DNA from: a virus
DNA length: 32,324 nt
Virus record (IMG/VR): IMGVR_UViG_3300022934_000093
Span: 1-32,324 of that record
Direction: 5' to 3' (one strand)
Shown: in pieces, positions 1 through 32,324 of the stretch
Position numbering within the stretch: position 1 is the stretch's first letter
How the letters are laid out: the number at the start of each line of letters is the position of its first letter
Made by a program: the position numbers and the translations under genes
The notes under the pieces: model-generated
What the model saw: the letters and a program-made list of their open reading frames with translations, nothing else
Told to the model about the DNA's origin: nothing
Databases searched by the model: none

Positions 1-1
1 G

Positions 2-30
2 TTTACATTTAATGTGAAATAGTATAAGAT
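2..30 (+). promoter_or_regulatory. sigma70-type promoter upstream of the KxDG protein
   Basis: TTTACA (2-7) and TAAGAT (25-30) are separated by exactly 17 bases. The same architecture recurs at 29481-29509 and 30850-30878. The -10 box ends 6 bases before the ATG at 37, so the transcript should begin at or next to the start codon. No Shine-Dalgarno sequence lies between the -10 box and the ATG. The promoter match is direct; leaderless expression is inference. Confidence 0.65.
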
Positions 31-36
31 ACTAAT

Positions 37-1266
37 ATGGAAAAATTTAAAACACATATAACTGAACAGAAAAATACACATATGACTCACATCGAAGATA
101 AGGTTATCTACGGTGGTGTCGCTGGTACGCGTCAAGCTATCAATGCTTTGCGTGAACTTAGAGATATGCTTAAAGGAGTACATGATGGTAATGTATCTGT
201 TAAATGGGATGGCGCTCCTGCTATTTTTGCTGGGATTGATCCATCTGACGGAAAATTCTTCGTGGCTAAAAAAGGAATCTTTAATAAGAATCCTAAGGTC
301 TATAAAACTAGTGCTGATGTGGATGATGATACTAGTGGTGATCTGGCTGCTAAGCTTAAGCTCGCACTAAAAGAACTGCCAGCTCTTGGAATCAAGGGTG
401 TAGTTCAAGGTGACTTTTTGTATGGCCCCGGAGATCTAAAGACAACTAAGATTAAAGGTGAAAGTTATGTTACCTTTCATCCCAATACTATCGTTTATGC
501 TGTGCCAGCAAAGTCGGATGCAGCTAAGGCAATTAAGTCTGCAAAGATTGGAATCGTCTGGCATACGACCTATACTGGTAACACCTTCGAGTCTATGCGA
601 GCTTCGTATGGAGTTGATGTAAGCAAATTCAAGAAATCAAAAAATGTATGGTCACAAGATGCCATGTTACGTGATTTGACTCGTATCACTATGTCTAAAA
701 AGGAAACTGATGATGTTAATGAACTTCTTTCGCAAGCTGGGTTCTTATTCAACAAAATTGCGGGGTCTACGCTCCGAAGACTTGAAAATGAGGAAGAGCT
801 ACCGCGCCTCATTGAGCAATTCAATAACAAATACGTCAGAAAAGGACAAGTTATTGGAGATTCAGGACGACATGTATCCATGCTCATTCGTTGGATTAGA
901 TTACGTTACGGTAAAGAGATTGCCAAGCGTAAAACCGAACGCGGAAAAGCAGGACAACGTGACAAACTAGATAAAATTTTGTCATTTTTCTCAGAAGAAA
1001 ATAAAACTTCTTTAAAATATATGTTTGATTTGCAAAAAGTAATAGTTTTGGCAAAATTAAAACTTATAAATAACCTTAATAAACTTGGTAATATTAATAC
1101 CTTTGTAAAAACACGCAATGGTTATAAAGTAACCGGAGCAGAAGGTTATGTAGCAATTGACAAACTTGGTGGTGATGCAGTGAAAATTGTTGATCGTATG
1201 GAATTCTCATACAACAACTTTTCACCAGATATATTAAAGGGATGGGACAAGCCAACGAGGACTTAA
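37..1266 (+). CDS. DUF6267-like phage protein with ligase-type KxDG motif and capsid-targeting-like leader
   Basis: 409 residues, resembling a conserved protein of marine T4-like phages (DUF6267 from memory). The N-terminus MEKFKTHITE, followed by Q11, closely resembles the T4 internal-protein capsid-targeting leader, which the prohead protease cuts after Glu10. Residues 53-65 contain VKWDGAPA with K56-x-D58-G59, the form of motif I (lysine nucleotidylation) in DNA/RNA ligases and capping enzymes. GVVQGDFLYG (about 121-130) could correspond to motif III. The C-terminal third is Lys/Arg-rich and helical. The start at 37 is favoured because it keeps the leader, although Met16 is possible. The next gene follows immediately. 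A ligase-like adenylyltransferase fold is my inference; motifs IV and V were not placed with certainty. Confidence 0.75.
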   Translation: MEKFKTHITEQKNTHMTHIEDKVIYGGVAGTRQAINALRELRDMLKGVHDGNVSVKWDGAPAIFAGIDPSDGKFFVAKKGIFNKNPKVYKTSADVDDDTSGDLAAKLKLALKELPALGIKGVVQGDFLYGPGDLKTTKIKGESYVTFHPNTIVYAVPAKSDAAKAIKSAKIGIVWHTTYTGNTFESMRASYGVDVSKFKKSKNVWSQDAMLRDLTRITMSKKETDDVNELLSQAGFLFNKIAGSTLRRLENEEELPRLIEQFNNKYVRKGQVIGDSGRHVSMLIRWIRLRYGKEIAKRKTERGKAGQRDKLDKILSFFSEENKTSLKYMFDLQKVIVLAKLKLINNLNKLGNINTFVKTRNGYKVTGAEGYVAIDKLGGDAVKIVDRMEFSYNNFSPDILKGWDKPTRT

Positions 1267-1716
1267 ATGGCAGTAGGATTTAAAGATTTTTTAACTGTTG
1301 ACTATACACAAACTGGAGATGGTCAACTTGCAAGAAACGCTAAAAAGCGCAAAATGGATACTCCAACTGGTAATACAGGTGAAGCTGTAGAGCCAACTGA
1401 TGAAGCGTTGACAATGCAGCAAAGACGTGCAAGAGCTCGTCAAATGAAAAAGTATCAGTCTAGACTAAAAGTTGGTCGTAAAAAAGCTGCAGCTAAAATT
1501 GCAAATCAGGCAGTACTAAAACGTAGAGCTCAAAAAGCTGCACGGAATGCTATTGCTAAAAAGATTACTAAAGGTATTCCTAAGGCAGAACTCACTCCCG
1601 CAAGAAAGCAAGAGATTGAGAAGCGGTTAGATAAAATGCAACCTAGAATTAATAGAGTTGCAAAGAAGCTTCTTCCTCAACTTCGTAAAGCAGAACTAGC
1701 CAGAAAACGCGGGTAA
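1267..1716 (+). CDS. small basic conserved phage protein, probable internal head protein
   Basis: 149 residues, very rich in Lys, Arg and Ala from residue 55 on, as in a nucleic-acid-binding or scaffold-associated protein. It begins MAVGFKDFLTVDY, a variant of the leader on its neighbours, but with Asp rather than Glu where the prohead protease would cut. A low-complexity stretch around residues 55-60 (QQRRAR) precedes long predicted helices. It starts directly after the preceding TAA, with a GAGGA-like ribosome site inside the end of that gene. I recognise it as conserved in T4-like marine phages but know no function. Packaging with the DNA is inferred from composition and context. Confidence 0.75.
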   Translation: MAVGFKDFLTVDYTQTGDGQLARNAKKRKMDTPTGNTGEAVEPTDEALTMQQRRARARQMKKYQSRLKVGRKKAAAKIANQAVLKRRAQKAARNAIAKKITKGIPKAELTPARKQEIEKRLDKMQPRINRVAKKLLPQLRKAELARKRG

Positions 1717-1719
1717 AAA

Positions 1720-3210
1720 ATGATTAACAAATTTAGTCAGTTTCTTGTTGAAGAGGAAAAGACAGTTTATTTTACCTTTGGTAGAATGAACCCTCCTACA
1801 ATTGGTCATGGTAAGCTACTAGATGTTCTTGCTCAAAAGGCAGGTAAAAGCCCTTATCGTGTTTTTGTATCTCAGTCTCAAGATAAAAACAAAAATCCAT
1901 TACAATACAAAGAAAAAATTAAGCATGTAAGGAAAATGTTTCCTAAGCATGCTCGTTCTGTTATGGCTAATAAAAAAGTCAAGACAGCTATTGATGCATT
2001 AGTAGCTCTTCACAATGAGGGCTTTAAAAATGTAGTCATGGTTGTAGGTCAAGATCGTGTACGTGAATTTGATATTTTAATGAATAAGTACAATGGTCAA
2101 GATGCTCGTCATGGCTTCTATAATTTTAATAAAATCAATGTAATTTCTGCTGGTGATAGAGATCCAGATGCTGAAGGTGTTGAAGGTATGTCAGCCTCCA
2201 AACAGCGCCAAAATGCAAAGGATAATGATTTCACAGCATTCGCCCAAGGCTTACCAAAAGCCATGTCAAATCCAGATGCAAAACGTCTATTCAATGACGT
2301 ACGTAAAGGTATGGGTTTAAAAGAAGCCACAGAATTTAAAAACCATATACAACTTGCTCCGGTTTCAGATCTTCGCGAAGCTTATTTGAGAGATAATATC
2401 TTTGAAGAAGGTGAACAGGTAGTCATGACTAAACATGGTATTGTTGGTAAGATCAAACACCTTGGTACAAATTATTTGATTGTAGAATCAAAAGGTGAAA
2501 CCTGGAGATGTTGGTTGGACGATGTATCCAAGGTCGATCCGAACTTTGAACCATCGTGGGAAGTACAGAATCTTCCAAATGATGATTTTGATGGTATTAT
2601 AAGAGAAGCACTAAATGAAGCCACAACTCCATACGAATGGGGAACGCCTGAAGCTACTAAAAAAGCAAAATCTATGACACCTGGAGAAAAGAATGAGGGT
2701 AATGGACTTTGGTATAATATACGTAAAAGACGTGAAGCCGGTAAGCCTAGATTAAAACCAGGTGATAAGAACTATCCAAAAACATTAAAACCAGAAGCAA
2801 AACAAGATCCTGATATTAAAGATCGTCCAGGTGCACAACCTGCTGGCTACCATACAGGTTTGACTAAAGCTCAAAAGATTGCAAGAGATCGCCAGTTTAA
2901 AAAACAAGCCAAAATGGATGATGATAATCCAGCAGCGTATAAAAAGGCTCCTGGAGATCACACCTCAAAAACTAAATTGTCTAAGCATACTAAGCGCTAT
3001 CGCCAGATGTTTGGTGAACAAGACGGCCATGTTGATATGGCTAAGAAGCGTATTGATCGTGAAAAAGAGATGGATAAGAAAAAGCATGATCGTATGATGG
3101 ATAAAGCACGTCTAAGAGATGTCAAAAAACAAAATATGAAAGAATATGGTGGACCACCTATTTCAAGAGCAGAATATTTAAAACAAAAACCTATGAAAAA
3201 AGGCAGTTAA
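1720..3210 (+). CDS. NMNAT/cytidylyltransferase-like enzyme with capsid-targeting-like leader and basic tail
   Basis: 496 residues. The leader MINKFSQFLVEEE gives a candidate cut after Glu11. It runs straight into a nucleotidyltransferase domain (about 15-190) with GRMNPPTIGH, the (H/T)xGH signature of the NMN adenylyltransferase/cytidylyltransferase superfamily. GMSASKQR further on corresponds to the ISxTxxR nucleotide-binding motif. Both signatures look intact, so transfer of AMP or CMP to a phosphate substrate is expected, but the substrate cannot be read. A second part (about 215-280, starting near LREAYLRDNIF) looks like a small beta domain. From about 300 on the protein is Lys/Arg-rich and low in complexity, with a possible DNA-binding or packing role. 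The fold assignment is firm. Virion packaging is inferred from the leader. Confidence 0.85.
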   Translation: MINKFSQFLVEEEKTVYFTFGRMNPPTIGHGKLLDVLAQKAGKSPYRVFVSQSQDKNKNPLQYKEKIKHVRKMFPKHARSVMANKKVKTAIDALVALHNEGFKNVVMVVGQDRVREFDILMNKYNGQDARHGFYNFNKINVISAGDRDPDAEGVEGMSASKQRQNAKDNDFTAFAQGLPKAMSNPDAKRLFNDVRKGMGLKEATEFKNHIQLAPVSDLREAYLRDNIFEEGEQVVMTKHGIVGKIKHLGTNYLIVESKGETWRCWLDDVSKVDPNFEPSWEVQNLPNDDFDGIIREALNEATTPYEWGTPEATKKAKSMTPGEKNEGNGLWYNIRKRREAGKPRLKPGDKNYPKTLKPEAKQDPDIKDRPGAQPAGYHTGLTKAQKIARDRQFKKQAKMDDDNPAAYKKAPGDHTSKTKLSKHTKRYRQMFGEQDGHVDMAKKRIDREKEMDKKKHDRMMDKARLRDVKKQNMKEYGGPPISRAEYLKQKPMKKGS

Positions 3211-3211
3211 A

Positions 3212-3463
3212 ATGATTAACTTTAAAGCGTATATCACAGAAGACGCTACCGCTGGTCTCAAGAAAAAAGCAGAAAAGTCAGGTATGCCTCTTGGTATCCT
3301 ACGTAAAGTTTATAATCGAGGAGTAGCTGCTTGGCGAACTGGTCATAGGCCGGGAACCACACCACAGCAATGGGGTATGGCTCGAGTAAATTCATTTGTT
3401 ACTAAATCATCAGGTACATGGGGCAAGGCAGACAAAGATCTGGCGGCGAGAGTAAAAGGATAA
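3212..3463 (+). CDS. DUF5824-like small phage protein with capsid-targeting-like leader
   Basis: 83 residues. The first ten, MINFKAYITE, followed by Asp, form the clearest match after the first gene to a T4-type internal-protein leader (I-T-E cut site). The body carries a KKAEKSGMPLG helix, then VYNRGVAAWRTGHRPGTTPQ and QWGMARVNSF. This pattern recurs in phage head-region proteins that I recall as DUF5824. The function is unknown. The gene begins two bases after the preceding stop and sits in the middle of the leader-bearing cluster, so it is probably a minor internal or prohead protein. Confidence 0.75.
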   Translation: MINFKAYITEDATAGLKKKAEKSGMPLGILRKVYNRGVAAWRTGHRPGTTPQQWGMARVNSFVTKSSGTWGKADKDLAARVKG

Positions 3464-3468
3464 AAAAA

Positions 3469-4689
3469 ATGGCAGTAAGATCAGCAGATAAAAAACCAGA
3501 AAAATACGTTGGGCCAGACGGGAAACCTAAAATTAGAATGGTTCCTGTTGATAAAAACGTTGTAAAAAACGAGGATGCTTCAAAAGAAGCTCAGCACCAC
3601 GCTCAAGGAATAAAAGATGCTAGAGCTGATATGAAAGCTGCTAAGTCTGCTGATGCTATGACTAAGGCCATGAATAAACTTCAGCATCATACGAAAGCTC
3701 ATAAGAAAGCCAAGGCTGCGATGAGTGAAGCATATAACGAGCCTCAAGGTCAAGCAAAAAGAATGATGTCGCCATTGCAAAAAATTAGAATGGATAAAGA
3801 AAAAGCTGATCGTGATAGTGAAGGTAAACTAAAACCAGGTGCAGTTAAGAAAGAAGCAAAGGTTGACGAACTATCAATGACTGCTATTAAAAAAGGTGTT
3901 ACTCAAGGTTCTGGTATGAAAAATGTAGCAAAAGCTATGGGCAAAGATAAATTGAAAAAAGATCTTGAAGCTATGAAAGCTAGAATGGCTACAGAAGATA
4001 ATGTAAATGAATTGAAAAAGTCAACTCTTGCTAGATATGTCAAAAAAGCAAGTGATGATCGTACTCAAAACGCATACGATGTTGGAAGAGGTGCTAGTCC
4101 TTGGGATAGTAAAAAAGGACTTAAAAGACGTCAAGGTATCAACAGAGCTGTAAACAGATTAGCAAAAGAAGAAACCAAAGTGGATGAAGTACTAGATCGT
4201 CCAGGTGCATTAGATAGTTATAGAAAGAAAGCTGATGCAAGTGGTAATAAAGCACGTAATTCAGCTGTTCGTAAAATTTTAACACCTCCGAAAGATGGCA
4301 AAAGACCAGATCATTCTGATGAATTGAAGACTATGAAAAAGCGCAATAAAGGCCAAGATATGGCAGACAGAGCTGCTAACAGACATTTCCGTAAATCTCT
4401 TGGACTTGGCTATAATAGCAAAAAAGAATCAGTTGAATATGTAAATGAAAAACTAAAAGTATCTGATGGTATGGGTGCTTGGGTAGATGATTTTAAAAAG
4501 TCAGATGCACCACAGTTTAAAGGTAAGTCAGATAAAGAACGCCGTGAAATGGCTATTGCGGCTTATCTATCTGCAAAACGTGGCGCTAAAGAAGAAGGTT
4601 ATGTTTCTTATGCTCAGCAAAAAGCGGTATGGGCAAATAGAAAAGATGGTGGAAAAGGTCATCCAGATAATAAAGGTAAAAAGAAATGA
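3469..4689 (+). CDS. Lys-rich probable prohead polyprotein with repeated VDE/VNE sites
   Basis: 406 residues from ATG 3469. An in-frame ATG at 3418 would overlap the previous gene and lacks a ribosome site. The protein is strongly basic and low in complexity. It contains VDE at 132-134, VNE at 179-181, VDE at 238-240 and VNE at 325-327. Each fits the hydrophobic-x-Glu rule of the T4 gp21 prohead protease, and each sits between helical, basic blocks. The block after 181 (ELKKSTLARYVKKAS) resembles repeats in other T4-like head proteins. The last 80 residues (SDGMGAWVDDFKKSDAP onward) look like a small conserved domain. The likely role is scaffold or internal-peptide precursor. That role is inference from motif placement; no homologous function is known to me. 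Confidence 0.75.
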   Translation: MAVRSADKKPEKYVGPDGKPKIRMVPVDKNVVKNEDASKEAQHHAQGIKDARADMKAAKSADAMTKAMNKLQHHTKAHKKAKAAMSEAYNEPQGQAKRMMSPLQKIRMDKEKADRDSEGKLKPGAVKKEAKVDELSMTAIKKGVTQGSGMKNVAKAMGKDKLKKDLEAMKARMATEDNVNELKKSTLARYVKKASDDRTQNAYDVGRGASPWDSKKGLKRRQGINRAVNRLAKEETKVDEVLDRPGALDSYRKKADASGNKARNSAVRKILTPPKDGKRPDHSDELKTMKKRNKGQDMADRAANRHFRKSLGLGYNSKKESVEYVNEKLKVSDGMGAWVDDFKKSDAPQFKGKSDKERREMAIAAYLSAKRGAKEEGYVSYAQQKAVWANRKDGGKGHPDNKGKKK

Positions 4690-4946
4690 AAACGTTTTCA
4701 CAAGTAAGAGAAGCTTATAAAGATCCTGGTGAATACGATTACGAAGGCGAAATGGCTAAAGTTCAATTAAGAGCAATGGTTGATCAAGCATCTGACCTTG
4801 TTGACAAATTTGAAGATAACGAAAATTTACCTGAATGGGTCCAAAACAAAATCACAAAAGCTGCTGACTACATTAAAGATGTTTATTCTTATATGGAAGG
4901 TCAGGAAGATGAAGGTGATGAAGACGAAGAAGAGGATGAAGAATAA
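4686..4946 (+). CDS. small acidic conserved phage protein
   Basis: 86 residues starting MKTFSQVREAY, another variant of the leader found upstream. This one begins MKT like T4 internal proteins, with a candidate cut after Glu9. The middle is helical (residues 20-70, containing DLVDKF and LPEWVQNKITKAADYI). The last 15 residues are almost all Glu/Asp. It overlaps the previous gene by 4 bases and the next by one base, which suggests coupled translation. I recognise the type from marine T4-like phages, where it has no assigned function. The acidic tail beside very basic neighbours could let it act as a partner or chaperone; that is speculation. Confidence 0.75.
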   Translation: MKTFSQVREAYKDPGEYDYEGEMAKVQLRAMVDQASDLVDKFEDNENLPEWVQNKITKAADYIKDVYSYMEGQEDEGDEDEEEDEE

Positions 4947-5254
4947 TGTTATCTTTTAAATCTTTTATGGAAGAAAAACATCCAGCACTTAAGAGAGCTG
5001 GAGTATCTGGTTTCAATAAAGCTAAGCGTACACCAGGTCATCCAACAAAATCTCATATTGTTGTAGCTAAACAAGGTGACAAGGTTAAAACTATTAGATT
5101 TGGTCAGCAAGGTGTTTCTACAGCAGGAGCTCCTAAGAAAGGCGAATCAGATAGACAAAAAGCAAGACGTAAATCTTTTAAAGCACGTCATGCCAAAAAT
5201 ATCGCTAAAGGTAAGATGTCTGCAGCTTACTGGGCTGATAAAGAAAAATGGTAA
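4946..5254 (+). CDS. DUF6321-like basic phage protein with leader-like N-terminus
   Basis: 102 residues starting MLSFKSFMEEKH, which fits the leader pattern with a possible cut after Glu9 or Glu10. The body holds KSHIVVAKQGDKVKTIRFG, then a Lys/Arg-rich stretch (QKARRKSFKARHAKNI) and a final AAYWADKEKW. This order matches a small family of phage proteins that I recall as DUF6321. The function is unknown. It overlaps the stop of the acidic protein by one base. It is the last member of the run with leader-like N-termini. Confidence 0.75.
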   Translation: MLSFKSFMEEKHPALKRAGVSGFNKAKRTPGHPTKSHIVVAKQGDKVKTIRFGQQGVSTAGAPKKGESDRQKARRKSFKARHAKNIAKGKMSAAYWADKEKW

Positions 5255-5259
5255 TAAAT

Positions 5260-5538
5260 ATGGCTGAGAACACTAACACAAGACTTGATAGAATTGAGTC
5301 AAAACTCGATCAACTGGCAGAAGCTATGATTACATTAGCTCGCGCAGAGGAAAAGTTAGCAGGTTTGAAAGAAGATCACGATAGAACATTTGAGAGAATG
5401 AATAAATTCTCAGCAAAGTTAGATGATATTGAAAAGAAAGTAGATGATAATGCACGTGTTGTGCAAGTAATTAACAAGCTGTTCTGGGTAGCAATCGTTG
5501 CTGCAGCAGGATCAATCGCAGCTCAACTTTGGATGTAA
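5260..5538 (+). CDS. coiled-coil protein with C-terminal membrane anchor, XhlA/holin-accessory-like
   Basis: 92 residues from ATG 5260; an in-frame ATG at 5248 overlaps the previous gene. Residues 1-68 form a heptad-rich coiled coil (LDRIESKLDQLAEAM and later LDDIEKKVDDNARVV). One membrane span follows (about 70-90, LFWVAIVAAAGSIAAQL). This layout is shared by hemolysin XhlA-like phage proteins and small holin-associated membrane proteins. Lysis is therefore possible, but the gene is 3 kb from the spanins and among head genes, so the role is uncertain. Confidence 0.7.
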   Translation: MAENTNTRLDRIESKLDQLAEAMITLARAEEKLAGLKEDHDRTFERMNKFSAKLDDIEKKVDDNARVVQVINKLFWVAIVAAAGSIAAQLWM

Positions 5539-5548
5539 GGAGAAACAA

Positions 5549-6451
5549 ATGAGCGAATGGATCAAAAGGTTGGCTGAGAAATATTCTGAAGTCAACGAAA
5601 AGAAACTAACTGGAAACCAACATAAGTTGGATATGGATAAAGATGGCGACATTGATGGCGACGACTTTAAACATATGCGTAATAAAAAGAAAACTAATGA
5701 AGATGAAGTTGTTATGAATCCTAAGAAAGAGAAAAAAGAAAAAGAGACTATGGCTGCTGAAGCTAAGATCGATGAGATCTCAATGGATAAAGCAAAGTCT
5801 GCTTATGTCAGACGTAAGTCTCAAGCTCAAGGGGCAGCTGCACAGGGTTCAATGGACTATGCTAAAAAGCAAATGGCAAAAGCACGTAAGACAAAAGCTT
5901 ATATGGATAAACGTGAATCAGTTGATGAAGCGGTCGATCTTGAAATGCATAAAAAGGCTGCTGCTAGTCATGCAGCAAAAGCAAAGCCTGTAGGTAAGAG
6001 ATGGCCAAAAGGCGCTGAACAACACGATAATGCTGCGAGAGCACATCAGCATGTAATTAATATGCACAAAAAATTTGGTGCTGATCATGATGGTACTAAA
6101 GATGCAATCAAAGCGGCGAAGGCGGCAAGTCAGAAAGCATCTGGTATGAAAGAATCTACTCTTCCTCCAGTATATGCACGTATTATGGAAGAACGTGCTA
6201 AGCATTATAAAGGTGCTACAAAGCCAGAAGATTGGGATGAAAAAGAAAAGAATAATAAAGGCGCTATGGATATGAAAAAGGATATGAAATCCGGTGGTGA
6301 AGAAGCTCCTTATAAAGAAAAAGATGGTCATGATGATGCATCGAAAGCTGGTAGAGTAACTGGTTCTGCTAAGACTCGTCCTGGTGATAACGCTAAAGGC
6401 GATAAGAACATCATCAATCCAGTTAAAGGTGTAGTAACAAAAGAAACATAG
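5549..6451 (+). CDS. Lys-rich protein with EF-hand loop and repeated prohead-protease-like sites
   Basis: 300 residues from ATG 5549, which follows an AAGGAG ribosome site; the ATG at 5498 lies inside the previous gene. Residues 28-39 (DMDKDGDIDGDD) fit the calcium-binding EF-hand loop DxDxDGxIxxxD/E. VNE at 15-17, IDE at 74-76 and VDE at 125-127 repeat the hydrophobic-Asp/Asn-Glu pattern of the protein at 3469-4689. The segment after IDE (MDKAKSAYVRRKSQAQ) resembles the block after VNE there. The rest is basic, Ala/Lys-rich and probably disordered. It is a likely processed internal or scaffold component. The calcium loop is seen directly; the processing is inferred. Confidence 0.75.
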   Translation: MSEWIKRLAEKYSEVNEKKLTGNQHKLDMDKDGDIDGDDFKHMRNKKKTNEDEVVMNPKKEKKEKETMAAEAKIDEISMDKAKSAYVRRKSQAQGAAAQGSMDYAKKQMAKARKTKAYMDKRESVDEAVDLEMHKKAAASHAAKAKPVGKRWPKGAEQHDNAARAHQHVINMHKKFGADHDGTKDAIKAAKAASQKASGMKESTLPPVYARIMEERAKHYKGATKPEDWDEKEKNNKGAMDMKKDMKSGGEEAPYKEKDGHDDASKAGRVTGSAKTRPGDNAKGDKNIINPVKGVVTKET

Positions 6452-6460
6452 GAGAATATT

Positions 6461-6847
6461 ATGGCAATTAAACCCCCAGGATGGTGTGCAAATGCAATTC
6501 CAGGACCGAATGGATGGACAGATCCAAATAGTGGTGAAGTTTATGCTTCTGCTAGATTTACTCAAGCTCAGATTGATGAGTTTTATGGTAATACTACCGT
6601 AGATCAGGCGATCCATGACGATATTCAGAATGGAAAGATTGAAGCAGCAATTGCAGCCGCTACAAAAGTTGAAGAAGAAAATGATGATCTAATTGCAGAT
6701 TTGAACGATGATGGCGAGATTGATGATCTGGAAACTATGACAAAATCCGAACTAGAATTACTAGGGCGTGAACATGGGGTTGAACTTGATCGTCGTAAAT
6801 CTAAGAAATCATTGATTGAAACTATGCGTGGGATCTTGCCTAAATAA
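6461..6847 (+). CDS. conserved phage protein with EF-hand loop and SAP/HeH-like C-terminus
   Basis: 128 residues after an AGGAG site. The N-terminal half is a compact conserved-looking segment (KPPGWCANAIPGPNGW, then FTQAQIDEFYG). Residues 80-91 (DLNDDGEIDDLE) are an exact EF-hand loop, D-x-N-x-D-G-x-I-x-x-x-E. The last 35 residues (MTKSELELLGREHGVELD and on) look like a helix-extended-helix or SAP-type nucleic-acid-binding motif. It is the second gene in a row with a canonical calcium loop. No specific function is known to me. A structural or DNA-associated virion role is plausible from position. Confidence 0.7.
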   Translation: MAIKPPGWCANAIPGPNGWTDPNSGEVYASARFTQAQIDEFYGNTTVDQAIHDDIQNGKIEAAIAAATKVEEENDDLIADLNDDGEIDDLETMTKSELELLGREHGVELDRRKSKKSLIETMRGILPK

Positions 6848-6872
6848 AGTAAAATGCTTTATAAGGTAAACC

Positions 6873-7241
6873 ATGCAATTATTTGAAAAATTAGATTCAA
6901 AAAACTTTTTGTTATATGCTGCAAAGCATTATTATAAACCAAAAGTAATAGACGCTGAAGAATTTTATGATGATTTAAAAAGATTCATGTATCTAAAGCG
7001 TCTATTAAAACGTCATTATAAAACAGGTGAATTGTCGGAAAGGTTAGTACTTAATCACTTAATTGTAGTATTTAATGTATTTGATATTGAACCTTGTTTA
7101 AAGATGTTAGAATATCAAATTGATTCTAAATATTGGCCAGCCTTAAAGCCATTTTTGATATTCCTACGTCATATTAGAAACGATCAATATACCGACATAG
7201 AAATGGACAAGGTAGTTATAGAAAAACTAAGGAAAATATAA
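6873..7241 (+). CDS. conserved phage protein of unknown function, DUF7207-like
   Basis: 122 residues, mostly helical. It contains AEEFYDDLKRFMYLKRLLKR and LSERLVLNHLIVVFNVFD, a pattern I associate with a small conserved protein of T4-like marine phages encoded next to the gene that follows. It has no signal peptide, membrane segment or enzyme motif. Its stop TAA shares its last base with the next ATG, so the two are probably translated together. Confidence 0.75.
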   Translation: MQLFEKLDSKNFLLYAAKHYYKPKVIDAEEFYDDLKRFMYLKRLLKRHYKTGELSERLVLNHLIVVFNVFDIEPCLKMLEYQIDSKYWPALKPFLIFLRHIRNDQYTDIEMDKVVIEKLRKI

Positions 7242-7840
7242 TGGGAATCATTAAAAGAGCTGGTGATTTAGTATACACCTTTCGTTTCTTAAGACTGCTC
7301 ACCACAGCATTTGAAGATACCGAAGCGTTTAAAGCTGGTATCATAGATAAGAATGGAAACCGTAATAAAGAATTTACGCTTGACACTATGGATAATAGAG
7401 ACAAGTATAAAGACTATTACACACCATTCCATCGTTTAGTTTTCAATATAAAAAAGATTATTGCAAAAGCACCTGGAGGCTCTAGTAAATTTGCTTCCTA
7501 TGCTACTGCACTTTATTTGTTAAAAGAAAAGTTTGGTATTTCTAATAAGAAATTACAAGAAGCAAATGAAGTTTTAAATATAGATCCTTTAGATTTATTA
7601 TCAGAACAAAGTGATTGGTTTGTTTTACCAGATATGAGATTGTCTCCTGGTGTTTATAAAGTATTAAATAATAAACTTTTAAATGATACTCTAGACGAAA
7701 TGGTAAAGGTACGTGATAAGATTCGAGTAGAAGATCAGTGCTATCCTGTTGGAGAAATCTTTGGTATAAATATATACGAAGCTACACATATAAGAACAAA
7801 TAAAAAGATTTATGTTTCGATCGGAGAGTTGGCAAGATGA
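7241..7840 (+). CDS. conserved T4-like marine phage protein, unknown function
   Basis: 199 residues. The first part holds FRFLRLLTTAFEDTEAFKAG and YTPFHRLVFNIKKIIAKAPG, followed by SKFASYATALYLLKEKFGI and, near the end, YEATHIRTNKKIYVSIGEL. The family is familiar from cyanomyoviruses, but I know no function. No catalytic motif or membrane span is visible. The coupled arrangement with both neighbours (1-base and 4-base overlaps) and the location between head genes and spanins suggest a virion or assembly protein. Confidence 0.75.
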   Translation: MGIIKRAGDLVYTFRFLRLLTTAFEDTEAFKAGIIDKNGNRNKEFTLDTMDNRDKYKDYYTPFHRLVFNIKKIIAKAPGGSSKFASYATALYLLKEKFGISNKKLQEANEVLNIDPLDLLSEQSDWFVLPDMRLSPGVYKVLNNKLLNDTLDEMVKVRDKIRVEDQCYPVGEIFGINIYEATHIRTNKKIYVSIGELAR

Positions 7841-8244
7841 AGCCAAGATGGAAAAAAGCTGGGCCAAATGGTGAGAAAGAAATTACATTTTCTAATGGTC
7901 GGCGTTTTAAAATCGAAAAACAACTAGATCATAATGAACGCCATAAAGGCGAATGGAAAGTTATGGAATGGGACAAGCGTTCTCGTGATTGGGAATGGCA
8001 TGATACATTTAGTCCACAATGGTATGCAAAAGAGAAAGTAATGAAAATGTCTGGAATAAAAGAAGAAGCAATGACTGCTGCGGACGCTGGTATTCCACAG
8101 GATACAAAAAACATGGGACCACGTTTACCTAAACATATTTTACGTAGACGTCTTGGAGTTCCTATAAATATGACTGACCGCCGTAGGAGAAAAGATAAAG
8201 TTCCAGTTATATTAAAACGATTTAGGAAGTATATGGATGGCTAA
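7837..8244 (+). CDS. conserved basic phage protein, unknown function
   Basis: 135 residues with two parts. The N-terminal 60 look like a small beta-rich unit (ITFSNGRRFKIEKQLDHNER, then GEWKVMEWDKRSRDWEWHD). The C-terminal 60 contain AMTAADAGIPQDT and a basic VPINMTDRRRRKDK segment ending FRKYM. The C-terminal block is the part I recognise as recurring in related phages. It overlaps the previous gene by 4 bases and the inner-membrane spanin by 8. The function is unknown; DNA or RNA contact is possible from the Arg run. Confidence 0.7.
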   Translation: MKPRWKKAGPNGEKEITFSNGRRFKIEKQLDHNERHKGEWKVMEWDKRSRDWEWHDTFSPQWYAKEKVMKMSGIKEEAMTAADAGIPQDTKNMGPRLPKHILRRRLGVPINMTDRRRRKDKVPVILKRFRKYMDG

Positions 8245-8668
8245 ATTATATTTAATGTTATTCTTAATGAGTATTCTAGGTAGCGTTGGTTACGGCGGAT
8301 ACTCCTATTATATGTGGTCACAAGAAACAATTGGTACACTCCGAGAGAATAATGTTAAATTAAAATCTGCAGCTGAGACACTACAAAACACTGTAGAGAC
8401 TATGGCAGCTGATGCTAAGAAAAATGAGCAACTAAATAAAGATTTAACTAAAAGATTACAACAATCGCAAGAGCACCTAGACAAGTTAAGAGGTGTGTTT
8501 GCTAAAATTGACTTGACTATGGAGGCATTAACAAATGCACAAGGACTCGAAGACAGGGTTAACGCAGCAGTTGAAAAGCTTATTAACCGGATCGAAAACG
8601 AAACTACTCCTCCTAGCGATGAGCCCGTTGATACTGACAGCGTGCAGCGGGAGAACTCCGGAGGCTGA
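8237..8668 (+). CDS. i-spanin, Rz-like inner-membrane subunit
   Basis: 143 residues. One N-terminal membrane anchor (about 4-26, LYLMLFLMSILGSVGYG onward) is followed by a long periplasmic coiled coil (about 35-125) and an acidic, Pro-containing tail. This is the layout of Rz-type i-spanins, which pair with an outer-membrane lipoprotein to fuse the two membranes at the end of lysis. The partner is the overlapping downstream gene. Sequence alone gives no catalytic motif, so the call rests on topology, size and the neighbouring lipoprotein. Confidence 0.8.
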   Translation: MAKLYLMLFLMSILGSVGYGGYSYYMWSQETIGTLRENNVKLKSAAETLQNTVETMAADAKKNEQLNKDLTKRLQQSQEHLDKLRGVFAKIDLTMEALTNAQGLEDRVNAAVEKLINRIENETTPPSDEPVDTDSVQRENSGG

Positions 8669-8975
8669 GGTAGTAGTCACTACCGAATACCAAAAACAAA
8701 ATATTCCTATTCAGGAAAGACCGAAGGCAGTACAATTTCCTCCGGTTGACTGGTTTGTTATTACAGAAGAAAACCTTGAAGAAAAAATTAAAGAGATTCA
8801 AGGCAAGACTGGTAATACTGTAGTTTTTGCAATTACTCCAAAAGGATACGAGAACCTTGCTCTTGGAATTGCAGAATTACGTAGGTACGTTAAAGATCAG
8901 CAAGCTATCATAGTCTATTATGAAGAAGCTTTAACTGAAAAAGAGCCTACTCCACCCACTCCAAAAAATCAGTAG
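8535..8975 (+). CDS. o-spanin, Rz1-like outer-membrane lipoprotein
   Basis: 146 residues in a different frame from the i-spanin, overlapping its last 134 bases. The start at 8535 has a GGAGG site at 8521-8525 with 9-base spacing, inside the i-spanin gene. A basic n-region (KSLLTGSKTK) precedes a hydrophobic core (LLLLAMSPLILTA) and the lipobox LTAC, so a signal-peptidase-II lipoprotein is predicted. It is far longer than the classical Rz1 (about 60 aa) and has a globular-looking middle (residues 75-125) and a Pro-rich end (EPTPPTPKNQ). The overlap architecture strongly supports a spanin pair and a Gram-negative host. Confidence 0.85.
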   Translation: MHKDSKTGLTQQLKSLLTGSKTKLLLLAMSPLILTACSGRTPEAEVVVTTEYQKQNIPIQERPKAVQFPPVDWFVITEENLEEKIKEIQGKTGNTVVFAITPKGYENLALGIAELRRYVKDQQAIIVYYEEALTEKEPTPPTPKNQ

Positions 8976-9025
8976 ATTTATTATACCACGTTTTTTAGAA
9001 ACGTAAACCCCTAAAAAGGTAAAAA

Positions 9026-10495
9026 ATGAGATATTGTGGCATAGTTGAAAATTTTCATAATGCAGCCATATGCTTTATTGAAGAAGATGGAACAATTAGC
9101 TTTGCATCTGAAAGCGAGCGCTTTAGTAAAAAGAAAAATGATGCTCTACTGCATCCGTACTTTCATGGTTTAATTAAAGACGATGACCACATATCTTTTT
9201 ATGAAGATATGGAATTACGGGACAAACATTTAGATCCAATCTTAAAATCTCTACCACAGTATAGTAAAGAGTTTGAAGAAAAATATCTTATCAGATTAGA
9301 TGATTTTAAGAAAAAAAGACCTTATCATTACGAAAAATTTTATACTCATCACGAATCACATGGTGCTGGAGCTTTTTATACTCGCCCATGGGATACATCT
9401 ACTGATACAGTCATTATGACAATTGATGGATTTGGTGAATACCAATCAGCTACTATAATGGATTCTAATTTCAATTTATTATATGAGAAAAAATATCCTG
9501 ATTCAATTGGGTTTTTGTATGCAATGGCAACAAAGGCTCTAGGATTAAAAGCTTTACAAGAAGAATATATTGTAATGGGTATGGCGGCATATGGACAACC
9601 TAGCTTTTTAGAAGAAATTGAAAACATTGCAAATGATTGTGCTGATACACCTATAAATGCTTTTATGGGTAGTATTATTCTTGATAAATTTAAAGAATAT
9701 GCAGAAACAGCAAAGTATGATTTTGCTTGTTCTATTCAAGCTTTAGCAGAAAAAGAAATAATGAAATTAGCGGTCATTGCAAGAGGATATGGATCTAAGC
9801 TTTGTTACAGTGGTGGTGTTGCACAAAACATTGTGGCCAATTCTAAAATTAGACCTTTATTCCAAGACATGTGGATAGCGATTAATCCAACTGATGGTGG
9901 ATCCTCAATTGGATCTGCTGCAAGAACTTGGGGTTTAGCAAATAATAAAAATAAAATAGAATGGAAAAATCCTTATCTTGGTTATGAAATGGGAGAAATA
10001 AATGCTACAGAAGTTGTTGACCATTTGCTTGAGTATAGTTATTGCGGGATTGCTAGTGGTCGTGCAGAGTTTGGTCCTCGTGCTTTGGGGAATCGGAGCC
10101 TTATTGCTGATCCCAGACGAGATATTAAAGACACAGTTAATCAAGTTAAACGGCGCCAAAAATTTCGACCCTTTGCACCTGCAATCTTGGAAGAATATGC
10201 TAATGAATACTTTGAAGGACCGATGAATGAATACATGCAGTACAGCTGTGATGCTAAACATGATTATAAATCTGTGACTCATGTTGATGGAACAGCAAGA
10301 GTTCAAATTGTAAGAAAAGACAATCCATCAATTTTAAGGAAAATTTTAGAAGAGTTTTACGAAAAAACTAGTGTGCCGATGCTTTTAAATACTTCTCTCA
10401 ATATTAGAGGTCGGCCAATTGTAAACGATAGATATGATTGTTTTCTATTTGAAAAATTAAATAAAACACGAGTTTTTTATAATGATATTGATTAA
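9026..10495 (+). CDS. NodU/TobZ-family carbamoyltransferase
   Basis: 489 residues. The N-terminal Kae1-like domain has the metal-site pattern HHESH (108-112), IDGFGE around D134, then SGGVAQN and NPTDGGSS. The C-terminal YrdC-like half has the family signature GRAEFGPRALGNRS and LLNTSLN. Family members use carbamoyl phosphate and ATP to carbamoylate a hydroxyl group, through a carbamoyl-adenylate. It is shorter than most NodU/CmcH proteins (about 560-600), but both domains appear complete. Relatives from marine viruses have been reported to carbamoylate 5-hydroxymethylcytosine, so a DNA-modification role is possible. A glycan or nucleoside substrate is equally open. It overlaps the SGNH-like gene by 14 bases. 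Confidence 0.92.
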   Translation: MRYCGIVENFHNAAICFIEEDGTISFASESERFSKKKNDALLHPYFHGLIKDDDHISFYEDMELRDKHLDPILKSLPQYSKEFEEKYLIRLDDFKKKRPYHYEKFYTHHESHGAGAFYTRPWDTSTDTVIMTIDGFGEYQSATIMDSNFNLLYEKKYPDSIGFLYAMATKALGLKALQEEYIVMGMAAYGQPSFLEEIENIANDCADTPINAFMGSIILDKFKEYAETAKYDFACSIQALAEKEIMKLAVIARGYGSKLCYSGGVAQNIVANSKIRPLFQDMWIAINPTDGGSSIGSAARTWGLANNKNKIEWKNPYLGYEMGEINATEVVDHLLEYSYCGIASGRAEFGPRALGNRSLIADPRRDIKDTVNQVKRRQKFRPFAPAILEEYANEYFEGPMNEYMQYSCDAKHDYKSVTHVDGTARVQIVRKDNPSILRKILEEFYEKTSVPMLLNTSLNIRGRPIVNDRYDCFLFEKLNKTRVFYNDID

Positions 10496-11318
10496 TGGAT
10501 GTTCTTTTAGCACTTCTACAAGTTTAGATCCAGAGCATAAAAATCTTAATTGGCCAGAAATTTTATCTGATAAAATGGATATGCCAATTATAAATTTATC
10601 TCTTCAAGGAAAATCAAATAGATTAATTTATAAAGAACTTTATACCTATTTGATTTGGGCTAAACATAAAAGAAAAGATCTTCCAAAATATGTAATCATG
10701 CAAACCTCAGATAATTTTAGAGATCATATTTTCAGTGGAAACAAATCTGGTCGAATATTACCAAATAATTTTGATACTCAAGTTGGTGACTATGGCAAAT
10801 ATTATCTAAAATTGTTTAGTTGGAGAGGATACGAGCTTCAAAAAAATGAAAAACATACTGGATCTTTTTTAAGGAGAATACTTAGAGTTGGAGTAAAAAA
10901 CGTCATTGATAATGAAGAAAAGTATGAAGAACAGCTGTATTCAGAAACTAGACCAGTTGGAGATACCACACTTGTAGAACCTAAATTGCGAAGCTTAATA
11001 GAACATTGCTCTTTTCAAAAATTATGTAAAGAACTAAATATTCCATTACTCATATTAAATTTTTATGGATTCAAAGATATGGAAGAAGATCCTTTGTATA
11101 AAGAGTTAGATATGAATACGTTTATATCAAATCAAGCGATCACAGGTTTATATAATCATTTAGAATTGTTTGGGTTTGATAAAACAGATGGTTTTCACTT
11201 CAATATTGATGGTCATTTATATATTAGCGATATTGTATATGACTATTTTATAAACAACAAACGAATTGAAATGTTATCATCACCAGAAGCAAACGAAATT
11301 TCTTTTGACTACACATAA
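10482..11318 (+). CDS. SGNH/GDSL-hydrolase-like protein
   Basis: 278 residues. The start has NGCSFS (residues 5-10), which fits block I of SGNH hydrolases with Ser8 as nucleophile. NLSLQGKSNRL follows as a block II-like segment, QTSDNF as a block III-like segment, and DGFHFNIDGHLY near the C-terminus supplies the block V Asp-x-x-His. Known members are esterases or acetyl-transfer enzymes acting on glycans and lipids. It overlaps the carbamoyltransferase by 14 bases, so both probably act on the same product. Base composition is more AT-rich (long A runs, AGA codons) than the reductase downstream, suggesting separate acquisition. The family call is moderate because the blocks are degenerate. 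Confidence 0.65.
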   Translation: MILINGCSFSTSTSLDPEHKNLNWPEILSDKMDMPIINLSLQGKSNRLIYKELYTYLIWAKHKRKDLPKYVIMQTSDNFRDHIFSGNKSGRILPNNFDTQVGDYGKYYLKLFSWRGYELQKNEKHTGSFLRRILRVGVKNVIDNEEKYEEQLYSETRPVGDTTLVEPKLRSLIEHCSFQKLCKELNIPLLILNFYGFKDMEEDPLYKELDMNTFISNQAITGLYNHLELFGFDKTDGFHFNIDGHLYISDIVYDYFINNKRIEMLSSPEANEISFDYT

Positions 11319-11358
11319 AAAAGAATAAAATTTTTATTTTTAACCATCATTTTACCGG

Positions 11359-11387
11359 TTTTCGAATCCGGAGTTTTGATATATAAT
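11359..11387 (+). promoter_or_regulatory. possible promoter for the ribonucleotide reductase gene
   Basis: A perfect TATAAT lies at 11382-11387, in the longest intergenic gap before the reductase. The bases 17 upstream (TTTTCG) are a poor -35 match, so activation by a phage factor or an extended -10 would be needed. A start near 11394 would give a leader of about 73 bases that includes the hairpin at 11415-11436. Confidence 0.35.
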
Positions 11388-11414
11388 TCTACCAATAAAG
11401 AAAACTGAACTTCA

Positions 11415-11436
11415 TACGCGCAAATTCTTGTGCGTA
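11415..11436 (+). other. 9-bp leader hairpin followed by a T-rich tract
   Basis: TACGCGCAA (11415-11423) pairs with TTGTGCGTA (11428-11436) over nine base pairs including one G-U, closing a four-base loop ATTC. CTATTTTTTA follows directly. It is either an intrinsic terminator ending transcription from the carbamoyltransferase/SGNH pair, or an attenuator-like element in the reductase leader. The reductase ribosome site (GAGG, 11458-11461) lies 22 bases downstream. Confidence 0.6.
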
Positions 11437-11466
11437 CTATTTTTTACACATTTTAACGAGGTCACT

Positions 11467-13695
11467 ATGCTCAAAGTTGTTTCTAATTCCCAAGACAAAA
11501 ATACTAGACATCTAATGTCACAAACAAAATTCTATGAAGGTTACAGTCGATGGAATGAGGAACAAGATCGATACGAGACATGGGAAGAAGCTGTAACACG
11601 TGTAATGAATATGCACCGTGATTACTATAAAGACAAAATGTCTCCAGAACTTTCACACCTTATTGATGAAGCAGAATCTCTATATAAACTACAATATGCT
11701 CTAGGCGCTCAACGTGCTTTACAATTTGGTGGTGAACAATTGCGTAAACACCAAATGAGAATGTACAATTGTACTTCTTCATACGCAGATAGAGCTGCAT
11801 TCTTTGGCGAGCTATTTTATATCCTTCTCTGTGGGGCTGGCGCAGGCTTCTCAGTGCAGGAACACCACGTTGCTAAGTTGCCTGATGTCGCGGAAAGAAA
11901 GAAACAGGCGAAGGGCTACGTGATTGAGGACTCAATTGAAGGTTGGGCAGATTCTCTATCAGTTCTAATGTCTTCATACTTTGTTGGTGGTGGTACACAT
12001 CCAGAGTTTGAAGGACGTAAAGTTTATTTTGATTTGCAAAATATTCGTCCAAAGGGTGCTAAGATTTCTGGTGGATTTAAAGCTCCAGGACCAGAACCAC
12101 TACGTAAAGCTCTAGATAAAATTGAACATATGATTCAAGGTATTGTACTATCTGGTCGTAATCGTCTAAAGCCTATTGAAGTTTATGACATTGCAATGCA
12201 TGCAGCTGATGCAGTACTTGCTGGTGGGGTTCGTCGTTCAGCTACGATTTGTTTGTTTTCACCAAATGATGAGGAGATGATTAATGCTAAAACTGGTAAT
12301 TGGTTTATCGATAATCCTCAACGTGGTCGCTCTAATAATAGTGCTGTTATTGTTAGAGATGAGATTACGAGAGAAGAGTTCAAGAAAATTATGGGGTCTA
12401 TCAAAGAGTTCGGTGAACCCGGTTTTTACTTCGTCGAGGACAAAGACTTTACAACCAATCCTTGCGTTGAGATCGGAATGTATCCGCAGTTTGAAGGACA
12501 ATCCGGTTGGCAAGGATGTAACCTAACTGAAATTAATGGTGGTAAGTGTACTACAAAAGAAGAGTTCTTTAAAGCATGTCGTGCAGCATCTATCATGGGT
12601 ACACTACAGGCTGGTTATACTGACTTCAAATATCTTAGTGAAACATCAAAGAAAATCTTCGATCGTGAAGCACTACTTGGTGTATCAATTACTGGTTGGA
12701 TGAATAATCCAGATGTTTTGTTTGATAAAGAAGTTCAAAATGAAGGAGCTGAAATTGTCAAAACTGTAAATGAAGAAGTTGCAGCACTTATTGGCATTAA
12801 TCCAGCTGCTCGTACTACTTGCGTTAAGCCTTCTGGTAACGCCTCGGTACTACTCCAGACGGCCTCTGGCATTCACGCAGAGCACGCTCCAATGTACCTA
12901 AGACATGTTCAGTTGAATAAAGAGTCAGAAGTTGCACAACTCATCGCTCAGTCAAATCCTTACATGGTTGAGGAATCTGTCTGGTCAGCAAGTAATACAG
13001 ATTATTGTGTAGCTTTCCCAGTTATTTCTCCAGAAGGTTCTCTATATAAAGAAGATCTATATGGAACTAACTTACTGGAAAAAGTAAAAGTAGTACAAAA
13101 CAATTGGGTAGAAGCTGGTACAAGTCCAGAGCGTTGTGCAAATCCAGATCTTCGTCATAACGTATCAAATACTGTAACAGTACAACCTCATATGTGGTCA
13201 CAAGTAGAGGATTATGTTTATGACAATCGCCATTCTTTTGCGGGTATTAGTTTCTTGGGTGGTTCGGGCGATAAAGACTTTGCGCAAGCGCCGATGACCG
13301 AAGTTCTTTCACAAGATCAAATCGTTGATAAATATGGCAAAGCTGCATTATTCGCATCTGGTTTAATTGTTGATACACGTAAACAAGGATTTAGAGATTT
13401 GTGGGAAGCATGTCAAGTAGCTCAAATGCCTGAGGAATGGCGCGGTGAGGTATCTGATATTCGTTCTGAATGGATCCGTAGATTTAATAAATTTGCTGAT
13501 AACTACTTTATGGGAGACACAAAGGAAACAGAATATTGTTTGAAAGACGTGTTCCTCTTACATAAATGGACAAAGATTCAACAAAACTTTACAGCTGTAG
13601 ATTTTGTAGCTCAACTAAATGAAAAGAGATTTACAGATATAGATACCATGGGCGCTACGGCATGTCAAGGCGGTGCCTGCGAAATAACATTTTAA
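11467..13695 (+). CDS. nrdJ: adenosylcobalamin-dependent (class II) ribonucleoside-triphosphate reductase
   Basis: 742 residues from ATG 11467, which follows GAGG; the longer frame from 11428 has no ribosome site and adds an unlikely leader. It reduces ribonucleotides to deoxyribonucleotides for phage DNA synthesis. Motifs include MYNCTSSY (first redox Cys), NPCVE (finger-loop Cys that carries the thiyl radical), QGCNLTEI (second redox Cys), VKPSGNAS and the C-terminal CQGGACE pair that reloads the active site. Length and motifs fit the monomeric Lactobacillus-type RTPR, which needs coenzyme B12 and no separate radical subunit. The host must therefore make or import cobalamin. A class II enzyme in a T4-like gene setting is uncommon. 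Confidence 0.95.
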   Translation: MLKVVSNSQDKNTRHLMSQTKFYEGYSRWNEEQDRYETWEEAVTRVMNMHRDYYKDKMSPELSHLIDEAESLYKLQYALGAQRALQFGGEQLRKHQMRMYNCTSSYADRAAFFGELFYILLCGAGAGFSVQEHHVAKLPDVAERKKQAKGYVIEDSIEGWADSLSVLMSSYFVGGGTHPEFEGRKVYFDLQNIRPKGAKISGGFKAPGPEPLRKALDKIEHMIQGIVLSGRNRLKPIEVYDIAMHAADAVLAGGVRRSATICLFSPNDEEMINAKTGNWFIDNPQRGRSNNSAVIVRDEITREEFKKIMGSIKEFGEPGFYFVEDKDFTTNPCVEIGMYPQFEGQSGWQGCNLTEINGGKCTTKEEFFKACRAASIMGTLQAGYTDFKYLSETSKKIFDREALLGVSITGWMNNPDVLFDKEVQNEGAEIVKTVNEEVAALIGINPAARTTCVKPSGNASVLLQTASGIHAEHAPMYLRHVQLNKESEVAQLIAQSNPYMVEESVWSASNTDYCVAFPVISPEGSLYKEDLYGTNLLEKVKVVQNNWVEAGTSPERCANPDLRHNVSNTVTVQPHMWSQVEDYVYDNRHSFAGISFLGGSGDKDFAQAPMTEVLSQDQIVDKYGKAALFASGLIVDTRKQGFRDLWEACQVAQMPEEWRGEVSDIRSEWIRRFNKFADNYFMGDTKETEYCLKDVFLLHKWTKIQQNFTAVDFVAQLNEKRFTDIDTMGATACQGGACEITF

Positions 13696-13704
13696 GGAGA
13701 TCAA

Positions 13705-13839
13705 ATGGAAGAAACATATTGGACAGAATGCGAAGTATGTGATAGCGTTACAGAAGTAGTAGTCGAAGATGATAATACTCCACAATTTTGTCCAATGTGT
13801 GGAGAAGATTCGGTCTTTGAACTAATTGAAGATGATTAA
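13705..13839 (+). CDS. 44-residue zinc-ribbon protein
   Basis: A small gene with an AAGGAG site (13695-13700) and ATG 13705. The protein has two Cys pairs, CEVC near residue 9 and CPMC near residue 29, spaced as in a rubredoxin/zinc-ribbon knuckle, on an otherwise acidic chain. It lies 9 bases after the reductase and directly before a strong terminator, so the two are almost certainly co-transcribed. It could be a reductant (rubredoxin- or glutaredoxin-like) or a zinc-binding adaptor for the reductase, but this rests only on position. Confidence 0.8.
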   Translation: MEETYWTECEVCDSVTEVVVEDDNTPQFCPMCGEDSVFELIEDD

Positions 13840-13845
13840 TAAATA
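13838..13845 (+). promoter_or_regulatory. possible T4-type late promoter
   Basis: AATAAATA overlaps the stop codon of the zinc-ribbon gene. It matches the NATAAATA form of late promoters described for marine T4-like phages. A start about 7 bases downstream would fall in the loop of the terminator hairpin, giving the gene at 13870 a short leader with AAAGGGG as ribosome site. In AT-rich DNA this short motif can occur by chance. Confidence 0.3.
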
Positions 13846-13869
13846 GCCTCGAAAGGGGCTATTTTTTTT
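13842..13869 (+). terminator. strong intrinsic terminator with GAAA tetraloop
   Basis: AATAGCCTC (13842-13850) pairs with GGGGCTATT (13855-13863), one pair being G-U, around a GAAA tetraloop. Eight T residues (13862-13869) follow. It ends the reductase/zinc-ribbon transcript. The T run touches the next ATG at 13870 with no gap. Confidence 0.9.
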
Positions 13870-14301
13870 ATGTGGCATTATAATGGAAAAGAGTTTGATG
13901 AAACACCTGAGGAATACCAGGGCTTCGTCTATATGATTACAGAACTTGATACCGGTATGAAATATATTGGTAAGAAATTTTTCTGGAAACCTAAAATATT
14001 ACCAAAAACAAAGAAAAGAAAACGTAGAGTTAGAACGCGTGCTGAGTCTGACTGGAGAAAGTATTTTGGTTCAAGTAAAGAAGTACAATTGCTTGTAGAA
14101 GAAAAAGGTGAAGACAATTACCATCGTGAGATTCTAAAACTCTGTAAGACAAAAGGCCAATGTTCTTACTATGAAATGAAATACCAATTAGAATATGACG
14201 TTCTTCTTAAGCCAGATGAATATTATAATGCTTTTGTTGGAGGAAAAATTCACAGAAAGCATATTTTAGGTTTACAATCAGATGAAGATGTGTTAGAATA
14301 G
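13870..14301 (+). CDS. GIY-YIG-fold nuclease-like protein
   Basis: 143 residues. FVYMITELDTGMKYIGKK (about 19-36) matches the GIY...YIG core. A basic segment with Arg residues and DWRKYFGSS follow, and YYEMKYQLEY supplies the conserved Glu expected later in the fold. Family members cut DNA or RNA; phage examples include homing endonucleases and repair nucleases. No other ATG precedes the GIY core, so the start at the very end of the terminator T run is forced. The only ribosome-site-like bases (AAAGGGG) lie in the 3' arm of that hairpin. The fold is likely; nuclease activity and target are unproven. Confidence 0.65.
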   Translation: MWHYNGKEFDETPEEYQGFVYMITELDTGMKYIGKKFFWKPKILPKTKKRKRRVRTRAESDWRKYFGSSKEVQLLVEEKGEDNYHREILKLCKTKGQCSYYEMKYQLEYDVLLKPDEYYNAFVGGKIHRKHILGLQSDEDVLE

Positions 14302-14323
14302 ATCTAACATAAAGGAGATTATT

Positions 14324-15166
14324 ATGATTATTATTGACTACAATGGTATCGCAATCAGCAACATTGTAACTCAAAAATTAGATATTGACGAGAATCTTAT
14401 CCGTCATATGATTCTAAATTCAATCCGTATGTACCGTACCAAGTTCAAAGATAAGTATGGTGAGATTGTAATTGCTGGTGATGCTGGTAATAACTGGCGT
14501 TATAAAGCATTTCCACAATATAAAGCATCACGTAAGAAAAGCCGTAAAGATTCCAAAATGGATTGGAATGAAGTGTTCCGTGTAACCAATATGGTATGGG
14601 ACGAACTCGGTGAGTACTTCCCTTACAAAACAATTAAGGTTGATGGCTGTGAGGCTGATGACGTCATTGGCGTGTTAGTTGAAAATACTCAAGAGTTTGG
14701 TAATCATGAAGAAGTCATGATTGTATCAGCCGATAAAGATTTTGCACAATTGCAAAAATATAACAATGTGTCACAGTTTTCTCCTATGACAAAGAAATAT
14801 ATAAAAGTAGAACATCCAAGAAAACAACTACTTGAACTTATATTAAAAGGAGATACTTCGGATGGCGTACCTAATGTGCTTTCTGGCGACAATGTTTTTG
14901 TTGACGGTTCTCGCCAAACGCCACTAAGACGGCCAATCATGGAAGCATTAATGGAAGATCCTAGTTCTCAAGGTCCAGAAATTAAACGTAATGTCGAACG
15001 TAATATGAGACTTATTAGTTTAGAATTTACACCTGAAGAACTAAAAAAAGAAATTATATATACTTATGACAATCAAGATAAAACACAAAACAAAAGCAAA
15101 GTGTTTAACTATCTTGTAGAAAAAAGATGTCGTAGATTATTAGAAGACGTAAAGGACTTCATTTGA
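14324..15166 (+). CDS. rnh: T4-type RNase H / 5'-3' flap exonuclease
   Basis: 280 residues, a member of the FEN/T4 RNase H family that removes RNA primers and flaps from lagging-strand DNA. Acidic metal-site motifs appear in order: IIIDYNG at the N-terminus, AGDAGNNWRY, then DGCEADDVIG, SADKDF and LKGDTSDGVPN (the helix-hairpin-helix DNA-binding region). The segment KAFPQYKASRKKSRKD matches the arch region. The length is slightly under T4 RNase H (305). A clear AAGGAG site precedes the ATG. The gene lies 1 base before the next one and with PhoH nearby, a familiar order in T4-like marine phages. Confidence 0.93.
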   Translation: MIIIDYNGIAISNIVTQKLDIDENLIRHMILNSIRMYRTKFKDKYGEIVIAGDAGNNWRYKAFPQYKASRKKSRKDSKMDWNEVFRVTNMVWDELGEYFPYKTIKVDGCEADDVIGVLVENTQEFGNHEEVMIVSADKDFAQLQKYNNVSQFSPMTKKYIKVEHPRKQLLELILKGDTSDGVPNVLSGDNVFVDGSRQTPLRRPIMEALMEDPSSQGPEIKRNVERNMRLISLEFTPEELKKEIIYTYDNQDKTQNKSKVFNYLVEKRCRRLLEDVKDFI

Positions 15167-15167
15167 G

Positions 15168-15602
15168 ATGGTAAACAAAACCACATTTTATACATTTGAA
15201 ATACTAGAAAAAATTTCATCAACGAAAACTAAAGCTGAAAAGATTGAACTTCTCAGAAAAGAAGAAAACAATTGGCCACTGAAAGATCTTCTTCGTGGTA
15301 CTTTTGATGAAGCAATTGTTTGGCTTTTACCAGAAGGAAAAGTTCCTTATGAACCCGCAGCAGCTGAATCTCATCCTTCAAACTGGACTCAACATAATAA
15401 GAAATTAGCTTATTTTGTAAAAGGCGGGGCCGGTGATAGAATGCTTAAGCCAAAAAGAGAAAAGATGTTTTTAGATATTCTCGAGTCAATTCATCCTCGA
15501 GATGCAGAGCTCCTTGTTGGTATGATTAACAAAAAGATGCCAATTAAGGGTATAACCAAGAAACTAGTACAGGAGGCATTTCCAAACTTAATTCTCAAAT
15601 AA
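15168..15602 (+). CDS. DUF6433-like conserved phage protein
   Basis: 144 residues, helical, with KAEKIELLRKEENNWPLKDL, FDEAIVWLLPEG and a later block RDAELLVGMINKKMPIKGI. This family regularly follows the RNase H gene in T4-like marine phages; I recall it as DUF6433. The stop-to-start distance from RNase H is one base, so a role in replication or repair is plausible. No catalytic motif is visible and I do not assign a function. Confidence 0.8.
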   Translation: MVNKTTFYTFEILEKISSTKTKAEKIELLRKEENNWPLKDLLRGTFDEAIVWLLPEGKVPYEPAAAESHPSNWTQHNKKLAYFVKGGAGDRMLKPKREKMFLDILESIHPRDAELLVGMINKKMPIKGITKKLVQEAFPNLILK

Positions 15603-15620
15603 CTTTAAATAGGAGTATAA

Positions 15621-15773
15621 ATGAGTAAAATCCAACTTGATAGACTTAAAAACGATTTATTGGAATTAACTAATTATATGGAGAGGGTAAAACAAAAAAA
15701 TAATAAAGACCTGCTTTCAAAGTTAAAACGAAAACGTGATTTTCTACAATCAAGATTGGAACAAGTTTCATAG
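15621..15773 (+). CDS. 50-residue coiled-coil-like small protein
   Basis: A small gene with a good AGGAG site (15611-15615) and ATG 15621. The protein (starting MSKIQLDRLKNDLLEL) is highly charged and almost entirely helical, with heptad-spaced Leu residues, as in a short coiled coil. It begins 18 bases after the DUF6433-like gene and ends 9 bases before a UUCG hairpin. I know no homologue. The ribosome site, clean spacing and sequence bias make it probably real. Confidence 0.65.
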   Translation: MSKIQLDRLKNDLLELTNYMERVKQKNNKDLLSKLKRKRDFLQSRLEQVS

Positions 15774-15782
15774 GAAAGGACA

Positions 15783-15802
15783 TGGGGGACTTCGGTCCCC
15801 CA
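15783..15802 (+). other. G/C-rich hairpin with C(UUCG)G tetraloop
   Basis: TGGGGGAC pairs perfectly with GTCCCCCA around TTCG, the extra-stable C(UUCG)G tetraloop. It is very G/C-rich against an AT-rich background. No T run follows (ACACAAATC), so it is not a typical intrinsic terminator. It sits 10 bases before ATG 15813 and no other ribosome site is evident there. It may block 3' exonucleases, mark an RNA-processing point or limit translation. Confidence 0.7.
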
Positions 15803-15812
15803 CACAAATCAA

Positions 15813-16040
15813 ATGCCATCATACACAATGATTAATAATGAGACCGGTGAAGAGAAAGAAATGATTCTTTCCTTAGCGGAACGAGAAGAAATCTTAGCCA
15901 CAGGAGAGTGGACTCAAAAGCTAGCTACTGCAAAATTTATTAGTCAACATGGAATGACTGTAAACAAAGCTGGGGACGGATGGAAAGATGTTCTTGGTAA
16001 AATTTCTAAAAATTCTCCTCGTAATAAAATGAACACATGA
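15813..16040 (+). CDS. small conserved phage protein related in layout to FmdB-like proteins
   Basis: 75 residues. MPSYTMINNETGEEKEM begins like the phage relatives of FmdB regulators (MPTYxF..), and GDGWKDVLGKISKNSPRNK at the end matches their C-terminal pattern. The zinc Cys pairs of true FmdB proteins are absent. It overlaps PhoH by 4 bases. The function is unknown. The start lies just after the UUCG hairpin without a good ribosome site, so its expression may depend on RNA folding or processing. Confidence 0.7.
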   Translation: MPSYTMINNETGEEKEMILSLAEREEILATGEWTQKLATAKFISQHGMTVNKAGDGWKDVLGKISKNSPRNKMNT

Positions 16041-16732
16041 AACGACAAAAGTCTGTTAACAATTCTATGTCAGTCAAATTGGATGATTTACTCCAGTTTG
16101 ATCCTCTCACAAAAAATCAAGAAATTGCATATAAATCATGGGATGATGGTGATAACTTAGTGTTAACTGGTACTGCCGGTACTGGTAAAACCTTTATGGC
16201 TCTTTATCTGGCATTAGAAGATGTTTTAGATAAAGAAACTGAATGGGATAAACTAGTTATTGTACGCTCAATGGTCCCCACAAGAGAGATGGGTTATTTA
16301 CCAGGAGATAAAGAAGCAAAAGAAGAAGCTTTTACCACACCATATAAATCTATCTGCCATGAGCTTTTTGGAGATAAGACTTCATATAATAAAATGGTAT
16401 CAGCAAATCAAATTCAATTTGAATCTACATCGTTTATTCGCGGTCAAACATTTGACAATACGATTATAGTTGTTGATGAAATGCAGAACCTAAACTTTCA
16501 TGAATTAGATTCTGTAATTACTCGCGTTGGCCGTCATAGTAAAATTATATTTAGTGGTGATTACAAACAAAGTGATTTTAAATTTGATGATGATAAACAA
16601 GGAATTGTAAGGTTCTTACAGATTGTTGAACAGCTTAAGAACTTTACTATTGTTAATTTCGGATGGGAAGACATTGTAAGATCAGACTTTGTCCGAGATT
16701 ATATTATGACAAAAGAAATGCTAGGTTATTAG
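16037..16732 (+). CDS. phoH: PhoH-family ATPase
   Basis: 231 residues. The Walker A motif GTAGTGKT spans residues 45-52. IVVDEMQN is Walker B, and SGDYKQSD is the sensor-like motif typical of PhoH. MVPTREMGYLPGD is the characteristic PhoH insert. PhoH proteins are cytoplasmic ATPases with RNA-related roles. They are extremely common in marine phages, where a link to phosphate limitation has been suggested but not settled. It shares 4 bases with the upstream gene and is followed within 10 bases by the next. Confidence 0.95.
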   Translation: MKRQKSVNNSMSVKLDDLLQFDPLTKNQEIAYKSWDDGDNLVLTGTAGTGKTFMALYLALEDVLDKETEWDKLVIVRSMVPTREMGYLPGDKEAKEEAFTTPYKSICHELFGDKTSYNKMVSANQIQFESTSFIRGQTFDNTIIVVDEMQNLNFHELDSVITRVGRHSKIIFSGDYKQSDFKFDDDKQGIVRFLQIVEQLKNFTIVNFGWEDIVRSDFVRDYIMTKEMLGY

Positions 16733-16741
16733 GAAAGGTAA

Positions 16742-16939
16742 ATGGCAAAATATTCTAGATTTGATCCCCGCAATAAAAAACGTGGTAGAAACAAAACACG
16801 ATCTCAAGAAAAAGATTTTCGTATCAAAGAATCAAAATCTGAAAAAAACTATGTACATTCTCCTCAAGATGTGTTAGAATACCAATATAATGAAGGAGAA
16901 CTATATGATGAACAATTTAAACAAGGTAATTCTTACTGA
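16742..16939 (+). CDS. small basic protein, unknown
   Basis: 65 residues with an AGGAAAGG site just upstream. The first half is very basic (FDPRNKKRGRNKTRSQEK) and the second acidic (VLEYQYNEGELYDEQF). It is probably disordered. The last 35 bases overlap the HAD gene in another frame, and the AAGGAG site of that gene lies within it. I know no family. Confidence 0.6.
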   Translation: MAKYSRFDPRNKKRGRNKTRSQEKDFRIKESKSEKNYVHSPQDVLEYQYNEGELYDEQFKQGNSY

Positions 16940-17501
16940 TTGCGATGGCGTACTCATGAATTGGGAGTATGCTTTTAATGTTTGGATGCAAAGCCACGGC
17001 TATGAAATGGTTGATGGTGGTGAAGAATGTTATGATATGGGCGATCGGTATGGATTAGATCGTCAAACAAAAAAGCTAATGTGTAAGATGTTTAATGAAT
17101 CTGCAGCCATTGGCTTCTTACCACCGCTACGTGATGCCATGTATTACGTAGATCTATTACACCGTAAGCATGGATATACTTTTCATATGATTACATCTCT
17201 GTCCAAAGATGAATCAGCTCAAAAGCTTCGTATCCAAAATACTCAAAAGCTATTTGGTGAGACTGCATTTACTAAGTTTATTTTTGAAGATACTGGAGCT
17301 GATAAAGACAATGTTCTTGCACCTTATGCTGATTCCGGATTGATTTGGATTGAAGATAAATTAGAAAATGCTGAATTAGGCGATAGTCTTGGATTAGAAA
17401 GTCTTGTTGTAGAACATGCTCACAACATGCATAACGAAGATTTTCCAACCTTTTCTAAATGGGAATACATATATGAATACATTACTGGAGAATCAGCCTA
17501 A
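16905..17501 (+). CDS. HAD-superfamily phosphatase, 5'(3')-deoxyribonucleotidase-like
   Basis: 198 residues from ATG 16905, with AAGGAG at 16893-16898; the ATG at 16890 precedes that site. LTDCDGVLMNW (nucleophile D12, acid/base D14) is HAD motif I. MITSLSKDE supplies motif II (Thr/Ser), and IWIEDKLENAE resembles the acidic motif of late HAD regions. Size and order fit phage nucleotidases that act on dNMPs, but sugar phosphates are also possible given the glycan genes downstream. It overlaps the oxygenase-like gene by 29 bases, which ties it to that operon. Confidence 0.8.
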   Translation: MMNNLNKVILTDCDGVLMNWEYAFNVWMQSHGYEMVDGGEECYDMGDRYGLDRQTKKLMCKMFNESAAIGFLPPLRDAMYYVDLLHRKHGYTFHMITSLSKDESAQKLRIQNTQKLFGETAFTKFIFEDTGADKDNVLAPYADSGLIWIEDKLENAELGDSLGLESLVVEHAHNMHNEDFPTFSKWEYIYEYITGESA

Positions 17502-18036
17502 GCTTCCAGATCATATCCATGTGTTTGATGTAGAAGGTCATGAGCAGTATAAACCTCTGCTTTTGAAATCTATAGAAGAGATGATAGAGAAAAATAATAT
17601 AGAGCCAAATGAAAAAGGTTATCTGTATGACTATCCTATGAATGTACCAAAAACATATGAAAAATTATTTGAACAATTAATATATCCATATGTAATGGAA
17701 GTTGCTGAAATATACGGGTTGCAACCAGAATATAAAAAAATAAAACCTTGGTTTCAACAATATACTCAAAACTCAGATTTTGGTTGGCATCAACACAACG
17801 GACATTGGGCAGTAGTATATTATTTAGAACTACCTGAAATGTCAGAAGCGACTGAATTTTTACATTATGATATTCCTTTAAAAGAAGGGCAGTTGATATT
17901 TTTTCCAACTTTTTTAGTACATAGATCTCCTATAATAAAAAGTAATACACGAAAAACTATTATAGCAACCAATGTGAGTTATCAAGTTGATAGAGAGTTA
18001 ATACAAAGTTATGGCGAAAAACATTTTAAACATTGA
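17473..18036 (+). CDS. putative 2OG-Fe(II) oxygenase
   Basis: 187 residues from ATG 17473. The core WHQHNGHWAVVYYLELPE (around 105-122) matches the strand carrying the first metal His in 2OG-FeII_Oxy_5-like proteins. FFPTFLVHRSP gives the distal His, and RKTIIATNVS the basic residue that binds 2-oxoglutarate. The exact second ligand of the HxD/E pair is unclear, so metal binding may be atypical. Such enzymes hydroxylate small molecules, proteins or nucleic acids. Placement ahead of two methyltransferase/glycosyltransferase-like genes, with overlaps on both sides, suggests tailoring of a glycan or metabolite. Confidence 0.65.
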   Translation: MNTLLENQPKLPDHIHVFDVEGHEQYKPLLLKSIEEMIEKNNIEPNEKGYLYDYPMNVPKTYEKLFEQLIYPYVMEVAEIYGLQPEYKKIKPWFQQYTQNSDFGWHQHNGHWAVVYYLELPEMSEATEFLHYDIPLKEGQLIFFPTFLVHRSPIIKSNTRKTIIATNVSYQVDRELIQSYGEKHFKH

Positions 18037-18619
18037 CGATCATTACTTACGTTATCCAAAAGATGAATGGGGTGGAACTGATTTAAATAATCCAGACATG
18101 ATTAATCCTTGGATTGAGATGCAAGAAATAATTAATCCAAAGAAAGTAATTGAAATTGGAATGTGGGCAGGACATGCATCTCTTGTGATGATGACTGTAT
18201 TTAAAAATTTGGAATCTTTAGTAAGCTACGATCCAAATGTTGTATCAGAAAAAAATGCAAGACAGATTAAAAAGTATTGGCCGCAACATACATTTTATAA
18301 AGAACCTATTTGGGGAAATGAGCATAGGCATACTGATATTGATTTAATTTTTGTTGATGGCAAACACATTGATGATTTCCCTAAAAAAGATTTAAAATCT
18401 TGTATGAAAATAAAACCTCGCTATATTCTAGTAGATAATATTGAATTATACGATGTTAGACTTGCTTGCAAAAGAACCTACAAATTGTTTGATATAAAAT
18501 ACGATCCAAAATATTATTTTTATACAAATATAAAATATAGTTCAGTCGCAAAATATTATGCAAACACTCCTAGTATCATGGGATTATTTAAAATGGAAGG
18601 CCACTATGACTCTGTTTGA
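18011..18619 (+). CDS. class I SAM-dependent methyltransferase-like protein
   Basis: 202 residues. KVIEIGMWAGHASL (about 44-57) is the glycine-rich SAM-binding motif I. VSYDPN is the acidic end of strand 2, and DLIFVDGKH is the motif typical of the Methyltransf_24/cephalosporin-hydroxylase-like group that modifies sugars and antibiotics. The C-terminal part is Tyr/Lys-rich without recognised motifs. It overlaps the oxygenase-like gene by 26 bases and the following small gene by 14. The target is unknown; a sugar hydroxyl is my best guess. Confidence 0.75.
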   Translation: MAKNILNIDDHYLRYPKDEWGGTDLNNPDMINPWIEMQEIINPKKVIEIGMWAGHASLVMMTVFKNLESLVSYDPNVVSEKNARQIKKYWPQHTFYKEPIWGNEHRHTDIDLIFVDGKHIDDFPKKDLKSCMKIKPRYILVDNIELYDVRLACKRTYKLFDIKYDPKYYFYTNIKYSSVAKYYANTPSIMGLFKMEGHYDSV

Positions 18620-18842
18620 AGTTTTATCTAAGAGATTCCAATACGAAGAATTAGTATCATATCGGAAAACTTTTGATTTACCGAGCTACCAGAGTGATAT
18701 TGATAGTATTAACTATTTTATAAATAATGGACATAAGAACAATCGGTTCCGTAAAAATTTTGATACAGCTATGGAACTAGCAAAAGAGATTAATCTATAT
18801 TATGGATCTTTGGAATCATTGGGTCGGGAATTGGAGAGATAA
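18606..18842 (+). CDS. 78-residue protein of unknown function
   Basis: The start at ATG 18606 follows GGAAGG; an in-frame ATG at 18558 lies deeper in the previous gene. The protein (MTLFEVLSKRFQYEELV at its start) is helical and charged, without recognised motifs. It is squeezed between two larger genes, overlapping the methyltransferase by 14 bases and the next gene by 41. It could be a remnant of a larger glycosyltransferase domain or an accessory protein. Confidence 0.55.
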   Translation: MTLFEVLSKRFQYEELVSYRKTFDLPSYQSDIDSINYFINNGHKNNRFRKNFDTAMELAKEINLYYGSLESLGRELER

Positions 18843-19623
18843 CTATGGTGTAGATACTATACGTTGGAAAACAACAGTGGGTATTGGCGATTCAATGTAT
18901 GGTATGAATATTGCTTATATGAGAGCTTTTGTAAATCAAAAGCCAACTAAACTTCAGATTCATTATCATTTTCCAGAAGACCATTATTATCATTATGAAG
19001 ATCCAGAATCTGTAGATGGAAGAGTAAAATATATCAATCAATTCTATATGTGGAAAGATATAGTCCATATAGAGCATGTCTTCAATAGTAAAGATTTTAA
19101 AGTATATCAAAAAAAGTATTTTGGAGTACAAAGAAGATCTAATTCAGAATTATATAGATATTGGGGATTTGATCCAACATTAAATACCACTCCACAATAT
19201 GGTAAAATTGTATTATGGCGACCAACATTTAATGCAGCCCAACAATTATCCGGATATAAATTACCTATGCTGGATCATGAATGGATAAGACTTATAGATA
19301 GATTAAATGACTTTGGATATAATGTAGTTGAAATAGATTATAGAACTCCAATATCTGAAGTGGTCTATCATATCCGAACTTGTGAATGCTGCATATCGTA
19401 TGAAGGTATGTGGCATTACATAGCAAAGAATTTCTTTAAGCCTCATATTGTTTTTAGTAATAGCAATATTACTCGATGGCACACTCCAGCAGCATTGTGG
19501 ATAAAAGATGGAGATTTTTATGTAAAAAGAGATTTACATAAGTTAGAATATATGATAGAATCAGCTACAGAAAAAGCAGAAAATTATAAAAACGTTTTTA
19601 ATAGATTTGTGAATGGATGGTAA
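18802..19623 (+). CDS. GT-B/GT9-like glycosyltransferase (tentative)
   Basis: 273 residues. TTVGIGDSMYGMNIAYMRAF (about 24-43) recalls the GxGD loop at the start of GT9 heptosyltransferases. GKIVLWRPTF around the middle looks like the first strand of the second domain. The later EIDYRTPISEVVYHIRTCE and SYEGMWHYIAKN fit its sugar-nucleotide region. No earlier or later ATG preserves the GIGD loop. The start overlaps the preceding small gene by 41 bases and lacks a strong ribosome site, so coupling is likely. The family call is based on pattern only. Confidence 0.55.
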   Translation: MDLWNHWVGNWRDNYGVDTIRWKTTVGIGDSMYGMNIAYMRAFVNQKPTKLQIHYHFPEDHYYHYEDPESVDGRVKYINQFYMWKDIVHIEHVFNSKDFKVYQKKYFGVQRRSNSELYRYWGFDPTLNTTPQYGKIVLWRPTFNAAQQLSGYKLPMLDHEWIRLIDRLNDFGYNVVEIDYRTPISEVVYHIRTCECCISYEGMWHYIAKNFFKPHIVFSNSNITRWHTPAALWIKDGDFYVKRDLHKLEYMIESATEKAENYKNVFNRFVNGW

Positions 19624-20583
19624 ATGCATATTGATCGTGCAGTAATAGAAATTAATGGTGGTTGCAACTATACTTGCCAAATGTGTCCACAAACAAATGA
19701 AGATGGAACACATGGTGCTCGTGGCAAAAACTGGTTAAAGAAGATGCCACTGGATGTATTTGAAGACTATGTGGCTCAATGCGCAGAAGCAGGTTTAAAC
19801 GTAGTTAACCTTGAAGGTTCTGGTGAACCAACACTAAATCGTAACTTACCAGAATATGTTGCAATTGTAAAGAAGTACGGTGCTAAGGCATTTATGTTTA
19901 CAAATGGATTTCGTATGACAGGTCAGTTTATGCATGAGGTTGTTGACGCTGGTGCTGATTTTATTCGATTTTCAATGATTGGTTATGATGAAGAGACTTA
20001 TCGCCAATGGATGAATAGTAGTTCTTTCAAAACTGTTAAATATAATTTAGAAGAAACAGCGGCTTATGTTTACGCCACATTATCAGATTGTGTTGTGGCG
20101 ACATATCATTTGATTCTTGATAATGATAATATAGATTATGAAGTAGAACAATATCGTAAGATTGTTGAAGGTGCTGGCGTAAAGACCGAAATTTGGAAGA
20201 TGCATAATTGGAGTGGAGTATATGATCCAAATTATGAAAGAGTGGGCCAAAAGAAAACTTGCGGAAGACCCTTCAGCCCTGATATTGTTATCCGCGCTGG
20301 TGGTATCGGCGGGAACGTTGGGGCTATTCATCCTTGCTGCCAAGTACTTGGAAGAGATGATGAAGCTGTACTAGGTCATTTATCAAAGAATTCTCTAGAA
20401 GACATCTGGTACGGGGATAAATATAATAAGCTACGTAAAGATCATGAGATGGGTAACTGGCCATCTTACTGCAATGATTGTGATTTCTTAATTGATGATC
20501 CTGAAGTATTAGTTTATACAAACCATGAAAGAGATCTTTATAAAATGCACGGTACAAATTTTAACTTGGATGATTACAGATGA
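19624..20583 (+). CDS. radical SAM enzyme with SPASM-like C-terminus
   Basis: 319 residues. CNYTCQMC gives the CX3CX2C cluster site (C14, C18, C21) that binds the [4Fe-4S] cluster for SAM cleavage. LEGSGEPTLN is the GE motif that contacts SAM. Further Cys residues, CGRPF, HPCC and CNDCDF in the last third, fit an auxiliary cluster domain of the SPASM/twitch type. Relatives carry out peptide, sugar or cofactor maturation. It starts exactly after the previous stop codon and overlaps the next gene by 4 bases. Codons (CGT, GGT) differ from the AGA-rich genes on both sides. The substrate is unknown; no small precursor peptide is obvious beside it. Confidence 0.9.
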   Translation: MHIDRAVIEINGGCNYTCQMCPQTNEDGTHGARGKNWLKKMPLDVFEDYVAQCAEAGLNVVNLEGSGEPTLNRNLPEYVAIVKKYGAKAFMFTNGFRMTGQFMHEVVDAGADFIRFSMIGYDEETYRQWMNSSSFKTVKYNLEETAAYVYATLSDCVVATYHLILDNDNIDYEVEQYRKIVEGAGVKTEIWKMHNWSGVYDPNYERVGQKKTCGRPFSPDIVIRAGGIGGNVGAIHPCCQVLGRDDEAVLGHLSKNSLEDIWYGDKYNKLRKDHEMGNWPSYCNDCDFLIDDPEVLVYTNHERDLYKMHGTNFNLDDYR

Positions 20584-21155
20584 GTGTAGAAGAAGTTTTC
20601 CATTTACGCAAAGATACATTGGTTTATATTATTTTCAATCCTGAAAATATGAATAATCAAATTCAAAAAATTAAAACTGCAAATAGTTTTAAAAGATTTG
20701 GATATGAAAGTATTCGATATCAGCCGTATGCAAATCCTGAAAAAGACAATGGATTTAGATTAAAGTTTGGTGGCGAATATGGAATAAATCGAGATCTCTA
20801 TATTGAAAAATGCAAATGGTATTCTTTTGCAATGATTCTGAAAAAAATCCGTAAAGAAACAAGACCTGTTATTATTACTTTTGCTGGAAATGAATTAGTA
20901 CAAGATATATCAAATAAAATAGAAACTAAAGATTTTGAAATTTTAGGCTTTTATTTAAATCTAAATAATAGAAAAAAATCCCAGCCAACTTCTGGAATCT
21001 ATATCACTCCTTTAAAAGCCAGAACATTATTTAAACAAAGACTACTTCAGAAAGAAATCACAGGACCTATTGACGGTGAAATGATTTCTTATTACAACCT
21101 AGATATAGAAGACCCGTCACAAAAATATCAATATTTTGCTATGACTAAATTATAA
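20580..21155 (+). CDS. GT25-like protein lacking the catalytic acidic triad
   Basis: 191 residues. The C-terminal pattern SGIYITPLKARTLFKQRL and GPIDGEMISYYN parallels the acceptor end of the GT25-like proteins at 21159-21806 and 27517-28164. Where those have E-H-D, this one reads TFAGNELV, so the metal/sugar-nucleotide site seems lost. The N-terminal KDTLVYIIFNPENM is a plausible first Rossmann strand. It could be a non-catalytic partner or a decaying paralogue. It overlaps the radical SAM gene by 4 bases. Confidence 0.55.
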   Translation: MSVEEVFHLRKDTLVYIIFNPENMNNQIQKIKTANSFKRFGYESIRYQPYANPEKDNGFRLKFGGEYGINRDLYIEKCKWYSFAMILKKIRKETRPVIITFAGNELVQDISNKIETKDFEILGFYLNLNNRKKSQPTSGIYITPLKARTLFKQRLLQKEITGPIDGEMISYYNLDIEDPSQKYQYFAMTKL

Positions 21156-21158
21156 TAA

Positions 21159-21806
21159 ATGTCTTATTTTGAAATCTATATGATCTCTATGAAGCACCAT
21201 CCTATTTCTGAAATGTATAAAAGAGAAGTGCTTCCATCATGGAAAGAATATGAAGTAAAACAATTTGAAGCGGTCACACCAAAAGATTTATATAAAAAGA
21301 CAAAGATTGATTTTGGTTTTAAAACCGCTGGTAGAAAAAGAGAATTTACTTCTACTGAAAAAGCAGTATGGTACAGCCATTTTGAATTGTGGTGTGAATG
21401 TGTAAAAATAAAAAAACCAATCCTTATTTTAGAGCATGATTCTAAATTAGTAAAACCTTTACCAGACATGTCAAAAGAAGGTTATAAATTTTTATCCTTT
21501 ATTAATAGAGATTATGATCCGATAGGTATTCATTTAGCTCCAGGATCCGGATATTATATCACTCAAACTGTCGCAGAAAGACTTGTAGCACAAGCAGTGG
21601 TGAAGCCTATATGGCAAAATAGCGATGGGCATATAGGAACTGTGTTGAATTTCAAACGCCAAAAAGAAATGAACGACTATCATTATATTGAACAGATAAA
21701 TATTGATGGATTAAACACGATAGACCACAAAAATCCTAATAGAACATTTATAGGCCAAGATTATGAAAACATTGATTTATCAAGTATACACCGGAAAGCG
21801 GTCTAA
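21159..21806 (+). CDS. GT25-family-like glycosyltransferase
   Basis: 215 residues. EFTSTEKAVWYSHFELW is the conserved segment preceding the active site. ILILEHDSKLV carries E92-H93-D94, equivalent to the E-D-D triad of LPS-type GT25 enzymes. GSGYYITQTVAERLV and WQNSDGHIG match the C-terminal acceptor region. It should transfer a hexose from a nucleotide sugar. The end overlaps the next gene by 44 bases, the longest overlap in this operon. Confidence 0.8.
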   Translation: MSYFEIYMISMKHHPISEMYKREVLPSWKEYEVKQFEAVTPKDLYKKTKIDFGFKTAGRKREFTSTEKAVWYSHFELWCECVKIKKPILILEHDSKLVKPLPDMSKEGYKFLSFINRDYDPIGIHLAPGSGYYITQTVAERLVAQAVVKPIWQNSDGHIGTVLNFKRQKEMNDYHYIEQINIDGLNTIDHKNPNRTFIGQDYENIDLSSIHRKAV

Positions 21807-22545
21807 GCTATACGATCATTGCACATCCAGCGTGGCAGAATATGCAGAACGAATTGGTGCAGAATATATTCAACAGCGACAACCTATTCTTATGATTAAG
21901 CCTGATATTTTTCAGACTAATAGATCAAATGAATCGTATATGAAGTATGGTGGGTTTCTTCCTATCTATGAAAAAGAAAATGCCTTTACATACCTTAAAA
22001 CATATGATAAAATAGCTGTAATAGATGCAGATGTGTGGATTAGACCAGAGTGCAATGAATCAATCTTTGATGAAGTTGGAGATGAATATCATTTTGGTGC
22101 TGTAGTTGAAAGAGATATGCCTATTACTGAAAAGTATAAACAAAAAATCTCAAACTATTCTCGTATGCAATATGGTACTATTAAGAATGTAGATTGGAAA
22201 TGGAATATCCTTGGCGCTGAGTTTATGAATATGGGGGTTATGGTTTTAAATAAATCTATTGAAAAATATTTAAATGGTGAAACTCCAAAACAGTTTTTAA
22301 GCCGGCCAAGATTTAAACCATTCATTGATGGTCTTGGCCCGTGGAAATGGTCTACTGACCAAACTCTTCTTAATACGTGGATTCGTGAAGAGAAAATGAA
22401 TATTAAACACATGGACTGGAAATGGAATGGTCTCTATAGTGCCAACACAAAAATCAAGGAATGTAATTTTGTGCATTTCTTCTTAAAAGATTTACTACCT
22501 AATCGTGGTGAGAATGTAGAACAACTGATGAAAGATATTACATGA
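21763..22545 (+). CDS. GT-A (GT8-like) glycosyltransferase, paralogue 1
   Basis: 260 residues. The start MKTLIYQVYTG and EYAERIGAEY (26-35) are shared with three paralogues at 24418, 25212 and 25910. KIAVIDADVWI holds the metal-binding DxD (D88, D90), and EFMNMGVMVLNK the NxG-type sugar-binding segment. Conserved Trp-rich stretches (DWKWN) appear twice near the end. It should be an inverting or retaining transferase on a nucleotide sugar; the sugar is not deducible. It overlaps the SQD1 homologue by 4 bases, so the two products probably act in one pathway. Confidence 0.8.
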   Translation: MKTLIYQVYTGKRSKLYDHCTSSVAEYAERIGAEYIQQRQPILMIKPDIFQTNRSNESYMKYGGFLPIYEKENAFTYLKTYDKIAVIDADVWIRPECNESIFDEVGDEYHFGAVVERDMPITEKYKQKISNYSRMQYGTIKNVDWKWNILGAEFMNMGVMVLNKSIEKYLNGETPKQFLSRPRFKPFIDGLGPWKWSTDQTLLNTWIREEKMNIKHMDWKWNGLYSANTKIKECNFVHFFLKDLLPNRGENVEQLMKDIT

Positions 22546-23702
22546 GAATTATAGTATTAGGTGGTGATGGTTTTTGTGGTTGGCCAACGGCTTTGAAACT
22601 AGCAAATAGCTACCATGATGTTTTAATTATTGATAATCTATCTAGACGTAATATTGATAATGATTTATCCAGTAATTCATTAACAAATATTGCTTCGATT
22701 ACTGATCGAATTAAGACGGCTAATTACTTTATTAATGAACAACATGAAGGTGGCTATATAGATTTCTTCCATTGCGACATTGCAAAGGATTATCATCTAT
22801 TACAACAAAAAATAAAAGAATATAAACCTGATGCTATTGTTCACTTTGCAGAACAACGCGCAGCACCATATTCTATGATTAGCCAGAAAGAACGTAGATA
22901 CACAGTAGATAATAATATAACAGGAACTCATAACGTACTGAATGCTATTGTTGATACTGATCCTAATATTCATCTTGTTCACCTTGGGACTATGGGTGTG
23001 TATGGTTACAATAAAGACTTTGGAGATATTCCTGAAGGCTATTTAAATATCAAAGTAAACTCTACTCAAAAAGATGTGGATGTTTTATATCCTACACAAC
23101 CCGGTAGTGTTTACCATATGACTAAATCATTGGATCAAATTCTATTTCAATTCTATAATAAGAATTGGGGTTTAAAGATTACAGATCTACATCAAGGTAT
23201 TGTATGGGGAACTCAAACTTTAGAAACTATGTTGCATGAAAATCTAATTAATAGATTTGATTATGATGGCATTTATGGTACGGTATTAAATAGATTTATT
23301 TCTCAGGCTGCAACTGGTAATGATATTACTGTGTATGGAACTGGTGGCCAACAACGAGCCTTTATCCATATTAGAGATACAGCCAACTGTGTAAAGCTAG
23401 CTATTGAGAATCCATCCAAAGAGAATAAAGTTAGAATATTCAACCAAGTATCTGAAGTAAGATCTGTAAAAGAACTTGCATATATTGTTGCTGAACAGGA
23501 TGAAAAACGAATTCAATTCTTGGATAATCCACGGAAAGAATTAAAAGAAAACGAACTAAGCGTAAAGAATGAAGGTCTCAAATCTTTAGGCTTTAATCCA
23601 ATTACTCTTTCTGAAGGCCTTATTCAGGATGTAAAATTCATTGCCAAACAAATGAAAGAGAATTTGAACCCCGCAAATATTTTGACATCCCCAAGGTGGT
23701 AA
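22542..23702 (+). CDS. sqdB: UDP-sulfoquinovose synthase (SQD1/SqdB family)
   Basis: 386 residues. GGDGFCGW (7-14) is the SQD1-specific form of the NAD-binding loop. HFAEQRAAPYSM (101-112), LGTMGVYG with Thr150, YHMTK (Tyr191, His192, Lys195), DLHQGIVWG, HENLINRFDYD and YGTGGQQR follow plant and cyanobacterial SQD1 step by step. The enzyme makes UDP-sulfoquinovose from UDP-glucose and sulfite, using bound NAD. The length matches the family (about 390-400). The catalytic Thr/Tyr/Lys and His residues are present. It overlaps the upstream glycosyltransferase by 4 bases. No SqdX-type lipid transferase or sulfite-producing enzyme is in the window. Confidence 0.9.
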   Translation: MRIIVLGGDGFCGWPTALKLANSYHDVLIIDNLSRRNIDNDLSSNSLTNIASITDRIKTANYFINEQHEGGYIDFFHCDIAKDYHLLQQKIKEYKPDAIVHFAEQRAAPYSMISQKERRYTVDNNITGTHNVLNAIVDTDPNIHLVHLGTMGVYGYNKDFGDIPEGYLNIKVNSTQKDVDVLYPTQPGSVYHMTKSLDQILFQFYNKNWGLKITDLHQGIVWGTQTLETMLHENLINRFDYDGIYGTVLNRFISQAATGNDITVYGTGGQQRAFIHIRDTANCVKLAIENPSKENKVRIFNQVSEVRSVKELAYIVAEQDEKRIQFLDNPRKELKENELSVKNEGLKSLGFNPITLSEGLIQDVKFIAKQMKENLNPANILTSPRW

Positions 23703-23703
23703 T

Positions 23704-24417
23704 ATGATTTCAGGAACTACAGATAGAAATACTTTGGCTCTTATAAGAGAATTAGAAAAACATGGTCATAAAATTAATACTGTTTATGACATTGGTGCGA
23801 ACGATGGAAGATGGTTTAAATCATATAAGCCACATTTAAAAGATTCAGCATTTATTATGTTTGAAGCAAATCCAAAAATTGATTTCAATCCTTCTATAGA
23901 ACCTATGATTGGTAGTCTCAAAGATAGATTTTTTAATCAGGTATTATCTGATGAGGATGGTAAAACAGTTGATTTCTACATCTTAAATGATGGACTTAAA
24001 AAAGAAAATACTGGTCATAGTTATTATAGAGAATTGACTCCGGCTTATACTGAAGGCAATTCAATTAAACTAAAGACTAAAAAATTAGATACAATGATTA
24101 CTGAAAATCTTCTACCTTTACCTGATTTTATCAAAATGGATACTCAAGGTGCAGAAGTAGATATTATGAATGGCGGCCCAACAGCTTTGGAACACTGTAA
24201 AATTCTAGTAACTGAAATGCCAATTAGTCGTTATAATGAAGGTGCACCAAAATTAAGTACGTACTTTGATACGTTATACGATCATGGCTTTATTCCATCA
24301 GGTGTAGATCACATCGCAATCCGTCAAGGCGTATTTAATCAAATGGATGTTGTATTTGTTAAAAAAGAAATTGTCCAAAAAATTCATAATTACAAAGGTC
24401 GTTATTTGGGGTTCTAA
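23704..24417 (+). CDS. FkbM-family methyltransferase
   Basis: 237 residues. VYDIGANDGRW (27-37) is motif I of FkbM methyltransferases, and FIKMDTQGAEVDIMNGG is their diagnostic second motif. Members methylate sugar hydroxyls in polysaccharides, glycolipids and macrolides. It begins one base after the SQD1 homologue stop and ends directly before the next glycosyltransferase, which places methylation inside the sugar-assembly pathway. Confidence 0.9.
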   Translation: MISGTTDRNTLALIRELEKHGHKINTVYDIGANDGRWFKSYKPHLKDSAFIMFEANPKIDFNPSIEPMIGSLKDRFFNQVLSDEDGKTVDFYILNDGLKKENTGHSYYRELTPAYTEGNSIKLKTKKLDTMITENLLPLPDFIKMDTQGAEVDIMNGGPTALEHCKILVTEMPISRYNEGAPKLSTYFDTLYDHGFIPSGVDHIAIRQGVFNQMDVVFVKKEIVQKIHNYKGRYLGF

Positions 24418-25224
24418 ATGAAAACAGTTATCTATCAATATTGGGATGGACCTACCACCAGTGGAAATGAAGCTGGACGTAAGGCTATGAAAGAATATGC
24501 TGATCGTATTGGATCAGATTATATTTATGAGCATGAACCTAAGTTTGTTACCAACCTTGGTAGATATTCTCCACATTATGGTTCATTCAAACCAGTCTTT
24601 ACTGAAAGCTTCCATGAGTATGATTATGTGATGTTTGCTGATACTGATGTCTTTCCGGTTGAAGGTTTGACTGAAAATATCTTTGAACAATTTTGTAATA
24701 CTGATTATGAGATTGGAATCTGTGAAGAGTGGAATGCACCAGACGCAAGAGTCAAACATACGATTGGTGGTATCAATAATTTCAATGATGAACAATGGGT
24801 AAAGCTTATTGAAGATACTTACAATGTGCAAATGCCACGTAACGAAAAAGGTCTTCCAAGAGTTTACAATTCAGGTGTAGTTGTTTATTCAAAATTTGGT
24901 CTATTAAAAGCAAAATATAAGTTTACAAAGTTTGACCAATATGTTAGAATGGTACAGACAAAAGGATTACCATCTTTTTATACTTGTGACCAACCATATC
25001 TACATGCCATGCTAGAAATTGGTGGCTTTAAATGGAAGACTATGGATTACAAATGGAATAGTTCGGTTCACTACAAGCCCGGTACGAAAGGCCCTCAGAG
25101 GCCCGTTAATGACCTGAGAGACAACGCAAACCTAGTCCATATCCAGTTAGGTGGTGCAGATAATTTAGATGAAGAGACCTTAAAAAGAATTACTAACCTA
25201 CCAGTGGATCAATGGCAAATTTAA
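24418..25224 (+). CDS. GT-A (GT8-like) glycosyltransferase, paralogue 2
   Basis: 268 residues. MKTVIYQYWDG and EYADRIGSDY (26-35) repeat the first paralogue almost position for position. The metal site is ADTDV (D75, D77). VYNSGVVVYSK is the sugar-binding segment, and TCDQPYLHAML matches the acceptor-side Asp. It overlaps the next paralogue by 13 bases, consistent with tandem duplication and coupled translation. Confidence 0.8.
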   Translation: MKTVIYQYWDGPTTSGNEAGRKAMKEYADRIGSDYIYEHEPKFVTNLGRYSPHYGSFKPVFTESFHEYDYVMFADTDVFPVEGLTENIFEQFCNTDYEIGICEEWNAPDARVKHTIGGINNFNDEQWVKLIEDTYNVQMPRNEKGLPRVYNSGVVVYSKFGLLKAKYKFTKFDQYVRMVQTKGLPSFYTCDQPYLHAMLEIGGFKWKTMDYKWNSSVHYKPGTKGPQRPVNDLRDNANLVHIQLGGADNLDEETLKRITNLPVDQWQI

Positions 25225-25913
25225 TATTACAACATTGGAATAATCTTAATGGAAAATCTATGCCTGAATGGGCTAGTTGTGCCACTCAAACGATACGTAA
25301 ATATTCTCAATCTATTGGTGTTGAATACCGACTTATTGACGGATGGCCTATGGGAGAATTTAGAGGAGCGGTATCTCAAAAGCTAGCATTAATCTTAGAA
25401 GAATACGATAAATATGATCAAGTTCTAATGTTAGATGCTGATATGATTGCCACAAAACATATTGATGATGTATTTCAATATGAAGGAATTGGTCGATTAC
25501 ATTTAAAAGCTATGAGCTCTCAACAAGCAACTAAGCAAGGTAAATACTGGCCAAACTTGTATCGTCAAGGTGAACCATTATTTTTTGGTAACTTTATTAA
25601 ATTAACTCGTGAAGAACGTCAAGCATTACGTAAACATATTCCATCAGAAGAAATGTGTAATGAAAATATGAGTGATCCAAGCTTGTCACGCTTTAAAACA
25701 TCAATGCCACCAAATGACGAACAGCAAATGCATTGGATGATTCATCAGTCTGGTATTTTAAAAGATAAAAAACAATTAATGGTTCCACACGATAAGTTTT
25801 GTGATTTACCAGAAGAAGCACATCCACAAGCTACAATGATGCATTATTGTAATTCACGTAAAAATCAGATTCCAGATGCAGTTAGAAAAATATATGGACT
25901 TGAAATACTATGA
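25212..25913 (+). CDS. GT-A glycosyltransferase, paralogue 3
   Basis: 233 residues. The start MANLILQHWN and YSQSIGVEYR (31-40) align with the other tandem copies. LDADM (D75, D77) is the DxD site. The segment between the DxD and the C-terminus differs: FFGNFIKL replaces the usual N-x-G motif, and PNDEQQMHWMIHQS is the acceptor-side region. It is clearly the same fold, but probably with another acceptor or donor. It overlaps paralogue 4 by 4 bases. Confidence 0.75.
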   Translation: MANLILQHWNNLNGKSMPEWASCATQTIRKYSQSIGVEYRLIDGWPMGEFRGAVSQKLALILEEYDKYDQVLMLDADMIATKHIDDVFQYEGIGRLHLKAMSSQQATKQGKYWPNLYRQGEPLFFGNFIKLTREERQALRKHIPSEEMCNENMSDPSLSRFKTSMPPNDEQQMHWMIHQSGILKDKKQLMVPHDKFCDLPEEAHPQATMMHYCNSRKNQIPDAVRKIYGLEIL

Positions 25914-26623
25914 AGAATATTATCCTACAACATTTCCAACCACATGAAAAATACCTTCATGAAAAAGAGCACTTTATTGTAGAGAAGAGTTCTGAGAATA
26001 TCGCACGCTATGCTGAGAGTCTTGGTGCAGAATATAAAATGTTGAATGGTAAACCATTTATGGAAGATCTTCGTATGCAATGCCAAAAGCTATGCATGTT
26101 AAATGAAGAATATGATGACTATGACACAGTGGTTATGTTAGACACCGATATGTTTGTTCGTAAAGATATGGGCATGAATGTGTTTGAAGCAAAAGGAGTA
26201 GCCTGCTATGATTCAGTCCATAGAGATCGTCAACATCCAAATTTCTGTAGAGAGTTTCCTGGATTCTCAGATCGTAATGTCCAGCTCTGGTCCGGTGCAT
26301 GTTATGTACTAGATAAAGAAACACGACTTAAATTCAGAGAACAAATTAATCCAACCACAAAAGCTATGATGCGTCAAATTAGTCCAAAGCCATATGTTGA
26401 TGAAGGCATTCTACATATGCTTGCGGTGTATGGTAAACTAGGTTATAGTGTCTATGATAAATCGCTGGATGAGAAATGGCAATATAGTCATTATCTTCCA
26501 AAAGTTGAAGAGTCTTATTTGATTCATATCCGCAAAAGACCATATGGAGATGAAGATGGAGTTTATGGTGCTAAGATGAAAAACTACTATGAATTAGTAG
26601 AACGCGGTTTAATAGAAGAATAA
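25910..26623 (+). CDS. GT-A glycosyltransferase, paralogue 4
   Basis: 237 residues. MKNIILQHFQ and RYAESLGAEY (33-42) show the shared family start. MLDTDMF holds D78-x-D80, and LWSGACYVLDK is the sugar-binding segment (S-G instead of N-S/M-G). YVDEGILHML supplies the later acidic residue. It is the last of the four tandem copies and ends before the only 24-base gap of the operon. Confidence 0.75.
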   Translation: MKNIILQHFQPHEKYLHEKEHFIVEKSSENIARYAESLGAEYKMLNGKPFMEDLRMQCQKLCMLNEEYDDYDTVVMLDTDMFVRKDMGMNVFEAKGVACYDSVHRDRQHPNFCREFPGFSDRNVQLWSGACYVLDKETRLKFREQINPTTKAMMRQISPKPYVDEGILHMLAVYGKLGYSVYDKSLDEKWQYSHYLPKVEESYLIHIRKRPYGDEDGVYGAKMKNYYELVERGLIEE

Positions 26624-26626
26624 ATA
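26619..26626 (+). promoter_or_regulatory. possible T4-type late promoter
   Basis: AATAAATA overlaps the stop of paralogue 4, in the only gap of notable size in the glycosyltransferase run. Its position, 21 bases before ATG 26648, would suit a late start with a short leader. The motif is short and AT-rich, so chance is a real alternative. Confidence 0.3.
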
Positions 26627-26647
26627 GATCTAAAAATAGGTTTTCCA

Positions 26648-27514
26648 ATGAATGATTTAGTAAATTCCATAAAAGATAATTTCAATTCTAATATATTTAA
26701 TGGTGACTTGAGTGCATTCACAAATAAGATAGAACAAAATCTTCTTTTTGGAATTCCATCGTTTATTATTACAATGCATAACGACTCAGCGTCTACTGTA
26801 GGCGCTAGAAAATTAATTCAATCTATACGCCAGACAAAAAGTCTATTTAATCCAGTAATATATCCAGCCACAACTCTAGAAACTTTGGATGAAGATCTTG
26901 AAAAGCTTGGTTTAACTTTAGATGCTTGGACATGGCCAACCACTCCAGGACAAAAGCGTTTGGATTTAAAAAGTGGATTAGAATTAAGTGGCTATGGTGC
27001 TAAAGATTATAGAAAGGTTGTAGCATGTTTAGTTTCTCATATGAGATTATGGGTTACTGCAGCCAATTTAAATCATCCAATAGTTATCTTTGAACATGAT
27101 GCTATTATGAAAAGACCATTTACTATTGAACATTGGCGAAAAATGTATATCAAAAAAGATGAAACTCTAAACGCTAGTGATGATTTTGGTATTATTGGTC
27201 TAAATGATCCACGCGGGGCTACAAGAAAAGCTAATGTTTATTTAGAAAAAGTTATGGAGGCTTCAAATGAAAGCCCTTCAATTACTGTACCATCTCCCTG
27301 GATTGATTCAAAAGAAATTCCTCAAGGCATTGCTGGAAATTCAGCATATATAATTGGACCAAAGCCAGCACGTAAACTCTTATCAATAATTGGTGAGTAT
27401 GGTTTATGGCCAAATGACGCATTGATGTGTAGACAATTAATGGGTCCAGTATTACATCAAGCATATCCATTCTTTACTGGATTACAAGGGATTAAATCTA
27501 CAACCCAAGGATAA
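26648..27514 (+). CDS. GT25-like glycosyltransferase with N-terminal extension
   Basis: 288 residues. PSFIITMHN (near 37-45) is the first Rossmann strand, placed after an extra 35 residues that the other copies lack. SHMRLWVTA precedes IVIFEHDAIM with E149-H150-D151. GNSAYIIGPKPARKLL and WPNDALMCRQ complete the GT25 pattern. A 24-base gap separates it from the GT-A run. No strong ribosome site is evident (GGTTTTCC upstream). Confidence 0.75.
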   Translation: MNDLVNSIKDNFNSNIFNGDLSAFTNKIEQNLLFGIPSFIITMHNDSASTVGARKLIQSIRQTKSLFNPVIYPATTLETLDEDLEKLGLTLDAWTWPTTPGQKRLDLKSGLELSGYGAKDYRKVVACLVSHMRLWVTAANLNHPIVIFEHDAIMKRPFTIEHWRKMYIKKDETLNASDDFGIIGLNDPRGATRKANVYLEKVMEASNESPSITVPSPWIDSKEIPQGIAGNSAYIIGPKPARKLLSIIGEYGLWPNDALMCRQLMGPVLHQAYPFFTGLQGIKSTTQG

Positions 27515-27516
27515 TT

Positions 27517-28164
27517 ATGAAAAATTTTGTTATTACACTACGTGACAATGATAAATCTATTTTAGCTGCAGAAAAATGTATTCAATCGGGAGAACGATTT
27601 GATTTACAAATCGATTTCTTTGAAGCATTTACTCCAGCAACTTGTAAAGATTTTATTAAAGAACAAAAGATAAACGATAAACTCTTTGATAATAATAAAT
27701 TTTCAAGAGAGGATAATGCCCGTGCAGCTTTCTGTTCTCACTTTGCTTTGTGGTTAACATCAATAGAGATGAATGAAGAAGTTACTATATTTGAACATGA
27801 TGCTATTATTATGGACAATATACCAAATGTAGAGCATAATGGTTGTATTTCATTTGGTAAACCATCATATGGTAATTTTAATCAACCACCAATGCTTGGT
27901 AGAAATCGTTTAGTTTCTAAGCCATATTTTCCTGGAGCACACGCTTATCGTGTCAAACCAAACGCTGCTAAAGTGCTTGTTGAAAGAGCAAGACTTGAAG
28001 CTAGACCTACTGATGTATTCTTAAATGTTGAAACATTTCCATTTCTAGAGGAATATTATCCTTGGCCAGTAGAGGTAAGAGAAACATTTACAACCATCCA
28101 AAAAGAACAAGGGTGTTTAGCCAAGCATATGTATAATAAGGACTATGTGATAGAGGAAGTATAA
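27517..28164 (+). CDS. GT25-family-like glycosyltransferase
   Basis: 215 residues. MKNFVITLRDNDKS is the first strand with the family's R-D/N contact. AAFCSHFALWL precedes TIFEHDAII with E93-H94-D95. PGAHAYRVKPNAAKVLVERA and RPTDVFLN are the acceptor-side motifs. It follows the previous GT25-like gene by 2 bases and is its closest neighbour in motif spelling, so the two may be recent duplicates or may act in succession. Confidence 0.8.
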   Translation: MKNFVITLRDNDKSILAAEKCIQSGERFDLQIDFFEAFTPATCKDFIKEQKINDKLFDNNKFSREDNARAAFCSHFALWLTSIEMNEEVTIFEHDAIIMDNIPNVEHNGCISFGKPSYGNFNQPPMLGRNRLVSKPYFPGAHAYRVKPNAAKVLVERARLEARPTDVFLNVETFPFLEEYYPWPVEVRETFTTIQKEQGCLAKHMYNKDYVIEEV

Positions 28165-28165
28165 T

Positions 28166-28861
28166 ATGACAGTGACAGTCGCTTGTGTCTATTGGGGCAA
28201 TAAGTTTTCTATAGATTATGTTTATAATTTAAAAGCAGCAGTAGAACGAAATACAACAATTCCCCATGAATTTGTATGCTTTTCTGATAAAGGAATTCCA
28301 GGTGTTAAAACAAAAATACTAAGACCTGGATACGAAGGATGGTGGAATAAACTACAACTATTTGATCCAGCAAATAAAGCTGGAGATCGAATGGTTTACT
28401 TAGACCTTGATACTATTATTACTGGTAATATTGATTGGTTGCTCGAAGATCGATCATGGTTTATGGGTATTGAAGATGTTGGAGCGGTGAATGCACACCA
28501 ACCACATCTAAAAAATAAATTACAAACTGGTGTAATGGCATGGGATTTTAATCCTGTTTCTTTTATTTGGAATGAATTTGTACTCAGCCATGATCGTGTT
28601 TTAGACACTTATAGAGGTGATGGTGAATATCTAAGTTCTATTATTAATCCATATCAACGTACTTTATTGCAACACAAATATAAAGACAAATTGAAGTCTT
28701 ACAAATATGATATATATCCAGGACCACCGAATAAAGATGTTTCAATCGTTTGTTTCCACGGAAGACCAAGTATTGAACAGGCGATGGCGGAAACCATTGT
28801 AACTCCAATGGCAACATATAACCCACAAACTTGGATAAAGGATTATTGGAAGCATGACTAG
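28166..28861 (+). CDS. GT8-like glycosyltransferase, separate family
   Basis: 231 residues. VACVYWGNKFSIDYVYNL and HEFVCFSDKGI resemble the start of glycogenin/GT8-type transferases. VYLDLDTII holds the DxD (D80, D82), LQTGVMAWDF the N/T-G segment, and VCFHGRPS the C-terminal His that binds the metal. It lacks the YxxxIGxEY block of the four tandem paralogues, so it is an independent acquisition. It overlaps the next gene by 8 bases. Confidence 0.75.
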   Translation: MTVTVACVYWGNKFSIDYVYNLKAAVERNTTIPHEFVCFSDKGIPGVKTKILRPGYEGWWNKLQLFDPANKAGDRMVYLDLDTIITGNIDWLLEDRSWFMGIEDVGAVNAHQPHLKNKLQTGVMAWDFNPVSFIWNEFVLSHDRVLDTYRGDGEYLSSIINPYQRTLLQHKYKDKLKSYKYDIYPGPPNKDVSIVCFHGRPSIEQAMAETIVTPMATYNPQTWIKDYWKHD

Positions 28862-29480
28862 AAATATTCATGTAATTGGTAATGGCGATAATGCTCAAAT
28901 GTATAAGCCAGCAAAGGGTATTAAACTCGCTTGCAATCAAGCACCTATGCCAATTGAAAATTTATATGCATCATGTATTGTTGACTTTAAAATGTCTGCA
29001 GCTTTGACTGAAGGTAGCGTGACAATCGATGGCAATTGGGTACTAGGATATAGACCAAAACTATGGTATGACCAAAACCGTGGTAACTTTAAAATGAAAT
29101 TCGGCCATAAAATTAGAGAGTTCTATACTGATATTCCACCATATACTAAACTATTTCCAAATGAAACTCTTGGAAACATGTACACCAATTTTAATTGTGG
29201 TCATATGGCTGTTCACTATGCTGCAAATCGTTTGAAAGGTGATACTATCCATATGTATGGGTTTGATTCAATCTTTGATATGAACTTACGTAGCTATACA
29301 GATTTTGTATTAAATTCTGATCGTGGCGCTACAAATAATGTAAGACTTAATGATAGATGGCGTCCTATTTGGAAAGGCATCTTCAATGAGTTTAAAAATA
29401 CTCAGTTTGTCCTTTATCACAAGCATGCTGACTCTAAAATTCAACTTCCAGAAAATGTTGAGGTCCGCACAAAAAATTAG
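28854..29480 (+). CDS. Rossmann-like protein resembling DUF115/sialyltransferase-type phage proteins
   Basis: 208 residues. NIHVIGNGDNAQMY at the start is a GxGxxA-type loop as in DUF115/MptE-like and some GT42-like phage proteins. KGIKLACNQAP and ASCIVDFKMSAAL follow as later strands. NCGHMAVHYAANRL and HMYGFDSIFD form the conserved second half, the latter like the pattern seen in polysaccharide-modifying proteins. It ends the glycan operon; the next gene has its own promoter. Family assignment is tentative and activity unknown. Confidence 0.5.
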   Translation: MTRNIHVIGNGDNAQMYKPAKGIKLACNQAPMPIENLYASCIVDFKMSAALTEGSVTIDGNWVLGYRPKLWYDQNRGNFKMKFGHKIREFYTDIPPYTKLFPNETLGNMYTNFNCGHMAVHYAANRLKGDTIHMYGFDSIFDMNLRSYTDFVLNSDRGATNNVRLNDRWRPIWKGIFNEFKNTQFVLYHKHADSKIQLPENVEVRTKN

Positions 29481-29509
29481 TTTACAATCGTAATTTAATA
29501 GTATAGAAT
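29481..29509 (+). promoter_or_regulatory. sigma70-type promoter, predicted leaderless
   Basis: TTTACA (29481-29486), 17 bases, then TAGAAT (29504-29509). It begins at the first base after the preceding stop. The ATG at 29516 lies 6 bases beyond the -10 box, exactly where transcription should start. There is no room for a ribosome site. It matches the promoter at 2-30 in box sequence, spacing and distance to ATG. Confidence 0.75.
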
Positions 29510-29515
29510 ACTAGT

Positions 29516-29950
29516 ATGATTGTTATTGATTTTGAAACTAAGTGTGCTAAGTACCGTAAGAAAGCCATCACTGAAGCTGTGATGTTTGCCAGTAAAATCC
29601 TTATGCCTCGTATCAGAAAACCTGTTTATATAAATATTAGAACGATACGCAAGTTGGCAGAAAAGCAAGGAGTTTACGGCGACTGTATGGATGAAGGTGA
29701 TCGTGAGTTTACGATCCGCATCGATGTATCACTTCCCCTCGAAGACATGATTAGTACTATCCTACATGAAATGGTTCATGTATGGCAATACGTCTCAAAG
29801 CGGATGATTTATAAGTGGGTACACGAAGTGAGATTTCAAAAAGCGGTATACTCATGGGATATGCCATATGACGATAGACCTTGGGAAATAGAAGCGCATC
29901 GTTTAGAGAAACAGTTAAAGGAAAAATGGGATGGACAAACAAGGTATTGA
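29516..29950 (+). CDS. SprT-like zinc metalloprotein
   Basis: 144 residues. ILHEMVHVWQY has the HExxH zinc site (H84, E85, H88). PWEIEAHRLEKQL near the end gives candidate third ligands. SprT/Spartan-type proteins cut or bind proteins crosslinked to DNA; phage versions are common but uncharacterised. REFTIRIDVSLPLEDMI before the site is the usual strand-helix lead-in. The C-terminal zinc ribbon of bacterial SprT is absent. It is the first gene of a new transcription unit and probably translated from a leaderless mRNA. Confidence 0.75.
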   Translation: MIVIDFETKCAKYRKKAITEAVMFASKILMPRIRKPVYINIRTIRKLAEKQGVYGDCMDEGDREFTIRIDVSLPLEDMISTILHEMVHVWQYVSKRMIYKWVHEVRFQKAVYSWDMPYDDRPWEIEAHRLEKQLKEKWDGQTRY

Positions 29951-30224
29951 GAAAGCGTGTATTGATACATGCGACGACTCTATCAATATGTATGTTCCGT
30001 GGTACTTAATGGCAGCATATGCCTATTACGAAGAAGACGATCCTATATTAGAGGATAGCATTTTTGATATGTTAGCAAAACGCATGTTAGATCATTGGGA
30101 TGAGATAGAGCATCCACATAAAAAATACTTAAGTAAAGACATGCTAGAAGCAGGAACGTTTATTGGAGAATACCCTTCACGGGTAAAAGGAGGTCTAGAT
30201 AGTGTCAGAGAAAGTTATAAGTAA
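29931..30224 (+). CDS. stand-alone protein resembling the Ia (NMN-binding) domain of NAD-dependent DNA ligase
   Basis: 97 residues. YLMAAYAYYEEDDPILEDS, with FDMLAKRML and HPHKKYL following, runs parallel to the LigA Ia pattern Y..Y...D.P...D..YD.L...L.....HP. The adenylation, OB-fold, zinc, HhH and BRCT domains of LigA are all missing. The length is close to that domain plus about 20 residues. It overlaps the SprT-like gene by 20 bases. NMN/NAD binding is inference from the pattern; simple helical similarity remains possible. I recall proteins of this kind in cyanomyoviruses, without a function. Confidence 0.6.
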   Translation: MDKQGIEKACIDTCDDSINMYVPWYLMAAYAYYEEDDPILEDSIFDMLAKRMLDHWDEIEHPHKKYLSKDMLEAGTFIGEYPSRVKGGLDSVRESYK

Positions 30225-30375
30225 CGACCCCTTTGATAATATTGACTTGAATGATTTAGATGGATGGACAAAAATTGACAGTAGTAGAATGCGCGAGAAG
30301 AATAATGGAGAAAGATTGGGACGGGATTCAGGAGATCGATATCAAGACTCTTGGATACGCTTTGATAATGCTTAA
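30202..30375 (+). CDS. 57-residue acidic protein with GTG start
   Basis: GTG at 30202 follows a perfect GGAGG (30189-30193) at 8-base spacing, which decides the start. The frame overlaps the previous gene by 23 bases. The protein starts SEKVISNDPFDNIDLNDL after the initiator and ends DSWIRFDNA. It is acidic, aromatic-containing and probably unstructured. I know no family. The quality of the ribosome site makes it likely to be translated. Confidence 0.65.
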   Translation: MSEKVISNDPFDNIDLNDLDGWTKIDSSRMREKNNGERLGRDSGDRYQDSWIRFDNA

Positions 30376-30389
30376 TGCAGTGAAGAAAA

Positions 30390-30821
30390 ATGGATAAATT
30401 TTATATCACAGGCACAAGACGTGGATTAGGTAAAGCTCTTGCATGGAAATACGGAAACGTAGGATCTTTAGAGCCTTGTGATATATTCATCAATTGTAAG
30501 CACGATGGATATGAACAGGTAAGACTTTTATATAAGGCAGCTCATCAAGGCAAACGAATTATTAACATTAGTTCTATGTCTAGTGATGGAATCAAAAATA
30601 GAATGCATCCTTATGCCGTAGAAAAAGCTGCTTTAGATAAAGCAAATGAACAGCTGTTTCATAGCGGAATAAATACAACTAGTATTAGGTTCGGTTGGTT
30701 TGATACTCCTCGAGCGGAGCATTATAATGGACCAAAAATGTCTGTTGACTATTGTGTTGAAGTTATAGATTGGGTGTTAAACCAACCACATAGAGTAAAA
30801 GAAATAACAATTTCTCCATAA
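30390..30821 (+). CDS. compact short-chain dehydrogenase/reductase-like protein
   Basis: 143 residues against the usual 230-260. TGTRRGLG (7-14) is the SDR nucleotide-binding loop. INISSMSS gives the catalytic Ser strand, and YAVEK (Tyr75, Lys79) the active-site pair, followed by IRFGWFDTPR (the PG-motif region). The part between the nucleotide loop and the Ser strand is cut to about 45 residues, removing two strands and helices. Both ends look intact, so it is a natural miniature or internal-deletion form rather than a random truncation. Substrate unknown. It ends directly before a terminator. Confidence 0.7.
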   Translation: MDKFYITGTRRGLGKALAWKYGNVGSLEPCDIFINCKHDGYEQVRLLYKAAHQGKRIINISSMSSDGIKNRMHPYAVEKAALDKANEQLFHSGINTTSIRFGWFDTPRAEHYNGPKMSVDYCVEVIDWVLNQPHRVKEITISP

Positions 30822-30826
30822 AAAAA

Positions 30827-30848
30827 TGAGCTGACTGCTCACTTTTTT
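30827..30848 (+). terminator. intrinsic terminator after the mini-SDR gene
   Basis: TGAGC (30827-30831) pairs with GCTCA (30837-30841) around TGACT. One base later come six T residues (30843-30848). An A run just upstream could extend pairing with the T run and allow function in both directions. A promoter starts two bases further on. Confidence 0.75.
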
Positions 30849-30849
30849 G

Positions 30850-30878
30850 TTTACATTCTATTTGAAATATGGTAGATT
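30850..30878 (+). promoter_or_regulatory. sigma70-type promoter of the small-gene unit
   Basis: TTTACA (30850-30855), 17 bases, then TAGATT (30873-30878). It is the third copy of the same arrangement. Here the ATG is 30 bases downstream with an AAGGAG ribosome site, so the transcript has a normal leader. Confidence 0.75.
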
Positions 30879-30907
30879 ATTAATATAAGGAATGAAGGAG
30901 ATAGAAA

Positions 30908-31150
30908 ATGTCAAACGGAATCAACTTTGTAAATGCTTGTTCAGGTGGTCTTAGCTTTCGTATTCAAACAGCAGAAGGTGAGATTGGTCGCCGCGCAGAT
31001 ACATTAGAAGATGGTGTATACTTCATTAACAAGTACGGCATTTCTCCTTCTTGCTACTTTTCTTCAGATATGGATTTTGCTACTGAAGAAGGTTATGCTA
31101 CCGATGACGGTGCAAAGCAATTTTGGAATGAATGTGTAGAAGCAGCATAA
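30908..31150 (+). CDS. 80-residue protein of unknown function
   Basis: A strong AAGGAG site precedes ATG 30908. The protein begins MSNGINFVNACSGGLSF. It has three Cys, an acidic middle and no membrane segment. It is the first gene after its own promoter and shares one base with the next gene. Early expression would fit a host-takeover role, but that is only suggested by promoter strength and size. Confidence 0.75.
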   Translation: MSNGINFVNACSGGLSFRIQTAEGEIGRRADTLEDGVYFINKYGISPSCYFSSDMDFATEEGYATDDGAKQFWNECVEAA

Positions 31151-31272
31151 TGACTTATTCTGCTTTAATTAAAATCTTAGCTACTCTAGTTCGTTCAAAA
31201 GGACTAGAGTATCATGTCGCTGAACGCGATGGTAATCTAGTAACTATTCGTTTTTATGTTGAAGGAGAATAA
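31150..31272 (+). CDS. 40-residue protein, unknown
   Basis: ATG 31150 shares its A with the preceding TAA, a termination-reinitiation arrangement. The protein starts MTYSALIKILATLVRSKGLE and ends IRFYVEGE. One amphipathic helix followed by a beta hairpin is likely. No family is known to me. Support comes from the coupling, and from the GAAGGAGAA at its end acting as ribosome site for the next gene. Confidence 0.6.
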   Translation: MTYSALIKILATLVRSKGLEYHVAERDGNLVTIRFYVEGE

Positions 31273-31275
31273 ACT

Positions 31276-31413
31276 ATGTCTTATGAAACTTTTTTGGTAA
31301 TTGAAGTCCTATGTATGTGCTTTCTGTCATTCCTAATGGGATGGATGGTTGGTGCTAACAAAGGTGCCAAAGATACAACAAAAATCTGGAAAGAGGCTTA
31401 CGATAAAAAATGA
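31276..31413 (+). CDS. 45-residue single-span membrane protein
   Basis: ATG 31276 with GAAGGAG 6 bases upstream. Residues 5-27 (TFLVIEVLCMCFLSFLMGWM) form one membrane span, followed by a GANKGAKDTTKIWKEAYDKK cytoplasmic-like tail. Phages often encode such miniproteins near early promoters. It overlaps the glycine-zipper gene by 4 bases (ATGA). Confidence 0.65.
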   Translation: MSYETFLVIEVLCMCFLSFLMGWMVGANKGAKDTTKIWKEAYDKK

Positions 31414-31871
31414 TACGTATTCTAATGGCTTCAGCTATAGTAGCAACACCTGCTATGGCTGAACAAATCTCAGCAAACGTGGAAGATGTGTTTGCTACAG
31501 TAATTGAATCTACACCTTATACTCGTCAAGTATGTCAAAACGTAGAGGTTCCAATCTATGGAACTGTTACACGTCAAGGTGGTGGTGCATCAGGCAGTGA
31601 TGTACTAGGTGGTATGATTCTTGGTGGTTTGCTCGGTAAAGGTGTAACTGGTAAAGATGATGGTGCTGCAGCTGGTGCAGTTCTTGGTGGAATCATTGCA
31701 GCTGACAAAGCAAATAAACCAAAAACTGAAACAGTAATCACTGGTTATAAGACTGAACGCCAATGCGAAAATATTACTGAATACAAAGATGTAAATAAGA
31801 AAGTATACGATTATTCTATCATCACATGGACAGTTGATGGTGTAACTTATCAAACTACCTTTGTAAAGTAA
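31410..31871 (+). CDS. secreted glycine-zipper protein, SlyB/17-kDa-antigen-like
   Basis: 153 residues. A Sec signal peptide (residues 1-17, ending AVATPAMA-like with Ala-x-Ala) predicts cleavage before Glu18. Residues 60-97 form a glycine-zipper pair (GGMILGGLLGKG and AAAGAVLGGIIAAD), typical of two-span outer-membrane proteins of the SlyB/Rickettsia 17-kDa type. It lacks a lipobox Cys. Two later Cys and paired Val-Pro-Tyr-Gly motifs flank the zipper. The product should go to the host periplasm or outer membrane. It may be a host-derived envelope factor that affects superinfection or membrane integrity. Confidence 0.8.
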   Translation: MIRILMASAIVATPAMAEQISANVEDVFATVIESTPYTRQVCQNVEVPIYGTVTRQGGGASGSDVLGGMILGGLLGKGVTGKDDGAAAGAVLGGIIAADKANKPKTETVITGYKTERQCENITEYKDVNKKVYDYSIITWTVDGVTYQTTFVK

Positions 31872-31872
31872 C

Positions 31873-31949
31873 GGTTCCGTAGCTCAACTGGATAGAGCAG
31901 CTGACTTCTAATCAGCAGGTTGAGGGTTCGAGTCCTTCCGGGATCGCCA
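31873..31949 (+). tRNA. tRNA-Arg (anticodon TCT) with encoded CCA
   Basis: Acceptor GGTTCCG (31873-31879) pairs with CGGGATC (31939-31945) with two G-U pairs. The D arm is GCTC/GAGC. Anticodon stem GCTGA/TCAGC closes loop CTTCTAA with anticodon TCT. The T arm is GAGGG/CCTTC with TTCGAGT. Discriminator G and CCA (31947-31949) follow. It reads AGA/AGG, codons that are frequent in the glycan genes of this window. Confidence 0.95.
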
Positions 31950-31964
31950 GTTAAAATCCATCCA

Positions 31965-32091
31965 ATGATCTGCAGTCTTTGGAATGGTGAGTGGCCATCA
32001 GCTCGTAATGATGCACGGTCTTCCGGTGTACAGTGAAGATAGGTGGGGAGACACCGCGGAAAGTCTCCCCACTGAAATATATAAAGGATAA
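31965..32091 (+). other. structured spacer with possible frameshifted small gene
   Basis: This stretch is clearly less AT-rich than its surroundings. One frame reads from ATG 31965 for 23 codons (MICSLWNGEWPSARNDARSS, ending at TGA 32034-32036). The +1 frame from about 32026 continues protein-like (YSEDRWGDTAESLPTEIYKG) to TAA 32089-32091. A single-base shift near 32026-32033 would join them. No ribosome site precedes 31965. It also contains a 10-bp hairpin, so a non-coding RNA is an alternative. Confidence 0.35.
32043..32072 (+). other. perfect 10-bp hairpin, palindromic loop
   Basis: GTGGGGAGAC (32043-32052) pairs without mismatch with GTCTCCCCAC (32063-32072). The 10-base loop contains CCGCGG, which is self-complementary and could support loop-loop pairing between two RNAs. 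No T run follows, so termination is unlikely. It lies 23 bases before ATG 32096. Confidence 0.75.
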
Positions 32092-32095
32092 TAGT

Positions 32096-32284
32096 ATGGC
32101 TTGGTTATTAGTATTTATGACGTATTGGGATGGTCAAATTATGACTGTCGGAAACGGTGTCTTTAAGACGCACACAGAATGCTTTATTGCACGAGAACAA
32201 TTAAGCGCTGATATTGGGATAGGCTTTGGTCATTTTCCTGTCAACCAGCAAGCGATTTGTATGAGAATTGAAGTAAAGGAGTAG
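32096..32284 (+). CDS. 62-residue protein with hydrophobic N-terminus
   Basis: ATG 32096 follows AAAGGA; a GTG at 32033 in frame lies before the hairpin and has no ribosome site. The protein starts MAWLLVFMTYWDGQIMTVGN, has two Cys (CFIA and ICMR), and ends MRIEVKE. It is beta-rich and perhaps membrane- or periplasm-associated. Family unknown. Confidence 0.65.
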   Translation: MAWLLVFMTYWDGQIMTVGNGVFKTHTECFIAREQLSADIGIGFGHFPVNQQAICMRIEVKE

Positions 32285-32286
32285 TT

Positions 32287-32324
32287 ATGGAAATTATTGC
32301 AGCAGTTATTATTTACACATTAGC
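32287..32324 (+). CDS. start of a small membrane protein (cut by window end)
   Basis: ATG 32287 lies 2 bases after the previous stop, with AAGGAG at 32276-32281. The visible codons read MEIIAAVIIYTL, a probable membrane segment. The rest is outside the window. Confidence 0.5.
   Translation, partial: MEIIAAVIIYTL

Follow-up and report, generated by a model that had tools for sequence, protein, structure and literature searches.

Few organosulfur compounds are as abundant as sulfoquinovose, which is known chiefly from the head groups of lipids and occurs only rarely in glycans, as in the Sulfolobus S-layer. For the lipid, alphaproteobacteria use SqdD and SqdC, and SqdX is not the sole possible partner of the UDP-sulfoquinovose (UDP-SQ) synthase. 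In R. sphaeroides, sqdB is part of an sqdBDC operon and is needed for SQDG (PMC11346425). That UDP-SQ can serve to build a protein glycan has a precedent in Agl3 (PMC4388408). Replacement of its residues His95, Arg101, Met145, Tyr182 or Lys186 by Ala abolished activity, the T144A variant was still active, and the Agl3 counterpart of the Glu in the TMGE motif of SQD1 matters for dehydration (PMC4388408). The fingerprint of UDP-SQ synthases was given as [ST]MG...YxxxK (PMC8987622). As for viruses, a putative UDP-SQ synthase in a Mu-like metagenomic phage from the Cariaco Basin was published in 2020 and discussed by its authors under glycosylation (PMC7785012). This contradicts the sequence-only reading of the present locus, according to which such an enzyme had not been described for phages. 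Our literature search returned no relevant report on cyanophage sqdB, and a roseophage paper merely cited work on sulfoquinovose. Within the open-access literature searched, a broad T4-like clade, the bacterial-SqdB identity of the enzyme, its setting in a glycosylation island and a viral pair of PAPS reductase and sqdB were undescribed and appear new.

The gene studied here lies on a 32,324-base IMG/VR virus contig of a marine phage, classed as linear and possibly a fragment; this whole stretch is called the window in the following. Its sqdB is an intact open reading frame from ATG to stop (Table 1), and the coordinates, the motifs GGDGFCGW, AEQRAAPYSM, YHMTK and HENLINRFDYD and the numbering of T150, Y191 and K195 were all as the sequence-only reading had given them. 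Pfam assigned the protein to the Epimerase family. The NCBIfam model UDPsulfquin_syn (NF041015) matched it with E = 2e-108 and 362.8 bits, the next family reaching 65 bits. This score is below the curated cut-off of 575 bits, but the SqdB proteins of the S. meliloti and Loktanella sqdBDC operons obtained 332 and 328 bits, respectively, with the same model. Since S. meliloti SqdB scores even lower than the phage protein, the cut-off fits the plant and cyanobacterial SQD1 branch only, and the idea that the low score denotes a different enzyme was dropped. As a consequence of this cut-off, genes of the bacterial SqdB branch are labelled plain epimerases. Searched with phmmer, the PDB yielded SQD1 with E = 3e-94 and the next molecule with about 4e-12. 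An AlphaFold2 model of the phage protein (pLDDT 89.8, pTM 0.92) aligned to SQD1 with Z 56.5 and an rmsd of 1.5 over 375 residues, compared to Z values around 34 for GalE, RmlB and Pal. In an annotated phage collection, close relatives were lacking, and the matches were limited to generic epimerases at 24-26%.

In the alignment, T150, Y191 and K195 occupy the positions of the SQD1 catalytic triad, and the fingerprint is present as T150-M151-G152 together with Y191 and K195. H101, R106 and M151 are the counterparts of Agl3 His95, Arg101 and Met145, and the residues essential in Agl3 are retained, as far as the correspondence can be read through SQD1. The Glu following TMG in SQD1 (Glu147 in Agl3) is Val153 in the phage protein. 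S. meliloti SqdB, the functionality of which is taken from its operon and from published genetics of that operon type, has Val as well, so that the Glu is a hallmark of the SQD1/Agl3 type, and the family as a whole does not require it. At the alignment sites chosen, 56 of 57 residues are identical between the two proteins, I244 for D being the sole difference. The phage enzyme shows the bacterial-SqdB signature TMGVYGY, TDLHQGIVWG and NRFDYD, where SQD1 has TMGEYGT, TDLNQGVVYG and NRLDYD instead. The motifs initially described as SQD1-specific are thus all there, but the term was overstated: YHMTK holds the general YxxxK of SDR enzymes, and the signature is that of bacterial SqdB. In an SqdB relative on another viral contig (L044:9992-11152), EQR of the HFAEQR motif is changed to EIK, with Lys as the equivalent of Agl3 Arg101; substrate use is possibly altered in this protein.

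The phage protein is 52% identical to S. meliloti SqdB over its whole length. Relatives were present in hundreds of bacterial contigs, the best 80 being 52-66% identical. In an 89-row tree, 33 viral sequences including that of the window formed a clade (100/95) with those of Amylibacter kogurei (L073) and a MAG (L074), both Rhodobacteraceae. This clade was sister to the other bacterial SqdBs (97/85), and SQD1 and cyanobacterial SqdB fell outside the bacterial SqdB branch (split 96/92 or better). Judged by its sequence, the phage protein is a member of the bacterial SqdB branch and not of the plant/cyanobacterial SQD1 branch. When 12 generic epimerase-like outgroup rows were included, all UDP-SQ synthases, the phage protein among them, grouped together at 100/100; the phylogeny, proposed earlier as a check, did not place it among ordinary epimerases. 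Ten phage pairs gave dN/dS values of 0.03-0.18, a clear sign of purifying selection. Sequence, predicted structure, rooted tree, active-site residues and selection agree, so that the enzyme identity put forward in the sequence-only reading is well supported; taking the enzyme assignment alone, we are confident that the gene encodes the predicted SqdB-type UDP-SQ synthase. Of four cyanobacterial genomes searched, two have both branches, with a single copy each, whereas Xenococcus PCC 7305 and Leptothoe kymatousa (L083, L086) possess a bacterial-branch SqdB only, with no SQD1-type copy at E 1e-40.

Relatives of the phage SqdB are encoded at 71 IMG/VR loci, most of them in a single clade of T4-like phages. 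The order of RNR, RNase H and PhoH is common to the window and Rhizobium phage RHph_I1_18; together with the T4 gp15, neck and gp32 proteins identified at related loci, this indicates that the window stems from a T4-like phage. In a second set of loci (L049-L060 and L067), whose contigs reach 266 kb and carry a viral classification, the sqdB sequences were nested among cellular ones, outside the T4-like clade, and their position in the tree suggests separate acquisitions. On the Amylibacter kogurei chromosome (L073:8001-15826), the phage-clade sqdB stands beside genes for an Stf0 sulfotransferase and glycosyltransferases, which suggests exchange between phages and a host surface-glycan cluster. 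Directly upstream of sqdB, two of the window's nearest phage relatives (L003:9060-10001 and L010:8842-9801) carry a further gene for a nucleotide-sugar epimerase-like protein, which is only distantly related at 24% identity. Among 71 neighbour proteins from related phage loci, one contained a ferredoxin-dependent bilin reductase domain (PF05996, E 1e-13). Elsewhere in the window, positions 9026-10495 encode a NodU/Nol-like carbamoyltransferase (phrog_1601, E 9e-85).

Downstream of PhoH, the window carries a variable island in which sqdB has an operon-like setting. The genes for a 2OG-Fe(II) oxygenase, a methyltransferase, a radical SAM/SPASM protein, a GT25 and a GT-A enzyme precede it; those for FkbM, three GT-A-like proteins, two GT25 enzymes and a further glycosyltransferase follow (Table 1). 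This order was seen again, with changes, in many phages. The glycosyltransferase-rich surroundings that had been read from the sequence are borne out by the GT25 and GT-A genes. A promoter scan gave fewer hits than in shuffled sequence.

Table 1. Features of the glycosylation island around sqdB and its 5' border (positions in the window).
Feature	Position	Strand	Basis or remark
PhoH, T4-like core gene, 5' border of island	16037..16732	+	PF02562 E 1e-42; order as in Rhizobium phage RHph_I1_18
2OG-Fe(II) oxygenase-like, island 5' side	17416..18036	+	phrog_81 E 9e-20
Methyltransferase	18011..18619	+	PF13578 E 7e-6
Radical SAM/SPASM protein, in island	19624..20583	+	PF04055 and PF13186
GT25-family glycosyltransferase	21159..21806	+	PF01755 E 2e-10
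GT-A fold glycosyltransferase, overlaps sqdB start	21763..22545	+	AF2 pLDDT 91.4; Z 17.0 to 2p73
Predicted UDP-sulfoquinovose synthase, SqdB type, 386 aa	22542..23702	+	active site T150, Y191, K195, H101, R106, M151
FkbM methyltransferase	23704..24417	+	PF05050 E 5e-14; TIGR01444
GT-A-like protein (DxD), paralogue of 21763	24418..25224	+	BLAST 25% over 230 aa, E 8e-11
GT-A-like protein, DxD motif (LDAD)	25212..25913	+	BLAST similarity to 25910
GT-A-like protein (DxD), paralogue of 25212	25910..26623	+	BLAST
GT25-family glycosyltransferase	26648..27514	+	PF01755 E 2e-10
GT25-family glycosyltransferase	27517..28164	+	PF01755 E 6e-9
Phage glycosyltransferase family	28166..28861	+	phrog_1962 E 2e-20

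The nearest solved fold of the glycosyltransferase starting at 21763 was that of the PBCV-1 capsid glycosyltransferase (2p73, Z 17.0), followed by UGGT, LgtC and glycogenin. Genes of this type occurred at 77 further loci, only six of which had sqdB, making sqdB an accessory of the island. With sqdB absent at 41 loci that extend at least 5 kb downstream, we rejected this enzyme as a dedicated sulfoquinovosyltransferase; it is a general island gene, found frequently in phages whether or not they have sqdB. Two other genes did track sqdB: FkbM was found at 8 of 18 sqdB loci versus 1 of 41 without sqdB, and the GT-A-like gene at 25212-25913 at 9 of 18 versus 1 of 41, in a comparison of non-redundant sqdB loci that covered about 30 genes without correction and that shared lineage may inflate. 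From this co-occurrence, the protein encoded at 25212-25913 is the best candidate for a sulfoquinovosyltransferase.

In a pSymB-labelled S. meliloti record and in Loktanella, where phosphonate-uptake genes lie alongside, the order is sqdB-sqdD-sqdC. A relative of sqdD was present at 28 of 82 cellular loci, mostly no further than about 100 bp downstream of sqdB. Among the window proteins, neither BLAST nor phmmer nor hhalign found a full-length SqdD relative, and sqdB has no sqdC-like neighbour in the window. SqdD aligned to window proteins in the DxD segment only (best E 0.006 over 23 residues; 22-45 columns in hhalign), as expected for any GT-A enzyme, and we rejected homology of the island glycosyltransferases to SqdD. 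Among the island proteins searched with Pfam, no GT-B family was recognised in this record, which is a fragment. In line with the earlier statement that a lipid transferase (SqdX) is missing, no recognisable lipid sulfoquinovosyltransferase stood beside sqdB among the proteins searched, nor was a full-length SqdD relative found in the window.

PAPS reductase makes sulfite, and its gene was found near a bacterial-branch sqdB at five cellular loci: directly downstream in L170, just upstream on the other strand in L141, L116 and L096, and further upstream in L115. L170 (6001-7907) is a 41-kb plasmid of Pelagovum pacificum on which sqdB, then PAPS reductase, are encoded with glycosyltransferases nearby. 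These five loci, with no sqdD found alongside, mark a bacterial pairing of sqdB with sulfite. On the viral contig L072 (region 9348-10267), the start of an sqdB truncated by the contig end adjoins or overlaps a gene for PAPS reductase (PF01507, E 2e-29), and a major head protein is encoded at 3428-4351; by its sequence, this is a possible phage-encoded module for sulfite and UDP-SQ. Together, the cellular loci and L072 tie the SqdB branch, including a virus, to sulfite. PAPS reductase was absent from the other 34 of the 35 virus records searched, which would depend on host sulfite, and none was found in 18 records of the T4-like clade.

We consider it probable that the phage converts host UDP-glucose and sulfite to UDP-SQ, which then serves a glycosylation directed by the phage. 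The NAD-bound enzyme would oxidise C4 of host UDP-glucose and eliminate water to give the 4-keto-5,6-ene, whereupon addition of sulfite at C6 and reduction at C4 would yield UDP-SQ. Sulfite would be supplied by host sulfate assimilation and, in one related virus, by the phage-encoded PAPS reductase. One of the GT-A-like transferases nearby, with the above-mentioned candidate in first place, would then transfer sulfoquinovose to a glycan that the remaining island transferases assemble on virion proteins or the host surface. We infer this acceptor because of the glycosylation-island setting, the precedent of Agl3 and the missing sqdD and sqdC. Val at the position of the SQD1/Agl3 Glu and the absence of PAPS reductase in 34 of 35 virus records count against the proposed role. 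A more general proposal, that a widespread marine T4-like lineage makes UDP-SQ and puts sulfonated sugars on virions or on the surface of infected hosts, with some other viruses bringing PAPS reductase, is made tentatively.

The phage enzyme might instead top up the host UDP-SQ pool for SQDG, sparing phosphate during infection for example, with SqdD/SqdC or SqdX provided by the host. Its position in the same branch as the sqdBDC enzymes would fit, as would its Rhodobacterales and Rhizobiales relatives with sqdBDC, that of Loktanella next to phosphonate-uptake genes. PhoH upstream of sqdB points in the same direction, but this gene belongs to the T4-like core and also occurs where sqdB is absent. 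In view of the lack of a full-length sqdD relative or sqdC-like neighbour in the window, and of an sqdB that lies within a glycosylation island and tracks a specific glycosyltransferase and FkbM, we consider a role in SQDG supply unlikely. We attach the same low probability to a diverged SqdB-like dehydratase that uses no sulfite and releases another product, for instance UDP-glucose-5,6-ene or some other sugar substituted at C6. Agl3 does yield the 5,6-ene without sulfite (PMC4388408), and the Val next to the catalytic TMG as well as the NCBIfam score below cut-off could be taken as signs of such a divergence. Yet S. meliloti SqdB has the same Val and an even lower score, Arg106 and the other Agl3-essential residues are retained, and PAPS reductase is paired with sqdB in this branch, including in one virus.

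DNA glycosylation is known in T4, and the phage being T4-like, the sulfosugar could go onto modified bases of its DNA in the way T4 uses glucose. This is very improbable: the glycosyltransferase at 21763 has a GT-A fold closest to capsid, protein and LPS transferases, and the window proteins that were searched included no recognisable base-hydroxymethylating enzyme, a weak argument in a record that is a fragment.

If the phage does make UDP-SQ for glycosylation, viruses would have a route of their own into organosulfur, and virions or host surfaces would bear a sulfonated decoration. The Cariaco phage, compared here by its published description, likewise has a viral UDP-SQ synthase gene discussed in the context of glycosylation, but it is Mu-like, from deep euxinic water and a single case (PMC7785012). 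With Arabidopsis SQD1 and cyanobacterial SqdB, the phage enzyme shares the fold (Z 56.5, rmsd 1.5), the catalytic Thr, Tyr and Lys and the TMG motif; these proteins, however, form a separate branch and have Glu where the phage has Val, and the phage is without a recognised SqdX/SQD2 partner. Agl3 of Sulfolobus acidocaldarius resembles the phage enzyme in that UDP-SQ is likely destined for a glycan instead of a lipid and in the essential residues, kept when compared via SQD1, but it has Glu147 in place of the phage Val and belongs to an archaeal N-glycan pathway. The phage gene differs from that of S. meliloti in being part of a glycosylation island, with no sqdD or sqdC after it, and a short C-terminal extension is confined to the S. 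meliloti protein. Among the SqdB proteins of the sqdBDC type, from S. meliloti and R. sphaeroides (Rsp_2569), that of S. meliloti, 52% identical, is in the same branch as the phage enzyme and matches it at 56 of 57 sites including Val153.
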